Positions 1 through 64,000 of a stretch of 64,000 nucleotides of DNA are shown here, piece by piece. Within the stretch, counting starts at the first letter, position 1, and every line of letters begins with the position of its first letter. The stretch comes from Thiothrix litoralis. GTDB lineage: Bacteria; Pseudomonadota; Gammaproteobacteria; Thiotrichales; Thiotrichaceae. The notes under the pieces were generated by a model that saw only the letters and a list, made by a program, of their open reading frames with translations, made no database searches and was not told where the DNA came from. The position numbers and the translations under genes are program-made. The DNA lies in contig NZ_CP072801.1 in assembly GCF_017901135.1 (NCBI RefSeq), positions 3,097,501 through 3,161,500 on the forward strand. The letters are read 5' to 3'.

Positions 1-658
1 CACAATATTTCATAGAATCTTTCGTTTCCTCATCATCTTGACATGCTGACAAAAGAACAATAGTTCCTCTATTGTCCGAATGATTACCGCCATTAGTATC
101 ACAATGAAAACTCTTATGCCACTCCAAGTTTCGTGATAAAAAATCATTTACAAAGTCCTCACTTAGCTGCCTTGATCCTTCTTGTACAAGTGGAGAAATA
201 CGAGTTACAGTACCACTATGACAACTATCAGAGATAATAATAATTTTAGCTCCCTTGCTACTAATCAACCTCAAATAATAATAAATTTCATCATCTATAA
301 TAGGCTTATCATACAACGCCCAACATTCATCCCGACCGTCTGCTTCTGAATCTAATGCACAGGTATTTGGCAAAGAAAACCCATGCCCAGCAAAAGTTAG
401 TAAAAACACATCACCCTGCCCCAAACCACCATTTTCCTTACTAACCTCTAGCAAATAAGAAATAAGATTTTTTTTAGATGCCAATTCATCTCCATTTCTC
501 CTCGGAGAGGACAAAAACTTTGTTTTGAACCCTCGACTTTTTGCGATCAACCCCATTAGACGCATATCATTAATGCAATTATCTAAAGGCTTCTTGTGTC
601 CATAAAATCTTTCATCTATAGCATTTACGCCTAAATGCAACGACCAACACTTACCCAT
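1..658 (-). CDS. Metacaspase (peptidase C14, p20 domain), 3' end beyond window
   Basis: The minus-strand frame starts at ATG 658 and stays open to the window edge, giving 219 residues of a longer protein. The catalytic dyad of clan CD caspase-like cysteine peptidases is visible: His92 in FAGHG at the end of a hydrophobic beta strand, and Cys146 in DSCHSG. The N-terminal LHLGVNAID and the spacing between dyad residues fit bacterial and plant metacaspases, which cleave after Arg or Lys. An AAGGAG ribosome site lies in the 9-base gap after the lipoprotein gene, so it is the last visible gene of a three-gene operon. No signal peptide is seen, so a cytoplasmic location is inferred. The DNA is clearly AT-richer than the rest of the window, suggesting acquisition. 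What follows the p20 region cannot be seen. Confidence 0.88.
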   Translation of the reverse strand, partial: MGKCWSLHLGVNAIDERFYGHKKPLDNCINDMRLMGLIAKSRGFKTKFLSSPRRNGDELASKKNLISYLLEVSKENGGLGQGDVFLLTFAGHGFSLPNTCALDSEADGRDECWALYDKPIIDDEIYYYLRLISSKGAKIIIISDSCHSGTVTRISPLVQEGSRQLSEDFVNDFLSRNLEWHKSFHCDTNGGNHSDNRGTIVLLSACQDDEETKDSMKYC

Positions 659-667
659 AATCACTCC

Positions 668-1645
668 TTAATTCCATGATTCATTCTTTGGCTCTTCATT
701 GTTAGAATCATTAGCTATCTCTTTGTTGCTGTCATCACCTCTTTTTTCCTCACTATTTTCATATTCAAGTACACTATTCAATGTCGCACTGTATGCTGTT
801 AATGCCTTCTCTCCTACTGCCGTATCCACAGAAGAGTATTTTTTCATGCCGCCACCACCTTCTTGGAACTGAATAGTCAAGGTTTTATCAGAGAACATAC
901 CTGAACGTATCGGAGCAAAAGCGAACTGTCCTCCTTGTAAAAATGACTTGTAATACTCATGTATAACTTTATTAGATTTCAAAATCTGAATTTTAACAGG
1001 CACGGGGATTCTATAAGGAATTCCCTTCAAGGATTCAACGCTGTTGCTATCAATCGAATATACCACATTCAAATTAACTGGGCTAACTATCCTCAATGAG
1101 TGTGTACCATCCATTATATCACCTTCTGCCTCAAAATATTTATCGCCAACTTGATGAAAAACAAGAGACGATGGGTCAATAATTTCTGTCCTATCAACCG
1201 GAACATCCCCCCCTCTAGTCATTTTAGCGACATTAATAGCTAATTTAGTTAAATTAGTCAAAACCTCATTTGTTTTATCTTTCCATGTAAGATTAAAATC
1301 AGTCATAATGCCAGAATCACTAACCACAATTTCCATTTTTTCAGCATCTTTAAAAAAACCTCTGGCATCATCAGGATTTAATAAAAATTTCTGCTCTACA
1401 TCAGGAATAACAGTCGTATTAACTGAAACAGACTTATCATTAACATCAACAACACTCTTGTCAAAGGTATTGTATTTTACTTCAACAAGGGTTTTTGGCA
1501 AATAAAATAAAATTCCTTCTTCTACTTCGCTGCTATCTTTGCCAATAGGTTTTACCTCTATTACTTTACTGCAAGAAGCAAGTAAACTAACAGAAGCCAC
1601 AACCAAATATATTACTCTTAAATTAAAAATGGGTTTAATTCTCAT
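668..1645 (-). CDS. Lipoprotein of unknown function in the caspase operon
   Basis: The 325-residue product begins with a basic N-terminus, a hydrophobic stretch and the lipobox LLASC (Cys25), so it is predicted to be lipidated and membrane anchored. The body is beta-rich with no catalytic motif I recognise. Residues around 45-52 read GILFYLPK, weakly reminiscent of the YALPKT opening of the DUF4831 family, but that is only an impression. The last 35 residues are acidic and low complexity (Asn, Glu, Ser, Asp), probably disordered. A GGAG site precedes ATG 1645, which is 30 bases after the upstream caspase-like gene, and the stop is 9 bases before the metacaspase start. Cotranscription is likely, so it may be a membrane partner, substrate or sensor for the proteases. 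That role is inference. Confidence 0.8.
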   Translation of the reverse strand: MRIKPIFNLRVIYLVVASVSLLASCSKVIEVKPIGKDSSEVEEGILFYLPKTLVEVKYNTFDKSVVDVNDKSVSVNTTVIPDVEQKFLLNPDDARGFFKDAEKMEIVVSDSGIMTDFNLTWKDKTNEVLTNLTKLAINVAKMTRGGDVPVDRTEIIDPSSLVFHQVGDKYFEAEGDIMDGTHSLRIVSPVNLNVVYSIDSNSVESLKGIPYRIPVPVKIQILKSNKVIHEYYKSFLQGGQFAFAPIRSGMFSDKTLTIQFQEGGGGMKKYSSVDTAVGEKALTAYSATLNSVLEYENSEEKRGDDSNKEIANDSNNEEPKNESWN

Positions 1646-1674
1646 CTTTCAACTCCAATAAAAATATCTATTCT

Positions 1675-2394
1675 TTATAACCATTCATCATTTGAAACAA
1701 GAACTTCAGAAGCTGTACCTATGTCATCTAATGAGTAGTAAACAGTTCGACACCCAGCATAAAACATTGCATTAATTCGACTAGAACCGAAATATCTTTT
1801 CAATGAATCAAACTTCAGAAGTCTTTCATAAAAAATTTTGCTTTGCCCTCGAAAAGGATAATCCACAGGAAAAACATATACTCCATCGGAAGTCTGGAAC
1901 CCATGCCCTGTCAAATAAATTAGTGACACATCTGCATTTTTCGAAAGAGCATGAAAACCATCCAGTATAACTTCTATTTCCATACATTGAGGGTCAATAG
2001 ACATGATGGTATCAAACCCTGATTTCATCAAAGACTGCGAAATACGCTGCATATCATAACTCGCCCCTAATAAGGGTCGAACCTCATCATGATAACTAGA
2101 AAAAATCATGACAAGAGCTACCCTTTTCTCATTATCTGGTACTGGTAATATTTGCCAATTATCAATATCATCTTCAACAGGAACCACTGGAATCTGAAAT
2201 CCATGGCTTTTTACTTTCGTCAATTCAACTAACTGATGTTTAAAGTCTTTGAAGCTGAGAATCTCATATCCCAATAATTCAACTAACGCACTTGCAAATG
2301 GATTACCACCACTCTCATCTTTATCAAGTGTTGGCCTACCTTTTTGGGAAGCATAAAAATAAGAAATATCGAGATTATTAGTTAATAAATCCAT
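1675..2394 (-). CDS. Caspase-like protein with p10-like segment ahead of p20-like domain
   Basis: The 239-residue protein has a complete p20-like fold region from about residue 91 (RVALVMIF) to 220, with His164 in LTGHG and Cys215 in FYAGCR. In typical bacterial caspase-like proteins the Cys motif is DACR or DSCHSG; here the preceding Asp is replaced, so activity is uncertain. Residues 8-45 (YASQKG, then GGNPFASAL) resemble the small-subunit motif that normally follows p20, as in YATAPG..NSPFTAAL. The order is therefore p10-like then p20-like, with little room for a p10 after residue 220. It may be a truncated tandem caspase or a rearranged one. The frame is open for about 18 codons upstream of ATG 2394 but has no good start there. 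First gene of the operon with the lipoprotein and metacaspase; AT-rich. Confidence 0.78.
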   Translation of the reverse strand: MDLLTNNLDISYFYASQKGRPTLDKDESGGNPFASALVELLGYEILSFKDFKHQLVELTKVKSHGFQIPVVPVEDDIDNWQILPVPDNEKRVALVMIFSSYHDEVRPLLGASYDMQRISQSLMKSGFDTIMSIDPQCMEIEVILDGFHALSKNADVSLIYLTGHGFQTSDGVYVFPVDYPFRGQSKIFYERLLKFDSLKRYFGSSRINAMFYAGCRTVYYSLDDIGTASEVLVSNDEWL

Positions 2395-2508
2395 ACTAAC
2401 CTCTTTGAATATCCGCCAGTGCCATTTTTCAACAATACTCGGAAGGAATTATTCATATTGACTAAACTTCCTGTAAAGAATAGCTTTTATATAAAATAAT
2501 GAAATATA

Positions 2509-3452
2509 TCAAAAGTCTATTGTTTGACTACGCTCCCAGATCCACAGCAAGCAACTTGCTCTCCCAGCATTTGTCCTGATAGCAAAACAAAACCCATTTT
2601 TTTCACACTCCCTTGCCACAAACCCCAGCCCTAACCCATGCCCATTGGCTTTAAAACTCTGTGCATCCCCCTGCATCACCGCTTCCACCTGCTCCGGCGT
2701 CATCCCCACCCCATTATCCGAAACCGAGATAATTAACTGATTTTCAGATACTTCTGCCTTGACAATGATCTCCCCTCCCGGCTGTTCCCCAAACTTCTCC
2801 GCCACCGCCTCAAATGCATTTTTCACCAGGTTGTGGATGATCAGATAGGTAGAGCCAGCGCGTTCCTCAAACTGGCAATTGTCCGCATCCGGCGGGAAAT
2901 CAAGGCGCAGGGTAATACCCGGATGGCTATGACCATTCCCCAGCAGCAACTGCACGTCATTACGCAATTCCGCCAGTGTAATCAGCCGCTTGGGAGCCTG
3001 TTTATTGCCGATTCCATCTAGCACCAGCGCTGAAACCTTGGACATATACCCCAGCGCCCGCTCCTGCCGGTCTATGTCTTTGGACATAGCCACGGCTGAA
3101 TGCCGCAAATGGTCGACTGACATCGCGGCAACGCCGATCAGGTTGCTGATCTCATGGGCAAGGGCGCGGACGGAATGCCCAATCGCAGCATCGCGCTGCA
3201 AGCCTCGCGCCTCTTTTTCCATGCGGACGATGCGCCACTGCATACCCAACAACTCGACCAGCTCATCATGCAAGTAGTGACCCAACCGAAAGAATACGAA
3301 CACCAGCCCCGCATAACCAACCAGCAGATAAAGCCACAGCCACGGCACGGGCGGGCAAAACAGGCACAGCACCCCGCCGTAATCAGGATGATGGGTAAAA
3401 TGACCCGTACAAACAGATGACGATAATGCTTGCGCAAATGCGCCTGCCACAC
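2509..3452 (-). pseudogene. Membrane sensor histidine kinase, apparently frameshifted
   Basis: From about 3370 leftward one frame encodes a transmembrane segment, a coiled-coil linker, an H-box (ALAHEISN), an N-box (HNLVKNAFEAV), G1 (DNGVGM) and G2 (GHGLGLG): a complete histidine kinase core. The first transmembrane helix (VRVILPIILITAG) is instead in another frame, opening at GTG 3452. The two halves join well if one base is added at the CCCC run around 3372-3375, giving two adjacent helices. An ATG with a better ribosome site sits slightly upstream but meets a stop after three codons. The gene follows the response regulator on the same strand and would be its partner. A real inactivating deletion and a consensus error are both possible. 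The long open frame reaching 3603 overlaps the regulator gene and is not the true start. Confidence 0.7.
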
Positions 3453-3502
3453 GACCTCGCCCGCTGGTGATTATTTCTGCATATCCCCTCGCTTGGGCGG
3501 CG

Positions 3503-4168
3503 CTAGGCGGCCTGCCTACGGGCAGCCATTTGTACCGCCTCGGTACGGTTACGTGCATGGAGCGCCCGCAAAATCGCGCTGACATGCAGTTTGATAGTGC
3601 CATCCGAGCAACTCAGCTCTCTGGCAATGGATTTATTGGGCAAACCTCGTGCCATCAAGCGGAAAACCTCCCGTTGACGCGGTGTCAGACCTGCCATTCC
3701 TGGCATTTCATCGCTATCCGGCATGGTAGGTGGGGGGGAATTCCCGGAATCGCTAGGAAGACTGCTTTTGGCTTCCGCCAACATTGAGGGTGAAATGTAG
3801 ATTTCACCCGCCAAAATCAGGTGCAAAGCATTTTTCACATCCCCCGCCCCAGCAGATTTGGCAATATAGCCACGCGCCCCGTGTTCAATCAGCTTGCGGG
3901 CAATTTCAGCATCATCCGCTCCCGACATGATCACCACAGGCGTTTGCTGAACCTTTTCCTTTATCAGGGCAAGAGCAGCCACGCCAGTTCCACCCGGTAA
4001 AAAGACATCCAACATGATCAAATCGAAATTGGCATACTGACACAGAACACCCACGGCCTCCTCCACAGACCCTACTTCAAAGACGGCAGCACCGGGGTAA
4101 AAATGTTCCAGCAAGCTACCCAACGCTTCGCGGAACAATGGCTGATCATCCACAATTAAAATACGCAT
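3503..4168 (-). CDS. NarL/FixJ-family response regulator
   Basis: The 221-residue product has a receiver domain (residues 1-120: acidic pocket VDD at 7-8, phospho-acceptor Asp54 in IMLDVFLPGG, Lys near 104 in YIAKSA). A Pro/Ser-rich linker follows, then a LuxR-type helix-turn-helix (about 155-215, LTPRQREVFRLMARGLPNKSIAREL). It should be a phosphorylation-dependent DNA-binding regulator. I chose ATG 4168 because the receiver starts immediately (MRILIVDDQP) and GAGAGG lies about ten bases upstream; the longer TTG start adds 11 residues without family support. It is followed by the kinase gene, about 50 bases after its stop, forming a two-component pair. A short inverted repeat (ACTAT-ATTA-ATAGT) near 4203-4216 in the divergent region toward ubiD could be an operator, but this is speculative. 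Confidence 0.9.
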   Translation of the reverse strand: MRILIVDDQPLFREALGSLLEHFYPGAAVFEVGSVEEAVGVLCQYANFDLIMLDVFLPGGTGVAALALIKEKVQQTPVVIMSGADDAEIARKLIEHGARGYIAKSAGAGDVKNALHLILAGEIYISPSMLAEAKSSLPSDSGNSPPPTMPDSDEMPGMAGLTPRQREVFRLMARGLPNKSIARELSCSDGTIKLHVSAILRALHARNRTEAVQMAARRQAA

Positions 4169-4383
4169 AATAAGCCCTCTCTTGTCACTTTCAACACTCA
4201 AAAACTATATTAATAGTATAGGTAAAGAGGGGGATAATTCGACAAATGATATAGACTTAAGCAAGTTTTTTTTATGAGGTCTTGATATAAGGCATATATT
4301 TTTAATCACTGATTTTCAACACAAACCCCTGATTCCCATAAGCCCATAGCCGCCCGCCCAACATTTCCGCTATTATCCTTTCC

Positions 4384-5847
4384 ATGAAATACCAAGACCT
4401 GCGCGACTTTATCCAACAACTGGAAAAAATGGGTGAACTGAAGCGGATTACCGTCGAAGTCGACCCGTATCTGGAAATGACTGAAATCGCCGACCGCGTG
4501 CTGCGCTCCGGTGGCCCCGCCCTGTTGTTCGAGAATCCGAAAGGACACCGCATACCCGTGCTCGCCAACCTGTTTGGCACACCACGCCGCGTAGCCTTGG
4601 GCATGGGTGAGGAATCCACCGAAGCCTTACGCGAAGTCGGCAAACTACTGGCCTTGCTGAAACAGCCTGATCCGCCGAAAGGCTTCAAGGATGCCTTCAA
4701 CAGCCTGCCCATTTTCCGCAAAGTGCTGGATATGGCACCGAAAGTGGTCAGCAAAGCCGCTTGCCAACAGGTAGTGGTCGAAGGTCACAAGGTGGATTTG
4801 AGCCAACTGCCGATCCAGCATTGCTGGCCGGGGGATGCCGCGCCCTTGATTACCTGGGGCTTGGTAATTACCAAAGGGCCAGAAAAAAAGCGCCAGAATC
4901 TGGGCATTTACCGCCAGCAGGTGATCGGCAAAAACCGCGTGATCATGCGCTGGCTGTCGCATCGCGGCGGGGCGCTGGATTTCCGCGAGTTCCAGCAAGC
5001 CAATCCGGGTAAACCGTTTCCGGTGGCCGTGGCGATTGGTACTGACCCAGCAACGATTCTGGGTGCAGTGACGCCCGTGCCGGATACGCTGTCCGAGTAT
5101 GCATTTGCAGGCTTGTTACGCGGTTCGCGCACGGAGTTGGTGAAAGCCATCGGTGCGGATTTGCAAGTTCCAGCGTCGGCAGAATTTGTGTTGGAAGGGC
5201 ATATTTACCCCGATGACATGGCTCCCGAAGGGCCTTATGGCGACCATACCGGCTATTACAACGAGATTGATAGCTTTCCGGTATTCACCATCGAGCGCAT
5301 TACCCACCGCAAAGACCCGATTTACCACAGCACTTACACCGGGCGTCCACCGGATGAACCGGCGATTCTGGGCTTGGCATTGAACGAAGTCTTCGTGCCA
5401 ATTTTGCAGAAGCAGTTCCCGGAAATTGTGGATTTCTACCTGCCGCCGGAAGGCTGTTCCTATCGCATGGCCGTGGTCAGCATCAAGAAGCAGTATCCGG
5501 GGCACGCCAAGCGGGTGATGATGGGCGTATGGTCATTCCTGCGCCAATTCATGTACACCAAGTTCATCATTGTGGTGGATGACGATGTGGATACGCGCAA
5601 GTGGGAAGATGTGATCTGGGCAATGACCACGCGCATGGACCCGGCGCGGGATACCACGCTGATCGAACATACGCCGATTGATTACCTCGACTTCGCCTCG
5701 CCCGTTTCCGGCTTAGGCTCGAAGATGGGGATGGATGCGACCAATAAATGGCCGGGCGAAACCACGCGCGAGTGGGGAACCCCGATTGTGATGGATGAAG
5801 CCGTGAAAACCCGCGTGGATGGGATGTGGAAGGATTTGGGATTGTAA
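4384..5847 (+). CDS. ubiD: UbiD, 3-octaprenyl-4-hydroxybenzoate carboxy-lyase
   Basis: The 487-residue product is full length for UbiD, the prenylated-FMN-dependent decarboxylase that removes the carboxyl group of polyprenyl-4-hydroxybenzoate in ubiquinone synthesis. The N-terminus ([22 protein letters not shown]), the central [17 protein letters not shown] region and the [11 protein letters not shown] motif, with the conserved acidic residues of the active site, are all recognisable. It needs the cofactor made by UbiX, which is not in the window. It stands alone, divergent from the response regulator with about 215 bases between starts, and the next gene is an unrelated kinase. The ribosome site before ATG 4384 is weak (ATCCTTTCC). 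Nothing suggests inactivation. Confidence 0.95.
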
Positions 5848-5920
5848 AACAGTCACGCAACTCGTCTGATGTGTCTTTTCAGCTATTGAAACCACGCAGA
5901 GCGTGGCGTTAGACTAACTC

Positions 5921-7552
5921 ATGCCAATAAATGCCCGCCTCCCTCTGCCACGCAAAACCCTGTTCCGGCTGCGCAGCATCTTGCTGATCGTGATGTTGGC
6001 GGTATTGGCCTTGCCACTGGGAGGGCTGTACTTCTTCCGCATTTATGAAAATGAGCTGGTACAACAAACCGAGTTGGAATTGATTTCGCAATCAGCCGCG
6101 CTCGCCGCCACCTTCCGCCAACTGGTACGCGACCAACCGCGCGACAATGATTACGGCTACGTGCAGTTTTCCACTTCGCTGACCCAACCGGATACCTCGA
6201 ACCCCCGTCAGGAACCCATCGGTAATGCTTTTTATACGCCCGTCATCCCCAGCGTTGACCTGATTGCCCCCATTGAACCACCGCGCCCCGAGGCACGCCC
6301 CAGCACCCGAGCCGTTGACCCACTTGCCCGCAAAATCGGCAAGCACATGAAGCAGATTTTACACGATACTCAGCAAATAACCCTGTCTGGGATCCGCCTG
6401 CTCGATGCGAAAGGCACCGTCATTGGCGGGCGTGAAGAAGTCGGCTTGTCACTCGCACACATCCCGGAAATCAAACAAGCCTTGCAAGGCAAATACGCCA
6501 GCATTATCCGCCAGCGCCTCTCAGACGAACCGCCACCGCCACTGTATTCCATCAGCCGAGGAACTCATGTACGCGTCTTTACCGCCTTCCCCATCATTGA
6601 GGAAGGGCGGCTGCAAGGCATTGTTTACCTGTCGCGTACCCCGACCAATATCATCAAACACCTGTACGAAAACAAAGGCATCGTATTGCTGGCAACCTTG
6701 AGCTTGCTGGTGCTGGCGGTATTACTGATCCTGTTCGTGTCCTCCACCATTTCGCGCCCGATCCGCGAATTGCTGCGCCAAACCGAACGTGTGCGCCAAG
6801 GCGAACAACGCGAAGTCGAGCCTATCCAGAACCCCGTCACCAAAGAAGTCGCACAACTGTCGGAAAGTTTTGCAGGCATGTCACACGCGCTGGCGGAACG
6901 TTCCGATTACATCCGCCGCTTCGCCACCCATGTCTCGCACGAATTCAAAACCCCACTGACCGCCATTCAGGGCGCACTGGAATTGCTGCACGACCATATC
7001 GACACCATGCCCCCGGAACGCCGCGAGAAATTCATCCAGAACCTGCTAGACGACACCCAACGCCTCAAACAACTGGTCAACCGCCTGCTGGAACTGGCAC
7101 GCGCCGACGCGCTGGAAACCAGCAAAGACAGCAGCAACCTGCCCAACCTGTTCAAAGCGCTCAACAACCGCTATCAGGATCGCGGCCTGACACTGCATTT
7201 CAGCAGGCCGCTACCCAACACTGCGCTGGCGATTGCCCCGGATGCGCTGGAAACCGTCGTCACCAACCTGTTAGACAACAGCCTGCAACACCGCGCACAC
7301 CGCATAGACATCCATACCAGTGCTAATGGCAACAACCTGCAACTGCGCCTGCACGACGATGGCGAAGGCATTTCCCCCGCCAATCGTGACAAGATTTTCA
7401 CCCCATTTTTCACTACCAAGCGCACCAAAGGCGGCACCGGACTGGGGCTGGAAATCGTCACGTCCATCCTCAAAGCTTATGGCGGCAACATCCGGCTGGG
7501 GAATGCCTCGCAAGGGGCAGAGTTTGTGCTGGAACTCCCCCTTTTTCCCTAA
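5921..7552 (+). CDS. Orphan sensor histidine kinase (HAMP, HisKA, HATPase)
   Basis: The 543-residue protein has a short N-terminal tail, a transmembrane helix at about 16-40, and a roughly 200-residue periplasmic sensor region with a Pro-rich stretch (IEPPRPEARP). A second helix lies at about 244-266, then HAMP, the dimerisation helix with phospho-acceptor His340 (THVSHEFKTPLTAI), and an ATPase domain with N-box VVTNLLDNSLQHR, DDGEGIS and GTGLGLEIV. It is a membrane sensor kinase of the EnvZ/CreC architecture. No response regulator gene adjoins it, so its partner is unknown. The start ATG 5921 has no clear Shine-Dalgarno, but the hydrophobic helix close behind supports it. The ligand cannot be guessed from sequence. 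Confidence 0.9.
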   Translation: MPINARLPLPRKTLFRLRSILLIVMLAVLALPLGGLYFFRIYENELVQQTELELISQSAALAATFRQLVRDQPRDNDYGYVQFSTSLTQPDTSNPRQEPIGNAFYTPVIPSVDLIAPIEPPRPEARPSTRAVDPLARKIGKHMKQILHDTQQITLSGIRLLDAKGTVIGGREEVGLSLAHIPEIKQALQGKYASIIRQRLSDEPPPPLYSISRGTHVRVFTAFPIIEEGRLQGIVYLSRTPTNIIKHLYENKGIVLLATLSLLVLAVLLILFVSSTISRPIRELLRQTERVRQGEQREVEPIQNPVTKEVAQLSESFAGMSHALAERSDYIRRFATHVSHEFKTPLTAIQGALELLHDHIDTMPPERREKFIQNLLDDTQRLKQLVNRLLELARADALETSKDSSNLPNLFKALNNRYQDRGLTLHFSRPLPNTALAIAPDALETVVTNLLDNSLQHRAHRIDIHTSANGNNLQLRLHDDGEGISPANRDKIFTPFFTTKRTKGGTGLGLEIVTSILKAYGGNIRLGNASQGAEFVLELPLFP

Positions 7553-7621
7553 CGGAAATAGCAGCATAGCCAATGTGTTGCTATGCTTAAGGTATCCGCT
7601 GACAAGCACGGGAGAAGGAAA

Positions 7622-8962
7622 ATGCGATATTGCATACGCCTGATAGTGCTACTAAGCCTATTGGTATTCCTGCCGCTAAACGCACAGGCAGAGGGGAAAG
7701 TGCTGGTCATCCACATCGAAGGTGCGATTGGCCCCGTCACCCAGGATCTGATTGTGCGCAGTATTGCGCGGGCAGAAGCAGAGTCCGCCGACCTCTTGGT
7801 GCTGGAAATGAATACACCCGGCGGACTGGATACCTCCATGCGCACCATTATCAGTGCCATCCTCGCCTCCAAAGTGCCGGTTGCCACTTACGTTGCCCCC
7901 TCCGGCTCACGCGCTGCCAGTGCGGGAACCTACATCCTCTATGCCAGCCACCTTGCGGCAATGGCTCCCGCCACTAACCTCGGCTCTGCCACCCCGATCC
8001 AGATCGGCGGCTTGCCCGGCGTACCCAACCCACCCAAGCCTGAAGCGCAAGATGCCATCCCCAAAACGGTCGAACCAGCCGATGCGATGGAAAAGAAAAT
8101 TATCAATGATGCCGCCGCCTACATCCGTGGCCTTGCCGAATTGCGTGGGCGTAATGCAGCATGGGCAGAAGCAGCCGTGCGCGAAGCCGTCAACCTCACC
8201 GCCAGCGAAGCCTTGGCAAAAGGTGTAACCGACATCGTTGCCACCGACATGGATGACCTACTGCGGCAGGTAAACGGCAGGGAAGTGACGACCACAGCGG
8301 GCAAAATGATACTGACGACCGCTGGTTCCAGCATTGAACGCATCGAACCCGACTGGCGTTCCGAGTTGCTGGCGGTTATCACTAACCCAAATATTGCCCT
8401 GATCCTGTTGCTGGTGGGCATTTATGGCCTGATTATCGAATTTTCCAACCCCGGTTTCATCCTGCCCGGCGTGACGGGTGCCATCTGTTTATTGCTAGCG
8501 GCTTATGCCTTTCAGATGTTGCCGGTCAATTACGTGGGGCTGGCGCTGATCATTATCGGCATCGGTTTCATGATCACGGAATTTTTCGTGGTCAGTGGCG
8601 GGGTACTGGGTGTAGGCGGGCTGCTGGCTTTCGTGATTGGTTCGGTGATCTTGTTTGACGACCAGTACCTTGCCATTTCCCTGCCGTTATTTGGCGGCAT
8701 TGCGGTGATTGCAGGTGGCTTCCTGTTGTGGATGCTGAGCCGTTTTGCAGCATTGCGCCATACACCCGTGGTCAGTGGCATGGAGCACCTGATCGGGCAA
8801 GTGGGAAAACCCATTCAAGCCTTCAGCGGGCAGGGTCACATTTACCTCAATGGCGAATACTGGTCTGCCCATAGCACCCAACCCATACGAGCCGGGCAAG
8901 CGGTCAGGGTCACGGCGGTGCACGACATGATGTTAGAAATCCAACCCGAGGAGAAAACCTGA
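7622..8962 (+). CDS. NfeD-family membrane serine protease (long form)
   Basis: The 446-residue product has a signal peptide ([23 protein letters not shown]) and a ClpP-like periplasmic protease domain (about 25-230). That domain includes the conserved strand EMNTPGG and [12 protein letters not shown], which carries the nucleophilic Ser. Four to five transmembrane helices follow (about 250-370), then a C-terminal NfeD OB-fold domain (about 385-445). Long NfeD proteins cleave the C-termini of partner stomatins and are thought to help membrane microdomain quality control. I chose ATG 7622 because GGAGAAGGA lies just upstream and the signal peptide starts there; the longer frame from 7583 would bury it. 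Its stop overlaps the start of the next gene by one base (TGATG), so the stomatin is translationally coupled. This is the classic pairing. Confidence 0.92.
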
Positions 8963-9744
8963 TGTTGCTCGAATACCTTGTCCCGCTGGTAATGCTGGGC
9001 GCGATTCTGTTTTCCGCGATCAAGATTCTGAACGAATACGAGCGCGGCGTGGTGTTTTTTCTGGGACGCTTTCAAGCGGTCAAGGGACCGGGGCTGATCA
9101 TCCTGATTCCCGGTATCCAGAAAATGCAGAAGGTGGATTTGCGGGTGGTGACCATGGACATCGCCAAGCAGGACGTGATTTCCCGCGATAACGTCACGGT
9201 GCACGTCAGCGCGGTGCTGTATTTCCGCGTGGTCGACCCGGAACGTTCCATCATTCAGGTGGAAGACTACTACATGGCCACCAGCCAATTGGCACAAACC
9301 ACCCTGCGTTCGGTGCTCGGCCAGCACGATCTCGACGAAATGCTTTCCAAACGTGACAAGCTCAATATCGACATCCAGAAAAGCCTCGAAGACCAAACCG
9401 CGACGTGGGGCATTAAAGTCACCAACGTGGAAATCAAGCACATTGATCTGGATGAAAGCATGATCCGCGCCATTGCCAAACAGGCCGAAGCCGAGCGCGA
9501 ACGCCGCGCCAAGGTCATCCACGCCGAAGGTGAATTGCAGGCATCGGAAAAGCTGCGTGGTGCTGCCGACGTGCTTTCCGGCAACCCACAAGCCTTGCAA
9601 CTGCGTTACCTGCAAACCCTCAGTGACATTTCCACCGAGAACACCACGACTATCGTGTTTCCGCTACCGATCGACATGATGAGGTCTTTCCAGAACTGGA
9701 TGGATGGGCAAAATACCAAACCAAAGACCTCCGACCCCGAGTAA
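8962..9744 (+). CDS. Stomatin/slipin-family SPFH protein
   Basis: The 260-residue protein has one N-terminal hydrophobic hairpin (about 2-20), then the SPFH/band-7 domain ([26 protein letters not shown], later [18 protein letters not shown]). An alpha-helical region follows ([22 protein letters not shown]), and a C-terminal stretch ending in the hydrophobic [12 protein letters not shown] that NfeD proteases typically cut. It should oligomerise at the cytoplasmic membrane. It is coupled to the nfeD gene by a one-base overlap. A second, different SPFH/NfeD pair occurs at 42955-44285. A stem-loop just after the stop may mark the end of the operon. Confidence 0.93.
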
Positions 9745-9747
9745 TCA

Positions 9748-9767
9748 CCTGCCGCATCACCGGCAGG
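9748..9767. other. Stem-loop after stomatin gene
   Basis: CCTGCCG and CGGCAGG form a perfect 7-bp stem around the loop CATCAC, four bases after the stomatin stop. No T-run follows, so it is not a standard intrinsic terminator. It may protect the 3' end of the mRNA or partly end transcription. Confidence 0.4.
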
Positions 9768-9785
9768 CAACTGCTGAGTGATGTT

Positions 9786-10610
9786 ATGCGTTATCTGAAA
9801 ACACTGTTGCTGGTGCTACTGCTCTTCCTCTCGACGTATGCGCAAGCCTTCGTTGCCCCCGCCACGGTCGAGGTGGAAAGCCAAGAGTGGGGCGATGCCG
9901 ACCCCAAAGACGTGCGAGCCGTGTTGCAATCGGTCATTGAGGTCATTTCACCCTACGTGGCAAAGCGCAATTTCGGCAATATCCTTGTCAGGAATGACCC
10001 CAAAGGCCCGGTATCACTTTATGAAAAAGGCCCTACTGATGAATACATCATCCTGCTGAACGTCAAAGGGCGTTACTGGGCGCAACTGGCTTACCAGTTT
10101 TCCCACGAAATGTGCCACCTGATGTCCAATTACGATCTGGAACCCAATAATGCCTCACACCAACAATGGTTTGAGGAATCCTTGTGTGAAGCCTTCAGCC
10201 TATTCGCGCTGGACAAAATGGCAGAGCAGTGGGCAAACAACCCGCCTTACCCACAGTGGCAGGAGTTCGCCCCCAAATTCACCGAATACAAGCAAGACAT
10301 GTTCAAACAAACCCACCGCAGGCTCCCCAAAGGGATGAAAATGCCTGCCTGGTACCAACAATACGCCAAAACCCTGAGCGCCGACCCCTACGCCCAAGGG
10401 CGCGACCTGAATGAGCTGGTTGCCAACCAGTTACTCCCCATTTTTGCAGAAAACCCGGCAACGTGGGAAACCATCAACTACCTGAATCTGGAAGATGATA
10501 GCGAAGACAAGTCATTGGACAAACACCTATCAGATTGGCAAAAAAATGTACCGCTCAACTGGGAGCCTACCATTAAAGAAATTAAGCAAATCCTGATAAA
10601 CCCAAGCTGA
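9786..10610 (+). CDS. Secreted putative zinc metallopeptidase (HEXXH)
   Basis: The 274-residue protein starts with a clear signal peptide (MRYLKTLLLVLLLFLSTYAQA). At residues 107-111 it has HEMCH, matching the zinc-binding HEXXH motif, in a helix that begins YQFSHEMCHL. It is followed about 20 residues later by WFEESLCEAF, whose Glu residues could supply the third zinc ligand of a gluzincin. Catalysis is inferred from these motifs only; I do not recognise the family beyond that. It would act in the periplasm. It has its own leader region after the NfeD/stomatin operon and is followed by a good intrinsic terminator, so it is probably monocistronic. A second small secreted HEXXH protein lies at 38249. 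Confidence 0.7.
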   Translation: MRYLKTLLLVLLLFLSTYAQAFVAPATVEVESQEWGDADPKDVRAVLQSVIEVISPYVAKRNFGNILVRNDPKGPVSLYEKGPTDEYIILLNVKGRYWAQLAYQFSHEMCHLMSNYDLEPNNASHQQWFEESLCEAFSLFALDKMAEQWANNPPYPQWQEFAPKFTEYKQDMFKQTHRRLPKGMKMPAWYQQYAKTLSADPYAQGRDLNELVANQLLPIFAENPATWETINYLNLEDDSEDKSLDKHLSDWQKNVPLNWEPTIKEIKQILINPS

Positions 10611-10614
10611 GCAT

Positions 10615-10639
10615 ACCTTTCCTCGGAAAAAGGTTTTTT
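10615..10639 (+). terminator. Intrinsic terminator after the HEXXH gene
   Basis: ACCTTT (10615-10620) pairs with AAAGGT (10629-10634) and is followed by six Ts (10634-10639), five bases after the stop codon. The 6-bp stem is short but the placement and T-run are typical of a Rho-independent terminator. Confidence 0.6.
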
Positions 10640-10745
10640 GACTCCCAAAATAATTTTATAGTAACCTACGTGAAAAGATGAATTTTTAGACAGTACATCC
10701 GTCATAAAAATAAGAATAGCGGTAATAGATAATAGGGTGCACACC

Positions 10746-11288
10746 ATGAACAAGAAGCCATTGCTACTTTTATTAGCATTAACCATCTTCATGATCGGCT
10801 ACTGGATACCGGAAGACCGCCATGTCCCGGTGGAAGGTGCGCAGACGTATAATCTGGCTAACATCGCTTACGGCTACAAAGTCGGCGGCATCAACGCACA
10901 AAAAGGCATCAACATTTTTGCCCACAAAGGCACACCCGTCGAAGCAACCACCAGTGGCATCGTGCTTTATCACGACAATACCCCGGATGGCGAGCACTCT
11001 GTTTGGGTACTGGGCGCAAAATGGCGCTTACATCATTATGCTAATCTGGATCAGGTCAGCGTGAAAACCGCTTCATGGGTCAAGACCGGTCAGAAGATCG
11101 GCACAATTGGTGCTCCGGCACACAGCACACCTGCCGCTACCAGCCTGTACTATTCCATCCGCAGCCTGCCACCACAGGTGACGGAATGGAAACCGGCGCA
11201 ATCCATAGGGCTGGATCAGGTGTTTTACGTCAATCCGCACGAGTTTTTAACGAATTACCAGAATGATAAGACAGGGAAGCATCCCTAA
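10746..11288 (+). CDS. Membrane-anchored degenerate M23 (LytM-like) protein
   Basis: The 180-residue product has an N-terminal membrane anchor or uncleaved signal (KKPLLLLLALTIFMIGYWI) and one M23-type domain. The landmarks are present but key zinc ligands are changed. The usual HxGxD motif reads QKGIN (GINIFAHKGTPVEA), and the usual HxH near the end reads YYSIR. The central WRLHHYANL and GQKIGTIG strands are kept. It is therefore likely a non-catalytic LytM factor, like the amidase activators EnvC and NlpD, or a structural relic. Activation of an amidase such as the AmiC encoded at 26313 is only a suggestion. ATG 10746 is preferred over GTG 10737 because AGGGTG lies at the right distance. 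Confidence 0.72.
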   Translation: MNKKPLLLLLALTIFMIGYWIPEDRHVPVEGAQTYNLANIAYGYKVGGINAQKGINIFAHKGTPVEATTSGIVLYHDNTPDGEHSVWVLGAKWRLHHYANLDQVSVKTASWVKTGQKIGTIGAPAHSTPAATSLYYSIRSLPPQVTEWKPAQSIGLDQVFYVNPHEFLTNYQNDKTGKHP

Positions 11289-11364
11289 TCCCCTAAAATT
11301 ATGACGTTCGGCTCTTCCAGCGTTAGAATGTGGCTTTGCAAGCTTTCGTTGTCAGGAGTACACC

Positions 11365-13215
11365 ATGCCCGTATACCGTTCCCGCACCTCCACTGGCGGT
11401 CGCAACATGGCTGGCGCACGCGCTTTGTGGCGTGCGACCGGCATGACCGATGCAGATTTCCAGAAACCCATCATCGCCATCGCCAACTCGTTCACCCAAT
11501 TTGTACCGGGGCATGTGCACCTCAAAGACATGGGGCAACTGGTCGCGCGTGAAATCGAAGCCGCTGGCGGCGTCGCCAAAGAATTCAACACCATCGCGGT
11601 GGATGACGGCATTGCCATGGGACACGGCGGAATGCTGTATTCCCTGCCATCCCGCGAGCTGATCGCCGATGCGGTGGAGTACATGGTGAATGCACATTGT
11701 GCCGACGCACTGGTGTGCATTTCCAATTGCGACAAAATCACGCCAGGGATGCTGAACGCCGCCATGCGCCTGAACATTCCCACCATTTTCGTCTCCGGCG
11801 GGCCAATGGAATCCGGCAAGGCCGTGATCGGTGGCAAGCTGGTGAAGCTGGACCTGGTTGATGCAATGGTCTCCGCTGCCAACAGTGCCGAAAGCGACGA
11901 AAACGTGGAAACCATGGAACGTTCCGCCTGCCCGACCTGCGGCTCGTGTTCCGGCATGTTCACCGCCAACTCGATGAACTGCCTGACCGAAGCGCTGGGC
12001 TTAAGTTTGCCGGGCAATGGTTCCACGTTGGCGACGCATTCCGACCGCAAGCGTTTGTTCCTCGAAGCCGGGCGTATCATCGTCGGCTTGGCGAAACGTT
12101 ACTACGAACAGGATGATGAAACCGTATTACCGCGTTCCATCGCCACGTTTGAAGCGTTTGAAAATGCCATGTGTCTGGACATTGCCATGGGCGGTTCCAC
12201 CAATACCATCCTGCACTTGCTGGCAGCAGCCGAAGAAGGCGAGGTGAATTTCACCCTAAACGACATCGACCGCCTGTCACGTAAAGTCCCGCAATTGTGT
12301 AAAGTTGCACCCTCCACGCCGCTTTACCACATGGAAGACGTACACCGTGCCGGGGGCGTGTTTGCGATTCTGGGCGAACTCGACCGCGCAGGCTTACTGC
12401 ACCGCGAAGCAGGTACTGTCCACGCCACCAATATGGCAGAAGCCCTGTCGTTATGGGATGTACGCTTGACCGACGATGCCAAACGCCACGAATTCTTCCG
12501 CGCAGGCCCCGGTGGTGTTCCTACACAAGTCGCGTTCAGCCAAAGCAAACGCTGGGATACCCTCGACACGGATCGTGCCAACGGCTGTATCCGCGACAAA
12601 GCCCACGCTTACAGCACCGAAGGCGGCCTTGCCGTATTGTTCGGCAATATCGCGTTGGAGGGCTGTGTTGTGAAAACCGCTGGAGTCGATGACAGTATCC
12701 TCAAATTCTCGGGCCCTGCGCGTATTTTCGAGTCACAAGATGCGGCAGTAGCAGGCATTCTCGCCGACAATATCGTCGCGGGCGACATCGTGTTGATCCG
12801 TTACGAAGGTCCACGCGGCGGCCCCGGTATGCAGGAAATGCTTTACCCCACCTCCTACATCAAGTCCAAAGGCTTGGGTAAAGCGTGTGCGCTGATCACC
12901 GACGGGCGTTTCTCTGGTGGTACATCCGGCCTTTCCATCGGCCACGTATCCCCGGAAGCAGCCGAAGGCGGCGCCATCGGTCTGGTGCAGGAAGGTGACA
13001 TGATCGACATCGACATCCCCAACCGCACCATCAACGTGCGCATCAGTGATGCAGAACTTGCCAGCCGTCGGAGCACAATGGATGCACAAGGCAAAGCAGG
13101 CTGGAAGCCAGTAAATCGTGATCGGGTGGTAAGTGCAGCGTTGAAAGCGTATGCGGCAATGACCACTTCGGCTTCGCGTGGCGCGGTGCGTGACGTAACG
13201 CAGTTGGAAAAGTAA
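11365..13215 (+). CDS. ilvD: Dihydroxy-acid dehydratase
   Basis: The 616-residue product is full length for IlvD, which dehydrates 2,3-dihydroxy-isovalerate and 2,3-dihydroxy-3-methylvalerate to the 2-keto acids in valine and isoleucine synthesis. The iron-sulfur cysteines are visible in [10 protein letters not shown] and [18 protein letters not shown]. The C-terminal [19 protein letters not shown] region is intact. A GTCAGGAG site lies about ten bases before ATG 11365. No other ilv gene is nearby, so it is a stand-alone transcription unit. The roughly 200 bases after it up to thiO hold no feature I recognise. Confidence 0.97.
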
Positions 13216-13414
13216 ACGGATCATAAGCCTTGTTAACGGTCAAGCCCTTGTGGAAAAGCATCCAACAACGCCCCTCCACACTGGCTTCGCCCTTGCTTAA
13301 AGACATGCCCGTGCAGAACACAACCCTGCAATAAACCGCCCCAGCGGTCATTCATGGCTGGATGACCGCGCTGCGTCTCCGTATACTTTAAGCCCCCTGT
13401 TGTTGAGATGATGC

Positions 13415-14527
13415 ATGAAAGACGCAATTATTGTCGGCGGTGGCATACTGGGTATGCTAACTGCCCGCTCCCTGCACGAAGCTGGCCTCAAAGTGATGAT
13501 CATCGACCAAGGTGAGTTGGGCAAAGAATCCACATGGGCAGGCGGCGGCATCCTCTCGCCCCTGTATCCGTGGCGTTACCCTGACGCCATTTCGCGCCTC
13601 GTCCAGTATGGCCAACAACATTACCCCGCACTGTGCAACACCTTGCAAGGTGAAACCGGCATTGACCCGCAATGGCTACCCTCCGGTCTGGTGTTCACCG
13701 ATGATAACGAGTATGCCAGCGCACAAGCCTGGGCAAGCACTTGGGGGCATGAGTTACAGCACCTCACCTCAGCCGCTACCCTGCACGCCTGTGAACCGCA
13801 ACTGGCGGAACACTTCCAGCAAGGGATGTTCATGCCCGGCATGGCACAAATCCGCAACCCGCGCATTGCCGATTCCCTGCGCACCAGCCTGCGCTTGCTA
13901 CCCATTGAAATTGCTGAACATTACCCTGTCACCGGGCTGGAAACAGCCGACGGGCGAGTGACGGGTGTGCGTTTGGGTGAGGAGGTGTTCCACGCTAACA
14001 AGGTAATTCTCACCACGGGCGCATGGACAAGCTTGTTCCCGGAAATGCAGGCGCTGAACGTCAATATACGCCCGGTGCTGGGGCAAATGATCCTGTTTCG
14101 CGGTGCAAAAGGCTTGCTGAACCGTATTGTGCTGCACGACGGCACTTACCTGATCCCTCGCAAGGATGGGCGCATCCTGTGTGGCTCCACTCTGGAAATG
14201 AACGGTTTTGACAAGCGCACCACAGAAGCCGCCAAAGCAGCCTTGCAGGAAACCGCTTACCACATGATGCCAGCGCTGCGTGACTTACCCATCAACAACC
14301 ATTGGGCAGGCTTGCGCCCCGGCTCCCCGAATGGCGTGCCGTATATCGGCGAACACCCGGAAATTGCCAGGCTATACGTGAATGCCGGGCATTACCGTTA
14401 CGGCGTCACCATGGCGCTGGCCTCGGTAGACATGCTCACCGACACAATGCTGGGCAAAACCCCACGCATTGACCCAACGCCCTACCGTCTGGATGCCGTG
14501 CGCACCCCAACAGCAGAATTTGGCTAA
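13415..14527 (+). CDS. thiO: Glycine oxidase ThiO
   Basis: The 370-residue FAD-dependent oxidoreductase begins with the dinucleotide-binding motif IIVGGGILGMLTARSL ending at the acidic IIDQ. It has the DAO-family WAGGGILSPLYPW and a C-terminal WAGLRPGSPNGVPYIGEHP. ThiO oxidises glycine to iminoacetate (dehydroglycine) for the thiazole half of thiamin in aerobes. Sequence alone does not fully separate it from other small amine oxidases, but the motifs and length fit ThiO best. No other thi genes are in the window. ATG 13415 is preceded by GTTGAGATG. A strong palindrome follows its stop. Confidence 0.85.
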   Translation: MKDAIIVGGGILGMLTARSLHEAGLKVMIIDQGELGKESTWAGGGILSPLYPWRYPDAISRLVQYGQQHYPALCNTLQGETGIDPQWLPSGLVFTDDNEYASAQAWASTWGHELQHLTSAATLHACEPQLAEHFQQGMFMPGMAQIRNPRIADSLRTSLRLLPIEIAEHYPVTGLETADGRVTGVRLGEEVFHANKVILTTGAWTSLFPEMQALNVNIRPVLGQMILFRGAKGLLNRIVLHDGTYLIPRKDGRILCGSTLEMNGFDKRTTEAAKAALQETAYHMMPALRDLPINNHWAGLRPGSPNGVPYIGEHPEIARLYVNAGHYRYGVTMALASVDMLTDTMLGKTPRIDPTPYRLDAVRTPTAEFG

Positions 14528-14540
14528 CCACTAAAGACTA

Positions 14541-14570
14541 GGTAGAGACGCAAGCTGTTGCGTCTCTACC
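14541..14570. repeat. Perfect 13-bp palindromic repeat (REP/MITE-like)
   Basis: GGTAGAGACGCAA pairs perfectly with TTGCGTCTCTACC around a GCTG loop, 14 bases after the thiO stop. No T-run follows. Its GTAG...CTAC ends resemble the palindrome at 16807-16834, suggesting a dispersed short repeat family rather than a simple terminator. Confidence 0.6.
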
Positions 14571-14664
14571 GTGATACTGCTTTCGCGAGGGGGTTATGCA
14601 GCACCAGCCAAACCCCCAACAGAGTCAACGCCATCCCCAGCCATTGCTGCAACGTCAACACCTC
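14566..14664 (-). pseudogene. C-terminal remnant of an EamA/DMT-family transporter
   Basis: Read on the minus strand, the 32 codons from 14664 to the stop at 14566 give EVLTLQQWLGMALTLLGVWLV then a short basic tail. This matches the last helix of EamA-family drug/metabolite exporters, which typically end E.LTWQQWLG..L.L.GV. The rest of the gene is gone: a TnpB element begins at exactly this point. The stop codon lies inside the palindromic repeat. Insertion followed by deletion is the simplest explanation. Confidence 0.6.
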
Positions 14665-15358
14665 TTGACATCCTCCTCGCCCTAAAGAACGAGGATTCCT
14701 CCTACGAGACGGCTATGCCCAGCCGCGAGAATGTTCCGAGCTGCATTGACATCTCTGTTGTGCAGCGTGCCACACTCGGCACACGTCCATTCTCTTATTC
14801 CAAGTCCTGCTCTACCTTTCGGACTGCTGGCGGAAATACTTTTAGCATGAACCAGCCTGCATCCAAGACGCTTTTCGCCATCGTGGTTTTGGCTAAGGCG
14901 GAACTGCTGACGTTGCCGACAACGATGAGTTCATTCTCACACACCAGCTTGGTGGTGAACTTTTGTAGCGCATCTTTACGCTTGTTTTTGATCTTGGCAT
15001 GAATCGCTTTCACGCGCTTTTTCTGTTTGGCACGTTGGGCAATGCCTAGCTTTGCTTCGAGGTTGCGGTAGAAATCACCGCATTCTAGCTTGTCGCCATT
15101 GCTGCACGTCATAGAACACCATTCAGCGGTTTCCTGATTCGCCTCAAATGCCATGCGTGACAGAATCGCCGCGTGTTTGTCGCGAACTCTGACCGATAGC
15201 GTTTTGAGGGATGCTGTGGGGGCAATTATCAGACGATGATGACCCGTTTAGGCGTGAGTGACAACAGGGAAATGGCATGAAAGGCAGGAGATACGCCACC
15301 AACGGATAGGTTAGCTAAAGACGCTTATATCCCCGACCTGAAGGACGGGGCTTTACGC
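14665..15358 (-). mobile_element. Decayed IS200/IS605-type TnpB-only element
   Basis: The element is bounded on one side by TTGAC (14665-14669) next to a hairpin with CCTCG/CGAGG arms and a TAAA loop region (14675-14694). On the other side is a hairpin with CCCCG/CGGGG arms around a TGAA loop (15331-15350), followed by TACGCG. These are the right and left ends of IS1341-like TnpB elements, and the intact copy at 39955-41280 has the same layout. Only a broken tnpB lies inside and no tnpA is present. It sits between fragments of two unrelated genes, so the locus has also suffered deletion. Confidence 0.7.
14700..15229 (-). pseudogene. Broken TnpB RNA-guided endonuclease gene
   Basis: Three pieces of TnpB can be read. 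First is an N-terminal LKTLSVRVRDKHAAILSRMAFEANQ without a start codon (a stop lies just upstream). It runs directly into KQKKRVKAIHAKIKNKRKD and the RuvC-region strand [10 protein letters not shown], where the usual catalytic Glu after it is not clear. Then, in another frame, come the zinc ribbon [11 protein letters not shown] and the last RuvC motif [11 protein letters not shown] frameshift near 14830 separates them, and a large part of the middle is missing compared with the 383-residue intact copy at 39994. The product cannot be an active nuclease. Confidence 0.72.
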
Positions 15359-15546
15359 GAATATTGGTAAGGTGGCGGCAGTTGCAACAATCCGTACAGG
15401 GCTTCAGCACTACCTTGGTTAGCTGCTTTGGCGAACCAGTGTAGTGCCTGTGCATAATCCTGTTCCACACCGTTACCTAGGGTGTACATCAGCCCCAAGT
15501 TGTACTGGGCAGCAGTATCTGTCAGCGATGTCAGGGTGTTGTCCTC
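15359..15546 (-). pseudogene. Sel1-repeat (TPR-like) protein fragment
   Basis: On the minus strand the frame reads AAQYNLGLMYTLGNGVEQDY then AQALHWFAKAANQGSAEALYGL, one clear Sel1-like repeat plus the start of another. There is no start codon (a TGA lies at 15547-15549), and the frame ends at a stop inside the neighbouring TnpB element. It is the leftover of a longer repeat protein truncated by the element. Sel1 proteins are usually secreted or signalling scaffolds; this one can have no function. Confidence 0.6.
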
Positions 15547-15580
15547 TCAAAACTTCACAAATGCGTCTGATAGGCTTCTT

Positions 15581-16780
15581 TTAACGATACGATTTAGACT
15601 TTAAAAAGGAGTTACTTAGCGCGTCAAGCAGCCGCTCCACATCTTCCCGCGTATGCGCCGCCGATAGCGTCACCCGTAAGCGGGCAGTATCGACGGGCAC
15701 GGTGGGCGGGCGGATCGCCGTCACCAGTATGCCGCGCTCTTCCAGCTTGCGGCTCAGTTCCAGCGCCTTTGCACTGCTGCCAACCATGATCGGCTGGATC
15801 GCGGTGCTGGAAGGCATTAGCGGCACACCCAGTTGTGTAGCACCTTGCCGAAATTGCTGGATGAGTGCCTGTAAATGTTCACGTCGCCAGGGTTCGGTTT
15901 GCACCAATTGCAGGCTTGCCAAGGTGGCGGCAGCAACGGCGGGTGGTTGTGCGGTGGTGTAAATCCATGTTCGTGCGGTCTGGATGAGATAATCAATCAA
16001 GTCGTGTGACCCTGCGATGAATGCACCTGCTGTGCCGAGTGCTTTGCCTAACGTGCTCATCAGAATGGGTACATCGTCTTGCGTTAATCCCTCGGCTTCC
16101 ACCAAACCTGCGCCGGTTTTGCCGAGTACTCCGAAGCCGTGGGCATCATCCACCATTAACCATGCATCGTGATGTCGTGCCAGCTTTGCGAGTCTTGATA
16201 GCGGTGCAACGTCACCATCCATGCTGAAAACGCCATCGGTGAGGATGAGTTGGGTCGCACCCTCTCCTTCCTGTGCCAGCAAGCGTTTGCCGAGATGATG
16301 GGTGTCATTGTGGGGGTAACGGATCAGTTTTGCAGCGGAAAGCAAACCTGCATCTACCAACGATGCATGGTTTAAGCGGTCGGCGTACACCACGTCATTG
16401 CGCCCATTCAATAGCGCATTCACTACCCCCAGATTCGCCATGTAACCGGTGGAAAACAGCAATGCGCGTTCCCGTCCGGTGAAGGCAGCCAGTGCTTCTT
16501 CGAGTTGCTGGTGGGGGCGTGAATGCCCATTGACCAGATGCGCCGCACCACTGCCAACGCCATAGGTATTGGCGGCTTGCTGAAAAGCGTGGATAACGTC
16601 GGGGTGGTTGGCAAGGCCAAGGTAGTCATTGCTGCAAAATGTCAGCAACGCTTTGCCGTCGATATGCCTATGTGGTTGTTGTGGGGAGTCGGCGACGCGG
16701 GTGCTGCGGTAGAGATGCCGGGAACGGCGGGAGTCGAGTTCGGTGCGGAGTTTGGTGAGTTTGGGATCAGTCGTCATCAA
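15581..16780 (-). CDS. bioF: 8-amino-7-oxononanoate synthase
   Basis: The 399-residue product is a PLP-dependent alpha-oxoamine synthase. It condenses pimeloyl-ACP (or CoA) with alanine in the first dedicated step of biotin synthesis. Landmarks are [13 protein letters not shown], the [11 protein letters not shown] strand with the PLP-ring Asp/His, and the Schiff-base Lys in [12 protein letters not shown]. The length fits BioF better than the closely related kbl, and the N-terminus matches BioF. No other bio genes adjoin it. It lies downstream of tusA on the same strand with a 9-bp palindrome between them, so cotranscription may be interrupted. The alternative, 2-amino-3-ketobutyrate CoA ligase, is less likely. 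Confidence 0.88.
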
Positions 16781-16806
16781 GATTCACCGGTAGTGAGGAT
16801 CTTTAG

Positions 16807-16834
16807 GTAGGGGCGAACAAACATCCGCCCCTAC
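16807..16834. repeat. 9-bp palindromic repeat between tusA and bioF
   Basis: GTAGGGGCG (16807-16815) and CGCCCCTAC (16826-16834) form a perfect inverted repeat around an 11-base loop. It sits in the gap between tusA and bioF, which are on the same strand. It has the same GTAG...CTAC ends as the palindrome at 14541. Confidence 0.55.
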
Positions 16835-16840
16835 TAGTGA

Positions 16841-17071
16841 TTAACCTTTCTTGATCATGAAAGTATAATCGCTGCCTTCTTGGCTAGTACTGACCATTTC
16901 ATTGCCAGTTTGCTTGCAGAATGCTTCCATGTCTTTTACTGAACCTGGGTCAGTGGCGATAACTTTCAGAATTTCGCCAGAAGCCAAGCCGTTCATGGCT
17001 TTTTTAGTACGAAGAATCGGCAGTGGGCAATTTAAGCCACGAGCGTCCAGTTCTTGTTTAAAATCAGACAT
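16841..17071 (-). CDS. tusA: TusA-family sulfur carrier
   Basis: The 76-residue protein has the family signature near the N-terminus, LDARGLNCPLPILRTKKAM, with the sulfur-carrying Cys in the CPxP motif at residue 15. The rest of the compact alpha/beta fold is complete (TDPGSVKDMEAFCKQTGNEM, then YTFMIKKG). TusA passes persulfide sulfur to tRNA thiolation. In sulfur oxidisers a homologue carries sulfur toward the Dsr or sHdr machinery. With no dsr, rhd or tusBCD neighbours here, which role applies cannot be decided. ATG 17071 is preceded by GGAGAGG. It is divergent from dapF. Confidence 0.9.
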   Translation of the reverse strand: MSDFKQELDARGLNCPLPILRTKKAMNGLASGEILKVIATDPGSVKDMEAFCKQTGNEMVSTSQEGSDYTFMIKKG

Positions 17072-17143
17072 ATTTCCTCTCCTGATCTTACGATTAAAGT
17101 GTGATGCGATCCAAAACTTGAGGGACGTAACATACCATCAAAA

Positions 17144-17171
17144 TTGCTGTATCGCTATATCTTTGTATACT
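17144..17171 (+). promoter_or_regulatory. Sigma70-type promoter for dapF
   Basis: TTGCTG (17144-17149) and TATACT (17166-17171) are separated by 16 bases. Transcription would start near 17178, which excludes the ATG at 17173 and supports dapF translation from 17197. Confidence 0.5.
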
Positions 17172-17196
17172 AATGCTTTTAAGTGACGGGGTATCC

Positions 17197-18039
17197 ATGA
17201 TGCTAAACGGCGAACTGTATTTCACTAAAATGCATGGTCTAGGCAATGATTTCGTGGTGCTGGATGGTATTAGTCAGTCAGTCAAGTTGAGTGCAGCGCA
17301 AATACGCCAGATTGCTGACCGTCACCGTGGCGTTGGTTGCGACCAGTTGCTGTTGGTGGAGGCTTATGAGGGGGATGATGCTGAGTTTCGGTATCGAATT
17401 TTTAATGCCGATGGCAGCGAGGTGGAACAGTGTGGCAATGGTGCACGCTGTTTTGCGCGTTTCGTGTATGATCAGGGTTTGACGCAGAACACCACGATCC
17501 CGGTCATGACCGCCAGCGGGCGCATTGTGTTGCAAATCCAGCCTGATGGGCAGGTGAAAGTGAACATGGGCGTGCCTGAGCTTGCGCCTGCACAGATTCC
17601 GTTCGTTTCCGAACAGCGCCAAACGCTCTATACTCTGGAGGTTAAGGGCGCTGCGGTATCGCTAGCGGCTGTTTCGATGGGAAATCCTCACGCGGTGCTG
17701 CAAGTAGTAGCACTGGAGTCTGCGCCTGTTGGGACATTGGGGGCGTTGTTGGAAGTGCATCCGGCATTCCCCAAGCGAGTCAATGTTGGTTTCATGCAGG
17801 TCGTCGGGCGGGATGCCATCCGCTTGCGGGTGTTTGAGCGCGGTTGCGGCGAAACGCTGGCGTGTGGTACGGGTGCTTGCGCCGCAGTGGTGGCTGGGCG
17901 CTTACAAGGTCTGCTGGATGATCAGGTGACAGTAAGCTTGCCCGGTGGCGATTTACAGATTCAGTGGCAAGGCGAAGGGCAGCCGGTATGGATGACCGGC
18001 CCGGCAGCAACGGTATTCAGGGGAACACTCATCGTATGA
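17197..18039 (+). CDS. dapF: Diaminopimelate epimerase
   Basis: The 280-residue product interconverts LL- and meso-diaminopimelate for lysine and peptidoglycan. The two catalytic cysteines are visible in [14 protein letters not shown] and in [12 protein letters not shown]. The N-terminus [15 protein letters not shown] is typical. I set the start at ATG 17197, next to a second ATG and after GACGGGG, because a promoter -10 box lies directly before the earlier ATG at 17173. The stop overlaps the start of the DUF484 gene by four bases (ATGA). Together with xerC this forms the conserved gammaproteobacterial dapF-DUF484-xerC operon. Confidence 0.96.
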
Positions 18040-18758
18040 ACACAGCAGACCGACTGGAAAGCAAGGAAATCAGCGCCGAATTGGTCGCTGAGTGGTTGCG
18101 CTTGCACCCGGACTTTTTCCGTGAGCATGAGGAGGTGTTGGATGGTTTGAATATCCCGCATCCGCACACGGGTGAGGCAGTTTCTTTGCTGGAACGTCTG
18201 GTACAACGTCAGCGTGACAAAGTTCGCGAATTGGAAAGCCGTCAGAGTGACATGCTGAAAGCGGCGCGTGATAGCGAGTATGTGATTGCCCGCTTGCACC
18301 ATCTGGCGTTGGAGTTGATGAGCTGCGACAGTCTGGATGATGTGGTCGGCACGTGTAACCATATGCTGCGCGGTGATTTTATGGCTGACAATGTGGTGTT
18401 GCGTCTGGTCGGGCACGGGCGGGAACGCGATGGCCTGCATTTCATTGACCCGGATGATAAATACCTCAAGCAACTGGCGACTCTGTTCCGCAAGCGCCAG
18501 CCGGTGTGTGGCAGGCTGCGCCCGCGCCAGCAAATGTTCCTGTTTGGTGAAGAAGGCACGTCGATTAAGTCGGCGGTGTTGATACCCCTGTTTGAAGCGC
18601 GTGAAATCGGGGTGCTGGCGTTAGGCAGCGAAAACGAAGCGCGTTTTTACCCCGGTATGGGAACCCTGTTCATCGGGCAACTCGGCGGGTTGGTGGCGCG
18701 TGCGCTGGCGCGTTATTTGGAACCCCCGTTGCATTCCACGCTTGAGATGGGTTCCTGA
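18036..18758 (+). CDS. DUF484 (YigA-like) GAF-domain protein
   Basis: The 240-residue protein matches the DUF484 family: [19 protein letters not shown] at the start, [21 protein letters not shown] as a coiled coil, then a GAF-like C-terminal half ending GNLF-like in this family (here [20 protein letters not shown]). No biochemical role is established. The family almost always sits between dapF and xerC, as here. ATG 18036 overlaps the dapF stop by four bases, and the stop is one base before the xerC start, so the three are translationally linked. The longer frame from 17964 is inside dapF and was rejected. Confidence 0.92.
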
Positions 18759-18759
18759 G

Positions 18760-19683
18760 GTGACTGCCACGGCGGGGACGCTGGCGCTGGATGCGCTGCT
18801 CTCGCGTTACCATCATCACCTGTTTAGTGAAAAGCGTTATTCCCCGCGCACGGTTTCCAGCTACGAACACGATTTACATGATTTCATTGTCTGGCTGGAA
18901 AAGCAGGCTGGCGCAGCCGAGGTTTCCCCGCTGACGGCCGAGACTTGGCAAGTGCGTCAGTGGATCAGCCATTTGCACCGTAACGGTTTGTCAGGCAAAA
19001 GCCTGCAACGCAAACTGTCATCCATTCGCCGCTTTTACCGCTTTTTATTGCGCGAAAACCTGATTGAGAGCAATCCGGTGGTGGATGTGCAATCGCCCAA
19101 GCACGTCCGCAAGCTCCCGGATACGCTGGATGCTGAAACCATCGAACGCCTGTTGAGCATTGCGCCGGAGGATATTCTGGCAGTACGTGATCGTGCCTTG
19201 ATGGAATTGCTGTATTCCTCGGGCTTGCGTCTGGCGGAACTGGTGGGGCTGGATGTCCATGATATCGACCAGCGCCAACAACAGGTGCGTGTGACTGGCA
19301 AGGGTGACAAGCAACGTGATGTGCCGGTGGGCAGGGTAGCACTGGCAGCTTTGCAGGCGTGGTTGCAACAACGTGGCAATCTGGCAGCACAGGGGGAAAC
19401 AGCGCTGTTTGTCAGCAAGCATGGTACGCGCTTACACCCGCGCAGTGTGCAATTCCGCCTGAACCATTGGCGTTTGCAACAAGGTCTGGAACAGCATGTG
19501 CACCCGCATAAACTGCGCCATTCGTTTGCAAGCCATTTGCTGGAATCGTCGGGGGATTTGCGGGCGGTACAGGAAATGCTGGGTCATGCTGACATCAGCA
19601 CCACCCAGATTTATACCCATCTGGATTTTCAGCACCTCGCCAGTGTGTACGACAAGGCGCACCCACGGGCGAAGAAAAAGTGA
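18760..19683 (+). CDS. xerC: Tyrosine recombinase XerC
   Basis: The 307-residue product has the N-terminal core-binding SAM-like domain (YSPRTVSSYEHDLHDF) and the catalytic domain. The catalytic set is Arg in SSGLRLAELVGL, Lys in VTGKGDKQR, the HKLRHSFASHLL box, the His of LGHADISTTQ and the nucleophile Tyr in IYTHLD. With XerD it resolves chromosome dimers at dif. GTG 18760 was chosen because it follows the DUF484 stop at once and the protein then has normal length; the frame from 18700 overlaps the upstream gene. Conserved operon position after dapF and DUF484 argues for XerC, not a phage integrase. Confidence 0.95.
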   Translation: MTATAGTLALDALLSRYHHHLFSEKRYSPRTVSSYEHDLHDFIVWLEKQAGAAEVSPLTAETWQVRQWISHLHRNGLSGKSLQRKLSSIRRFYRFLLRENLIESNPVVDVQSPKHVRKLPDTLDAETIERLLSIAPEDILAVRDRALMELLYSSGLRLAELVGLDVHDIDQRQQQVRVTGKGDKQRDVPVGRVALAALQAWLQQRGNLAAQGETALFVSKHGTRLHPRSVQFRLNHWRLQQGLEQHVHPHKLRHSFASHLLESSGDLRAVQEMLGHADISTTQIYTHLDFQHLASVYDKAHPRAKKK

Positions 19684-19689
19684 GGTTTG

Positions 19690-20295
19690 TTAGTCTTCCA
19701 TGAGCCAGATGGAGTGGATAGTGGCGGAAGAGTCGGCAACCGTGGTGATGGTTTCATCTTTGGGGTAGATGCCCGCCGTGCCATCTTTACCAATGACCTG
19801 AAAAATCATCGTACCGGGGGCTTTGGCGAAGGTGGCAAACTCGCGGGATTCGATCTCAGTCCACTGGATTTCGGTCAAACCACCGAGTTTTTCCCCGACG
19901 CTTTGCAGGTTTTCCCCGACTTTTACCTTGCTCTCAGTAATAAAGCGCGGGCTAATGATGCGGATCAGGTTGGCAGTATGGGTGATTCTGTCCAGCATGA
20001 TATTCATGAGGGCTTCCCCATTCAGGGTGACGGTCATCCACTCAATACCTTCACCATCCCGCTCAATGGCCGCTGTTGCTCCCGGCAACGTTGCCAGTAT
20101 GTCGCTTGACAGCATCCCGAGTTGCACAGGGCCTGCGGCACTATCGGTGATAGTATAGCTGTCCTGTCGTTGCCCTGATGCTTGTTCGCCGACTTGCTGC
20201 TGGGCTGTGGTGGAGGTATTGGGATTATCCTGCCCACAGCCATTCAGCAATAATGGCACTAACAGCAAACTGGCGCTTAACCTTGTCGGTTGCAT
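19690..20295 (-). CDS. Lipoprotein of unknown function
   Basis: The 201-residue product starts MQPTRLSASLLLVPLLLNGCG, a clear lipoprotein signal with the lipid-modified Cys near residue 20. A Gln/Ser/Thr-rich spacer follows, then a globular domain beginning ITDSAAGPVQLGMLSSDILATLPG. This resembles small beta-rich domains that start with GxVRLGM..AEL and occur in secreted bacterial proteins. I do not recognise a named family. ATG 20295 is preceded by a GGAG site; the longer frame overlaps the neighbouring gene. It ends next to xerC, which converges on it. It follows another lipoprotein gene on the same strand and may be in one unit with the ankyrin lipoprotein and the P-loop ATPase. Confidence 0.75.
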   Translation of the reverse strand: MQPTRLSASLLLVPLLLNGCGQDNPNTSTTAQQQVGEQASGQRQDSYTITDSAAGPVQLGMLSSDILATLPGATAAIERDGEGIEWMTVTLNGEALMNIMLDRITHTANLIRIISPRFITESKVKVGENLQSVGEKLGGLTEIQWTEIESREFATFAKAPGTMIFQVIGKDGTAGIYPKDETITTVADSSATIHSIWLMED

Positions 20296-20329
20296 GTTGG
20301 TTCTCCGTGAATACCCTTGATTACCATGA

Positions 20330-20671
20330 TCAGGCTGGGTTTTCAAAGAATATGTAGTTGGTTGAATAGTCACTGAACTCAAAGTAGACCTTTTTTTCGT
20401 CAGAATCCGCAACGCCGTTCAGGTTGGCATCCAGAATGCCGTAGCCGAAACGGTAAGGGCGCTCAGTGCCACTAGTAGTCCCCGCCGCCGTGGAGATTTT
20501 ATCAACTTTGATAAAGCGCCTTACCACTTTTTCACCGGCATAGACTTCCAGCACGCCACTGACGCCAGTCCAGTTATTAATTTCACGCCCAATCTTGTTC
20601 TGGGTTTCCTGGGTACAAGCGCCAAGGCCAAGCAGCAGGGAAAGGGTAAGTAACAGTGTTGTCCATTTCAT
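20330..20671 (-). CDS. Small lipoprotein of unknown function
   Basis: The 113-residue product has a lipoprotein signal with lipobox LGAC (Cys19) and a mature part of about 95 residues. The mature part includes VSGVLEVYAGEKVVRRFIKVDK and GILDANLNGVADSDEKKVYFEF; the DANLNGVADSDEKK stretch looks like an EF-hand-type Ca2+ loop (DxNxNGxxDxxE). Calcium binding is thus plausible, but the family is unknown to me. GAGGAAT precedes ATG 20671. It lies between two other lipoprotein genes on the same strand with short gaps, consistent with an envelope-related operon. Confidence 0.78.
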   Translation of the reverse strand: MKWTTLLLTLSLLLGLGACTQETQNKIGREINNWTGVSGVLEVYAGEKVVRRFIKVDKISTAAGTTSGTERPYRFGYGILDANLNGVADSDEKKVYFEFSDYSTNYIFFENPA

Positions 20672-20698
20672 GCGTTATTCCTCGAAAAAATTTTAAAA

Positions 20699-21316
20699 TC
20701 AGTAGCCTAAAATACGGGCAGTGCGTAAGTCACCCTGATCCAGCGCCATTTGTACGGGTGTTTTGGCGGGGGAGCCATGGGTGACCGCGTTGGGGTTTGC
20801 CCCCTGCTTCAGCAAGTAGTTGGCGGCATCAGCCCGTCCAAAACGGGCAGCATGGTGCAGAGGGGTCCAGCCGGTAGCAGTAACCGCATTCACATTCGCG
20901 CCTTTGCTCACCAATTGCCTGACAGCAGGTAAGGCACCTGCGGCCACGGCGGCGTGTAAGGCTGTTTCGCCAGAAGCGGTGGCAGTGTTGGCGTCAGCGC
21001 CTTGTTCCAGCAGGGTGCTCACGGCGGCGGCATTGCCTGCTTGTGCGGCCTCCCACAGTTGCTTGTTCAGCTCGCTCTGGGAAAAGGCGGGTGCAGCCGC
21101 CGTTGCTGTCGCTGGCTCGGCCTCAGGTGTTGCGACGAGTGTTTCTGGGGGGGCGAACTCAGCTCTGGCAGCCGTGATCAGGGTGTTGCTGTCTGCCGAG
21201 GTGATGATACTTCTGGTGGTTGGAGTCTCTGTTGCAGTGGTGGTGGCGCAACCACTCAGACCTAGCAGCAATAAGCTGGTCAATAACAGGGCTGGAGTGT
21301 TGGGGATTTGTTTCAT
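20699..21316 (-). CDS. Ankyrin-repeat lipoprotein
   Basis: The 205-residue product has a lipoprotein signal (LLLLGLSGC, Cys23), a Thr/Ala/Pro-rich spacer to about residue 75, then about four ankyrin repeats. The repeats carry the usual signatures: AAQAGNAAAVSTLLEQGADAN, TALHAAVAAGALPAVRQLVS, TPLHHAARFGRADAANYLLK and a partial last repeat. It would be a lipid-anchored protein interaction module in the periplasm. Its ATG directly follows the TAG stop of the upstream ATPase gene, so the two are translationally coupled. Ankyrin lipoproteins are often paired with enzymes they inhibit or protect against; no such partner is evident beyond the ATPase. Confidence 0.85.
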   Translation of the reverse strand: MKQIPNTPALLLTSLLLLGLSGCATTTATETPTTRSIITSADSNTLITAARAEFAPPETLVATPEAEPATATAAAPAFSQSELNKQLWEAAQAGNAAAVSTLLEQGADANTATASGETALHAAVAAGALPAVRQLVSKGANVNAVTATGWTPLHHAARFGRADAANYLLKQGANPNAVTHGSPAKTPVQMALDQGDLRTARILGY

Positions 21317-22075
21317 CTAGTTTGGGCCAGTTTGGCAATGGTTGAAGAAATGCCGCGCAGTACGTCCACTTTGACCGCCACGTTCGGTTGCAAAGGCACT
21401 TGCTTCCTGATGCAACAGTTCCGCATCTTGTACGCGCCCTTTGAATAACTTGTCTACGATCTCCAGATAAGTGTCTTTATTCATGGGATGGAAAGGCAAG
21501 GATAGGCCGAAGCGATCAGCCAGCAGGCGTTTGTTTTCGACAGCAGGGTCGTCGGGAATCTCACCTTTGAGCATTTGCTCCAGGGTGCTTTTCCGGCAGT
21601 TGGAGGTGGCGTAAATGAGCACATTTTCAGGCGGCTTTTCCAGCGTGCCTTCCAGGGTGCTTTTCAACATGCGGTATTCGCCCTTGGTTTCGTCAAAGTC
21701 GAGGTCGTCACAGTAGATGATGAAGCGGTAGTGGGAGTCGACGATTTCATCGGTAATATCGACCAATACGCCCAGATCATCTTTGGAAATCTGGATCATG
21801 CGCAAGCCATAGGTGTGGTAACGGCTCAAGACGGCCTTGATCAGCGAGGATTTGCCGACGCCATGCGCACCCCACAACAAGGCGTGGCTGGCAGGTTTGC
21901 CACGTAAAAAGTGCTCCGTATTGCGGAACAGCTTGTCTTTTTGTTCGTCGATGCCCTGTAGGTTGTCGGGGTTTACCAAATCCACATTCCTGATGGGTTT
22001 CAAGAAATGCCGGTTGGATCGCCATACCGCTGCAAGGGTACTGCGCCAGTCAATCGTCAGTTTGCCAAAAGCCAT
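21317..22075 (-). CDS. P-loop ATPase of the DUF815 family
   Basis: The 252-residue protein has a Walker A motif (GAHGVGKSSLIKAVL, about residue 69-83) and Walker B (RFIIYCDDLDF). The conserved downstream ENVLIYATSNCRK and ADRFGLSLPFHPMNKDTYLEI place it in the DUF815 AAA+ group. These proteins are cytoplasmic ATPases with no settled function. ATG 22075 follows TAACTCCCTTC read in reverse, that is GAAGGGAGTTATA, a strong ribosome site. The stop is immediately followed by the ankyrin lipoprotein start, an unusual pairing of a cytoplasmic ATPase with an exported protein. Confidence 0.85.
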   Translation of the reverse strand: MAFGKLTIDWRSTLAAVWRSNRHFLKPIRNVDLVNPDNLQGIDEQKDKLFRNTEHFLRGKPASHALLWGAHGVGKSSLIKAVLSRYHTYGLRMIQISKDDLGVLVDITDEIVDSHYRFIIYCDDLDFDETKGEYRMLKSTLEGTLEKPPENVLIYATSNCRKSTLEQMLKGEIPDDPAVENKRLLADRFGLSLPFHPMNKDTYLEIVDKLFKGRVQDAELLHQEASAFATERGGQSGRTARHFFNHCQTGPN

Positions 22076-22281
22076 TATAACTCCCTTCGGTAATATGCCT
22101 GCACGAATTGCCTCACAAGTTTAGCTGTTTATACAAAAATTTTCTGCTGCTTTATGTTGGGGCGGGCAGCCTTTATCTTGTGCTCAAACAGTATCTATTT
22201 ATAGCAAAGTGTGGTAATTAAGCCACTTTAATCATTAGAAAATCCTAATATACATTGCAACATGCGAGGAAGGTTTGCTGC

Positions 22282-22374
22282 ATGAAACAACATACTAACA
22301 CGCCTAAACACAGCTTCAAGCTCAAGGCGATCAGTTTCCTGTCACCCGCAGCCTTTTTGCTAGGTTCGAAATAG
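22282..22374 (+). CDS. Possible 30-residue ORF or truncated secreted-protein start
   Basis: ATG 22282 follows AGGAAGG at good spacing and opens 30 codons that read like an N-terminal export signal: basic start (MKQHTNTPKHSFKLKAISFL), hydrophobic middle, then LLGSK and a stop. It looks like the beginning of a lost secreted protein, or a small protein of its own. The surrounding 22076-22389 region holds nothing else I can identify. Confidence 0.3.
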   Translation: MKQHTNTPKHSFKLKAISFLSPAAFLLGSK

Positions 22375-22389
22375 CATCAGGCGCTGGCC

Positions 22390-23133
22390 TTAGTGTTGTA
22401 AGCGATAGCTCATAAGCCCGAACCATTCGTGCAGAGCTGTCTGACTGCGCGATAGGGCATTGGCTTGCGGAATCCACCACAGCCATTCGTGCCGCCAGAA
22501 ATTGCTGGAACCGTAGCTGGTGGCGGCGGGTAAGTAGTTCACTTGCCGGTTCTGGAAGGCCAGCATGGTGCGGGGCATGTGCCAAGCTTGTGTGACGACC
22601 CAAGCGGAATGGATACCTGCTTCACTGAGTATTTGGTCGGAATACGCCGCATTTTCCCACGTGGTGTGGCTGCTGCCTTCCTGCCAGCGGATCGGAACTT
22701 GGAAGGTATTTTCCATGACATCGCGCATGTAATCGGCTTCGTTGCTGCTGCCTGAAATCAGGATGGGCAAGCCAGTCTTGCGGTGCAGGTAGGCCGCGTA
22801 ATTCAGGCGCTCCAGCTCGGTGCTGGCACTCATCCTGCCTGCGTATTCAATGGCTTCAAGATTGCGCCCCGCACCCAAAACCACAATGGCTTCGGGCAAG
22901 GGTTGTTGTAACCACAGTTCAGGTTTGGGTGGGTATTGCTGTTCTAAGCCTACCATGAGCTTTTCCGCCACCACTGGCAGGCTTAGTACCACGGTTTGCA
23001 GTACGCCAATCACTAGCGTGATTAGCATCGCGCTGCGCCATTTGTAGAACAGCAGCGCGATCAGCAGGAAAATCAGTAAATTGCCGGGTGGGTAGGCCAG
23101 AAATTCAACCGTTCGGCTAATGACTGGACTCAT
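22390..23133 (-). CDS. DUF218 (YdcF/ElyC-like) membrane protein
   Basis: The 247-residue product has two N-terminal transmembrane helices (about 12-30 and 35-55) and then a DUF218 domain. The domain shows AIVVLGAGR (first strand), [18 protein letters not shown] and [16 protein letters not shown], the last being the family's conserved TxxxHxxR-type region. ElyC in E. coli affects envelope and lipid-carrier homeostasis. Membrane topology and motifs support that subgroup. It overlaps the lipA start region by four bases (stop of lipA within its start), so it is probably coupled behind lipA. Confidence 0.85.
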
Positions 23134-24080
23134 TCGTTACCAAACACGCCTGCTGCTTGCTGGTCGGCATGATAAGAGGAACGCACCATGGGGCCACTGG
23201 CTACTTTGTCGAAGCCCATCGCGGTGGCAATTTCAGCCAGTTCGGCAAATTCATCCGGGTGTACGAAGCGGTCAACCGGCAGGTGGTGGCGGCTGGGTTG
23301 CAGGTATTGCCCCAAGGTCAGCATGTCGCAGTTGTGGTCACGCAGGTCTTGCAAGGTGGCAATCACTTCTTCCTTGGTTTCACCCAAGCCCATCATCAGG
23401 CCGGATTTGCTGGGAATGTGCGGGAACAGCTTCTTGAATTCCTTGATCAGATTCAGCGAATACTGGTAATCCGCGCCGGGGCGGGATTGCTTGTAGAGGC
23501 GCGGCACGGTTTCCATATTGTGGTTAAACACGTCCGGTGGGGCTGTTTCCAGAATTTGCAGGGCGATTTCCATGCGTCCGCGAAAATCGGGGGTGAGGAT
23601 TTCGATTTTAAGCGCTGGGTTGAGTTCGCGGGCTTTCTGGATGCATTTAACGAAATGTTCCGCGCCACCATCGCGTAAGTCATCACGGTCAACCGAGGTG
23701 ATGACCACGTATTTCAGGTTCATGGCGCGGATGGTTTCTGCCATATTATCCGGTTCGTTTTCATCCAGCGGCAACGGTTTACCGTGGGAAACGTCGCAGA
23801 AGGGGCAGCGTCGGGTGCAAATATCCCCCATGATCATGAAGGTTGCCGTGCCGTGGGTGAAGCATTCGCCCAGATTGGGGCAGGCGGCTTCTTCACAGAC
23901 GGTGTGCAGCTTTTGCTCGCGTAATACCGCTTTCAAGCGTTTGACTTCCGGCGTGGTGGGGGCTTTGGCCTTGATCCACGCCGGTTTGCGGCGAAATTCG
24001 GTGGTTGGTTCAACCTTGATCGGGATACGGGCTACTTTGTCGGCACCGCGTTCTTTGTGTCCGGGTTCTTTGCGTTCCAT
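23130..24080 (-). CDS. lipA: Lipoyl synthase
   Basis: The 316-residue radical SAM enzyme inserts two sulfurs into protein-bound octanoyl groups. Both iron-sulfur motifs are present: the auxiliary cluster cysteines in [12 protein letters not shown] and the radical SAM CxxxCxxC in CTRRCPFCD. The C-terminal RSSYHAD region, whose Ser ligates the auxiliary cluster, is intact. The partner lipB (octanoyltransferase) is not next to it, unlike the common lipB-lipA arrangement. Its stop overlaps the start of the DUF218 gene by four bases. Start ATG 24080 gives normal length. Confidence 0.96.
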
Positions 24081-24263
24081 GAGGTCTGGCTATCTCGCGT
24101 TTGGTGGATTGTCGACACATTATAATCCCAAGACGGCGGTGTGGGGGTAATCCTTTGCAAGGTTTATCTAATGCATCATCATATCTTACTGGCATACACT
24201 GGCGGTTCATGGAACATGCCCACAACACAAGCCCAGCAACCCAATGCCTGAAGGAAATACACC

Positions 24264-25736
24264 ATGACAGCCGTAGAACACCGGGTCTACACCGCCGCCC
24301 AAACCCGCCAACTCGACCACATCGCCATCCACGACGCGGGCATCCCCGCCTACACCCTGATGTCACGCGCCGGGCAAGCCACCGTCGACCACCTCCGCGC
24401 CCGCTGGCCTAACACCCGCTCTGTCTGCATCCTCTGCGGGGCAGGCAACAACGGCGGGGATGGCTACGTCATCGCCCGACTGGCCTTACAAGCAGGCTGG
24501 CAAGTCACCCTGATCTCGCTAGCGGACGTATCACGTCTGCAAGGCGCTGCCCAACAAGCCTTCCACGACTTCAGCGCAGCAGGCGGACAAGTGCAAACCT
24601 TCACAGGTGAAATCCCACCCGCAGCCGTCATGGTCGACGCCCTGCTCGGCACGGGGCTGGACCGCACGGTAGAAGGTGCATACGCCACCGCCATCCAGCA
24701 ACTCAACCAGCAAACCGTGCCCGTGGTGGCGGTCGACATCCCCTCCGGCCTGCACGCAGACACCGGGCAACCCTACGGCTGTGCAGTCGAAGCCACCCTG
24801 ACCGTCACCTACATCGGCCTGAAAGCCGGGCTGCTCACCGGCAAGGCGCGGGATTACTGCGGAACCTTACACTTCGCCGCGCTGGATGTTCCTGACAGCG
24901 TATACGCCCAAGTCCCCACCGATATGCACCTGCTCGGCCAGCACACCTTGCGTGAACACCTGCCGCCACGCCGCCGTTCTGCCCACAAAGGCAATGCCGG
25001 TCATGCGCTGTTGGTCGGTGGTGCACCCGGCATGAGCGGTGCTATCCGGCTCGCGGGCGAAGCGGCATTACGGGCGGGCAGCGGGCTGGTTTCCATCGCT
25101 ACCCACCCCGCACACGCGCCTTTCCTCAACCTGTTACGCCCGGAACTGATGGTGCACGCCGTCGATTCCCCCGCCACACTACGCCCACTGCTGGCACGCA
25201 TGGAGGCTATCGGCATCGGCCCCGGCATGGCGCAAACCGCTTGGTCCCGCAACCTGCTGACCCTGATTCAGAACGCCACCCAACCCAAAGTGCTGGATGC
25301 TGACGCTCTCAACCTGCTAGCGCAAAATCGCAGCCAGCGCGATGACTGGATTCTCACCCCACACCCCGGCGAAGCCGCCCGCCTGCTGGCCTGCACCACC
25401 GCAGACGTGGAACAAGATCGTATCGCCGCCACCCGCCGCTTGCAGCGCGAATACGGTGGCGTTATCGTACTCAAAGGCACGGGGACACTGGTCGCTTCCG
25501 CTAACGGGGTGGCTTTTTGCGATGCAGGCAATCCCGGCATGGCCTCCGGTGGCATGGGTGACGCCCTCACCGGTATCATTACCGCCCTGCTCGCACAAGG
25601 CTTGAGTCTGGAAGCTGCCGCAACCACGGGCGTATGGGTACATGCCCACGCCGCCGACCGCGCCGCCGCCAGCGGAGAACGCGGCTTGCTGGCGAGTGAC
25701 CTCATTACACATTTACGGGAAGTCATCAACGCATGA
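24264..25736 (+). CDS. nnr: Bifunctional NAD(P)H-hydrate epimerase / dehydratase
   Basis: The 490-residue product joins a YjeF N-terminal epimerase domain (about 1-215: CGAGNNGGDGYVIARL, VDALLGTGLDR, VDIPSGLHAD) to a C-terminal ribokinase-like dehydratase domain (about 225-490: NAGHALLVGGAPGMSGA, GIGPGM, TPHPGEAARL, GNPGMASGGMGDALTGI). Together they repair hydrated NADH and NADPH using ADP. ATG 24264 is preceded by TGAAGGAAA. Its stop overlaps tsaE by four bases (ATGA). The nnr-tsaE-amidase order is conserved in many gammaproteobacteria. Confidence 0.95.
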   Translation: MTAVEHRVYTAAQTRQLDHIAIHDAGIPAYTLMSRAGQATVDHLRARWPNTRSVCILCGAGNNGGDGYVIARLALQAGWQVTLISLADVSRLQGAAQQAFHDFSAAGGQVQTFTGEIPPAAVMVDALLGTGLDRTVEGAYATAIQQLNQQTVPVVAVDIPSGLHADTGQPYGCAVEATLTVTYIGLKAGLLTGKARDYCGTLHFAALDVPDSVYAQVPTDMHLLGQHTLREHLPPRRRSAHKGNAGHALLVGGAPGMSGAIRLAGEAALRAGSGLVSIATHPAHAPFLNLLRPELMVHAVDSPATLRPLLARMEAIGIGPGMAQTAWSRNLLTLIQNATQPKVLDADALNLLAQNRSQRDDWILTPHPGEAARLLACTTADVEQDRIAATRRLQREYGGVIVLKGTGTLVASANGVAFCDAGNPGMASGGMGDALTGIITALLAQGLSLEAAATTGVWVHAHAADRAAASGERGLLASDLITHLREVINA

Positions 25737-26146
25737 AGGATTGGCAACGAGTAGCAGATGAAGCCGCCATGCTCGCCACCGGCGCAGCGCTGGCACAACG
25801 GTTCCCCTCTGGCGGCCTGATTACGCTGCACGGCGACTTGGGGGCAGGCAAAACCACGCTGGTACGCGGCCTATTGCGGGCATTAGGACATACTGGCAAC
25901 GTCAAAAGCCCCACTTATACGCTAGTAGAACCCTATCATCTGGAAGGGCGCGACGTGTTCCACTTCGACCTGTACCGTTTAGCAGATGCAGAGGAGTTGG
26001 AGTACATGGGCATCCGCGACTATCTACGCCCGGATGCTCTATGTCTGATTGAATGGCCAGAAAAAGCCGGGGGCTTGCTACCTGAGCCGGATTTACGTAT
26101 CCACATTCGGCATTGTGGTGATGCTCGCGAAATTTTCATGAAATGA
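25733..26146 (+). CDS. tsaE: tRNA threonylcarbamoyladenosine biosynthesis ATPase TsaE
   Basis: The 137-residue protein has the Walker A motif GDLGAGKTTLVRGLL and the family motifs VKSPTYTLVEPY, FHFDLYRLADAEELE and CLIEWPEKA. TsaE works with TsaB and TsaD to transfer threonylcarbamoyl to A37 of ANN-decoding tRNAs. TsaC, which makes the TC-AMP intermediate, is encoded at 28716 in this window. Coupled to nnr by a four-base overlap. About 165 AT-rich bases separate it from amiC. Confidence 0.95.
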   Translation: MKDWQRVADEAAMLATGAALAQRFPSGGLITLHGDLGAGKTTLVRGLLRALGHTGNVKSPTYTLVEPYHLEGRDVFHFDLYRLADAEELEYMGIRDYLRPDALCLIEWPEKAGGLLPEPDLRIHIRHCGDAREIFMK

Positions 26147-26312
26147 TTTAAATCAACATAATCATGAGTTTATCACTACTTGATAAAAAATCACTTGAAA
26201 AGTACCACACTCTGGATTAATACTTATGAGGAAGAAACTTTTTTCCATCTTTTTGAGCGTATCTGTAAGCCATGAAGGTTTGCTGTCGCTAAGTGTCGTT
26301 TGAGATTAGGCC

Positions 26313-27560
26313 ATGAACACTGACAAGCTGAGCCGCAGAAACTTTATCCTGAAATTAAGTGCCTTGGCAGGTGCTATTGCCAGCGGGTTTCAAGCCCCGC
26401 CAGCCCTTGCTGCTGACGCCCCTCCCGGACGCTTGACTGGGGCAAACCTGACCGGCAGTGCTAAAAAGTTGGTGTTTGCCCTGCAACTGGATGAACCTGT
26501 GGCCTACAAGGTTTTCACACTCCCAGCACCCGACCGTGTGGTGATAGACCTGATGCACACCAGTATGGCTGGCAAACTCAAACAAGGTACGCATGACCGC
26601 CCACCGATTCAAAGCATTCGTTACGCCAGCCGTAATGATGGGCGTATCCGGGTTGTGCTGGATGTGCAGGAACAAGTATCAGCCAAAGCCACCATGAAGA
26701 AAAATGGCAGCAGCAACGTGCTTTCCATCACCATGAGCCCTACCGGCAAAGGTAGCAGCAGCGCCCCGGAGAAGAAGGCTGATAAAAAATCGACTAAAAA
26801 GTCTAAAGCTGCCAGCGAATCAGAGCAACCAACCACCTCGGAACCTTCCAGGGGTAAATTCATCGTGGTGATTGACCCTGGTCATGGCGGCAAAGACCCC
26901 GGCGCTATTGGCGCTAACGGCACGCGTGAAAAAGACGTGGTGCTGGAAGTTGCCCGCAAACTCAAGGCACGCATCGACCGCGAAAAAGGCATGAAGGCCA
27001 TTTTGACCCGCTCCGGCGACACCTTCATACCCTTGCGCGGACGCATGGACATTGCCCACCAACACAAGGCCGACCTGTTCATCTCGGTTCATGCCGACGC
27101 CAACCCTAGCTCACGGGTCAGTGGCTCTTCCGTCTATATCCTCTCCGAAAACGGCGCATCCAGTGAAGCGGCACGCCTAATGGCAGAAAGTGAAAACTCT
27201 TACGAGCTAAAATTCGGCAACCGCAGCTTGAACCATACCAATGACCGGGTCGCTTCCGTCTTACTGGATCTGAGCCAGGATGCCATGATCGACCGCAGCC
27301 TGAGTCTGGCAAAGGGCGTGCTCGGTGAACTCTCTAAGGTCAATAACCCACTGCGTAACCGTGTGGAAAGCGCCGCCTTCATGGTGCTCAAGTCACCGGA
27401 TATTCCTTCCATGCTGGTGGAAACCGCGTTCCTCAGCAATCCGATCGAGGAAAAGCGCCTGCGCACCGCTGATTACCAGCAAAAACTCGCCTCAGCGGTC
27501 TTTCAAGGCGTAAAACGTTACCAGCTTGCTTACGCTGATAGCGGGCGGGCTAATACGTAA
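26313..27560 (+). CDS. amiC: Tat-exported N-acetylmuramoyl-L-alanine amidase
   Basis: The 415-residue product starts with a twin-arginine signal (SRRNFILKLSALAGAIASGF), as in E. coli AmiA and AmiC. It then has an AMIN targeting domain (about 45-145), a Lys/Ser-rich linker (about 150-180) and an Amidase_3 catalytic domain. Zinc ligands are in DPGHGGKDPGA, the Glu of TREKDVVLEVARKL and SVHADA; the late catalytic Glu is in MLVETAFLSN. It cleaves septal peptidoglycan and needs LytM-type activators. In most gammaproteobacteria mutL and miaA follow; here the next gene is convergent and unrelated. Its last 11 bases overlap that convergent gene. Confidence 0.93.
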   Translation: MNTDKLSRRNFILKLSALAGAIASGFQAPPALAADAPPGRLTGANLTGSAKKLVFALQLDEPVAYKVFTLPAPDRVVIDLMHTSMAGKLKQGTHDRPPIQSIRYASRNDGRIRVVLDVQEQVSAKATMKKNGSSNVLSITMSPTGKGSSSAPEKKADKKSTKKSKAASESEQPTTSEPSRGKFIVVIDPGHGGKDPGAIGANGTREKDVVLEVARKLKARIDREKGMKAILTRSGDTFIPLRGRMDIAHQHKADLFISVHADANPSSRVSGSSVYILSENGASSEAARLMAESENSYELKFGNRSLNHTNDRVASVLLDLSQDAMIDRSLSLAKGVLGELSKVNNPLRNRVESAAFMVLKSPDIPSMLVETAFLSNPIEEKRLRTADYQQKLASAVFQGVKRYQLAYADSGRANT

Positions 27561-28695
27561 AATCTGGTCGATACGGCAAATGCTCGCTGGCGGAACGCAT
27601 GTAATCCGCCACCGAACCTTTCTCATAGGTCGCATGGCGCTCGATCGCTTGCCGGAAGTGTGCCTCCCGCAACCAATGTGCTGAGCGGGTCAGGGTCGGG
27701 ATAAAGCCACGCGGAATCTTGTGTTCCCCCTGCGCCCCCGGCTCAAAGATTTGCAGACCGTGCTGGATACAATACTCAATCCCCTGATAATAACACGCCT
27801 CGAAATGCAGGCTGTCCACGTCTTGCGTGCACCCCCAATGCCGCCCGTAGAGTTTGGTAGCACTGCGGAACATCAGTGACCCCGCGATGCATTCCCCCTC
27901 ACGGTTATCCGCCAGAATCAACAGCACCTGATCGCCCAGCGCCTGCGCCATCTCACGGAAAAATCCCAGATTCAGGGTCGGAATGCCCCACTTGCTTTCA
28001 AAGGTATGCTGGTAGAAAAACGCAAAATGCTCCCAATCCGCCACCGTCGCGGTATTGCCGTCCAATTGCCGTAAGGTCACGCCCGCATCTGCCACCTTGC
28101 GGCGTTCTTGCCGGATGTTTTTACGCTTTTTGGACATCAGTGCCGCCAGAAAGTCTTCAAAGGTGCTGTACCCAGCATTACGCCAATGGAACTGGCAATC
28201 GTGACGGATCGTTAAACCCTGCTGCGCCATCCACTCAAGCTGCTCAGCGGGTGGGAACAAGCAATGGAAACTGCTGGCTTGCAACGCTTCCGCTACTTGC
28301 ATCACTGCCGACAGCAACAAGGGGTACAACTCGGCTTCACGCCCAGCCTGTACCAAAAAGCGCTGCCCACTGGCGGGCGTATACGGGATGGTCGACACCA
28401 GTTTGGGAAAGTAACGCATTCCATGCTGGTCATAGGCTTGCGCCCACGCATGGTCGAACACGAATTCGCCGTAAGTATTGTCCTTTTCATACAAGGGCAG
28501 CGCGGCAATCAGTTGCTCATCCTCGTAAATCGCCACGTGGCGTGGTAGCCAACTGAACTCCTCAATGCTAAGGCAGCCGTGGTGTTCGAGGGCGGCGAGG
28601 AATTCGTGACGCAAAAAGGGATTATTGTCCTGCACCAGTGCATTCCACTGCGCAGCGGGGATGGTATCGAGTCGGTCGAGGATTTGAATTTGCAT
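27550..28695 (-). CDS. COG3146 FemAB/GNAT-like acyltransferase
   Basis: The 381-residue protein matches the COG3146 (PF04339) group of GNAT-fold proteins related to FemAB: NPFLRHEFLAALE near the start, PLYEKDNTYGEFVFDHAWA, FHWRNAGYSTFEDFLAALMSKKRKNIRQERRK, and FEPGAQGEHKIPRGFIPT near the end. Members are predicted acetyl- or aminoacyl-transferases; the substrate is unknown. No signal or membrane segment is seen. It converges with amiC, overlapping by 11 bases. The upstream gene on the same strand is tsaC, 20 bases away, so cotranscription from topA-tsaC is possible. Confidence 0.85.
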   Translation of the reverse strand: MQIQILDRLDTIPAAQWNALVQDNNPFLRHEFLAALEHHGCLSIEEFSWLPRHVAIYEDEQLIAALPLYEKDNTYGEFVFDHAWAQAYDQHGMRYFPKLVSTIPYTPASGQRFLVQAGREAELYPLLLSAVMQVAEALQASSFHCLFPPAEQLEWMAQQGLTIRHDCQFHWRNAGYSTFEDFLAALMSKKRKNIRQERRKVADAGVTLRQLDGNTATVADWEHFAFFYQHTFESKWGIPTLNLGFFREMAQALGDQVLLILADNREGECIAGSLMFRSATKLYGRHWGCTQDVDSLHFEACYYQGIEYCIQHGLQIFEPGAQGEHKIPRGFIPTLTRSAHWLREAHFRQAIERHATYEKGSVADYMRSASEHLPYRPDFTY

Positions 28696-28715
28696 GGCAA
28701 CGGATGCTAGCGGTT

Positions 28716-29273
28716 TTAAGCCGGGCGGACAATTTCCCCAGTAAGTCCGTGCCGTATTTCGGTGGGTTGATTTTGCTCACCCAGCGGCGCATCGAGAATA
28801 TAGCCCAGTTGCGAACCAAATTGCTGCTGCACTTCCGCTGCACTCCGTGCCGGGGCCTGGTCGCTGAGATTGGCGCTGGTGGAAATCAACGGGTGTCCAA
28901 GCTGTTCGCAAAGCGCACGGCATACCGGGTGAGCGGTGATGCGTACCGCCAGCGTGTCGTGTTTGCCGCGTATTAGCGGGGAAACGTCCGGGCGAACCGG
29001 CAACAACCACGTCACGGGGCCAGGCCAAGTGGGTAGGACACGGGCTTGTAAAGCAGCATCCAAAGGCAACAAATACGCCTCCAGTTGCGACAGATCGGCA
29101 GCCACCAAGATCATCCCCTTGTCGGCAGGGCGTTGCTTGAGGGTGAGAATACGTTGCACGGCGGCAAGGTCAGCGGGGTTGCAGCCGAGGCCATAGACGG
29201 CTTCGGTGGGGTAAGCAAGCACGCCACCCGCTTGCACGGTGCGGATGGCGTTGGATAAATCAGGGGTTAACAA
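28716..29273 (-). CDS. tsaC: L-threonylcarbamoyladenylate synthase (TsaC type)
   Basis: The 185-residue product is the short TsaC/YrdC form without the Sua5 domain. It makes threonylcarbamoyl-AMP from threonine, bicarbonate and ATP for tRNA t6A. Family motifs are GGVLAYPTEAVYGLGCNP, LKQRPADKGMILVA, PGPVTWLLP and LISTSANLSDQAPA. It lies three bases downstream of topA on the same strand, as in several gammaproteobacteria where topA or dprA neighbours tsaC. Confidence 0.94.
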   Translation of the reverse strand: MLTPDLSNAIRTVQAGGVLAYPTEAVYGLGCNPADLAAVQRILTLKQRPADKGMILVAADLSQLEAYLLPLDAALQARVLPTWPGPVTWLLPVRPDVSPLIRGKHDTLAVRITAHPVCRALCEQLGHPLISTSANLSDQAPARSAAEVQQQFGSQLGYILDAPLGEQNQPTEIRHGLTGEIVRPA

Positions 29274-29276
29274 GGT

Positions 29277-31781
29277 TTAACTCGCTGACTTTTTGGGAGT
29301 TGTGGTTTTAGTTGCCGTAGCTTTCTTCGCTGCCGGTTTCTTCGCCGCTGGCTTTTTGGCTGGCGCTTTTTTAGGTGCAGCTTTAGGCTTGGCTGCTTTC
29401 GCGGCCTTGGGCTTATCGGCTGCATCAGCCGTTGCTTCGCCGTCTGTTTTGGCAGCGGCTTCCTTGGCCTTTTTCGCACCTTTTTTGGCACTCTTGGCTT
29501 CTGCTGCCACCGCAATCAGCGCTTCGCACTCTTCCAGCGTCATGCTGTCGGGTTCGCGGTCTTTGGGCAGGCGAATCTGCAATTTGACGCGCTTTACCAC
29601 TTTATTGATGTAAGGCCCCCAACGGCCTTTGAGGATCTGGATGCCATTGCCGAAATCCACCAGGATTTTTTCGGCATCCTTGATTTTCTTCTCGGCAATC
29701 AATTCCAGCGCCCGCTCCAAGGTAATGGTGTGCGGGTCATCTTCCTTTTTCAGGGAAGCGAACTGGTCGCCGAATTTGACGTAAGCCCCAAAGCGTCCAA
29801 TATTGGTGCTGATGGCCTTGCCGTCTTCGGTTTCGCCGAGTTGGCGCGGCAGCTTGAACAGTTCCAGCGCCTCTTCCAGCGTCACGGTATCCAGCTTCAT
29901 GCCGGGGCGCAAACCAGCGAATACTGGCTTTTCCTCGTCATCCTTAGTGCCGATTTGCACCATGGGGCCAAAGCGCCCTAAGCGCACCGATACTGGCTTG
30001 CCACTGGCCGGATCAATGCCAATCTCGCGGGACTGGAGCACGTCGCTGCGGTTGACGCTTTCCATCTTGTCGTCGACCAGCTTGTGGAACGGCTGCCAGA
30101 AGGCATCCATGACCGGCACCCATTCTTTTTCGCCGCGTGAAATTTCATCCAGCTCGTTTTCGAGATTCGCGGTGAAATCATAATCGACGTATTGGGTGAA
30201 ATGCTCCGTCAAAAAGCGGGTCACGATGCGCCCAATATCGGTCGGGGTAAAACGGCGGCTTTCCAGTTCGACGTATTCACGCGCCAACAAGGTAGAAATA
30301 ATGCTGGCGTAAGTCGACGGGCGACCAATGCCAAATTCTTCCAGCGTCTTGACCAGCGAGGCTTCCGAATAGCGCGGTGGCGGCTCGGTGAAATGCTGAT
30401 CGGCAGCAATGTCTTGCAAGGTCACGCTATCGCCTTCTACCAGCAATGGCAGCGTGCTTTCTTTTTCACTGGCGCGGTCATCCTGACCTTCTTCGTACAC
30501 CAACAAAAAGCCGGGGTCACGAATGGTAGAACCAGAGGCACGGAAGAAACTGCCCGCCTCCGCCGTCAAATCAGCCGACACCGTGTCCAGCGTTGCGAAG
30601 ATCATCTGGCAAGCCACGGTACGTTTCCAGATCAGCTCATACAACTTGAACTGCTCTTCGTTGAGGTGGCTTTTAACCTGCTCAGGGGTGCGGAAAGCCG
30701 ACGTCGGGCGCACCGCTTCATGCGCTTCCTGTGCATTTTTGGATTTGGTTTTGTAGAAATTCGGGGTTTCCGGCAATTTATCTTGCCCGTAACGCTGCTC
30801 GATCAGGCCGCGCAATTCACCGATGGCTTCGTTTGCCAGCGTCACCGAGTCGGTACGCATGTAGGTAATCAAACCGATTGGACCACTGCCGAGGTCAATG
30901 CCTTCGTACAATTGCTGGGCAACCCGCATCGCGCGTTGGGTGGAAAAACGTAGCTTGCGCACCGCTTCCTGCTGCAAGGTCGAGGTAGTAAACGGCGGCG
31001 CGGGGTAACGCTTACGCTGTTTCTTGTCGACTTTGCTGACCAGCAACTTGCCATTGGCCGCTTTCAGCAAGCGTTCGCGGACTTCACTGGCTCGCGCTTC
31101 ATTATTAATGTCGAACTGGTCGAGTTTGTGACTATCCAGTGTGTGCAAACGCGCGGTGAAGGCTTGTTCATCCTTGGCGTTTTGCGCGGTCATCGTCCAG
31201 TATTCCTGACGGACGAAACGCTCGATTTCGTCTTCACGCTCCACAATCAAGCGCAACGCAGGGCTTTGCACCCGCCCGGCGGACAAGCTCGGCTTGATCT
31301 TGCGCCACAGCAGCGGGGAAAGGTTGAAACCGACCAGATAATCCAGCGCACGACGGGCTTGCTGTGCATCCACCAGATCGGTGGCCAGTTCACGCGGATT
31401 TTCGATAGCTTCCTGAACCGCACGCTTGGTGATTTCGTGGAACACCACGCGCTGGACATTTTTGCCCTCGAGTGCGCCACATTCCTTGAGCAATTCGTAC
31501 AAATGCCAGGAAATGGCTTCGCCTTCCCTGTCCGGGTCAGTCGCGAGATAAAGGTTATCGGCTTTTTTCAAGGCACGCGCAATCGCATCGACATGCTTTT
31601 GATTGCGGTCGATGATTTCATAGCGCATCGCATAACCATTTTCGGTGTCTACTGCGCCTTCCTTAGGAATCAGGTCGCGTACATGGCCGTAGGAGGCCAG
31701 CACTTCAAACCCATTACCCAAGTACTTCTGGATGGTTTTTCCCTTCGCCGGAGATTCGACGATTACCAAATTTTCGCTCAT
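29277..31781 (-). CDS. topA: DNA topoisomerase I
   Basis: The 834-residue type IA topoisomerase relaxes negative supercoils. It has the Toprim domain (VIVESPAKGKTI, later DPDREGEAISWHL), and the active-site Tyr is residue 307 in LITYMRTDSVTL. After about residue 590 come several TOPRIM-C repeats (RFGPMVQIG, RFGAYVKFG, RWGPYINK) with no CxxC zinc ribbons, unlike E. coli TopA. The last 50 residues are Lys/Ala/Pro-rich, a basic tail thought to bind DNA. It leads a short unit with tsaC and possibly the COG3146 gene. Confidence 0.97.
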   Translation of the reverse strand: MSENLVIVESPAKGKTIQKYLGNGFEVLASYGHVRDLIPKEGAVDTENGYAMRYEIIDRNQKHVDAIARALKKADNLYLATDPDREGEAISWHLYELLKECGALEGKNVQRVVFHEITKRAVQEAIENPRELATDLVDAQQARRALDYLVGFNLSPLLWRKIKPSLSAGRVQSPALRLIVEREDEIERFVRQEYWTMTAQNAKDEQAFTARLHTLDSHKLDQFDINNEARASEVRERLLKAANGKLLVSKVDKKQRKRYPAPPFTTSTLQQEAVRKLRFSTQRAMRVAQQLYEGIDLGSGPIGLITYMRTDSVTLANEAIGELRGLIEQRYGQDKLPETPNFYKTKSKNAQEAHEAVRPTSAFRTPEQVKSHLNEEQFKLYELIWKRTVACQMIFATLDTVSADLTAEAGSFFRASGSTIRDPGFLLVYEEGQDDRASEKESTLPLLVEGDSVTLQDIAADQHFTEPPPRYSEASLVKTLEEFGIGRPSTYASIISTLLAREYVELESRRFTPTDIGRIVTRFLTEHFTQYVDYDFTANLENELDEISRGEKEWVPVMDAFWQPFHKLVDDKMESVNRSDVLQSREIGIDPASGKPVSVRLGRFGPMVQIGTKDDEEKPVFAGLRPGMKLDTVTLEEALELFKLPRQLGETEDGKAISTNIGRFGAYVKFGDQFASLKKEDDPHTITLERALELIAEKKIKDAEKILVDFGNGIQILKGRWGPYINKVVKRVKLQIRLPKDREPDSMTLEECEALIAVAAEAKSAKKGAKKAKEAAAKTDGEATADAADKPKAAKAAKPKAAPKKAPAKKPAAKKPAAKKATATKTTTPKKSAS

Positions 31782-31947
31782 TTTTTATACTTCAAGGCGT
31801 CAATGCCCGTATTTCGATTAGTCACAAGGCCGCATTTTATGCTTGTATTCGGGTAGAAAGTAAAGTTTTGCAGGTGCAAAACACTAAATTAGCTTAACAG
31901 GTTTTGATCTATACTCCACATCCATCGCCTGAAACCTGAGGTTTTCC

Positions 31948-32643
31948 ATGCACACACACTACCTGCAACACGTACCGTTTGAAGGGCTGGGCAGTATTGC
32001 CACATGGCTGGAAACGGCAGGCCACCGCCTTAGCCACACCCGTTTTTACGAAACGGCGGCATTGCCCGACCCGGCCTCCATTGACTTACTGGTGGTCATG
32101 GGTGGCCCCATGAGTATCAACGATGAGGCAGAATTCCCCTGGCTTGCCGCTGAGAAACGCTTCATCCGTGCCGTCATTGAAGCGGGCAAACCCGTGTTGG
32201 GCATTTGTCTGGGAGCGCAATTAATTGCCGGTGCAATGGGCGCGGCGGTGTACCGCAACCCGCTGAAGGAAATCGGCTGGTGGGCGGTTCAAGCTGAAAA
32301 TACCAGCGGGGATGTATTCCCGTTTCCGCCAACCGCCACCGTGTTCCACTGGCACGGGGAAACCTTCGACCTGCCACCCGGCGCGGTGCGGTTGGCGCGT
32401 AGCGAGGCTTGCGCCAATCAGGCTTTCCAATTGGGTGAACGAGTGATCGGCTTGCAATTCCATCTGGAAACTACCCCAGCATCGGCACAGGCCATTGTTA
32501 GCCATTGTGGAGATGAACTGGTTCCAGCGACGTGGATTCAGAGCGAAACCGACATTCTCGCGGCGGATGCGGCGCAATTCAGCACCATTAACGGCCTGAT
32601 GGGGGCTATTCTGGCGTACCTGCTGCGCCCGGCGACGACCTGA
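31948..32643 (+). CDS. Class I glutamine amidotransferase-like protein
   Basis: The 231-residue protein has the triad of type 1 glutamine amidotransferases: nucleophile Cys in LGICLGAQLIAG and the His/Glu pair in GLQFHLETT. Also present is the DLLVVMGGPMSINDE motif common to stand-alone GATase proteins annotated as GMP synthase-like. Without a synthetase partner the acceptor is unknown; related proteins hydrolyse gamma-glutamyl compounds. It is divergent from topA and converges on the YafY-type regulator. ATG 31948 follows AACCTGAGG. Confidence 0.85.
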   Translation: MHTHYLQHVPFEGLGSIATWLETAGHRLSHTRFYETAALPDPASIDLLVVMGGPMSINDEAEFPWLAAEKRFIRAVIEAGKPVLGICLGAQLIAGAMGAAVYRNPLKEIGWWAVQAENTSGDVFPFPPTATVFHWHGETFDLPPGAVRLARSEACANQAFQLGERVIGLQFHLETTPASAQAIVSHCGDELVPATWIQSETDILAADAAQFSTINGLMGAILAYLLRPATT

Positions 32644-32653
32644 CGGAACTGAA

Positions 32654-33346
32654 TCAACACTCCTCACGGCCCGACTGCATCAAGGTCACAAAATCGCTCA
32701 GCCGTTGCCCCGGCAATTCCTCAAAGGTTTGCGCCAGCGTTTCCAGTTGGCGAATGCGGTCGAGGCGAAAGGTGCGGAAATCATGGCGCAATTCACACCA
32801 TGCTGTCAGCGTCCACACGTTGCCCCAGAAAAACAGCCCCAGTGGTTTGACTTCACGCTGGCTGGCTGCATCATCCGCACGCTGGTAATCCAACCGCAGC
32901 AGGCGACGGGCGGCAATGGCATGGCGGCAGGTATCCAGGGTGGTTTCGAGGTCTTCGCGTGCCCCAAAACGCATCGCGTACAGGCGGCTGGCTTCCAGAT
33001 GGTGGTGTAGTTCGGCGGGAATAACGGCGTGTACCTTGTCGAGCACGGATTGCGCACTGCTGCCGAGTTCGCTGCCGCCCCAGGCTTTCAACATCCGCGC
33101 CCCGACGACAAGTGCCTCGATTTCAGCAGCGGAGAACATCAGTGGCGGAATATCGAGCGAATAGCGCAAGTGGTAGCCGACGCCTGCTTCGCCTTCCACC
33201 GGCACACCCGACAGGCTCAAGTCCTGCATATCGCGGTAAATGGTACGCTCAGACACTTCCAGCCGGTCGGCGAGTTCCCGCGCCGTGACCAAGCGCTTGT
33301 TCCGCAGGATTTGCACAAGCTGGAACAAACGATCGGCACGGCGCAT
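32654..33346 (-). CDS. YafY-family transcriptional regulator (HTH-WYL)
   Basis: The 230-residue product has an N-terminal winged helix (RRADRLFQLVQILRNKRLVT, then ADRLEVSERTIYRDMQDLSL). A WYL domain follows (about 140-215, with LLRLDYQR and PLGLFFWGNVWTLTAWCELR). WYL regulators sense ligands, often nucleic-acid related. The gene directly upstream on the same strand is a VOC protein 20 bases away, so the two are probably cotranscribed; the regulator may control that unit. Ribosome site AAAGGAGAA precedes ATG 33346. Confidence 0.92.
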   Translation of the reverse strand: MRRADRLFQLVQILRNKRLVTARELADRLEVSERTIYRDMQDLSLSGVPVEGEAGVGYHLRYSLDIPPLMFSAAEIEALVVGARMLKAWGGSELGSSAQSVLDKVHAVIPAELHHHLEASRLYAMRFGAREDLETTLDTCRHAIAARRLLRLDYQRADDAASQREVKPLGLFFWGNVWTLTAWCELRHDFRTFRLDRIRQLETLAQTFEELPGQRLSDFVTLMQSGREEC

Positions 33347-33366
33347 GAAATTCTCCTTTAAGTCAT

Positions 33367-33765
33367 CTAGGCCATCGAATGCAGGCCAATCATATTGCCT
33401 TCAGTGTCGTTGACGAGGGCAATGAAACCGTGTTCACCGATGGGCATTTTTTCCTTGAAAATACTGCCACCGTTGGCGGCGGCGCGGGCAGCATCCACCG
33501 CGCAATCTTCACAACTGAAATACACTAATGTACCGCCACCACCGGATGGGCAACCGCCCATTTTGACCAATGCGCCCGCTGCACCATAGGTGGGATTGTC
33601 GCAATCGGACATCGGGAATGTCCACATTTCCAGATCAGACCATGTTTCCGGGTCGGAAGTGGGCAAATGTTCCAGCTTGGTTTCAAGCATGGCTTCGTAG
33701 AAGGCAACGGCGCGTGGCATATCCTGCACGTAAATTTCAAACCAGCCGACGGGGTTTGGTTTCAT
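33367..33765 (-). CDS. VOC-family (glyoxalase-like) protein
   Basis: The 132-residue protein has the paired beta-alpha-beta-beta-beta modules of the vicinal oxygen chelate fold: VGWFEIYVQDMPRAVAFYEAML at the start, and LVYFSCEDCAVDAARAAANGGSIFKEKMPIGEHGFIALVNDTEGNMIGLHS at the end of the domain. Such small proteins often act on reactive aldehydes or confer resistance, but substrate is unknown. ATG 33765 after AAAGGAG is preferred to the start eight codons earlier. It precedes the YafY regulator by 20 bases; this VOC-YafY pairing recurs in proteobacteria. Confidence 0.88.
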   Translation of the reverse strand: MKPNPVGWFEIYVQDMPRAVAFYEAMLETKLEHLPTSDPETWSDLEMWTFPMSDCDNPTYGAAGALVKMGGCPSGGGGTLVYFSCEDCAVDAARAAANGGSIFKEKMPIGEHGFIALVNDTEGNMIGLHSMA

Positions 33766-33899
33766 GATGATTCTCCTTTGGTGGGTCATTGTTGATTGGT
33801 TTTTGCAGTATAGAGGCGTCCTCCTGACAGCATTGTGTCAGTAGTGTTTACTGCCCCACCGTGGCACTTGAAATGATTGAGAATGGCCTACCAGCCTTG

Positions 33900-35123
33900 C
33901 TACACATACTTGAACGGCACATTGATCAGCTTTTCATCCACCAGCCCTAGCCTGTCGTTATTACTGACCACAATCCCATAAGGGCACTGATATTCCTCGA
34001 TGAAACTGCGAATACCTTTCAGATCGCGCAAAGTCACGGTCTGTTTATATTTGATTTCAATGGGTAAGAGGCCGAATTCCCCTTCCAGCACCAGATCAAC
34101 TTCTGCCCCAGCCGTCGTGCGATAATGGTAGTAATCAAAAATAATACCCCGTGCATTCAGCCCCCGGATCAGGTTTTCGATCACCATCGTCTCCCACGAG
34201 TGCCCCATTTGCGGATGTGCCAACAAGTGATCTTGGGTATAAAGATGCAGGAAATGATGCAGCAAACCTGAATCCCGCAAATACCCTTTCGGATGCTTGA
34301 CAATGCGCTTGGCTGCATTCTTTTCATACGGCGGAATATGCCGCCAAATGAACGTGCCATGCGCAATCCTGAAGTATTCGCGCACAGTAGGTGGCGAGAC
34401 ACCCAAAGCCCGCGCCACATCGGAATAGTTGATAATCGTCCCCGATAAGTGCGCCAGCATTTGCAGGAAGAGCTGATATTTTTCGCGTTGCAGGCTGGGG
34501 AACAACCGCATGATGTCACGTTCCAGATAGGTTTTGACGTAGTTCTGCATCCACAACTTGTGGAAACGATCATTATTTTTCAGCCAAGGCTCCGGGTAGC
34601 CCCCGCGTAGCCAGTAATCATGGTGTTGCTGCAAATCGGTGGCGCTGGGTGTCAGGCTAGCAAAATCCGTCAGCAAACGCCGCGACTGGATCAGTTCATA
34701 CAGGCCGGACTGCGCTTGGGAAAACGCCTCGGTCATCATGAAGGGGGCGACCTCCACCATCGCAATACGTCCAGCAAGGCTTTCCGAAATGGAACGTATG
34801 AGTTCCGGTGAACTAGAGCCGGTAATGAGAAAGCGCCCATTGGTGTGACGATCTGCATCAATCGCCACCCGCAAAGCGGGAAACAATGTAGGCAATAACT
34901 GCGCTTCATCCAAAGCGACCTGTGCGGGGTTCAGACGAAAAAACAGATCAGGGTCACGCGCTACTACGTCGTAGTCAGTGGCCGTTTCTAGGTCGTACAT
35001 CTGCCACGGCTGCGGTAACTCGTGTAAAGCCGTTGTTTTGCCTGATTGCCGAACACCTGTCAGTGCAACACACGGAAACAGGCTCAGCAATTCATTAACG
35101 AAAGGGGTAAAATGTCTCTTCAT
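33900..35123 (-). CDS. AAA_14/DUF4143 ATPase
   Basis: The 407-residue protein has an N-terminal AAA_14 ATPase domain with Walker A GVRQSGKTTAL and the Walker B-like QVALDEAQLLPTLF plus FLITGSSSPEL sensor. A winged-helix-like segment follows (SDVARALGVSPPTVREYFRI), then a C-terminal DUF4143 region with a nuclease-like GAEVDLVLEG..LPIEIKYK motif. The family is common in accessory DNA and its role is unsettled; toxin-like or defence functions have been proposed without proof. The start ATG 35123 lies inside one arm of a 12-bp inverted repeat, so its translation could be controlled by RNA folding. Confidence 0.88.
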   Translation of the reverse strand: MKRHFTPFVNELLSLFPCVALTGVRQSGKTTALHELPQPWQMYDLETATDYDVVARDPDLFFRLNPAQVALDEAQLLPTLFPALRVAIDADRHTNGRFLITGSSSPELIRSISESLAGRIAMVEVAPFMMTEAFSQAQSGLYELIQSRRLLTDFASLTPSATDLQQHHDYWLRGGYPEPWLKNNDRFHKLWMQNYVKTYLERDIMRLFPSLQREKYQLFLQMLAHLSGTIINYSDVARALGVSPPTVREYFRIAHGTFIWRHIPPYEKNAAKRIVKHPKGYLRDSGLLHHFLHLYTQDHLLAHPQMGHSWETMVIENLIRGLNARGIIFDYYHYRTTAGAEVDLVLEGEFGLLPIEIKYKQTVTLRDLKGIRSFIEEYQCPYGIVVSNNDRLGLVDEKLINVPFKYV

Positions 35124-35163
35124 ACCTTGCAATTTAAAATGTTAACTTTTATTTTGCAAGGTA
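35121..35163. repeat. 12-bp inverted repeat over the DUF4143 ATPase start
   Basis: CATACCTTGCAA (35121-35132) and TTGCAAGGTATG (35152-35163) are perfect inverted copies separated by 19 AT-rich bases. The first arm contains the ATPase start codon and the AAGG just before it. It could be an operator or an mRNA hairpin that hides the start. Confidence 0.6.
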
Positions 35164-35173
35164 TGGAAGGGAT

Positions 35174-36415
35174 TTATTTTGCTTTCAACGGTTGAAAATG
35201 GTGCGTCCCATCCCGCCGCAACTGCTCAATCAGCCCAAATTCCCAATCCAGATAAGCTTGCATCGCCAGCGGTGGCGCATCTGTCCCCTCATACGGGCGC
35301 TGATAACGCCGCATAGGTGGGGAATCTTTCGGCTTTTCATAACCTGTTTCTGAAAAATCGCGGGCGGTCAGGCCGTCAATCACGTACACATCCCACGCCA
35401 TTTGTGCCAGCCACGAGGCGGACATATTGGCGCGAGTGCCATCATCATCAACCAGCAACAAGCGTGCGCCGCGCACCGGGGCGTACATTTCGGTTTCCTG
35501 CACCAACTGACCGCCGGGGATCGGGTAACAGCCCGGCAAGTGGCCGGTGGCGTATTCAGCGACATTGCGCACGTCGAAACAATAGGTGGTGCGGCTGTCC
35601 TGTTGCATCCACGTTGCCCAATCCTGCTTGCTGGCACGTTTAACCCCGGCACGATCAGCGACTGCCCGCGCCCGTTGCCGGGCAACGCCTGCCGACGGGG
35701 CGGAGGTTGCTGAGAAACGCCGCGTTTGCCCAAAGTCCAATTGCTGCTGCGCCAACAACCAGCCGATCGTGCCATTGCGCAAGGCGGCAATCGGATTCGG
35801 GAAACCCGCATTAATCAACGATTGCGTACCGATCAAGCTACGGGTACGGCCTGCACAATTGACGATGATTTGCGTGGTCGGCTTGCGCACCAAATCCGCG
35901 ACACGCAACACCACTTCCGCGCCGGGAACGCTGATGCCGGTGGGGATGCTCATGGTCTGGTATTCGTCGAAACGCCGCACATCCACGATCACCATATCGG
36001 CTTTGGCATCGAGCATGGCTTTGACTTCCTGCGCGGAAAACGACGGGGTGTGGCAGGCCGCTTCCATCAATTCGCCAAAGGCTTTGCTGGGCACGTTCAC
36101 GTCGATGAAAACTTCGCCACCCGCCGCTTTCCAGCCGTCAAGGCCACCGGCAAACACCGCCACATCGCTGTAACCCAGCGCCAGCAGACGTTCAGCCGCT
36201 TGTTCCGCCAAGCCTTCGCCATTATCGAAGGTCACGATCGGCACATCGCGGCGCGGCAATTTGGTAGCAGCATCCAGTTCCAGACGCACCAGCGGGAAAT
36301 TGGCGGCAAACAGTGGATGCCCTTCGGCATGAGGCGCTTCTTCGCGCACATCGAGAAAAGCGATTTCCTCACGGTTCAGCAGTTTTGCACGCACCTCGGC
36401 ATAATCACGCAACAT
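35174..36415 (-). CDS. Three-domain rhodanese-family protein
   Basis: The 413-residue protein has three rhodanese modules. The first (about 5-105) has LDVREEAPHAEGH but TFDNGEG where the active Cys should be. The second (about 125-240) has Cys187 in IIVNCAGRTRS and is probably active. The third (about 290-400) again has Asp in place of Cys (LLVDDDGTRA). Rhodaneses move sulfane sulfur. The gene starts inside the end of the cysteine dioxygenase gene (11-base overlap, ATG 36415), so the two are coupled, suggesting handling of sulfur from cysteine. The longer frame to 36673 runs through the dioxygenase gene and is rejected. Cytoplasmic. Confidence 0.87.
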   Translation of the reverse strand: MLRDYAEVRAKLLNREEIAFLDVREEAPHAEGHPLFAANFPLVRLELDAATKLPRRDVPIVTFDNGEGLAEQAAERLLALGYSDVAVFAGGLDGWKAAGGEVFIDVNVPSKAFGELMEAACHTPSFSAQEVKAMLDAKADMVIVDVRRFDEYQTMSIPTGISVPGAEVVLRVADLVRKPTTQIIVNCAGRTRSLIGTQSLINAGFPNPIAALRNGTIGWLLAQQQLDFGQTRRFSATSAPSAGVARQRARAVADRAGVKRASKQDWATWMQQDSRTTYCFDVRNVAEYATGHLPGCYPIPGGQLVQETEMYAPVRGARLLLVDDDGTRANMSASWLAQMAWDVYVIDGLTARDFSETGYEKPKDSPPMRRYQRPYEGTDAPPLAMQAYLDWEFGLIEQLRRDGTHHFQPLKAK

Positions 36416-36974
36416 TGGAATACCCCGAAATAAAATCCTTGGCAGCACCGCCTTCGGGTGGGAAAACGTGGCGTTTAACCTTGCCGATATTCGCACCGTA
36501 AGCGTGGATGCTGATGGATACTTGATCAGACAACGCATTCCTGACCTTGTGCACATCACCCAAGGTCGGGGAAACAAATTCAACCGCACCGGGGGCAAGC
36601 GTGAGTTCTGCGCCAGAGGGAGTCGGCGTGCCGTCAGCGGCAATGGCGTAGCTTTGGCACATTTCCGCACCACGTAACATGCCGATCACGCCCCAAACCG
36701 TGTGGTTGTGGATCGGCGTTTGCTGCCCCGCCCCCCACACGAAACTGACGACTGAAAAGCGGTCTTCCGGGTCGGCGTACAGCAGGTATTGTTGGTAATA
36801 CTGCGGGTGTGGCTGCGCATACGCCGGGTCAAGCCAGTTATCTTGTGCAACCAGCGTGTGCATGGACTCGCCAATGTTGGGCAAAAAGCTGCTTTCCTCT
36901 TCAGGGTTTGCCAGCAGCGCGGTTACTTCGTCCACGAATTGCTTCAATGGCGCAGGTAGGTAATTGTTCTGCAT
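36405..36974 (-). CDS. Cysteine dioxygenase
   Basis: The 189-residue cupin-fold protein has the iron-binding histidines His89 and His91 in PIHNHTVWGVIGML, and a third candidate His in LGDVHKVRN. The conserved YA..ADPEDRFSVVSFVWG context marks the bacterial cysteine dioxygenase family, which oxidises cysteine to cysteine sulfinate. Bacterial enzymes of this group include 3-mercaptopropionate dioxygenases, so substrate is not certain. ATG 36974 follows AAAGGAGAATCAC. It overlaps the rhodanese gene and is divergent from a methionine gamma-lyase, with 60 bases between starts that must hold both promoters. Confidence 0.88.
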   Translation of the reverse strand: MQNNYLPAPLKQFVDEVTALLANPEEESSFLPNIGESMHTLVAQDNWLDPAYAQPHPQYYQQYLLYADPEDRFSVVSFVWGAGQQTPIHNHTVWGVIGMLRGAEMCQSYAIAADGTPTPSGAELTLAPGAVEFVSPTLGDVHKVRNALSDQVSISIHAYGANIGKVKRHVFPPEGGAAKDFISGYSNVA

Positions 36975-37034
36975 CTTGTGATTCTCCTTTGGTACTATCG
37001 CCAACTATATAGGAAATACGCTAGTGAGGAACCG

Positions 37035-38234
37035 ATGAGCAAGCCAACACACGAGAAAATGGGATTTTCTACCCGCGCCATCCATCATGCTTACGATCCG
37101 TATGCAGGCACAGGCGACCTGAACCCGCCGGTACACATGAGTTCCACCTACACCTTCCCCACCGTGGAAGACGGCAGCAAGCGTTTCGCGGGTGAGCAGG
37201 AAGGCTTCGTTTATTCCCGCGTCGGCAACCCGACCACCGTATTGCTGGAGCAGCGCATTGCCAGCCTTGAAGGTGGTGAAGCAGCGTTAGTAACAGCTTC
37301 CGGCATGGGTGCAACAGCTTCACTGCTGTGGACGCTGCTGAAACCCGGTGACGAAATCATTGCCGACAAGACGCTCTACGGCTGCACCTATGCCTTTTTC
37401 CATCACGGCCTGAGCAAATTCGGCGTAACGATTCGCCACGTTGACATGACTGACCCTGCCAACCTTGCCGCCGCCATCAGTGCCAAAACCCGCATGGTCT
37501 TCTTTGAATCCCCCGCTAACCCCAATATGCGGCTGGTCGACATTGCTGCTATTTCAGACATCACCCATCAATACGAAAACTGTAAAGTGGTAGTCGACAA
37601 CACCTACTGCACACCCTACTTGCAACGTCCGCTGGAAATGGGTGCGGATTACGTGGTGCATTCCGCCACCAAATACCTCGGCGGACACGGCGACCTGATT
37701 GCCGGGGCGATTGTCGGGGATGCAGAAACGCTGACGGAAGTACGCTTCTACGGCATCAAGGACATGACTGGCGCGGTAATGTCGTCGCAGGATGCTTTTC
37801 TGGTGTTACGCGGCCTGAAAACGCTGGCGCTGCGCATGGATCGCCACTGCCAGAATGCGCAAGCGATTGCCGAAATGCTGGCGCATCACCCCAAGGTCGA
37901 GGTCTGCCATTACCCCGGTTTGGCAAGCTTCCCCCAATACGCGCTAGCAAAACGCCAGATGGCGCAGCCGGGCGGCATGATCGCGTTTGAACTCAAGGGC
38001 GGATTCGAGGCGGGTTGCCGTTTCATGAATGCGCTGAACCTGATCACCCGTGCCGTCAGCCTTGGTGATGCGGAAAGTCTGGCACAACACCCCGCCAGCA
38101 TGACGCATTCCACCTATACCCCGGAAGAACGCGCCGAACACATGATCAGCGAAGGCTTGGTTCGGGTATCGGCAGGGTTGGAAGATACGGCTGATTTGCT
38201 GCGGGATGTGGAGCAGGCGTTATTGGTTGCCTGA
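37035..38234 (+). CDS. Methionine gamma-lyase (Cys/Met metabolism PLP enzyme)
   Basis: The 399-residue PLP enzyme belongs to the cystathionine gamma family. The Schiff-base Lys is in SATKYLGGHGD, and the PLP phosphate grip is at YSRVGNPT. Cys117 in TLYGCTYAFF matches the Cys that is characteristic of methionine gamma-lyases and absent from most cystathionine enzymes. The reaction would give methanethiol, ammonia and 2-oxobutyrate. ATG 37035 follows GTGAGGAAC; the longer frame adds 19 residues without family match. Divergent from the cysteine dioxygenase-rhodanese pair, forming a sulfur amino acid cluster. Homocysteine lyase or cystathionine lyase activity remains possible. Confidence 0.88.
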   Translation: MSKPTHEKMGFSTRAIHHAYDPYAGTGDLNPPVHMSSTYTFPTVEDGSKRFAGEQEGFVYSRVGNPTTVLLEQRIASLEGGEAALVTASGMGATASLLWTLLKPGDEIIADKTLYGCTYAFFHHGLSKFGVTIRHVDMTDPANLAAAISAKTRMVFFESPANPNMRLVDIAAISDITHQYENCKVVVDNTYCTPYLQRPLEMGADYVVHSATKYLGGHGDLIAGAIVGDAETLTEVRFYGIKDMTGAVMSSQDAFLVLRGLKTLALRMDRHCQNAQAIAEMLAHHPKVEVCHYPGLASFPQYALAKRQMAQPGGMIAFELKGGFEAGCRFMNALNLITRAVSLGDAESLAQHPASMTHSTYTPEERAEHMISEGLVRVSAGLEDTADLLRDVEQALLVA

Positions 38235-38248
38235 ACAAGGGGAAAATC

Positions 38249-38755
38249 ATGTATCGCAACTTATTGATCTGTTTACTGATGGCAACTGCCCTTACAGGGT
38301 GTGCCAAGCTGGAAAAGGTTAATCACTTCTTACCAGCAGCCTTGGCGTGGTTCAATCAGACAGAACAGGAATTGTTGGCTGTCGGGCGTCCGCTGACTGC
38401 GGAGGAGCTGGAAATTGCCCATAAAGTCGGCGTCAGTCAACCAGAAAAAGTGCGGCTGGTTGTGCGTCCAGACTTTCCGATCCCATCTGACCCGGAACTT
38501 CGTCGGGAAGCGGAGCGTTTGCGCTTAGGAAGTGATTGGGAAGGAGGCAGAACCATGGGGTATGCCATTTTGCTCAAACCCGAGTTTGCAACCAACCGAA
38601 CCATGCTCACCCATGAACTTGTGCACGTCACGCAAATTGACCGTATGGGGAATGAGGACTTCCTCAAACGTTACCTGATTGAAATGGAACTGCTTGGCTA
38701 TGAGAACTCATTGATGGAAAAGGAAGCCCGGCAAGTGGCTGGGGAGGCTTTCTAG
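38249..38755 (+). CDS. Lipoprotein with HEXXH motif
   Basis: The 168-residue product has a lipoprotein signal (LLMATALTGC, Cys18). Near residue 121-130 it has TMLTHELVHVTQIDRMG, an HEXXH zinc site (HELVH) in the setting seen in DUF4157-like secreted metallopeptidases, here unusually short. GMGN and Glu-rich helices follow; a third ligand is not obvious. Protease activity is inferred only. It lies 14 bases after the gamma-lyase and may be cotranscribed with it. Distinct from the secreted HEXXH protein at 9786. Confidence 0.75.
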   Translation: MYRNLLICLLMATALTGCAKLEKVNHFLPAALAWFNQTEQELLAVGRPLTAEELEIAHKVGVSQPEKVRLVVRPDFPIPSDPELRREAERLRLGSDWEGGRTMGYAILLKPEFATNRTMLTHELVHVTQIDRMGNEDFLKRYLIEMELLGYENSLMEKEARQVAGEAF

Positions 38756-38759
38756 TCAT

Positions 38760-38879
38760 ATGAAAACGCGATTTTTCGAGGATGTCATCCCTTTGTCCGA
38801 CTTGAAGGCAAACCCCGGAAAGGTAGTCAAACAAGCCAATGAAACCCAAAGTCTTCACGACTACGATGTGAGCCATTGA
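38760..38879 (+). pseudogene. Truncated Phd/YefM-type antitoxin
   Basis: The 39 codons read MKTRFFEDVIPLSDLKANPG then KVVKQANET, which is the DNA-binding N-terminus of Phd-family antitoxins (IPLSDLKANPGKV...). The frame then departs into SLHDYDVSH and a stop, losing the usual second half and the toxin gene. The last 19 bases overlap the convergent Phd-like gene, so the truncation point coincides with a join between two segments of different origin. Confidence 0.6.
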
Positions 38880-39202
38880 TCCAGCGTATCCATATCCTGT
38901 TGAACTTCCACCACCGTCTGGCTAATAACAGGGATACCCAAACGTGACACGTGCGCGATGAAATCAGCCAAAACCATTTGTGCCGACCGTGCGGAACGTG
39001 CCAATGACAACGCCCCCTCGTTGAACAGGGCGGTTGCCAGTGCAGCCCGCACGCCGGGTATATCCAGCGTATCTATCTGGTTCACGCCAACCATTAACAC
39101 ATCTGGCTTGTCGCAGCTCATCACCAACACCATATCTTCGCGGGCAAAGCGCAGCACCTCGCCGGGGTTGTTTTTCAGGCTGCTGACATTAACCGTTCTC
39201 AT
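38861..39202 (-). CDS. Phd-like antitoxin fused to UPF0175-like domain
   Basis: The 113-residue protein begins MRTVNVSSLKNNPGEVLRFA and continues VLMVGVN, a Phd/YefM antitoxin N-domain. From about residue 48 (IPGVRAALATALFNEGALSL then AHVSRLGIPVI) it matches the UPF0175 helix-turn-helix module. UPF0175 proteins usually neutralise PIN/DUF3368 toxins. Here no toxin gene follows; the next gene on that side is a convergent antitoxin remnant. ATG 39202 follows GGGAGGTG. It may be a solitary antitoxin or regulator. The longer frame runs through the GST gene and is rejected. Confidence 0.72.
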   Translation of the reverse strand: MRTVNVSSLKNNPGEVLRFAREDMVLVMSCDKPDVLMVGVNQIDTLDIPGVRAALATALFNEGALSLARSARSAQMVLADFIAHVSRLGIPVISQTVVEVQQDMDTLDQWLTS

Positions 39203-39269
39203 AGAGACACCTCCCAAAAATATTGGACAGGAACATTGCAGGGAAAGACTGCTACTACCACCCTTCTGA

Positions 39270-39872
39270 CTAGCCGGGTTGGGTTGCCAACATCGCCGGG
39301 CGCTGCCGGAACACCGCATACCACGCGATAATGTGCGGGCACCGCGCTTCTTGCAATAGCTGTGGCAAACGGAATTCCAGATAACCAACTGCTGCGCCTA
39401 GTGCGATATGCGCCAGCGTCAGCGCATCGCCCAACGTTTCCAGCCGGGTTTCGATGTATTGCAGGGTACGGATAATTTCGGCTGACCAACGCTGCATGGT
39501 TGGCGGGGAACGTTCCTGTTCTGGGCGACTGCGCTGCTCCATCACCAAATTATAAGCGGCGTCAGTCAGTCCATCCGCAAGGGCTTCCCAGCGTAATACT
39601 TCCCACTGCTGCCAGCCGGAGGCGGGAATCAACGGCACATCATCCAAACGATCAAGGTAACGGCAAATCACTGGACTATCAAACAACGCCTCACCATTTT
39701 CTAGCAATAGCGCTGGCACTTTGCCGAGTGGGTTGGATGCGAGCAATTCCACGGTAGGCTTACTGACATCTACTGTGACGGTCGTGATGCGGGCATCCAG
39801 CCCTTTTTCGAGCGCCAATAGGCGGACTTTGCGAGCGTAAGGCGAAGTTGGAGAGTAAAACAATGTCATCAT
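39270..39872 (-). CDS. Glutathione S-transferase family protein
   Basis: The 200-residue protein has the thioredoxin-fold N-domain of GSTs (MTLFYSPTSPYARKVRLLAL; Ser near residue 9-10 as likely catalytic residue; NPLGKVPALL; SPVICRYLD for glutathione binding) and an alpha-helical C-domain. Such proteins conjugate or reduce electrophiles; substrate unknown. The paired ATGs at 39872 and 39869 are the likely start, before which AAGG is weakly placed. The TnpB element begins about 80 bases upstream. Confidence 0.88.
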   Translation of the reverse strand: MMTLFYSPTSPYARKVRLLALEKGLDARITTVTVDVSKPTVELLASNPLGKVPALLLENGEALFDSPVICRYLDRLDDVPLIPASGWQQWEVLRWEALADGLTDAAYNLVMEQRSRPEQERSPPTMQRWSAEIIRTLQYIETRLETLGDALTLAHIALGAAVGYLEFRLPQLLQEARCPHIIAWYAVFRQRPAMLATQPG

Positions 39873-39954
39873 GAGTGTTTTGCCTTGTTTTAAGCGATTC
39901 AAGCTAAAATGATAGTATCAAATACCCACGGTGCATACTGCACAAGGAACTCAC

Positions 39955-40090
39955 TTGACTACTCCCCACGGCTAAAGCCGGGGGATTCCTAATTCACCGA
40001 GAACAGGACGACGACACCGAAATGCCATCGCCACTAACATTCTCTCCAAAGGCTAACACCGCCAGCCCGGCGGCTAAAATGTTACGTGCT
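39955..40090 (-). ncRNA. Probable omega (right-end) RNA of TnpB
   Basis: In TnpB systems the guide RNA scaffold comes from the 3' part of tnpB and the right end, and its guide is the flank beyond TTGAC. The hairpin at 39964-39984 would be the scaffold's last stem. The 5' limit is a guess; placement is by family knowledge. Confidence 0.4.
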
Positions 40091-41145
40091 GCATTCACGT
40101 CACGGTCGTGGGTTGTGCCGCATTCGGGGCACTCCCACGACCGCACGTCCAGCGGCATGTTTTCTTTCACGAACCCACAGCAGGAACAGCGTTTAGTGGA
40201 CGGGAAAAACCGCCCGATCTCAACGTATGTCCTGCCAGACCAACCAGACTTGTATTCAAGCTGTCGGGTAAATTCGCCCCAGCTTGCATCAGCAATGTGT
40301 TTGGCTAGTTTCGGGTTCTTCATCATGTTCTTCACGGCGAGGTTTTCAGCACAGATAACTTGGTTCTCGTTAACTAATCTGCGGGACAACTTGTGCAAAT
40401 TGTCCGAACGGCAATCGGAGATTTTCGCGTGAACACGGGCAACCTTGCGTTTAGCTTTCAACCTGTTCTTGCTGCCGAGTTTCTTCTTGGCAAGACGGCG
40501 TTGGTACTTCGCAAGTTTAACCGCGTGTTGGGCGGTGTGGAGGGGATTGCCGGACTTGAAGCCGTCGCTAGTGACGAACAAATCCTTGATGCCCACGTCA
40601 ATGCCCACCTTTTTATCGGTGACAGGCAACAGCGTGGGTTCAAATTCACACAAGCAAGACACAAAATAGCGTCCGGCCTGATCTTTGGAAACAGTAACCG
40701 TGGTGGGGTCAGCCGGAAGTGCCTGACTCCACTTGATATTCAGCGGTTTATCGCACTTCGCCAGTTTCAATTCACCGTCACGGTAGCTGAACGCGCGGTA
40801 CGTGAATTCAGCCGATTGGCGGTGCTTTTTAGATTTGAAGACAGGGTATTTTGCCCGACCTTCAAAGAAGTTTTTGAACGCCGTTTGCTGATTCCTCAAG
40901 CATTGTTGCAGCGGAACACTGGAAACGTCGTTCAGGAAAGTAGCTTCAGGCAGTTTTTTGATGGCAGTCAGTTGGGAACTCGCTTTCGTGTACCCAACTT
41001 TTTCCTGAGCCTGATAGTAGGCATCCGTGCGGTAACGCAAGATGCTGTTGTAAACGTAGCGCACACAACCGAACGTCTGAGTCAGCAACGTTTCTTGTTG
41101 TTGGTCTGGGTAGAATCGGAATTGGTAGGCGCGTTTAGTTTTCAT
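39994..41145 (-). CDS. tnpB: TnpB RNA-guided endonuclease
   Basis: The 383-residue protein is full length for TnpB, the ancestor of Cas12. RuvC catalytic residues are Asp183 (GIDVGIKDL), Glu267 (ICAENLAVKNMMKN) and Asp349 (DRDVNAARN). A zinc ribbon between the last two has Cys320/Cys323 and Cys339/Cys342. The N-terminal MKTKRAYQFRFYPDQQQETL and CVRYVYN are typical. With an omega RNA from the element's right end it would cut DNA matching the sequence next to the insertion, which helps the element persist. All three acidic residues and the four Cys are present, so it is probably active, unlike the remnant at 14700. Confidence 0.93.
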   Translation of the reverse strand: MKTKRAYQFRFYPDQQQETLLTQTFGCVRYVYNSILRYRTDAYYQAQEKVGYTKASSQLTAIKKLPEATFLNDVSSVPLQQCLRNQQTAFKNFFEGRAKYPVFKSKKHRQSAEFTYRAFSYRDGELKLAKCDKPLNIKWSQALPADPTTVTVSKDQAGRYFVSCLCEFEPTLLPVTDKKVGIDVGIKDLFVTSDGFKSGNPLHTAQHAVKLAKYQRRLAKKKLGSKNRLKAKRKVARVHAKISDCRSDNLHKLSRRLVNENQVICAENLAVKNMMKNPKLAKHIADASWGEFTRQLEYKSGWSGRTYVEIGRFFPSTKRCSCCGFVKENMPLDVRSWECPECGTTHDRDVNAARNILAAGLAVLAFGENVSGDGISVSSSCSR

Positions 41146-41286
41146 TATTCACAAAATATCGTATATTTCGTGAAGAGTCAACAACCGAAGATAGCAAACC
41201 AAACGGAGGAGCGAGAAGAGGGTCGGCTGTCGCCGACGCGCTATCCCTCCCCATGCCTAAAGGCAGGGGTATCTCGCGCACGACTG

Positions 41287-41655
41287 ATGAAACACCCCTA
41301 CTTGATCGCCTGCGTTGCGGCTGCCCTGCTGGCAGGCTGCGCCAGCACTCCACCCGCCGAACAACTGAACCGTGAAATGGTCGGTGTCAGCGGCAAATCA
41401 GCACTATTCACCGCAGGCTACCGCGACGGCTGCCAAAGCGGTTTATCCGCAGGTGGTAACAAGTCATTTGCTTACGCCAAGGACTTAAGCAAGGTCAATA
41501 ACGCTGACTACAAACTGGGTTGGGAAGACGGCTTCCGCGTGTGCCAGTCACGGCAGGTACAACGCAATAATGACCGTAACAGCTACGAGGGTTTTGGTGG
41601 CCACCCTTCCCCGTGGTTCCCGCGTACTGGCGTGAGCATTGGCGTACAATTGTAA
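41287..41655 (+). CDS. Small lipoprotein of unknown function
   Basis: The 122-residue product has a lipoprotein signal (MKHPYLIACVAAALLAGCAS, Cys18). Its mature part contains GYRDGCQSGLSAGG and YKLGWEDGFRVCQSR; the repeated GYxDGxxSG and GWxDGFxxC pattern is seen in small secreted proteins with glycine-zipper-like motifs. Two Cys outside the lipobox could form a disulfide. No function is known to me. The TnpB element ends only a few bases before ATG 41287 and no ribosome site is visible, so the native promoter and leader were probably displaced. The gene may be weakly expressed or silent. Confidence 0.7.
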   Translation: MKHPYLIACVAAALLAGCASTPPAEQLNREMVGVSGKSALFTAGYRDGCQSGLSAGGNKSFAYAKDLSKVNNADYKLGWEDGFRVCQSRQVQRNNDRNSYEGFGGHPSPWFPRTGVSIGVQL

Positions 41656-41746
41656 GAAACACGGGCGGGGCTTCCATTACAATACGGTTACAGCTAATGT
41701 TAGCGCGGGTTAAATCACAACACATATTTTGAAGGACAGCATTGCC

Positions 41747-42949
41747 ATGAATGAATTACTCCCCCCGCCCAGTATTGTGCCACTTGAGCACATTTTACCG
41801 GATGAACCACTCCTAATGATGGGCGCGGGGCCTGTACCAATCCCGCAAAAAGTCGCAGCGGCGAACTCGATCGTCATCAATCACCTCGGCGAAACCATGA
41901 ACCGGGTGATTGAACAGGTCAAAGACATGGGGCGCTACGTGTTCCAGACCGATTCCAGCCACGTCATGGGGGTCAGTGGACCAGGATCAGCCGCGATGGA
42001 AATGGCGGTTGCCAATCTGGTATTGCCGGGAGAGCGCGTGCTGTGCATTACCAACGGCTATTTCAGCCTGCGCATGGCCGAAATCGTGCGACGGGTACGG
42101 GCAGAACCGACGATTCTGGAAATGCCCCACAACGAAAGCGCCGATCTCGCCTTGGTGGAACGCGCCCTTCAACAAGGCCAATTCCACGCAGTCACGCTGG
42201 TGCAGGGTGAAACCTCCAACACCGTCTGCAACAAAAACCTCGACCAGATCGCCAAACTTGCCAAACGCTACGGCTGTCTGGTCATCGTGGATGCGGTTTG
42301 CACCTTGAGCACCATGCCACTGGCGATGGATAACTGGCAAGTCGACGCCATTATTACCGGCGGGCAGAAAGGCTTGTCCTCAATCCCCGGCGTATCACTG
42401 CTGGCGTTTTCTGAATCGGCATGGGCGAAGAAAATTGCCCGCCGCGAAGAACTGCCGTTCCATTGGTGTCTGGATGCGCAACTCGCCGACAAGTTCTGGA
42501 ACCAGAAATCCTATCACTACACCGCGCCCGTTTCCGGCATCCTCGCCCTGCACGAAGCCTTGCGTTTGGTGTGTGAAGAAACCTTGCCACAACGTTTCGA
42601 GCGCCATTTACGCTGCTCGGAAGCCCTGCAAGCCGGGGTAGAAACCATGGGCTTGAAGCTGTTAGTCGAAAAGCAGCACCGTCTGAATTCCGTGGTGGGG
42701 ATTGTCGTGCCAGATCACGTTTCCGCAGACGTGGTACGCGCCCACATGTCGAAAGTCCACAAGGTGGAAATTTCTGGCGCGTTTGGGTTGAATATCCTGC
42801 GTATCGGGCAGATGGGCGAACAAAGCCGCGCTTACAACCTGTTCCGCACCTTGCACGCCCTCGGCTCGAGTATGCGTGCAGCAGGCGCATCGCTGGATTT
42901 ACCAGCCGGTATGGCAGAGATGGAACGGGTCTTGTCGGGCGAAGGTTAA
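41747..42949 (+). CDS. Class V aminotransferase (alanine/serine-glyoxylate type)
   Basis: The 400-residue PLP enzyme matches the alanine-glyoxylate/serine-pyruvate aminotransferase group: MMGAGPVPIPQKV at the start, GVSGPGSAAMEMAVANL, the VIVDAVCTLS strand with PLP-contacting Asp, and Schiff-base Lys in TGGQKGLSSIPGVS. It probably moves an amino group to glyoxylate, as in photorespiratory-type glyoxylate disposal or serine-cycle chemistry. Substrates cannot be fixed by sequence; 2-aminoethylphosphonate transaminase is a distant alternative. ATG 41747 follows GAAGGACAGC; the frame's TTG start is six codons earlier. Converges with the small NfeD gene. Confidence 0.87.
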   Translation: MNELLPPPSIVPLEHILPDEPLLMMGAGPVPIPQKVAAANSIVINHLGETMNRVIEQVKDMGRYVFQTDSSHVMGVSGPGSAAMEMAVANLVLPGERVLCITNGYFSLRMAEIVRRVRAEPTILEMPHNESADLALVERALQQGQFHAVTLVQGETSNTVCNKNLDQIAKLAKRYGCLVIVDAVCTLSTMPLAMDNWQVDAIITGGQKGLSSIPGVSLLAFSESAWAKKIARREELPFHWCLDAQLADKFWNQKSYHYTAPVSGILALHEALRLVCEETLPQRFERHLRCSEALQAGVETMGLKLLVEKQHRLNSVVGIVVPDHVSADVVRAHMSKVHKVEISGAFGLNILRIGQMGEQSRAYNLFRTLHALGSSMRAAGASLDLPAGMAEMERVLSGEG

Positions 42950-42954
42950 GCGCT

Positions 42955-43410
42955 TCACCCGCCTGACTTTTCGACGATAAACATCACACCATCCACGCCG
43001 GTCACACGCACCCGTGTACCGGCGGGCATGTCCGTGCCCTGTACTCGCCATGCGGTGTCACCGACCCGCATGGTGCCGCGCCCGCCGATAATGGCGGTGG
43101 TTAGCACGTATGCCTTACCGATATGGCTATGCAGGCGATTATTGAGGTCAGGGGAATCCGAGGTAATGTTGGCTTCGCTGAAGCGCGATTTGCGCCAGCC
43201 GAGCACACTGATCAATGACACCAGCCCAAATATCAGAATCTGGATTCCCAGCGACAACGACGGTATCAGCCATAAGGCAATACCCGTGACCACAGCACCA
43301 AAGCCGAACCACATCAGCACCATCGCAGGCGCAAACACTTCCAGCGCCATCAACAGCATACCGAAAATCAGCCAGTGCCAGAATTCAATTGGTAACGTTT
43401 CCAGTTCCAT
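42955..43410 (-). CDS. NfeD-like (short form, YbbK type) membrane protein
   Basis: The 151-residue protein has two to three transmembrane helices (about 10-80: FWHWLIFGMLLMALEVFAPAM and following) and a C-terminal OB-fold NfeD domain (IGKAYVLTTAIIGGRGTMRVGDTAWRV, ...GTRVRVTGVDGVMFIVE). Unlike the long form at 7622 it lacks the protease domain. Short NfeD proteins partner SPFH proteins of the QmcA/HflC-like group. The start overlaps the stop of the SPFH gene by one base, confirming the pair. Confidence 0.9.
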   Translation of the reverse strand: MELETLPIEFWHWLIFGMLLMALEVFAPAMVLMWFGFGAVVTGIALWLIPSLSLGIQILIFGLVSLISVLGWRKSRFSEANITSDSPDLNNRLHSHIGKAYVLTTAIIGGRGTMRVGDTAWRVQGTDMPAGTRVRVTGVDGVMFIVEKSGG

Positions 43411-44285
43411 CAGCTTTTATCCTTCATCGCTTTCCACAATTCGTTGATGCTGCCGATGGAACCCATCAGGCCGCTGGTATCGAGTGGCATGAAAATGGTT
43501 TTTTGCTGGTCGGAATCGGCAAACTTGCCCAGTGCTTCGACGTATTTTTGTGCCACAAAGTAGTTGAGGGCTTGCACATCCCCTTCCGCGACCGCTTTGG
43601 ATACCATCTGGGTGGCTTTCGCTTCAGCGAGGGCTTCACGTTCACGGGCTTCGGCACGCAGGAATGCGGCAGATTTTGCGCCTTCGGCTTCGAGGATTTG
43701 TGCCTGCTTTTTACCTTCGGCTTCAGTGATCTGGGCGCGTTTCTGGCGTTCGGCAGTCATTTGCAGGTTCATGGCGCGGATCAGGTCGGCGGGCGGTTCG
43801 ATGTCCTTGATTTCGACCCGCAGTACTTTAACGCCCCACGCATTGGTGGCTTCGTCGACAATGGTGAGTACCCGTGCGCCGATTTCATCACGTTTGCTTA
43901 GCAGGTGGTCGAGTTCCAGCCCACCACACACCGAACGCAGGTTGGTCATGGTCAGATTGAGGATGGCGTGTTCCAGCTTGGCGACTTCATACGAGGCTTT
44001 GGCGGGGTCGAAGACTTGATAGAACACGACGCCGTCGATGTTGACGTTGGCATTGTCAGCGGTAATGACTTGCTGCGGTAGGATGTCGAGTACTTGTTCC
44101 ATCATATTCACTTTGCGCCCGATGCGGTAAATCACCGGAATAATCAAGCCCAAACCGGGTTGCAGAGTGGTCACGTAACGCCCGAAGCGTTCGACGGTGT
44201 AGTTGTAGCCTTGTGGCACCATTTTCACGCCCATAAAAATGAGCGCAGCAATGAAGACCAGAACGGCGATGGCGAATGGGGTCAT
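43410..44285 (-). CDS. SPFH/band-7 protein (QmcA-like paraslipin)
   Basis: The 291-residue protein has an N-terminal transmembrane helix (about 3-20), the SPFH domain (VPQGYNYTVERFGRYVTTLQPGL, NLRSVCGGLELDHLLSKRDEIG), a long Ala/Glu-rich coiled coil (AEGKKQAQILEAEGAKSAAF) and a C-terminal TIFMPLDTSGLMGSIG tail. It fits the paraslipin/QmcA subgroup, which forms membrane cages. It is operonic with the short NfeD. This is a different class from the slipin at 8962, so the cell has both systems within 35 kb. Confidence 0.92.
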   Translation of the reverse strand: MTPFAIAVLVFIAALIFMGVKMVPQGYNYTVERFGRYVTTLQPGLGLIIPVIYRIGRKVNMMEQVLDILPQQVITADNANVNIDGVVFYQVFDPAKASYEVAKLEHAILNLTMTNLRSVCGGLELDHLLSKRDEIGARVLTIVDEATNAWGVKVLRVEIKDIEPPADLIRAMNLQMTAERQKRAQITEAEGKKQAQILEAEGAKSAAFLRAEAREREALAEAKATQMVSKAVAEGDVQALNYFVAQKYVEALGKFADSDQQKTIFMPLDTSGLMGSIGSINELWKAMKDKS

Positions 44286-44456
44286 GAAGTACTCCTTACT
44301 GGTGGCTCCAGGGTATTGTTTCTATTGATCTACAGTGTATGCCTCTCAAACGCAAACCAACACTATTTCCAGATGAAGATGAAGTTACTTCAGGGGGAAG
44401 TTACTGAACAGCGAAGGATAAATCCGAATATCACCCTACAGCTTATCGGTTAGACT

Positions 44457-44486
44457 TTGCTCAATTCTGGCAACCAAAGGTATAAT
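44457..44486 (+). promoter_or_regulatory. Candidate sigma70 promoter of the V4R signalling operon
   Basis: TTGCTC (44457-44462) and TATAAT (44481-44486) are spaced by 18 bases, about 50 bases upstream of the first operon gene. A small inverted repeat (ATCGG/CCGAT) lies just downstream and could be an operator. Confidence 0.45.
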
Positions 44487-44536
44487 CGGTGGGGATTTTC
44501 CGATAAGCCTTGTTGAATCTATATAAATAAAAAATC

Positions 44537-44779
44537 ATGAAAGATATACAACCGATTTTTGAATGGGCCCTACAAAACGGTGATGTTAAGGTGATAGACC
44601 GCATCTGCATCAAGTTATTACCAGTCATGCTCGAAAATAATATCCAGTTGACCGAAGCCTTAATCAAGAATTGTGACTCGATAGACGTTGCCGATACCCT
44701 CTATGACGAGGTACTGAAAATGGCGGTCAGCTTGGTAGGCAAGCCCTACGATACCCATCAGGAGGCTGAGTATGTTTGA
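44537..44779 (+). CDS. Small protein of unknown function leading the V4R operon
   Basis: The 80-residue product (MKDIQPIFEWALQNGDVKVI..., ending HQEAEYV) is predicted all-helical and acidic. I see no known motif, signal or membrane segment. The sequence VIDRICIKLLPVMLENNIQL then TEALIKNCDSIDVADTLYDE suggests a helical bundle, conceivably a partner or inhibitor of the sensor protein that follows. There is no clear ribosome site, and the start lies in AT-rich sequence. Its 3' end overlaps the V4R gene by eight bases, and a strong AGGAGG for that gene lies inside it, so the two are coupled. Confidence 0.65.
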   Translation: MKDIQPIFEWALQNGDVKVIDRICIKLLPVMLENNIQLTEALIKNCDSIDVADTLYDEVLKMAVSLVGKPYDTHQEAEYV

Positions 44780-46001
44780 TATTAACGCCTACCCCTTCGA
44801 CACAGAGCACAATTACATGGAAATAGGCGGTGAAGCCATGATTTTCCATTGTCACCACTATCTCACTATCCTGACTCGCACCATCCTTGATGCAGACTAT
44901 ATCGACAGCCGCCCGATGATGATTGGTAGTTCCGCTGACGCCAACTACAACCAGTTGAGAAGCCTCTGTGCGGATCGCAGCATCGCTGACGCCAAACTGA
45001 TTGCCCAAGCAGTCTATAAAACGTTTGGCTATGGTTTGCTCGATCTTTCCAGCATGGACGAGAACGGCATCACCTTATCCACCACCAAATCTTTTTTCTC
45101 CAAAACGTGGAAAATGAAGTTTGGACTGAGAGATCAACCGATCGACTATTACACCAGTGGTTTTCTGGCAGCCGCCTATGCCGTGATCTACGGACGTGAG
45201 CTTGCTGAAGTACAGGTGGAACAAACCGAATGTATCGCCTGTGGTGCACCAGCCAATATCCACGTCGTGAAACCGGGCGCGAGCAACTTCGCCATTTATC
45301 CGCCAAAACAACCGGTCGCATTCAAGCATGTGCCCAAATTGCCGTTGAACTGGGAACACGAAGCGGCTCTGACCAATAGTTTCCTTGGAACCCATGCCAC
45401 TTTAATCGGTAATGAGGAAGGCTATATCCCGGCCTTTGGTGTTTATGTGGTGCGTAACCAAAGCGATTATGTGAATCGCCTCCAGTTCGAGTTTGGGCGC
45501 GCCATGATCGAAGTGGCGGGTGATTACGGTATTACCCTTGCGGGTGAACTGTTGATGGAAGCAGGCCATGCCTGCGGTTTCTTCACCTATGGTGGCATTA
45601 TGACGTCCAACGAATGGAATATCCATGTTAAGCCCTACCTCAAAACCCGTGAGGATTGGGTCAAAGGGCTTGCCACAATCATCAACACCATGGGCTGGGG
45701 CTATCATACTGCTGCCGAATTAAGCGAAGAACGGGCTGTATTCCGCAACTACAACGATTTCGAGGATCTCAGCTACCTGCGCATGTATGGCAAAAGCGAC
45801 TATCCCATTCACTGGGCGAACAGCGGTGGCTTTACCGGTCTAATGCAACTGATTTACAAGACAAACCTGATCATCGACGGTAGCTTGGGAACTGAGGAAG
45901 GTTTCCGTCAGATGCGTCGCTCCAAGCTGGGTTATAAGACCCACATGAGTAGGAGCATCGCTTGTGGAGACGACTACCTCGAAGTAGTCATTAACCAATA
46001 A
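44772..46001 (+). CDS. Tandem V4R-like ligand sensor protein
   Basis: The 409-residue protein appears to contain two V4R (4-vinyl reductase-type) domains. Each is an alpha/beta region ending in the family's Cys-containing C-terminal hairpin: TECIACGAPANIHV near residue 165 and SRSIACGDDYLEVVI at the end. Between are GELLMEAGHACGFFTYGGIM and WVKGLATIINTMGWGYHTAAELSEE. V4R domains bind small hydrophobic ligands and in NtrC-type regulators sense phenolics. No DNA-binding or transmembrane part is present, so it must act through partners. It lies between the small protein and a hybrid kinase, which makes it a likely separate input subunit. I am sure of the repeat endings, less of the full fold. 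Confidence 0.65.
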   Translation: MFDINAYPFDTEHNYMEIGGEAMIFHCHHYLTILTRTILDADYIDSRPMMIGSSADANYNQLRSLCADRSIADAKLIAQAVYKTFGYGLLDLSSMDENGITLSTTKSFFSKTWKMKFGLRDQPIDYYTSGFLAAAYAVIYGRELAEVQVEQTECIACGAPANIHVVKPGASNFAIYPPKQPVAFKHVPKLPLNWEHEAALTNSFLGTHATLIGNEEGYIPAFGVYVVRNQSDYVNRLQFEFGRAMIEVAGDYGITLAGELLMEAGHACGFFTYGGIMTSNEWNIHVKPYLKTREDWVKGLATIINTMGWGYHTAAELSEERAVFRNYNDFEDLSYLRMYGKSDYPIHWANSGGFTGLMQLIYKTNLIIDGSLGTEEGFRQMRRSKLGYKTHMSRSIACGDDYLEVVINQ

Positions 46002-46016
46002 CGGGTAGCTGGTCAG

Positions 46017-48635
46017 ATGTCTAAACCTATCTCGCCGTGTGAAGTCACAAAGCTCAAACAGGATCTAGCTAGATTGGAGGACGCGGCACGCGCTAAGGCG
46101 CATATCTATAGACGTTTGCACGCATTGGGCAAGAGCCTGAACGAAACCTTAGAAGTCGAGCAGGTTCACGCTATTGCTGCCCACTTTGCGACCGAGGAAC
46201 TAGGCTTTGAAAAGTGCCTGATCTTTCAGCATGATGATAGCAACGGCTGGTTCAGAATCGTACAGGCGGTCGGTTATCACAACCCCATTCACCAACGGGT
46301 TCTGAAAATCATCAACCTGTTGCTGTCCGGTGAGGTAGTGGAATATCTGCGGGTGAGTCGCAAGGCCATCATTCACACGCAGGCAGAGCCAAACCACATG
46401 GTTGAGAAACTGACCAATTCCTTGTTTCTGAGCGAATGTACGCTGGAATTGTTCGGTGGGGATGTGGAAATGCCCTTCGGCCTGATCATCGCTGGCAACG
46501 GTTTTCATGAACCGGAACGTTTTTCGCGCATCGGCACCGATTCCATACACATGTTGGCACTGGGCAATTTCATCGTCCAGCTGTCCAACAGCACCAACAA
46601 TATTATCTTTTATAAAGCTTGGCGGGCAGAAAAGCAGTATCTGGAAGAAAACATTCTGCGGCGAACCGAAGAAATCACCGCACAGAAACAAACGTTTGAG
46701 GCGATCTACAAAACATCTAAGGATGGCATTGCCATCATCGATGTCGAAACCAGCGCCTTTCTGGATGCCAATCAAGCCTATCTGGACATGACGGGCTTCA
46801 GCTACGACGAATTACGGCGTACCAGCAATATCAAGCTCTGCGTCGAGGCAGACCGGGCGAGAACACGGTTGGCCATCCAAGAGGTGATAGAGCAAGGCTA
46901 CATCAAGAATTTTATCCAGACTTCCCTCACCCGCGATGGCACACCCATCATCACCACGATGTCTATTGCACTCATGAGCGACGCTTCCAAAATGCTAGCC
47001 AGTGTGAAAGACATCACGGTGCAAAAGGAATTGGAGAGGAGTCTCACCGCCGAGAAGCAACGGGCTGAAAGTGCAGCACAGGCCAAGTCAATGTTTCTGG
47101 CCAATATGAGCCATGAAATTCGCACGCCCATGAATGCCATCATTGGCATGACCCACTTAGCGTTGCAAACCGACCTCGACAACAAACAACGCAACTATGT
47201 CTACAAAGCCAATCACGCGGCGGCAAGTTTGCTCGGCATTCTCAACGACATTCTGGATTTCTCCAAAATCGAGGCAGGCAAAATGGAGCTGGAGTGTACC
47301 CACTTTCGCCTTGAGGACGTTCTCGAACATCTGGAAAACTTATTGTCCTTCAAAGCCGAAGAGAAAGGCATCCACTTCAGCATCCATACCGATGCGGCAG
47401 TTCCTACCGCACTGATCGGCGATCCGCTGCGCCTTGGCCAAATTCTCATTAACCTCGGTAACAACGCCATCAAGTTCACCGACATGGGTGGCAAAGTCGA
47501 CATCCGGGTGCAACTTGAAAAGACAAGCAACACGCAGGCACTGTTACATTTCCTGATACAAGACACCGGTATCGGCATGACGGAGGAACAGCAAGCCCGG
47601 CTGTTCCAGTCGTTTAGCCAAGCGGATAATTCCACCACCCGCAAATTCGGTGGCACAGGGCTAGGGCTTGCCATCTGCAAGAGTTTAAGCGAGCTGATGA
47701 GTGGTCATATTTGGACAGAAAGCCAGCCCGGTGCAGGCAGCATTTTCCATGTCACCTTAGCCATGCTGATACAGCAAGGGCAAGCATCTCCCAGACGATC
47801 CGAACAAGTCGCCGACAGTGCTCAGGTAGCCATCAACCTTGCTAGCTTAACAGGCAAAAGAGTCCTGTTGGTCGAAGATAACGCCCTCAATCAGGAAGTG
47901 GCTTCTGACATACTGACCGACTACGGGATGCAAGTGGACATTGCCAACCACGGCCAAGAAGCGCTGGATCTCCTCAAAGATCAGACCTTTGACTGTGTTT
48001 TAATGGACTGCCAAATGCCGGTCATGGATGGATGTACCGCCACCCGTGAAATACGCAAGCAAGCCAGATTCCAGTCATTACCGATCATTGCCATGACCGC
48101 CAACTCCATGAACGGTGATAAAGACAAGATTCTCGCTGTTGGCATCAATGACTACATTGCCAAACCCATTGATATTACTAACCTGATCGACACGCTGGTG
48201 AAATGGGTGAACGTCCAACAACCCGATTCCAACAGGGCATCCCAGCCCGATAAAGCCTTGCCGTCGACCAACACCATCGACCTGCCGGATTTGCCCGGTA
48301 TCGATACAGCAAAAGGTCTCGCTCAAGTCGGTGGCAAAATAAATCGTTACCGCAAGTATTTAGGTGTTTTCCTTGAAGATAATCAGGACTTTGCATCAAA
48401 GCTGGGTCATGCACTGCAACAGCAAGACTTAGCGCTGGCTCACCGCCTGACTCATACCCTTAAGAGCAATGCCGCAGGCTTGGGCATGACCGAACTGCAC
48501 CAAACCGCATTACATCTGGAAAGCGTTTACCAAACAGCACTGGACAACAGCGACGAATTGAAAGAGGCTCTTATCTCTCAATTACATACCGTTCTACAGG
48601 GGCTGCGAAACCTGTTTGAGCAGCAAGATACGTAA
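46017..48635 (+). CDS. Hybrid histidine kinase (GAF-like, PAS, HisKA, HATPase, REC, Hpt)
   Basis: The 872-residue protein has no transmembrane segment, so it is cytoplasmic. In order: a coiled-coil start; a GAF-like region (about 30-195, TLEVEQVHAIAAHFATEELGFEKCLIF); a coiled coil with TEEITAQKQTFEAI; a PAS domain (about 225-340); HisKA with His366 (MSHEIRTPMNAIIG); and HATPase (NLGNNAIKFT, DTGIGMT, GTGLGLAI). A receiver follows with Asp664 (MDCQMPVMDG), then Hpt with His813 (HTLKSNAAGLG). This is a complete internal phosphorelay of the BarA/ArcB kind. It follows the V4R sensor by 16 bases and precedes a CheY-like protein, which is a likely final acceptor. Confidence 0.93.
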   Translation: MSKPISPCEVTKLKQDLARLEDAARAKAHIYRRLHALGKSLNETLEVEQVHAIAAHFATEELGFEKCLIFQHDDSNGWFRIVQAVGYHNPIHQRVLKIINLLLSGEVVEYLRVSRKAIIHTQAEPNHMVEKLTNSLFLSECTLELFGGDVEMPFGLIIAGNGFHEPERFSRIGTDSIHMLALGNFIVQLSNSTNNIIFYKAWRAEKQYLEENILRRTEEITAQKQTFEAIYKTSKDGIAIIDVETSAFLDANQAYLDMTGFSYDELRRTSNIKLCVEADRARTRLAIQEVIEQGYIKNFIQTSLTRDGTPIITTMSIALMSDASKMLASVKDITVQKELERSLTAEKQRAESAAQAKSMFLANMSHEIRTPMNAIIGMTHLALQTDLDNKQRNYVYKANHAAASLLGILNDILDFSKIEAGKMELECTHFRLEDVLEHLENLLSFKAEEKGIHFSIHTDAAVPTALIGDPLRLGQILINLGNNAIKFTDMGGKVDIRVQLEKTSNTQALLHFLIQDTGIGMTEEQQARLFQSFSQADNSTTRKFGGTGLGLAICKSLSELMSGHIWTESQPGAGSIFHVTLAMLIQQGQASPRRSEQVADSAQVAINLASLTGKRVLLVEDNALNQEVASDILTDYGMQVDIANHGQEALDLLKDQTFDCVLMDCQMPVMDGCTATREIRKQARFQSLPIIAMTANSMNGDKDKILAVGINDYIAKPIDITNLIDTLVKWVNVQQPDSNRASQPDKALPSTNTIDLPDLPGIDTAKGLAQVGGKINRYRKYLGVFLEDNQDFASKLGHALQQQDLALAHRLTHTLKSNAAGLGMTELHQTALHLESVYQTALDNSDELKEALISQLHTVLQGLRNLFEQQDT

Positions 48636-48669
48636 CAATAATCACACAGTAAAATATAGGGATAGCCTA

Positions 48670-49026
48670 ATGGCAAAAATATTGGTCGTAGATGACGATA
48701 AATTGACGAGAATGATGCTGAATGATGCGTTAAGTGAAGCGGGTCATCAGGTTATCGAAGCGGATGATGGTAAAAAGGTTGCAGCCTTGCTTAAGCAGCA
48801 TTTCCCGCACATCCTGATTACCGACATCATCATGCCAGATCAGGAAGGGATTGAAACTATTCTGCAAATGAAGCGGGAGCATCCTGCTTTGCCCATCATC
48901 GCCATCTCGGGACACTATAACTACCTGAAAATGGCAGAAGCGTTTGGTGTCAATGCCATCCTGTTAAAACCGATAGATGAGGCACAATTGCTGAACAAAG
49001 TTGATGAATTATTAGCATCGCTGTAA
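48670..49026 (+). CDS. Stand-alone CheY-like receiver protein
   Basis: The 118-residue protein is a single receiver domain: acidic pocket VDDDK, phospho-acceptor Asp in ILITDIIMPDQEG (about residue 53), Ser/Thr switch in IAISGH and Lys in ILLKPID. No output domain, so it must act by binding another protein or by passing phosphate. It is the last gene of the V4R-kinase operon, 34 bases after the kinase, and is the natural partner of its Hpt domain. ATG 48670 after GGGATAG is preferred; the frame from 48616 overlaps the kinase. Confidence 0.92.
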   Translation: MAKILVVDDDKLTRMMLNDALSEAGHQVIEADDGKKVAALLKQHFPHILITDIIMPDQEGIETILQMKREHPALPIIAISGHYNYLKMAEAFGVNAILLKPIDEAQLLNKVDELLASL

Positions 49027-49057
49027 CCTGAGTGACGGTCAACAATCAGCATTAACG

Positions 49058-50131
49058 ATGAAACACCTTGTCATTGACATTACCGCTCACGGCTTCGGGC
49101 ACATTGCGCAAACGGCTGCCGTCTTGAATGCGTTGGACTGCACCGCTACCCGCCTCACCATCCGCTCCAGCGCGGCGGAACAGGTATTGCGCGAACGTAT
49201 ACGCCACCCGTTTACCCTGATCCACCACCAACAAGATGCAGGCATGTTGATGCACGACGCGCTGCGGGTGGATGCTACCGCCAGTATGCAATGGTACGAA
49301 AACTTCCACGCCACCTATGCTGCCCGCAAGGCACAAGCGGCGCGGGAACTAGAACAGCTTCAGCCCGATTTGCTGTTTGCTAACGTACCCTACCTGAGTC
49401 TGGATGCTGCCGGGGAAGCGAGCATACCCGCCGTGGCGCTGTGTTCGCTGAACTGGGGGGATGTGTTCCACGCCTATTGCGGTCACTTGCCGGGTGCAGG
49501 CAGGATTCGTGAGGAAATCCTCTACGCCTATGCGCAAGCAACCTGTTTTCTGCAACCTACCCCGTCAATGCCGATGCACCCTACCTTGCACACCCAGCCC
49601 ATTGCGCCGATTGCCGCGCTCGGCATACCTCAGCAGGCTGTCTTGTGGGAAAAAACGGCGTTGCCCGAGCACACCCGCTTCGTGCTGGTCGCTTTGGGTG
49701 GTTTGGGCATGGATTACCCATTAGCAAACTGGCCGCACCTGCCCGGTGTCGTCTGGATTTTCCCGGATGTCGCGCTGACCCAGCAACGCGCTGATTTCAT
49801 CCCGACCTCAGTATTGGGGCTGGATTATGTGGACTTGCTGGCATCCTGCGATGTCGTCATCACCAAAACCGGCTATGGCACACAAACCGAAGCCGTGGTG
49901 AATCAAGTGCCAGCCCTATGCATTTCACGCCCCGGCTGGCCAGAAGAACCGAATTTACCCCGTTGGCATCAACAGCAGGGTGAAGTTCTCTTCAGCGACT
50001 GGCGCACCATACAAACTGGCGCATTTGCCCAACAGATACTGGCATTACTGGAAATGCCGTGGGAAAAGCCGCTAGTATTCCCCACTGGCGCAAGTGAAGC
50101 AGCAGCCTTACTTGAACGGATGAACGAATGA
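49058..50131 (+). CDS. GT-B fold glycosyltransferase-like protein
   Basis: The 357-residue protein has the two Rossmann halves of GT-B proteins: DITAHGFGHIAQTAAVLNAL at the start (similar to the HGxGH motif of MurG/UGT-like proteins), and a second half with ALGGLGMDYPLANWP and ASCDVVITKTGYGTQTEAVVNQVP, where the KTGYGT-E region matches the nucleotide-sugar binding loop. Acceptor and donor are unknown; related sequences are fused to sugar kinases in some genomes. No signal peptide. It starts 31 bases after the CheY-like gene and could be an operon tail or independent. Confidence 0.78.
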   Translation: MKHLVIDITAHGFGHIAQTAAVLNALDCTATRLTIRSSAAEQVLRERIRHPFTLIHHQQDAGMLMHDALRVDATASMQWYENFHATYAARKAQAARELEQLQPDLLFANVPYLSLDAAGEASIPAVALCSLNWGDVFHAYCGHLPGAGRIREEILYAYAQATCFLQPTPSMPMHPTLHTQPIAPIAALGIPQQAVLWEKTALPEHTRFVLVALGGLGMDYPLANWPHLPGVVWIFPDVALTQQRADFIPTSVLGLDYVDLLASCDVVITKTGYGTQTEAVVNQVPALCISRPGWPEEPNLPRWHQQQGEVLFSDWRTIQTGAFAQQILALLEMPWEKPLVFPTGASEAAALLERMNE

Positions 50132-50153
50132 CCTCACCCAAGGAGCAAACACC

Positions 50154-50387
50154 ATGCAAGATGGCATTATACAAGACAGCATGAAAGGCATTGCCAACAT
50201 TGCCGATAACCCTTACAAGCATTTGCAGAAAATTTCGAGTGAGCTGGATAGCTACGACACCCGCGACAAAATTGACCGGGTGCTAGACGAACTGGACTTT
50301 ATCCACGAATTAATTGACCCAGAAGCCCAGCCAATGGTGACACAAGTAACCAATGCCCTGATGGAGCGCTACCGCGCATTAGCCTAA
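50154..50387 (+). CDS. Small helical protein of unknown function
   Basis: The 77-residue product is all-helical and acidic, with YKHLQKISSELDSYDTRDKI and DELDFIHELIDPEAQPMVTQ. CAAGGAG precedes ATG 50154 at good spacing and codon use looks real. It lies 22 bases after the GT-B gene. I recognise no family; it may be a small chaperone-like or regulatory subunit. Confidence 0.65.
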   Translation: MQDGIIQDSMKGIANIADNPYKHLQKISSELDSYDTRDKIDRVLDELDFIHELIDPEAQPMVTQVTNALMERYRALA

Positions 50388-50455
50388 TTTTCTATTGACC
50401 ATCCGAGCGTTTTTGCTTAAAAGGTGTGCTTTGTATACAACAAAGTGAACTTAAC

Positions 50456-51244
50456 ATGAACAAGAGTGTCTTTTCTGCTGTTAGCATCACGCTAACGGCA
50501 GCGCTAATTACTTCAGTAAACCTGACCCCCAATACCGCCCACGCAGCGGGCTGCCAAACCTTAAGTAGCAGCAACTTACAAGAAAGAGCCAGCACTTATC
50601 AGCCCACTATCCAGACTGCGGCCAGCCAGCACGGGGTCAGCCCCAGCCTGATCAAAGCGGTGATTACGGTGGAAAGTTGTTTCCGCAGCAAGGCACGTGG
50701 CTCACTGGGTGAGAAAGGCTTGATGCAACTGATGCCTGCCACCGCGCGACGTTTCAATATCAGCAATGGTTACAGCGCCCAACAAAATATCCACGGCGGG
50801 GCACGCTACCTCAGTTACCTGCTGCAACGCTATGACGGCAGCGTGCGGCACACTGTCGCAGCTTATAACGCAGGTGAAGGCCGCATCAAACTCAACCGAC
50901 GCATTCCCAACCAGACCTATGTCAGCAAAGTATTACAAGCTTATGGGAAATTTTCGGGTAAAGGGGAAGCAACTGCCAGCAACCAGCCCGTCATGCAAAA
51001 AGCGTCTTGGAAAAAAGCAGTGACACCAGCGGCAACAAAACTTGCCAGCGCCTCCCTCTCAAGCAGCCTGCCGTGGGCAGATTTACCCACGAAAAAAGCA
51101 TCAGGCACTTACACCGTGAAAGCAGGCGACACCGTATACGCCGCCATGCGTAACACCGGTGTGCACGTCAAACAGATTATTCGAGCCAATGACCTGTCCG
51201 CGCCTTACACCATCAAGGCGGGACAGGTATTGCGGCTAAACTAG
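50456..51244 (+). CDS. Secreted lytic transglycosylase with LysM domain
   Basis: The 262-residue product has a signal peptide (MNKSVFSAVSITLTAALITS...AHA) and an SLT domain (about 40-160: catalytic Glu in ITVESCFRSKA, GLMQLMPATARRF, NIHGGARYLSYLL, VAAYNAGEG). A Ser/Lys-rich linker follows, and a C-terminal LysM-like repeat (about 215-262, GTYTVKAGDTVYAAMRNTGV). It should cut peptidoglycan glycan strands to 1,6-anhydro products in the periplasm. ATG 50456 fits the signal peptide; the open frame starts ten codons earlier. Converges with ppk2. Confidence 0.92.
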   Translation: MNKSVFSAVSITLTAALITSVNLTPNTAHAAGCQTLSSSNLQERASTYQPTIQTAASQHGVSPSLIKAVITVESCFRSKARGSLGEKGLMQLMPATARRFNISNGYSAQQNIHGGARYLSYLLQRYDGSVRHTVAAYNAGEGRIKLNRRIPNQTYVSKVLQAYGKFSGKGEATASNQPVMQKASWKKAVTPAATKLASASLSSSLPWADLPTKKASGTYTVKAGDTVYAAMRNTGVHVKQIIRANDLSAPYTIKAGQVLRLN

Positions 51245-51248
51245 GCGT

Positions 51249-52337
51249 TTAGCTGTTGTTGCCACCGAAGCTGGCCCGCCCGACGATCAGCGGGTCAGCC
51301 TGGTTGATGTTACGCAGGTCTTTGCCCTTGTAATCCATCTTGTTGAGCACGTAACGCATCGCGTTGAGACGAGCGCGTTTCTTGCAGTCTGATTTAACGA
51401 TGATCCACGGGCACTCGGACGTATCGGTGTGGAAGAACATCGCTTCTTTCGCCTTGCCGTATTCATCCCATTTTTCGAGGGAGGCCAAGTCGATCGGGCT
51501 GAGCTTCCACTGCTTAAGCGGGTGAATTTCGCGCTCCTTGAACCGGCGGCGCTGCTCTTTACGGCTCACGGAGAACCAGAACTTGATCAGGTGGATACCA
51601 CTATTCACCAAATGACGTTCCATTTCAGGAGCTTGGCGCATGAACGCGAGGTATTCATCTTCCTCACAAAAGCCCATGACACGCTCAACACCGGCACGGT
51701 TGTACCAAGAGCGGTCCATCAGCACAATTTCACCAGCGGAAGGCAAATGTTGGATATAACGCTGGAAATACCATTGCCCACGTTCCATATCCGTGGGTTT
51801 TTCCAAAGCCACGACTCGCGCACCCCGTGGGTTAAGGTGTTCCATGAAACGCTTGATCGCCCCGCCTTTGCCCGCCGCATCACGGCCTTCAAACAGGATC
51901 ACGACACGTTGCCCCGTTTCACGTACCCAGGCTTGCAGCTTGAGCAGTTCCACTTGCAGGTGGTATTTCTGCTTTTCATAACTCTTGCGCGACAGACGGT
52001 TTTTGTAAGGGTAAACCGCATTGCGCCAGTCATCCACCAGTTCATCATCCGGGCTGACCGGCATCCGTGCTTCGTACTTTTTCCAGCGCAATAGCGAAGC
52101 TTTCAGAGCAGCGGCATCATCAGGCGATGCGCCCTCCAAAATCGCTTCCAGCGCTTTCAGCGCGGCTTCGCCATCCGTCGGCGGCGGCGTGGTGTGTTCC
52201 AGAATATCCTCCGCCGCACTGATTTTGGCATCTTGCGCTTCAGAACTGGCCTGCGTCACCGCAAATTCCTCAACGGCCTGATCGGTAATGGGGTCAATAC
52301 TGACGGGTTGTTTTTGCTCTACCTGTTCTTTATCCAT
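51249..52337 (-). CDS. ppk2: Polyphosphate kinase 2
   Basis: The 362-residue protein has an acidic N-terminal extension (about 1-95) and a PPK2 core. The core has Walker A FEGRDAAGKGGAIKRF, the Walker B-like VLMDRSWYNRAGVERVMGFC and the lid RRFKEREIHPLKQWKLSPID. PPK2 uses polyphosphate to phosphorylate nucleotides. Core length fits the one-domain class I enzymes that act mainly on GDP or ADP. Polyphosphate storage is common in sulfur-oxidising filaments. Converges with the transglycosylase, five bases apart. Confidence 0.94.
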   Translation of the reverse strand: MDKEQVEQKQPVSIDPITDQAVEEFAVTQASSEAQDAKISAAEDILEHTTPPPTDGEAALKALEAILEGASPDDAAALKASLLRWKKYEARMPVSPDDELVDDWRNAVYPYKNRLSRKSYEKQKYHLQVELLKLQAWVRETGQRVVILFEGRDAAGKGGAIKRFMEHLNPRGARVVALEKPTDMERGQWYFQRYIQHLPSAGEIVLMDRSWYNRAGVERVMGFCEEDEYLAFMRQAPEMERHLVNSGIHLIKFWFSVSRKEQRRRFKEREIHPLKQWKLSPIDLASLEKWDEYGKAKEAMFFHTDTSECPWIIVKSDCKKRARLNAMRYVLNKMDYKGKDLRNINQADPLIVGRASFGGNNS

Positions 52338-52466
52338 TATGCACTCCGCATTTTTTCACAAAAATTTAACTTTCTCATGCTAGCAAAAATGCGGCAAGCA
52401 GTTGCTGACAAATGTCAGGGCATGGGAATGACAGACAGTTGTCTCTTTAAAAACAGACTGCCATCT

Positions 52467-53093
52467 TCAATCCACGTACAAATTCCGCCGCCGACAGAAC
52501 GACACCAGGATGTAGCGCGTCCCTTGCGTAGTCGGGCGTCCGCCGTGCGGGTGAGTGATGCAAGGGAACAAAGTACAATAGCCGTTTTTCGGGTTGCCCA
52601 ATACTTGCTGGCGTGGGAACCACGTGCCACCGCCTTCAAACGCGGTATTCAAGCCAACGGTAAAGGTGTAATCGCCGAAATCCTGATGGATCGAGAGCAG
52701 TTGCTGGTCTTCGGCACGGTAACGCGCCATGAAACTCTCTTCCGCCATGGTATCCAGCCAGCGGCGGCCTTCCAGACGCCAGCGTTGGCGGGCAACCGGG
52801 TGGCAAAATTCTTCCAGCACCTTGTGGTACATGGCATCCAGCCCCAAATCGCGCAGCAATACATCGGTGGTTGGGTAGAAATTATGGCGGTCGGTTGACC
52901 ATTTGCCTTGCTTGTCGGCCTCGGCAATGATTTCTTCGCAGAAGGCATGGGTGAACAGCGGAAAGTGGTAAATATCAGGGCTTAACGCCTCCACTACCAG
53001 ATCAATTTCTTTGCTGCGTGTACCCGGCGCGATGTATTTCAGCACCCAAGCATCCCAATTGTCCTCCCATGAGGCCAGTGTGATCTCGTCCAT
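52467..53093 (-). CDS. 2-oxoglutarate/Fe(II)-dependent oxygenase
   Basis: The 208-residue protein has the HxD...H triad of prolyl 4-hydroxylase-like dioxygenases: HQDFGDYTFTVGLN gives HxD, CITHPHGGRPTTQGTRYILVSF gives the distal His and the Arg that binds 2-oxoglutarate. GGGTWFPRQQ is the conserved mid-domain strand. It resembles PKHD/lysyl hydroxylase-type members; the substrate, perhaps a protein side chain, is unknown. ATG 53093 with GGAG nearby is preferred over the start 13 codons earlier. Upstream between 53129 and 53245 a 38-codon frame exists but is not convincing. Confidence 0.85.
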   Translation of the reverse strand: MDEITLASWEDNWDAWVLKYIAPGTRSKEIDLVVEALSPDIYHFPLFTHAFCEEIIAEADKQGKWSTDRHNFYPTTDVLLRDLGLDAMYHKVLEEFCHPVARQRWRLEGRRWLDTMAEESFMARYRAEDQQLLSIHQDFGDYTFTVGLNTAFEGGGTWFPRQQVLGNPKNGYCTLFPCITHPHGGRPTTQGTRYILVSFCRRRNLYVD

Positions 53094-53322
53094 TATTAGC
53101 TCCATCCTGTTATTGCGGTTTAATTTATTCAAACCCTGAAATTTAACGGCAAGTCAGCAGCGACAACATGCCCAGCCGCGCCAACGGGCAATTTCGACAG
53201 ACAACTGCCCATCACCTTACCCAGACTCCCCATCGCGCCATTCATCACCCTGATTTGATAAGGCCGCTGGAAAACCACAGAATCAAAGCCCCTGAAACTC
53301 CAATAATAACAACAGACCTACC

Positions 53323-54831
53323 ATGAGCCTTGCAATCGTTTATAGCCGTACCAATAACGGGCTGGATGCGCCACTGGTTAGCGTGGAAGTGCATCTCGCG
53401 AATGGCCTGCCCGGTGTTTCCATCGTCGGCCTGCCAGAAACAGCGGTGAAAGAAAGCCGCGATCGTGTCAAAGCTGCCATGACCAATTCCAATTTCAACT
53501 TTCCGTTACGGCGCGTCACTATCAACCTCGCCCCTGCCGACATCCCCAAAGATGGTGGGCGTTTCGATTTGCCGATTGCCATTGGCATGTTAGCTGCCAG
53601 TGAGCAGTTACCTCACGACGTATTGCAAGGCTACGAATTCATCGGCGAATTGTCCTTGGGCGGGCAATTGCGCCCAGTACGCGGCGTGTTACCAACAGCT
53701 TTCGCCGCCCTGCAAGCGGGACGCGCCCTGATCGTGCCGCAAGACAATGCCGCCGAAGCCAGCCTGATCCAAGGGTTGAAAGTTTACGCCGCCAGCACCC
53801 TCAGCGAAGTGGTCGAACACCTGCACGGCAGTGAACCGCTGGTGCGTTGGGAACAAGCCGTTGAAACCGCCGAAACCACCTACCCGTTTGACTTGAGCGA
53901 CGTGAAAGGCCAATTCATGGCACGCCGTGCGCTGGAAATTGCCGCTGCCGGAGGCCACAACCTGCTGATGGTAGGCCCCCCCGGCACGGGCAAAACCATG
54001 CTGGCCAACCGCCTCGCCACCATTTTGCCGCCGCTGTCCGAAGAGGAAGCGCTCGAATCTGCCGCCATCGCCTCGATCAGCCACCACGGTTTTGAAGCCA
54101 GCCGCTGGGGGCAACGTCAGGTACGTGAACCGCACCACACCTCGTCCGGCGTTGCCTTGGTCGGTGGCGGCTCGCAAGTCAAACCGGGGGAAATTTCCCT
54201 CGCTCACCACGGCATTTTGTTCCTCGACGAACTCACCGAATTCAACCGCAATGTGCTGGACGTGCTGCGCGAACCGCTGGAAACGGGCAAGATCACCCTG
54301 TCCCGCGCCGCCCGCCAAGCCACTTACCCCGCCAAATTCCAGTTGGTAGCAGCGATGAACCCTTGCCCGCAAGGCCGCGCCTGTGACCTGCGTGACAACT
54401 GCGAATGCACCCCGGAACGCCAACGCAAACACCGCAGCCGCATTTCCGCCCCCTTTCTCGACCGCATTGACCTGCAAATCGAAGTGCCACGGGTAAGGCA
54501 GGAAGATCTCCAATCGCTCAAACACGGCGAAACCAGCGCAGTCGTGCGCCAACGGGTCGAAGCTGCCCGCACCCGCCAGCAAACCCGCCAAGGCAAGATC
54601 AATAACGCCCTGAGCGGACGCGATGTCGACCAGTATTGCCTATTGGCAGAAAAAGACCAGAAACTGCTGAATGCGGCGATGGAACGTTTCAAACTATCGG
54701 CACGGGCGTATCACCGTATCCTCAAAGTCGCCCGCACCATTGCCGATTTGGCAGAAAGTACCGAAATCCGCACCCCACACTTAACCGAAGCCTTGAGTTA
54801 TCGGGCATTGGATCGTTTAGCCGCGTTATAA
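53323..54831 (+). CDS. comM: ComM/YifB Mg-chelatase-like AAA+ helicase
   Basis: The 502-residue protein has the N-terminal ChlI-like (Lon-type fold) domain (about 1-170), an AAA+ module with Walker A GPPGTGKTMLANRL and Walker B HGILFLDELTEFN, the Cys-rich CPQGRACDLRDNCECTPE insertion, and a C-terminal Mg_chelatase_C region (ARAYHRILKVARTIADL). ComM is a hexameric helicase that promotes branch migration during natural transformation. The length is normal. It stands alone on its strand, followed by a nucleoside recognition protein 40 bases later. Confidence 0.95.
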   Translation: MSLAIVYSRTNNGLDAPLVSVEVHLANGLPGVSIVGLPETAVKESRDRVKAAMTNSNFNFPLRRVTINLAPADIPKDGGRFDLPIAIGMLAASEQLPHDVLQGYEFIGELSLGGQLRPVRGVLPTAFAALQAGRALIVPQDNAAEASLIQGLKVYAASTLSEVVEHLHGSEPLVRWEQAVETAETTYPFDLSDVKGQFMARRALEIAAAGGHNLLMVGPPGTGKTMLANRLATILPPLSEEEALESAAIASISHHGFEASRWGQRQVREPHHTSSGVALVGGGSQVKPGEISLAHHGILFLDELTEFNRNVLDVLREPLETGKITLSRAARQATYPAKFQLVAAMNPCPQGRACDLRDNCECTPERQRKHRSRISAPFLDRIDLQIEVPRVRQEDLQSLKHGETSAVVRQRVEAARTRQQTRQGKINNALSGRDVDQYCLLAEKDQKLLNAAMERFKLSARAYHRILKVARTIADLAESTEIRTPHLTEALSYRALDRLAAL

Positions 54832-54871
54832 TCCCGCTGGCAAATTAAGACGCAGGGGCGGGTAAATCGGT

Positions 54872-55810
54872 ATGGAAACCATTATTCAAGTCATTCTGGC
54901 GGGTGGGCGCACCGGCGTTGACCTCGCGCTATACACCTTGTTACCCATTATGGTAGTCATGCTGGCACTGATGAAGTTGCTGGATGCTTGGGGCGTGTTG
55001 GCGTGGGTGGCACGCTTACTCAGCCCGGTGTTGAAACCGTTTGGTATACCCGGCTTGGGCATTTTTGCGGCGGTGAAAATGCTGCTGGTGAATTTTGCCG
55101 CTCCCATCCCCACCTTTGCACTCATGGGACAAGGCGGAACCTCGCGGCGGCATATTGCCGCTACCTTGGCGATGATGATGGTGATGACACAAGCCAATGT
55201 GTCGTTTCCACTGGCGGCCTTCGGGCTGGATGTGGGGATGTCATTGTTCACCTCCGTGCTCGGCGGGCTGTTGGCGGCTAGCGTAACCTACCATTACTTA
55301 ACCCCGAAAACGGGCTGGGATGATGAAGCCTTTCCGGCTGAAGCACCGGATGTTTCCCCGTACAAGGGCAAAAACGCCATACGCATTTTATCCGACGGTG
55401 GCTTGGAGGGCATGAAAATCGTGGTGAATTCCATCCCCATGTTAGTGCTGGCCTTGTGTTTCGTGAATGCGCTCAAAGCCAGCGGCGCTATCGTGGGCTT
55501 AACCACACTGTTAGCGCCCGTGCTGGCCTTGATCGGTTTGCCGGAAGCCGCCGTTTTGCCCTTAATTACCAAGTTTATTGCGGGTGGCACAGCGTTCATG
55601 GCAGTCACCATCGACTTGATCCAGCAAGGCAGTCTGACCGCGTTGGAGTTGAATCGCATGGTCGGTTTTGCCACCAATCCGCTGGATATTGTGGGAATTG
55701 CCTTGTTTGCCAGTGCGCATCCGCGTGTCGCAGCAGTGATGCGCCCCGCCCTATTAGGGGCGTGCGTGGGCTTATTGGTGCGGGGCACAATTCACCTGAT
55801 ACTCTACTGA
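54872..55810 (+). CDS. Nucleoside recognition (Gate) domain membrane protein
   Basis: The 312-residue protein is almost entirely membrane helices (about eight) and has two Gate-type domains: one around VARLLSPVLKPFGIPGLGIFAAVKMLLVNFAAPIPTFALMGQGG, one around TTLLAPVLALIGLPEAAVLPLITKFIAGGTAFMAV. The family includes the SpmA/SpmB and YjiH-type proteins; they may transport nucleosides or other small solutes, but function is not established. It lies between comM and the ABC transporter without clear operon links. Confidence 0.82.
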   Translation: METIIQVILAGGRTGVDLALYTLLPIMVVMLALMKLLDAWGVLAWVARLLSPVLKPFGIPGLGIFAAVKMLLVNFAAPIPTFALMGQGGTSRRHIAATLAMMMVMTQANVSFPLAAFGLDVGMSLFTSVLGGLLAASVTYHYLTPKTGWDDEAFPAEAPDVSPYKGKNAIRILSDGGLEGMKIVVNSIPMLVLALCFVNALKASGAIVGLTTLLAPVLALIGLPEAAVLPLITKFIAGGTAFMAVTIDLIQQGSLTALELNRMVGFATNPLDIVGIALFASAHPRVAAVMRPALLGACVGLLVRGTIHLILY

Positions 55811-55852
55811 TTTTGTGCCATCATAGCCGCCTCTAACTCAGGAAAAGGCACG

Positions 55853-56743
55853 ATGACCCAAGCGATTCTGGAAGTCCGCAACCTGCACAAGCAATACCCC
55901 GGCGTGAATGCCGTCAACGGTATCGACTTCGCCGTTCCCCAAGGCATCTGTTTCGGGCTGCTCGGTCCCAATGGTGCGGGCAAAACCACCACCATCGAAA
56001 TGATGGAAGGCATTATCAAACCCACCTCCGGCGAAATCTTCTACAAAGGTGAGCCACAGGGTGCACGTTTCCGGCAGGAAGCGGGTATCCAGTTCCAGTC
56101 GACTGCCTTGCAGGATTTCCTCACGGTGCGCGAAAACCTCAAGTTCTTCGGCAGCTTGTATCCCAACGGCCTACCGCTGGAAGAGCTGGTGGAAATCTGC
56201 CGCCTGAAAGATTACCTCGACCGCGACGCCAGCAAGCTTTCCGGCGGGCAACGCCAACGCATGTTGCTGGCACTCGCGTTGGTGAATGACCCCGATGTGG
56301 TCTTCCTCGACGAACCCACCACCGGCCTCGACCCGCAAGCCCGCCTGAATTTCTGGGAACTGGTCAACAGCATCAAGGCACGCAACAAAACCGTGCTGCT
56401 GACCACGCATTACATGGAAGAGGCTTACAATCTGTGTGACGAAATCGCCATCATGGATCACGGCAAAATCATTGCCCACGGTTCACCCGACGCGCTGCTA
56501 GCGAAACACTTTCAGGACGTAATCATCGAATTGCCGCAAAGCGATTTCCCGGAAGCGGCCAAAGATATTCCACACCGTTACCTCGACAAAGTGCGCGGCA
56601 CGGTGGAAATCATCACCCCGGATGTCAACGGCACGCTGGCACAATTGATCCAGCACGGCGCATCGTTAGCGGGCTTACAAGTACGCCCCCGCACCCTCGA
56701 AGACTTGTTCCTCGAATTGACTGGCAAGGAGTTACGCGCATGA
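55853..56743 (+). CDS. ABC-2 type exporter, ATP-binding protein
   Basis: The 296-residue protein has all ABC ATPase motifs: Walker A GPNGAGKTTTIEMM, Q-loop around IQFQSTALQDFLT, signature LSGGQRQRMLLAL, Walker B VVFLDEPTTGLDP and the switch His in LLTTHYME. It has a C-terminal extension with a substrate-independent fold typical of drug or antibiotic exporters. It is coupled to the permease by a four-base overlap. Exported substrate unknown. Confidence 0.94.
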   Translation: MTQAILEVRNLHKQYPGVNAVNGIDFAVPQGICFGLLGPNGAGKTTTIEMMEGIIKPTSGEIFYKGEPQGARFRQEAGIQFQSTALQDFLTVRENLKFFGSLYPNGLPLEELVEICRLKDYLDRDASKLSGGQRQRMLLALALVNDPDVVFLDEPTTGLDPQARLNFWELVNSIKARNKTVLLTTHYMEEAYNLCDEIAIMDHGKIIAHGSPDALLAKHFQDVIIELPQSDFPEAAKDIPHRYLDKVRGTVEIITPDVNGTLAQLIQHGASLAGLQVRPRTLEDLFLELTGKELRA

Positions 56744-57756
56744 TGAAACGCATCTGGGCGGCCTTTTACGCCCGCACCCTGGAATTTTTACGCGACCGCT
56801 CTTCATTGGGCTGGAATCTGATTTTACCGGTGGCGCTGGTCTTCGGGCTGGCCTTCGTGTTTTCCGGCGCAGGCCAGCCGTTGTTCAAGGTGGCGGTGGT
56901 GGCGGAACAGCCAGCCAATCACCCGTTCCTGCAAACCCAGCACGTCAATTTTTACGACATTACCCCGCAACAGGTGGACACCACCGTGCGCAAGGTCGGG
57001 CGGCATCAGGTCGACATGCTGCTGGATTTGCGTGCCGGGCAGCAACATTACTGGGTCAATAGCGACTCGCAGAAAGGCTACTTTCTGGAACGCTTGCTGG
57101 AAGGCAGCCCTGACGGGGCGCAACTGACCAAACAGAGCGTAAAAGGCGAAGAAATCCGCTACGTCGACTGGGTGGTTCCCGGCATTCTGGGGATGAATTT
57201 GATGTTCAGTTGCTTGTTCGGGGTCGGATTCGTGATCGTGCGTTACCGCAAAAGCGGCTATTTGAAACGCCTGAATGCGACGCCGTTGAGCGCCTCCGAA
57301 TTCCTGTTGGCGCAGGTGTTTTCGCGGCTGTTACTGGTGGTGGCGGTGACTTCGCTGGTGTTTACTGGCACGAACCTGTTCATGCACTTCACGGTGGAAG
57401 GCAGTTATCTGAACCTATTGCTGGTATTGGTGTTGGGCGCTTTCACCCTGATTGCGCTGAGTCTGGTGGTAGCGGCACGGGTCAGCAGCGAGGAGTTGGC
57501 AGGCGGGCTGCTCAACCTGTTGACTTGGCCGATGATGGTGCTGTCCGGCGTGTGGTTTTCGATGGAAGGCACTAACCCGGTCATGCAATGGCTGAGCCAG
57601 TTATCACCGCTGACACACATGCTGAGCGCCGCCCGCGCCATTATGTTGGATGGCGCGGGGCTGGCCGATATTAGCGGGCATTTGCTGGTATTGGCGGGCA
57701 TGTCAGTAGTCTTCCTGCTGATCGGTGCCGCAACCTTTAAGTGGACCACTGAATAA
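56740..57756 (+). CDS. ABC-2 type exporter, permease
   Basis: The 338-residue protein has one N-terminal helix (about 20-40), a roughly 130-residue periplasmic loop region and five C-terminal helices (about 150-335; VVPGILGMNLMFSCLFGVGF, PLTHMLSAARAIML). This is the ABC2_membrane layout. ATG 56740 overlaps the ATPase gene. Together they form a homodimeric half-transporter pair. The large extracytoplasmic segment is usual for ABC-2 permeases of the YhhJ kind. Confidence 0.9.
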   Translation: MMKRIWAAFYARTLEFLRDRSSLGWNLILPVALVFGLAFVFSGAGQPLFKVAVVAEQPANHPFLQTQHVNFYDITPQQVDTTVRKVGRHQVDMLLDLRAGQQHYWVNSDSQKGYFLERLLEGSPDGAQLTKQSVKGEEIRYVDWVVPGILGMNLMFSCLFGVGFVIVRYRKSGYLKRLNATPLSASEFLLAQVFSRLLLVVAVTSLVFTGTNLFMHFTVEGSYLNLLLVLVLGAFTLIALSLVVAARVSSEELAGGLLNLLTWPMMVLSGVWFSMEGTNPVMQWLSQLSPLTHMLSAARAIMLDGAGLADISGHLLVLAGMSVVFLLIGAATFKWTTE

Positions 57757-57761
57757 TTTGC

Positions 57762-58208
57762 TTAAGCCGCCTGAGCATTCGCCGGAATGTGCCCGTTTTC
57801 CAGCAGGGTCGGGTACAGATGGACGATTTCATCATCAATCCGGCGGATCACCAGCGCAAAAATTTCACGGGTATCATGAATAAAAGCGTCGTGATCGCGG
57901 ATTCTGAGTTCTTTGCCCTTGCACCAGCGTTTCAGGTATTGCCCAAACACGCGCTTGATTTCACCAGAACCCGACAGGAATTTCCGACCGGTATTGCGCA
58001 CGTCGTTATCGCTATCCATCAGCAATAACTGGTACAGCTCGCGCTCTTCCGTTTCCAGATGATCCTTCACCATGCTGACATACCGGAAAAACAGTTCACA
58101 CGATACTTCGGTGTCGCACATGGAACGTTCGTTAATCAGGTAGCTCAGCACATTGGAAAGCTCGGTAATTTTATGGTTTTGCTCGTGAAGCTCCATGTAT
58201 GAAATCAT
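57762..58208 (-). CDS. Hemerythrin-domain protein
   Basis: The 148-residue four-helix protein has the diiron ligand pattern of hemerythrin-like proteins: LHEQNH near the start, VKDHLETEERELYQLL (HxxxE), RDHDAFIHDTREIF and the final DDEIVHLYPTLL. Such domains bind O2 or NO, or store iron. GGAGAG precedes ATG 58208. It converges with the exporter permease and its promoter faces the Met-rich protein gene. O2 or NO sensing is plausible in a microaerophilic organism but not shown. Confidence 0.85.
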   Translation of the reverse strand: MISYMELHEQNHKITELSNVLSYLINERSMCDTEVSCELFFRYVSMVKDHLETEERELYQLLLMDSDNDVRNTGRKFLSGSGEIKRVFGQYLKRWCKGKELRIRDHDAFIHDTREIFALVIRRIDDEIVHLYPTLLENGHIPANAQAA

Positions 58209-58363
58209 GGTTTTTCTCTCCTGTAAGTTTATTCTTCCTAGCGGTTCGTATCCTTATAAATCATAAGGCATTATGGAGGAGAGAAACATGACATTCCGCA
58301 TAAAAGGGGCTTAGGGTTTGTACTAGGTAACGCAACAGATGCACTATTTATTGTTTTCGGTCA

Positions 58364-58380
58364 TGTCGCCAAAGGCGACA
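58364..58380. other. Short perfect hairpin upstream of the Met-rich gene
   Basis: TGTCGCC and GGCGACA pair around AAA in the 246 bases between the hemerythrin gene and the Met-rich gene. No T-run follows; it may be a regulatory leader element. A strong ribosome-site-like GGAGGAGAG at 58275 precedes only eight codons. Confidence 0.35.
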
Positions 58381-58459
58381 AGCAAAATATACTGAAAAGA
58401 TAGTAAGCCAATAACACCAATATCAGTTTCAGCAGAAGGAGAGGGAACAATAAGTGGAT

Positions 58460-58819
58460 ATGAAAAAATTTGCCGATTTTTGGCGAGGGATGTTCTATTT
58501 GATTTCAACAGTGACGATGGGGATATTGCTGTACCTGCTGGTGATTGTCTGGCAACCGCTCTGGGCAGGGGGGTTCGAGGATTTTGGTGACATCAGCGAA
58601 GCTATCGGGCATCTGGATGCCACCACCAAGCCCGCCGTTGAGATGGTTCCCAGCATGTTGGATCAAATGATGCTGATGAATCAGAACATGCAATTGATGA
58701 ACCAAAATATTGATCAGATGCGGGTCATTATGAGTTACCAGATGGGGGCGATGAATTACCAAATAGACCGGATGAACAATAAATTCACTCCATCCGGCAT
58801 GATGCCGTTCAACTGGTAA
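58460..58819 (+). CDS. Membrane-anchored Met/Asn/Gln-rich protein
   Basis: The 119-residue protein has one transmembrane helix (about 10-32, MFYLISTVTMGILLYLLVIV). A 20-residue acidic spacer follows, then about 57 residues with 14 Met: VPSMLDQMMLMNQNMQLM, DQMRVIMSYQMGAM and so on. The heptad-like spacing of Met, Leu and Ile suggests a coiled coil. Such Met density can bind copper or serve as an oxidant trap, but both are conjecture. I do not know the family. Either GTG 58454 or ATG 58460 could be the start; GGAGAGGGAAC precedes both. It converges with asd across a terminator-like stem. Confidence 0.65.
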   Translation: MKKFADFWRGMFYLISTVTMGILLYLLVIVWQPLWAGGFEDFGDISEAIGHLDATTKPAVEMVPSMLDQMMLMNQNMQLMNQNIDQMRVIMSYQMGAMNYQIDRMNNKFTPSGMMPFNW

Positions 58820-58822
58820 GCA

Positions 58823-58846
58823 AGGGGCGTGACGGCGCACGCCCCT
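58823..58846. terminator. Bidirectional terminator-like stem between convergent genes
   Basis: AGGGGCGTG and CACGCCCCT form a perfect 9-bp stem around ACGGCG, between the stop of the Met-rich gene and the stop of asd. No long T-run follows on either side. Position between convergent genes supports a role in termination. Confidence 0.45.
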
Positions 58847-58852
58847 GAATGT

Positions 58853-59971
58853 TCAACCCAGATGTGCCAAGGTGATTTTCAGCATACGGCGCACGGGTTC
58901 AGCCGCGCCCCACAGCAATTGGTCGCCGACGGTGAACGCGGTGAGGTATTCCGGCCCCAGATTCATCTTGCGGATGCGCCCGACCGGAACGCTTAACGTG
59001 CCGGAAGCCTGTACCGGGGTCAGGCCATGCAGGGTGGATTCCTTGTCATTCGGAATGACTTTGACCCACTCGTTGTGGCTAGCGATGATGCTTTCGATGT
59101 CTGCCAGCGGTAAATCCTGCTTGAGCTTGATGGTGAAACCTTGCGAATGGCAACGCATTGCACCAATGCGCACGCACTGACCGTCAACCGGGATAATGCT
59201 GGCATCGCTGTTACCGAGGATTTTGTTGGTTTCGGCAATGCCTTTCCACTCTTCCTTGGTCTGACCGTTTTCCCACAACTTGTCGATCCACGGGATCAGG
59301 CTGCCCGCCAGCGGGGCGCCGAAGTTAGCGGTGGAAAGCGAGCTGTCGTTGAGTTTCGCGGTGACTTTGGTGTCAATGTCGAGGATGGCGGAGGCGGGGT
59401 CTGCCAGCAAGTCGCCGACTTCGCCGTTGAGTTCGCCCATTTGTGTCAGCAGTTCGCGCATGTTTTTTGCGCCCGCACCGGAAGCTGCTTGGTAGGTCAT
59501 GGAGCTGATCCATTCCACCAAGCCTTTTTCAAACAAACCGCCCAACGCCATTAGCATCAAGGAAACGGTGCAGTTGCCGCCGATGTAGTTCTTGATGCCG
59601 CTTTTCAGGCCAGCGTCGATGACGTTGCGGTTTACCGGGTCGAGCACAATGATCGCGTCATCCGCCATCCGCAGGGTGGAGGCCGCGTCAATCCAGTAGC
59701 CGTTCCAGTTGGCACGCAGTTTTTCGTACACAGCCGTGGTGTAATCGCCGCCTTGGCAGGAAAGGATAATGTCCATTTCCGCCAGCTTGTCGATATTCAT
59801 GGCATCTTCGAGCGGCTTTGCGCCCATGCCTACGTCAGGGCCGGGTTTGCCGGACTGCGAGGTCGTGAAAAATACTGGCTCAAACCCCTGGAAATCGTTT
59901 TCAGCACGCATCCGTTCCATCAGTACTGAACCGACCATGCCGCGCCAACCGACAAAACCTACCTTTACCAT
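58853..59971 (-). CDS. asd: Aspartate-semialdehyde dehydrogenase
   Basis: The 372-residue product makes aspartate semialdehyde from aspartyl phosphate, the branch point to lysine, threonine and methionine. It has the NADP motif [18 protein letters not shown] and the catalytic Cys in [15 protein letters not shown]. Length and sequence fit the gammaproteobacterial Asd class ([17 protein letters not shown]). ATG 59971 is preferred to the start five codons earlier, with CGGAG before it. It supplies the pathway that uses DapF encoded at 17197. Confidence 0.96.
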
Positions 59972-60099
59972 CACGAACTCCGACAAAAACCGCTAATTAG
60001 GGCAGAGATTGTAGCATTCTCGTGGGTGGAGACAAATATTTTGAAAACATCAGCACGGCTGGTGATTCGATTTAGCCGAGAGCTTATCCCGAACTCAGG

Positions 60100-60444
60100 T
60101 TAAGTAGCGCTTTTCTGTGTCGCCACCCATGCATTGACAGTCTCTGTCACTGAGGCAAATTCTGCGGATAGAGCCTGCTGGATTTCTACGAAATTCATGC
60201 CGCTGCCGCCATCCCTGATTTGACACAACAAGGTTTCCAGTTTGGGAGAACCGTACAAACGTACAGAACTAATGGCTTTATGAGCACAATTTGCCGCACT
60301 CTCCCAGTCGCCTACCAGCAAGGCTTCATGCAATTGCTGCTCCCACTGGCTAACAAAAGGCTGGGAGAATTCAATCATCTGGATGGTTTCCTCAACACCA
60401 AACCTTGTTATCAGAGTATCTAGCGAAGTAACAGTTTCGGACAT
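60100..60444 (-). CDS. Hpt-like phosphotransfer protein
   Basis: The 114-residue all-helical protein has WESAANCAHKAISSVRLYGS, which fits the Hpt pattern AHxxK(S/G)xxxxxG, with His55 as candidate phosphorylated residue. Its size matches stand-alone Hpt proteins. The gene starts 18 bases after the OmpR-type regulator, in the same unit as a hybrid kinase that has a receiver but no Hpt of its own. It would complete the relay kinase-receiver-Hpt-regulator. The LYG in place of the usual hydrophobic/LG residues lowers certainty. Confidence 0.68.
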   Translation of the reverse strand: MSETVTSLDTLITRFGVEETIQMIEFSQPFVSQWEQQLHEALLVGDWESAANCAHKAISSVRLYGSPKLETLLCQIRDGGSGMNFVEIQQALSAEFASVTETVNAWVATQKSAT

Positions 60445-60462
60445 ATCAATCCATTCGGTAAG

Positions 60463-61170
60463 TTATTGTTTAATATAGAAACAGTACCCTTTCCCCCGCA
60501 CAGTACGGATATGAACCGGATTTGAGGGGGCATCCTCAATTTTATTCCTGAGCCGGTTGATATGCGTATCGATGCTGCGGTTGGGAGGTGAATAGACGAT
60601 ACCCATTGTCTGCTGCATGAGCTCGTCACGGCTAAGCGGAATACCAACATTCATGTAAAACAGTTGCAAAATCTTGCATTCCAGCTTGGTAAGGGTAACA
60701 ACTTTGTTCCCCTTCTGCACACAGTTGTCAACCGTATTCACCGTAATATCACCCATGTGCAAAACATGTTCATGGGGTTCGTCATTTGCCCGCTTTAGCA
60801 AACGATTGACCTTTATCAGCAACTCCCTGTCGTGGAAAGGTTTGGTCAGGTAGTCACTGGCACCTGCTTCCAGTCCCAGCAAACGATCATCAGGCTGTAC
60901 TTTCGCAGACATGATGACAACGGGAATTATAGGATAATATTGCTTCATCCACTTGAGCCAGTACATACCATCCTTGCCAGGTAGCACAATATCCAGCACG
61001 ACCAGATGAATGCAATTCCGTTCCATGACTTTGGGGATCAGCTCCCCAGTTAACAGCGCTTCAACCTCATAACCATCATGTTGTAAACTTTTCTGCAAAA
61101 AATGACATAGAACTTCATTATCTTCGACAATCAGAAGACGTTTTATTGACTTCCCCTCAAATATATCCAT
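60463..61170 (-). CDS. OmpR/PhoB-family response regulator
   Basis: The 235-residue protein has a receiver domain (about 10-125: acidic pocket VEDNE, phospho-acceptor Asp in LVVLDIVLPGKDG, Thr/Ser switch MSAKVQ, Lys in YLTKPFHD). A winged-helix DNA-binding domain follows (about 140-232, RDELMQQTMGIVY, then RSIDTHINRLRNKIEDAPSNPVHIRTVRGKGYCF). It is a typical transcription activator or repressor. The kinase gene lies upstream on the same strand with about 100 bases between, which may contain its own promoter, and the Hpt-like gene follows. Confidence 0.93.
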   Translation of the reverse strand: MDIFEGKSIKRLLIVEDNEVLCHFLQKSLQHDGYEVEALLTGELIPKVMERNCIHLVVLDIVLPGKDGMYWLKWMKQYYPIIPVVIMSAKVQPDDRLLGLEAGASDYLTKPFHDRELLIKVNRLLKRANDEPHEHVLHMGDITVNTVDNCVQKGNKVVTLTKLECKILQLFYMNVGIPLSRDELMQQTMGIVYSPPNRSIDTHINRLRNKIEDAPSNPVHIRTVRGKGYCFYIKQ

Positions 61171-61270
61171 GCCGTGACCATGTCCTTATCTATCCATATT
61201 ATCTTATAATAAACAACAGCATCTCCCATGCTTGACGTCTAGTATAAACTTTCCATCAGCAATCATGCAG

Positions 61271-63646
61271 TCAAACGTTCTTATCCTGATTATACCCGGA
61301 GGTGGCCTTACAATGATGCCGCAAGATTACTATTTGTAACTGTTCAATCTCAAACGGCTTGGTAAGGTAATCATCCATACCTGCGGCCAAGCAACGCTCA
61401 CGCTCACCAACTATTGCATGAGCAGTCAGAGCAATCACCGGTAAACTGACAAAACGGCTGTCTGAACGGATACGCTGCGTAGTTTCGTAGCCATCCATGC
61501 CCGGCATACTGACATCCATGAACACCAGATCGAATGCATACTTTTCCAATAATTGGAGTGTTTTTTCCCCACTGTCAGCGACCGCAACCTTCACTCCCAA
61601 TGACGCAATTAACTTGCTACCAAAAAACCGGTTCATTTCTTGATCATCTACCAGCAGGACATGAATCCCTTCCAGCGAAGTGGAAGGTTCTGGCACTGAC
61701 TCGACCGTCTTCTCCTCGACCGCAACATCCTGTAATGGAAAGGTCAGTGTGAAGAAAAAACGGCTACCCCGCGCCGGTTTACTACTCACTTTCAGCTCGC
61801 CTCCCATACATCGCACCAGATTCTGGCTGATTGCCAGCCCCAAACCGGAGCCACCATACTTGCGGGCAGTACTGCTATCCGGCTGAGAAAAAGGCTGGAA
61901 CAGCTTTTGCTGTTGCTTCTCTGAGAGGCCAATACCAGTATCGCGCACCTCAAACAACAAACTGGCATCTTTGTCAGTCACATCCTGCGGGGTTATCGTT
62001 AGTGTTACCTCGCCTTGCGGGGTGAACTTGATCGCGTTGTTCAACAGGTTCAACAGCACCTGTTTCAGACGGGTAGGGTCACCAGTAATTTGTTTTGTCA
62101 GAAGATGAAAATGATTATCCAACGCCAATCGTAGCTGCTTGCTACGTGCCTGTTCCATCAAAAGCTGTTCGACCTGTTTTAGAATAGCGGCCAACTGGAA
62201 TGGAATGTTCTCCATGCGCAACAGGCTTCTATCCAGCCGTGCCAGATCAAGAATGTCATTGATCAGAGAAAGCATGTGCTGAGATGAGGTATTCAAGCGC
62301 GCCACATATTCCTTCTGGGAATCTGTCAAAGCCGTTTGTTGCAACAAACGCCCTGCATTCACCACCGCATTCATCGGGGTGCGCAGTTCGTGGCTCATGG
62401 TCGTGAGAAATTCATCCTTGGCCTTATTGGCTGTTGCGGCACGCTCAGCCTGCTCGCTTTTCATGCGTACTTGCTCAGCCTGAGTCAGCGACAGCATAAC
62501 CAGCGCAACCAGTAGTACGAAATACATACCGTCCGTCAATACAGGTACATCACCGATCAAACCCGCTCCTCTTAACAGGGATGGAATGAAACTGATAAGT
62601 ACCAACAAAATACCGACCCGCAACAGGAATGAAAAATAAAAGCCCTGACTGTACCGGATAACGGTCGCTGTTATAAACAGCACAATTAACATCAATGCCA
62701 GTACACCAGCAAAAACCGTACCGTACCCTAGCCACAGGTGAACCGGAATCATCAGAAAGCTTGTCCAGAATGCGGCACGGAAAAACATAGACAAACGCGG
62801 CAAATACTCCGGTACTTCTAACCAGTTACTGGCTAGACTGATACTGGCGGCAATGCCGATGAAGGCAAAACTCACACCGACCCCAGACAAGTACTGCCGG
62901 AAAAAACTGAAGTAATACCACACGCCGGAATGGTTACCCAGCTCCAACACAAACCCAAGAATGAAAATCGATAGCGCTAGAAAACTCTTGTCACGCAAGT
63001 AAAAAAAGTACAACAGATTATAAACCGCCAGTGTTAACAACCCACCGATCACAAAGCTGTACAACGGATACATGATCATGACCTCTGTCAGCATCTGTTC
63101 GGACGAACGCAGACGCGGCTCTATCACCAGTGGCGCATGACGGTCATACACTCTGATGTACAATCGGTGCACAGTATTGGCAGACAGCGACAATTGGTAG
63201 GCACTGGATCGGGAATGGGACAACAAGCTTTGTTGCACATACGGCTGCCTCCCCCCCTCGACACTTAGGTAGACCTGCACATTGCGGGAAAGCGAGCCTG
63301 ACAGGGTGAAATACCAGTCTTCCTTGCTCGACTGGTTACGTATATCCATCCGTAGCCAGTAGACCGAAGGGGTCAGGTTCAAATCCAGCTTGCCATCAAC
63401 AGCAGTTCCCGGTTGAAATACCCCCTCGGCGGACAATACTGCTGACAGGCTCAGACGCCCATCAGAATCTTCCATGATTTCGGCATAATCAAGTAATTGA
63501 ATTGACTCTTGCTGGCTGGCCAGTTCATCCGTCAATATCAACGGCTCAGCATAAGCAGTCGCTACTGGAAGCAGAAGCAATGCCAGCAACAGGCAAATAC
63601 GTTGCCAAGTTTTCCCAATAAACACCAAGCTGTTTCCATGTTTCAT
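61271..63646 (-). CDS. 7TMR-DISM hybrid histidine kinase
   Basis: The 791-residue protein has a signal peptide (about 1-33, ICLLLALLLLPVATAYA) and an extracellular 7TMR-DISMED2 beta domain (about 40-175, VYWLRMDIRNQSS). Seven transmembrane helices follow (about 185-395), then HisKA (MSHELRTPMNAVVNAGRLL), HATPase (LLNNAIKFTP, DTGIGLS, GSGLGLAI) and a C-terminal receiver (about 655-775, DLVFMDVSMPGMDGYE, ALTAH, LTKPFE). DISMED2 domains are thought to bind carbohydrates or related ligands. I chose ATG 63646 because the signal peptide follows; neither it nor ATG 63676 has a good ribosome site. Partner genes follow on the same strand. Confidence 0.9.
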   Translation of the reverse strand: MKHGNSLVFIGKTWQRICLLLALLLLPVATAYAEPLILTDELASQQESIQLLDYAEIMEDSDGRLSLSAVLSAEGVFQPGTAVDGKLDLNLTPSVYWLRMDIRNQSSKEDWYFTLSGSLSRNVQVYLSVEGGRQPYVQQSLLSHSRSSAYQLSLSANTVHRLYIRVYDRHAPLVIEPRLRSSEQMLTEVMIMYPLYSFVIGGLLTLAVYNLLYFFYLRDKSFLALSIFILGFVLELGNHSGVWYYFSFFRQYLSGVGVSFAFIGIAASISLASNWLEVPEYLPRLSMFFRAAFWTSFLMIPVHLWLGYGTVFAGVLALMLIVLFITATVIRYSQGFYFSFLLRVGILLVLISFIPSLLRGAGLIGDVPVLTDGMYFVLLVALVMLSLTQAEQVRMKSEQAERAATANKAKDEFLTTMSHELRTPMNAVVNAGRLLQQTALTDSQKEYVARLNTSSQHMLSLINDILDLARLDRSLLRMENIPFQLAAILKQVEQLLMEQARSKQLRLALDNHFHLLTKQITGDPTRLKQVLLNLLNNAIKFTPQGEVTLTITPQDVTDKDASLLFEVRDTGIGLSEKQQQKLFQPFSQPDSSTARKYGGSGLGLAISQNLVRCMGGELKVSSKPARGSRFFFTLTFPLQDVAVEEKTVESVPEPSTSLEGIHVLLVDDQEMNRFFGSKLIASLGVKVAVADSGEKTLQLLEKYAFDLVFMDVSMPGMDGYETTQRIRSDSRFVSLPVIALTAHAIVGERERCLAAGMDDYLTKPFEIEQLQIVILRHHCKATSGYNQDKNV

Positions 63647-63729
63647 GAAGGCATCACTGTTTTGCTGGCTAGCCATTGGTGTAGCCGTCGTGAGTGTAAT
63701 ACGCGATGTCGTTACGACTAAAAAATTTC

Positions 63730-64000
63730 TCACCCCATCAACTGTGTATAACACTCCACCGCTGTAAATTCCTCGGTGTTTTTGGGCGGTTGTTGCGAGT
63801 CCGGTTGATGAATGGCCAGCAAGTATTTAACCCCATGTGCCTGCGCCGCCCGCAGCACATGCAGGTTATCGTCGATGAACAACGAATGTGCCGTCTCAAA
63901 CACTTCTACCTCGCTTAATTTCTGCCAGAAATCTGGGTGTTCCTTGGGCAAACCCAGCGAATGCGAGGTAATAATTCGATCAAAATAGTGCTCCAAGACC
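63730..64000 (-). CDS. yrfG: HAD-family GMP/IMP nucleotidase (YrfG-like), partial
   Basis: The C-terminal 89 residues are in the window and the frame runs off the right edge. They match YrfG: DRIITSHSLGLPKEHPDFWQKL (conserved Lys motif III), AHSLFIDDNLHVLRAAQAHG (motif IV acidic pair), then LLAIHQPDSQQPPKNTEEF, a stretch characteristic of the YrfG group. The enzyme dephosphorylates purine mononucleotides. The N-terminal motif I is outside the window, so integrity cannot be judged. Confidence 0.85.
   Translation of the reverse strand, partial: VLEHYFDRIITSHSLGLPKEHPDFWQKLSEVEVFETAHSLFIDDNLHVLRAAQAHGVKYLLAIHQPDSQQPPKNTEEFTAVECYTQLMG

Follow-up and report, generated by a model that had tools for sequence, protein, structure and literature searches.

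To our knowledge, neither a substrate nor a partner has been identified for most bacterial metacaspases, and the locus described here raises the question of whether the lipoprotein gene beside one of them encodes such a partner. The locus lies at the left end of the window, i.e., the whole 64,000-nucleotide stretch of DNA that was analysed (G000:C1:3097501-3161500), in the single-contig 4.28 Mb genome of Thiothrix litoralis (G000).

Anatomy and composition of the locus

A first-pass annotation had described three minus-strand genes separated by gaps of 30 and 9 bases, and ORFs A, B, and C were found as claimed, with ~30 nt between A and B and 9 nt between B and C. It had also allowed for additional genes beyond the left edge of the window. 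Extension in that direction completed gene C, which runs ~215 nt past the edge (complete at L005:9286-10158), and added gene D, which starts 58 nt after C within the same AT-rich block. The features of the locus are as follows (window positions unless L005 is given):

L005:8739-9227, minus strand: gene D, 162 aa, no known family, left of the window
1..658 (ATG at 658), minus strand: gene C, predicted type I metacaspase, 290 aa in full
668..1645, minus strand: gene B, predicted lipoprotein, 325 aa, LLASC lipobox
1675..2394, minus strand: gene A, caspase-fold protein with apparently reversed halves, 239 aa
1..2500 plus ~900 bases leftward beyond the window, including gene D, no strand: AT-rich cargo block, delimited by GC
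2509..3482, minus strand: sensor histidine kinase, frameshifted between ~3378 and ~3363
3503..4201, minus strand: LuxR-type response regulator, upstream of the kinase, assigned from sequence

Genes A-D have a GC content of 0.34-0.36 and a GC3 of 0.25-0.28; the segment as a whole (~0.35) is thus AT-richer than the window (0.53), as had been noted. The first 2.4 kb of the window had the second-lowest GC among the 2.4 kb stretches sampled, the lowest being an overlapping neighbour or one like it. Left of gene D, GC climbs again before a cache-domain gene. A gene for a TnpB/IS200-IS605-type transposon protein, recognised by eye, lies ~4 kb left of the AT-rich block (L005:4111-5343).

On the right, the neighbouring kinase is frameshifted, as the first-pass annotation had it: residues 1-35 of the G000 copy lie in a frame that has a stop close to its start, and residues 43-310 lie in another. 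Two features had been missed, namely the response-regulator gene before the kinase and the apparently reversed order of the caspase halves in A. The longest ORF of the response regulator starts at TTG, and MRILIVDD is the likelier start.

One two-component system, different cargo

Downstream of the response regulator and frameshifted kinase, and sharing their strand, lies the AT-rich segment. The kinase is intact in six congeners (G049, G051, G055, G059, G060, and G061); these kinases show 87-91% identity to that of G060 and the G000 copy shows 61%. The same response regulator occurs beside the kinase in L008, L032, and L049-L052. In each congener, the genes downstream of the response regulator and kinase, on the same strand, form a cargo block of their own, except that G049 and G055 share theirs, and cargo GC is 0.29-0.42 in most, parts of G049/G055 being less AT-rich. 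The cargo of G060 consists of B, C, a second lipoprotein, and D, with A absent. That of G051 comprises Amidase_3, small lipoproteins, and a broken D; that of G061, a lipoprotein, a GH24 lysozyme, an LprI inhibitor, and a possible permuted papain-like amidase; that of G049 and G055, a GH19-like protein, SH3, an amidohydrolase, and a nuclease lipoprotein; and that of G059, two short genes. Since the same kinase precedes different cargo in six congeners, the A-D segment represents one of several forms of a variable cargo operon. These differences also support the earlier impression that the segment was acquired, in the sense of acquired or rapidly replaced DNA. Gene D is present in only three members of the genus (71% identity between G000 and G060), and the flanks of the unit differ, that of G000 lying between MenA-like and UbiD-like genes and that of G060 beyond UbiD (names assigned by eye). 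Changing cargo behind one two-component system marks where such modules pass between species.

Paralogous kinases at L053, L054, and L057 (G062, G056, and a second locus of G051) also precede AT-rich genes, several of which encode predicted secreted proteins or lipoproteins, suggesting that the AT-rich pattern is general for this kinase family. In G061 (L049:3719-9512), the gene for the phage-type GH24 lysozyme lies directly before that for the LprI-domain lysozyme inhibitor, likely an enzyme-inhibitor pair.

Gene C is a predicted type I metacaspase

Gene C matches Pfam C14 (E 2e-13, positions 11-194) and carries its catalytic residues in the canonical motifs previously claimed, His92 in GHG and Cys146 in DSCHSG. 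A p10-like half (CQDDE...NGAFT), kept in alignment, lies downstream of p20. As judged by this arrangement, which is that of type I (p20 with HC dyad and DxCH, then p10), the product of C is an ordinary type I metacaspase. Such enzymes cleave after Arg or Lys in a calcium-dependent manner. The nearest solved structure is GSU0716 of Geobacter sulfurreducens (PDB 3bij; residues 3-257 aligned, E 1e-26), which shares the HC dyad, DSCHSG, and the p10-like half. A metacaspase operon of G. sulfurreducens has been reported with an amidase (PMC3501461); we found no description of a partner lipoprotein for GSU0716.

Relatives of C are common (at least 543 in the genome collection) and their contexts varied; named genomes that carry them include an uncultured Thiothrix sp. 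(L098) and Cocleimonas (L074), both from the same family as the window. No consistent lipoprotein neighbour was found among 80 loci from named genomes, surveyed with a crude gene caller that left ~16 of the 80 without usable calls. Close metacaspase relatives also occur in a gene run shared by two genomes of another Thiotrichaceae genus, G045 (L034:6455-12190) and G040 (L035:6679-12778), where the metacaspase is accompanied by a TIR-like NTPase (872/839 aa, by eye), an AT-rich small gene, a second caspase, and a GH19 chitinase-like gene.

Gene B belongs to a divergent lipoprotein family

Gene B matches no Pfam family. It carries a GxxFYLPKT motif and a lipobox with Cys25 in LLASC, invariant in 9/9 family members; B is thereby predicted to be an exported, lipid-anchored lipoprotein. 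A two-sequence profile gave one weak match in the class, which proved a real distant member once aligned. Profile searches in other genomes of the phylum recovered seven more full-length relatives, which are 14-21% identical to B and have in common the lipobox, a GxxYxLPK motif, a GLLxS segment, and a YRxP segment; this count leaves out G607 C46 and G566, weak matches with the N-terminal motif only. Within the order, B was found in 2 of 63 genomes, improved profile included, and neither viral contigs nor plasmids yielded a relative. The family is described in none of the libraries searched, PADLOC gave one weak match in one member (LmuB, E 0.005), and our search of the literature on caspase-lipoprotein operons returned nothing matching. 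These results suggest that the candidate protease-partner lipoprotein family containing B has not been described before. Predicted structures of B (pLDDT 35) and D (pLDDT 50) were not interpretable.

The gap between B and C is 9 nt in G000, the two genes overlap or abut in G060, and each is only 29-31% identical between the two species. Considering that spacing is tight in both despite this low identity, the two genes have stayed paired while their sequences diverged widely. A peptidase gene lies next to 7 of the 9 full-length B members, in six cases on the same strand within ~31 nt, and the peptidases are of four unrelated types (C14, M10/M12, S8, and trypsin-like). Neighbours were identified by Pfam and motifs, those of G228 and G607 falling below Pfam cut-offs and resting on motifs:

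G000 and G060: C14
G180: astacin, E 4e-49, at 31 nt
G228: M10/astacin-like metallopeptidase, E 1e-4, just below cut-off, HEFGHVLGLEHEH, at 18 nt
G542: M10/astacin-like metallopeptidase, E 1e-7, overlapping
G607: trypsin-like, E 7e-4, below cut-off, GDSG, at 4 nt
G204: divergent S8 subtilase, E 1e-29, ~200 nt away
G485: no immediately adjacent peptidase; patatin lipase gene nearby
G745: no peptidase immediately adjacent

When the two caspase loci used as search seeds are excluded, an adjacent peptidase gene accompanies 5 of 7 members. A few per cent of genes would be expected to have a peptidase neighbour; with ~7% assumed as background, 5 of 7 would arise by chance on the order of once in 30,000. 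Since its relatives adjoin four unrelated peptidase types, B appears to be protease-linked rather than caspase-linked. The functional link of B to a protease that had been proposed is therefore supported in a more general form, relatives adjoining metallo-, subtilisin-, or trypsin-like peptidases; the homologues found by profile, mostly without caspase genes and beside other peptidases, speak against a link specific to caspases. A lipoprotein family that follows four unrelated protease folds provides a directly testable partner for one metacaspase, and an entry point to protease-triggered membrane systems that the defence and family libraries now available miss.

In G180, an equally AT-rich gene for a 1318-aa protein with phosphoribosyltransferase-like and PNP_UDP_1 domains lies downstream of the astacin and lipoprotein genes (L154:12127-16083).

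A proposed protease-partner pair in exchangeable cargo

The reading that we favour, with a probability of roughly 45%, is that the locus is an exchangeable AT-rich cargo of a two-component system, varying between species of one Thiotrichaceae genus, with the B-C pair as its core. B would be lipid-anchored after export and paired with the closely coupled metacaspase; in situations of stress or conflict that the neighbouring regulator defines, the peptidase would cleave B, as a substrate, or recruit it, as a membrane-bound adaptor, and so alter the cell envelope. We hold the protease-lipoprotein partnership itself with moderate confidence, and B, anchored in the membrane, would most likely serve C as substrate or regulator. 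It is hard to see how an inhibitor tailored to a single active site could act on four protease types, which favours substrate or adaptor. Cotranscription, control by the two-component system, direct contact between B and C, and the outcome for the cell are elements that we infer. By eye, no obvious signal peptide is seen in C or in the S8 and trypsin-like partners, and several other partners of B apparently have their own; direct B-C contact is not assured, since C has no obvious signal peptide whereas B should be exported. Two of the nine B members without an adjacent peptidase and the frameshifted kinase of G000 also count against this reading.

An effector-immunity cassette directed against rivals, with C as a delivered toxin and B as a periplasmic immunity protein, is an unlikely alternative that finds support in the sister cargo. 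C would parallel the signal-less lysozyme, amidase, and GH19 of the sister cargo, where peptidoglycan hydrolases without obvious signal peptides lie beside lipoproteins, and B would parallel LprI, which adjoins the GH24 lysozyme. Turnover of the cargo from species to species also fits conflict genes. However, markers of T6SS (VipA) and eCIS (gp19 tube) are absent from G000, G060, G051, and G061, several partners of B apparently carry their own signal peptides, and a single lipoprotein family serving four protease folds is unlike specific immunity.

Somewhat less probable again is a self-directed envelope-stress or cell-death module, including an anti-phage one, in which activated C would process B or other targets and lyse the cell. 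Bacterial gasdermin-protease pairs place a membrane-targeted protein beside interchangeable proteases, as is seen for B and its neighbours; unlike gasdermin, B carries a lipoprotein signal, and Pfam, which covers gasdermin, gave no family for it. In canu caspase-nuclease systems, a caspase with an Ig-like fold is coupled to a gated nuclease whose family pairs with several protease families (PMC12799240). The present locus likewise couples a caspase gene to a partner whose family pairs with several protease families, but that partner is a lipoprotein and no nuclease or Ig-like domain was found in A, B, C, or D. Exchangeable proteases next to a single membrane protein recall the logic of gasdermin and gated-nuclease pairs (PMC12799240), and in other Thiotrichaceae the loci of the closest C relatives also contain a second caspase, GH19, and a TIR-NTPase-like gene. 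Against this, the operon contains no nuclease, gasdermin, sensor NTPase, or defence-system model (PADLOC returned no complete system, only its generic caspase model matching C), B is predicted to be exported, and its family was not found in viral contigs or plasmids.

Gene A appears to have its caspase halves in reversed order

Gene A matches Pfam C14 (E 6e-10) over only the first 101 of 233 positions. It has His164 in GHG and Cys215 in AGCR; the first-pass annotation had already reported GHG and a Cys in AGCR, not DACR. A p10-like half (residues 12-71) appears to precede the p20 half (89-216). The latter matches single-domain DxCR caspases with 53 bits; residues 12-71 match positions 154-213 of the caspase profile above all 5000 shuffles, yet with only 5.2 bits, and this N-terminal part alone is not recognised by Pfam. 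Rotation of A gives one continuous match to the caspase profile (1-213 of 226). The ends of A lie near the p20/p10 junction, as a circular permutation that arose by duplication followed by truncation would predict; A could equally well be two broken halves that became fused. The p10-p20 order was found in no relative of A among 369 genomes, and no relatives of A were found in viral contigs.

Type III metacaspases, which have p10 before p20, are known only from algae after secondary endosymbiosis, and no p10-p20 protein was present among 11,208 prokaryotic caspase homologues (PMC6426788). A would share their order of halves; unlike them, it most closely resembles single-domain DxCR bacterial caspases, and it matches p10 weakly. 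Type III is characterised by an HC dyad in GHG and DxC motifs; A has the GHG and the Cys, but AGCR stands where DxCR would be expected. We consider it rather improbable that A represents a natural circular permutation (p10-p20) of a bacterial caspase and that the B family is at the same time a widespread, undescribed, common membrane-bound partner of interchangeable proteases. If true, A would have an architecture for which all reports to date come from algae.

A frameshift-tolerant search upstream of A gave a possible out-of-frame caspase remnant (7 of 300 shuffles were as good); as the remains of a first caspase copy this was locally suggestive and was rejected, having no support in the joint alignment. 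A may be a minor or decayed third caspase-fold gene, possibly a fused remnant. The two-caspase cascade proposed earlier is thus not supported, A being absent from the sister locus of G060.

Least probable of all is that the whole segment consists of horizontally acquired genes that are in decay and at present have no role, A being a fused remnant and the kinase broken: the frameshift, the possible upstream remnant, and the apparently reversed halves, AGCR motif, and absence from G060 of A would fit, but B, C, and D are intact and their order conserved, C keeps its dyad, D is 71% conserved in G060, and the joint alignment does not bear out the remnant.

Further caspase genes occur elsewhere in G000. 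One at C1:2053210-2056773 (L001) encodes a large caspase-NTPase protein, and a small one at C1:1609246-1612869 (L003) adjoins a multicopper oxidase-like gene, an arrangement similar to that seen in G058.

Follow-up and report, generated by a model that had tools for sequence, protein, structure and literature searches.

Can a bacterial caspase-type protease be built with its small subunit (p10) in front of its catalytic large subunit (p20)? This question is raised by a gene located on the minus strand at positions 1675..2394 of the window, i.e., the whole 64,000-nucleotide stretch of Thiothrix litoralis DNA analyzed here. The gene encodes a protein of 239 aa, for which the original prediction proposed three readings: the surviving half of a two-caspase protein, a caspase with a permuted small subunit, or a pseudo-protease lacking its own p10. 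We conclude that permutation is the right one among the three, the function itself being predicted from the sequence, and we consider with good confidence that the gene codes for a bacterial caspase-type protease that was circularly permuted in nature. The order of the parts and its conservation, the occurrence of the two catalytic residues and the resemblance of the predicted fold to an engineered circularly permuted caspase-2 (cpCasp2) were established computationally.

Order of the p10 and p20 parts

The assignment of the gene draws on its open reading frame, its PF00656 match, its homologues, doubled-sequence and p10-profile tests, and a structure match. The p10 small-subunit part corresponds to residues 9-71 (2182..2370, minus strand, as for all the features of the window given below), as delimited by the p10 profile alignment and the secondary structure of the model. 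The p20 catalytic part corresponds to residues 90-218 (1741..2127), as delimited by the PF00656 match and the strands and helices of the model. The former carries the YASQKG (residues 14-19) and GGNPFASAL (29-37) motifs; the latter carries TGHG (162-165) and AGCR (213-216), which contain the predicted catalytic residues His164 (codon at 1903..1905) and Cys215 (1750..1752). Both residues are invariant in the three full-length copies of the gene, and the Cys is found in 33/33 ordinary relatives. Cys215 lies 24 residues from the C-terminus, and the frame, its strand and its motif positions were all as originally read. The open frame extends 18 codons beyond the ATG frame, to 257 aa, as had also been noticed; this extension had been taken as a trace of a lost N-terminal part, an interpretation that is not supported. 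Indeed, a ribosome-binding-site-like GAGG, recognized by sequence reading, lies 5 nt before the ATG (2400..2403), and in the homologue of a second genome of the genus (G011) the open frame is of 228 aa, being closed by an in-frame stop only 4 codons ahead of the ATG.

The native 239-aa protein matches PF00656 from residue 90 to 179 (Pfam, 6e-10), covering model positions 1-101 out of 233, and the G011 protein covers positions 1-129. The p20 of the window protein reaches 39.6 bits, for a curated PF00656 cut-off of 21.4, and H164 and C215 provide the His-Cys pair of peptidase family C14 in the three copies. The presence of p10 at the N-terminus sets the protein apart from orthocaspases (p20 without p10), and the presence of both catalytic residues from pseudo-orthocaspases (His-Cys pair lost). 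On the other hand, p10 is N-terminal to p20, which is the order of type III metacaspases. No PADLOC or NCBIfam family was above its curated cut-off for this protein. The residue located two positions before the Cys is Ala213, versus Asp in 33/33 ordinary relatives, where we take this Asp to be part of the acidic specificity pocket. In the p10 part, D24 is invariant in the permuted copies, and the p10 profile has a conserved Asp at the aligned position.

The swapped order was evaluated using profiles derived from a panel of 33 ordinary caspases retrieved through their p20 similarity (L013-L041, L044-L046, and L048); L012, L042, L043, and L047, which are copies of the permuted gene, were excluded from this panel, and L001-L011 were unused. 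When the N-terminal residues 1-88 of the window protein were scored, the p10 profile gave 19.7 bits over residues 9-71, and it gave 22.1 bits over residues 10-79 of the G011 homologue. When each sequence was shuffled 2,000 times, the real score was never reached, the top shuffle being at 6.0 for both. Thus, judged by these scores, the p10 resemblance of the N-terminus is more than chance. Using the whole-domain profile, the score of the window protein rose from 74.9 bits for p20 alone to 95.4 when the N-terminus was moved behind p20, and that of the G011 protein from 80.8 to 90.0. With shuffled N-termini, 0/1,000 reached the rotated score (tops of 77.9 and 84.8, respectively). The p10-like stretch proposed to precede p20 is, therefore, well corroborated. 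Alone, the N-terminal 89 residues give no Pfam match in either copy. When the window protein was doubled, the PF00656 match became unbroken: it starts at residue 90, passes the C-terminus and continues over residues 1-42 of the copy that follows (profile positions 1-192 out of 233). Doubling the G011 protein likewise gave an unbroken match, into residues 1-69 of the second copy (profile positions 1-223 out of 233).

Homologues, distribution and descent

The search for homologues with the same order, one of the checks suggested at the outset, was successful. Full-length ones are present in two of the 15 other genomes of the genus, G011 and G003, each encoding a protein of 224 aa with the p10 part first. 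Among 95 related genomes searched, matches over residues 7-218 were obtained in these two only, at 36% identity; aligned with the window protein, the two homologues are 35% identical to it. Across the whole order, 3/63 genomes (the one of the window included) match all 224 model positions, and all three lie within the 16 genomes of the genus. The identity to the window protein amounts to 29/83 in p10 and 46/134 in p20, so that, from these alignments, the two parts appear about equally conserved across copies. Of the 20 differences that separate the G011 and G003 genes, 11 are synonymous and 9 are nonsynonymous, giving a dN/dS of about 0.23 by simple count, in a full-length same-order set of three sequences in which these two are near copies of each other. 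Because of the same-order homologues, the even p10 and p20 identities and this ratio, the gene seems to be kept under selection in the p10-p20 order. The G003 genome also contains a truncated second copy (L008:7889-8275), limited to the C-terminal half of p20 and located beside a transporter-like gene that is likewise present a second time; it is a local duplication with p10 lost.

In the phylum, 71/398 genomes have matches and, among the matches listed, only that of the window's own genome reaches the p10 part, the others beginning at residue 75 or later. In the class, matches were found in 29/369 genomes, and the p10 part is covered in one of 48 rows, again that of the window's own genome; three other rows starting before residue 70 were examined by reading their sequences, which ruled out a p10-first order. 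The class of G440 gave matches in 25/385 genomes at E <= 1e-8, all p20 only. Eight short frames were picked as the likeliest hidden cases, and the seven that passed the motif filter (all but L076) have p20 at the front. These rarity counts come from genomes that are samples, through whole-genome searches within this phylum, and a too-diverged p10 would appear in them as p20-only. No relative of the permuted protein was detected in genome contigs (protein and alignment queries) or in viral contigs. By tblastn, the G011 protein gave nothing in phage records and one p20-only match in plasmids, and the window protein matched 101 plasmid records, 0 of them with 80% query coverage.

In a p20 tree of 38 bacterial rows, the three permuted copies cluster together (support 100/99) in the midst of ordinary D-A-C-R caspases; their branch is long and the forks nearest to it are weak. 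Given this placement, a single permutation event is possible, and an ordinary bacterial caspase would be its likeliest source.

Predicted fold, neighborhood and mechanism

The AlphaFold2 model obtained from the three-sequence alignment has a mean pLDDT of 60.3 and a pTM of 0.62. The prediction made from the window sequence alone reached only a pLDDT of 31.7, and the model therefore rests on a small alignment. It comprises a strand (11-17), two helices (32-41 and 48-63), a short strand (67-70), and the p20 elements (91-218). In Foldseek, ranks 1, 2, 3, and 5 are occupied by cpCasp2, which also holds ranks 1-2 in VIA-align, with Z scores of 15.3 (rmsd 3.9, 194 residues, model residues 5-219) and 15.2. 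The best unpermuted chain in VIA-align, caspase-11, is far below (Z 10.3, rmsd 5.6, 139 residues), in a list where many animal caspase chains are the large subunit only and where the single-chain MALT1 also aligns over p20 only. Hence, a model of moderate confidence matches an engineered circularly permuted caspase fold over the whole chain, in permuted order. The structure prediction that had been recommended thus came out on the side of permutation, as did the homologues and the doubled and rotated profile tests.

The permuted gene has a GC content of 35%, versus 54% for positions 4001-64000 of the window, and seems, from its sequence context, to head a low-GC operon-like run. This run comprises, in order, the permuted gene, the genes for a 325-aa lipoprotein and a 292-aa ordinary caspase, and that for a 162-aa protein, all at 34-36% GC. 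The predicted lipoprotein gene (668..1645) lies 29 nt downstream of the permuted gene, has a homologue beside a caspase gene in the G010 genome, and encodes a protein without Pfam, NCBIfam or PADLOC family. The ordinary p20-p10 caspase gene, of DSCHSG type (1..664), runs off the edge of the window (complete at L006:13786-14664), and its product possesses a p10 region at the C-terminus (PF00656 match up to profile position 194 out of 233). The set formed by the lipoprotein, the DSCHSG caspase, and the 162-aa protein (668-1645 and 1-664 in the window; L006:13239-14664) adjoins histidine kinase and response regulator genes. In G010 (L054:7300-10179), the counterparts of the lipoprotein, the ordinary caspase, and the 162-aa protein show identities of 28%, 34%, and 72%, and also adjoin histidine kinase and response regulator genes; an extra gene encodes a 160-aa lipoprotein-like protein, and no trace of the permuted gene was found at this set. 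The G010 arrangement indicates that these genes form a separate unit, to which the permuted gene is an addition in the window. Neither the lipoproteins nor the 162-aa protein belong to a Pfam family. A homologue of the 162-aa protein is split in two frames by an internal TGA in another genome (G008:C6:749014-749504), and a TnpB-like transposase-associated gene, named by sequence reading, is located within a few kb of this operon (L006:8611-9843).

The G011 and G003 copies adjoin a transporter-like gene, and there neither the lipoprotein nor an ordinary-caspase match was detected at the cut-offs used. The ORFs located beside the G011 copy (284, 129, and 96 aa) and beside the G003 copy (264 aa) gave no useful family. 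In G003, two TIR-domain genes (L008:14668-15592) are found some 2.6 kb upstream of the permuted gene; they may hint at a defence-rich neighborhood.

How could such a protein work? In animal caspases, the activation cut falls between p20 and p10. In the permuted protein, the new chain ends would fall at this same place, i.e., after the p20 strand that bears the catalytic Cys and ahead of the first p10 strand, and a short linker, at about residues 72-89, would connect the end of p10 with the start of p20. By analogy with cpCasp2, the chain would fold directly into an active-like single-chain form without any zymogen step. The protein is, thus, most likely a single-chain, constitutively foldable protease without need of inter-subunit cleavage, its activity being inferred from this analogy. 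If no inter-subunit cut is needed, control must lie elsewhere, for instance in expression, a ligand or ion, an inhibitor, a partner, or the substrate supply. In the window genome, the protein might act with the ordinary caspase and the lipoprotein of the operon in a proteolytic response set off by stress or conflict; these proposed partners are not common to G011 and G003, where the permuted gene occurs without them. Moreover, an altered specificity or a weak activity is possible, given Ala213 in place of Asp: the Arg/Lys specificity of metacaspases is ascribed to an acidic pocket in the accessible text of PMC5756287.

Several other explanations have to be weighed against permutation. The gene could be the remnant of a tandem two-caspase protein that lost its first p20 and its last p10, the leftover p10-p20 pair not working as one domain. 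Tandem duplication followed by loss of the outer parts is a usual route to circular permutation, and both the 18 open codons before the ATG and the truncated second copy of G003 would fit such a history. However, the same boundaries are kept in two further genomes at 35% identity, the p10 part is conserved as much as p20, the dN/dS between G011 and G003 is about 0.23, and neither a longer homologue with an extra N-terminal p20 nor, by tblastn, any upstream p20 was found among the 63 genomes of the order and in the nearby DNA. As a description of the present state, the surviving-half reading is therefore unsupported and highly improbable, while a past tandem intermediate is possible as the origin of the permutation. 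The N-terminal p10 could also complete the active site of another p20, that of the neighboring caspase or that of a second molecule in a swapped dimer. An ordinary caspase gene does lie in the same operon-like run, and a monomer prediction is compatible with a swapped dimer, but the neighboring caspase already has a C-terminal p10 region, the permuted gene of G011 and G003 does without such a partner, and both parts of the monomer model can be superposed on the single chain of cpCasp2. Such a split or swapped enzyme is improbable.

A catalytically dead permuted caspase, serving as scaffold, regulator or decoy, would account for A-G-C in place of D-x-C, i.e., for the loss of the acidic residue two before the Cys, and pseudo-orthocaspases are known in bacteria (PMC6426788, in part). 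Those described there lose the His-Cys pair, whereas His164 and Cys215 are invariant in 3/3 copies, and we consider a dead enzyme rather unlikely; a pseudo-protease without its own p10, as originally envisaged, is not supported, given the p10 part itself and the retained pair, activity being a prediction. Finally, the p10-p20 order is the same as in type III metacaspases (excerpts of PMC8455989 and PMC6426788), which could suggest descent from these algal enzymes, with gene transfer from or to eukaryotes. The p20 part groups, weakly and in a tree of bacterial rows only, with ordinary-order bacterial D-A-C-R caspases, and such a descent appears barely credible. 

Coming back to the permutation, we slightly favor the broader view of a natural parallel to the engineered reversed caspases, namely that, in one bacterial genus, the chain ends were shifted to the activation-cleavage site, giving rise to a single-chain protease without subunit cleavage, and to a prokaryotic p10-first architecture that arose separately from algal type III metacaspases.

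Comparison with known systems

If this reading is true, a p10-first caspase in prokaryotes is an architecture absent from the results of the 2019 survey. As reported in the available sections of PMC6426788, this survey of 11,208 prokaryotic p20 sequences detected no type III metacaspase, a p10 score of 30 being the minimum required. The present proteins might well escape such a cut-off, since they reach 19.7 and 22.1 bits with a different, self-built profile, and surveys with strict p10 score cut-offs could overlook p10-first proteins of this sort. We found no description of a natural permuted or prokaryotic p10-first caspase in the portions of the open-licence literature consulted, and the accessible parts of PMC8580257, PMC8195603, PMC3482391, and PMC12914765 describe no natural permuted caspase.

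The closest p20 relatives found are ordinary-order bacterial caspase-family proteins and type I metacaspases, 33 of which were used here. They share with the permuted protein the p10 motif YATxPG..D..GxNSPFxxALxxH, QxP, but differ by having p20 before p10 and by being mostly long multidomain proteins. Orthocaspases also resemble it by their bacterial p20 with a His-Cys pair; they are devoid of p10, whereas the permuted protein carries one at its front. Type III metacaspases, in which p10 precedes p20, have been described from algae of secondary endosymbiosis (passages of PMC5756287, PMC8455989, and PMC6426788). The algal GtMC2 and PtMCA-IIIc share with the window protein this order and the His-Cys pair. 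On the contrary, type III metacaspases are algal only as reported and calcium-dependent, and PtMCA-IIIc cuts after Arg, while the window protein is bacterial and without acidic residue two before the Cys. The p10 start of type III metacaspases contains a conserved Asp linked to calcium binding (PMC6426788, in the text available), and D24 may be the same functional Asp. We refrain from using the class name "type III metacaspase", the likeness, as seen in sequence, being one of order.

In animal caspases, control is exerted by the cut that separates the large subunit from the small one, a step that engineers bypass by swapping the two subunits. With a bacterial enzyme in which this swap is natural, it becomes directly testable whether the inter-subunit cut is dispensable in prokaryotic caspases, how a protease without such a cut stays in check, and whether the p10-first order arose more than once, in algae and in bacteria. 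On the engineered side, reversed caspases-3 and -6 (Srinivasula et al. 1998, as cited in PMC7760212) preceded cpCasp2, and the permuted caspases made before it, with one exception, still self-cut at the linker. The constitutively active, single-chain cpCasp2 reaches its active fold without cleavage owing to the subunit switch (PMC7760212, for the parts accessible). Like cpCasp2 (PDB 8vp4 and 9c2y), the permuted protein has its small subunit first, a short linker, and its ends between the Cys strand and p10; unlike cpCasp2, which was man-made from human caspase-2 and with which it shares 13-19% identity in structural alignments, it is natural and bacterial.
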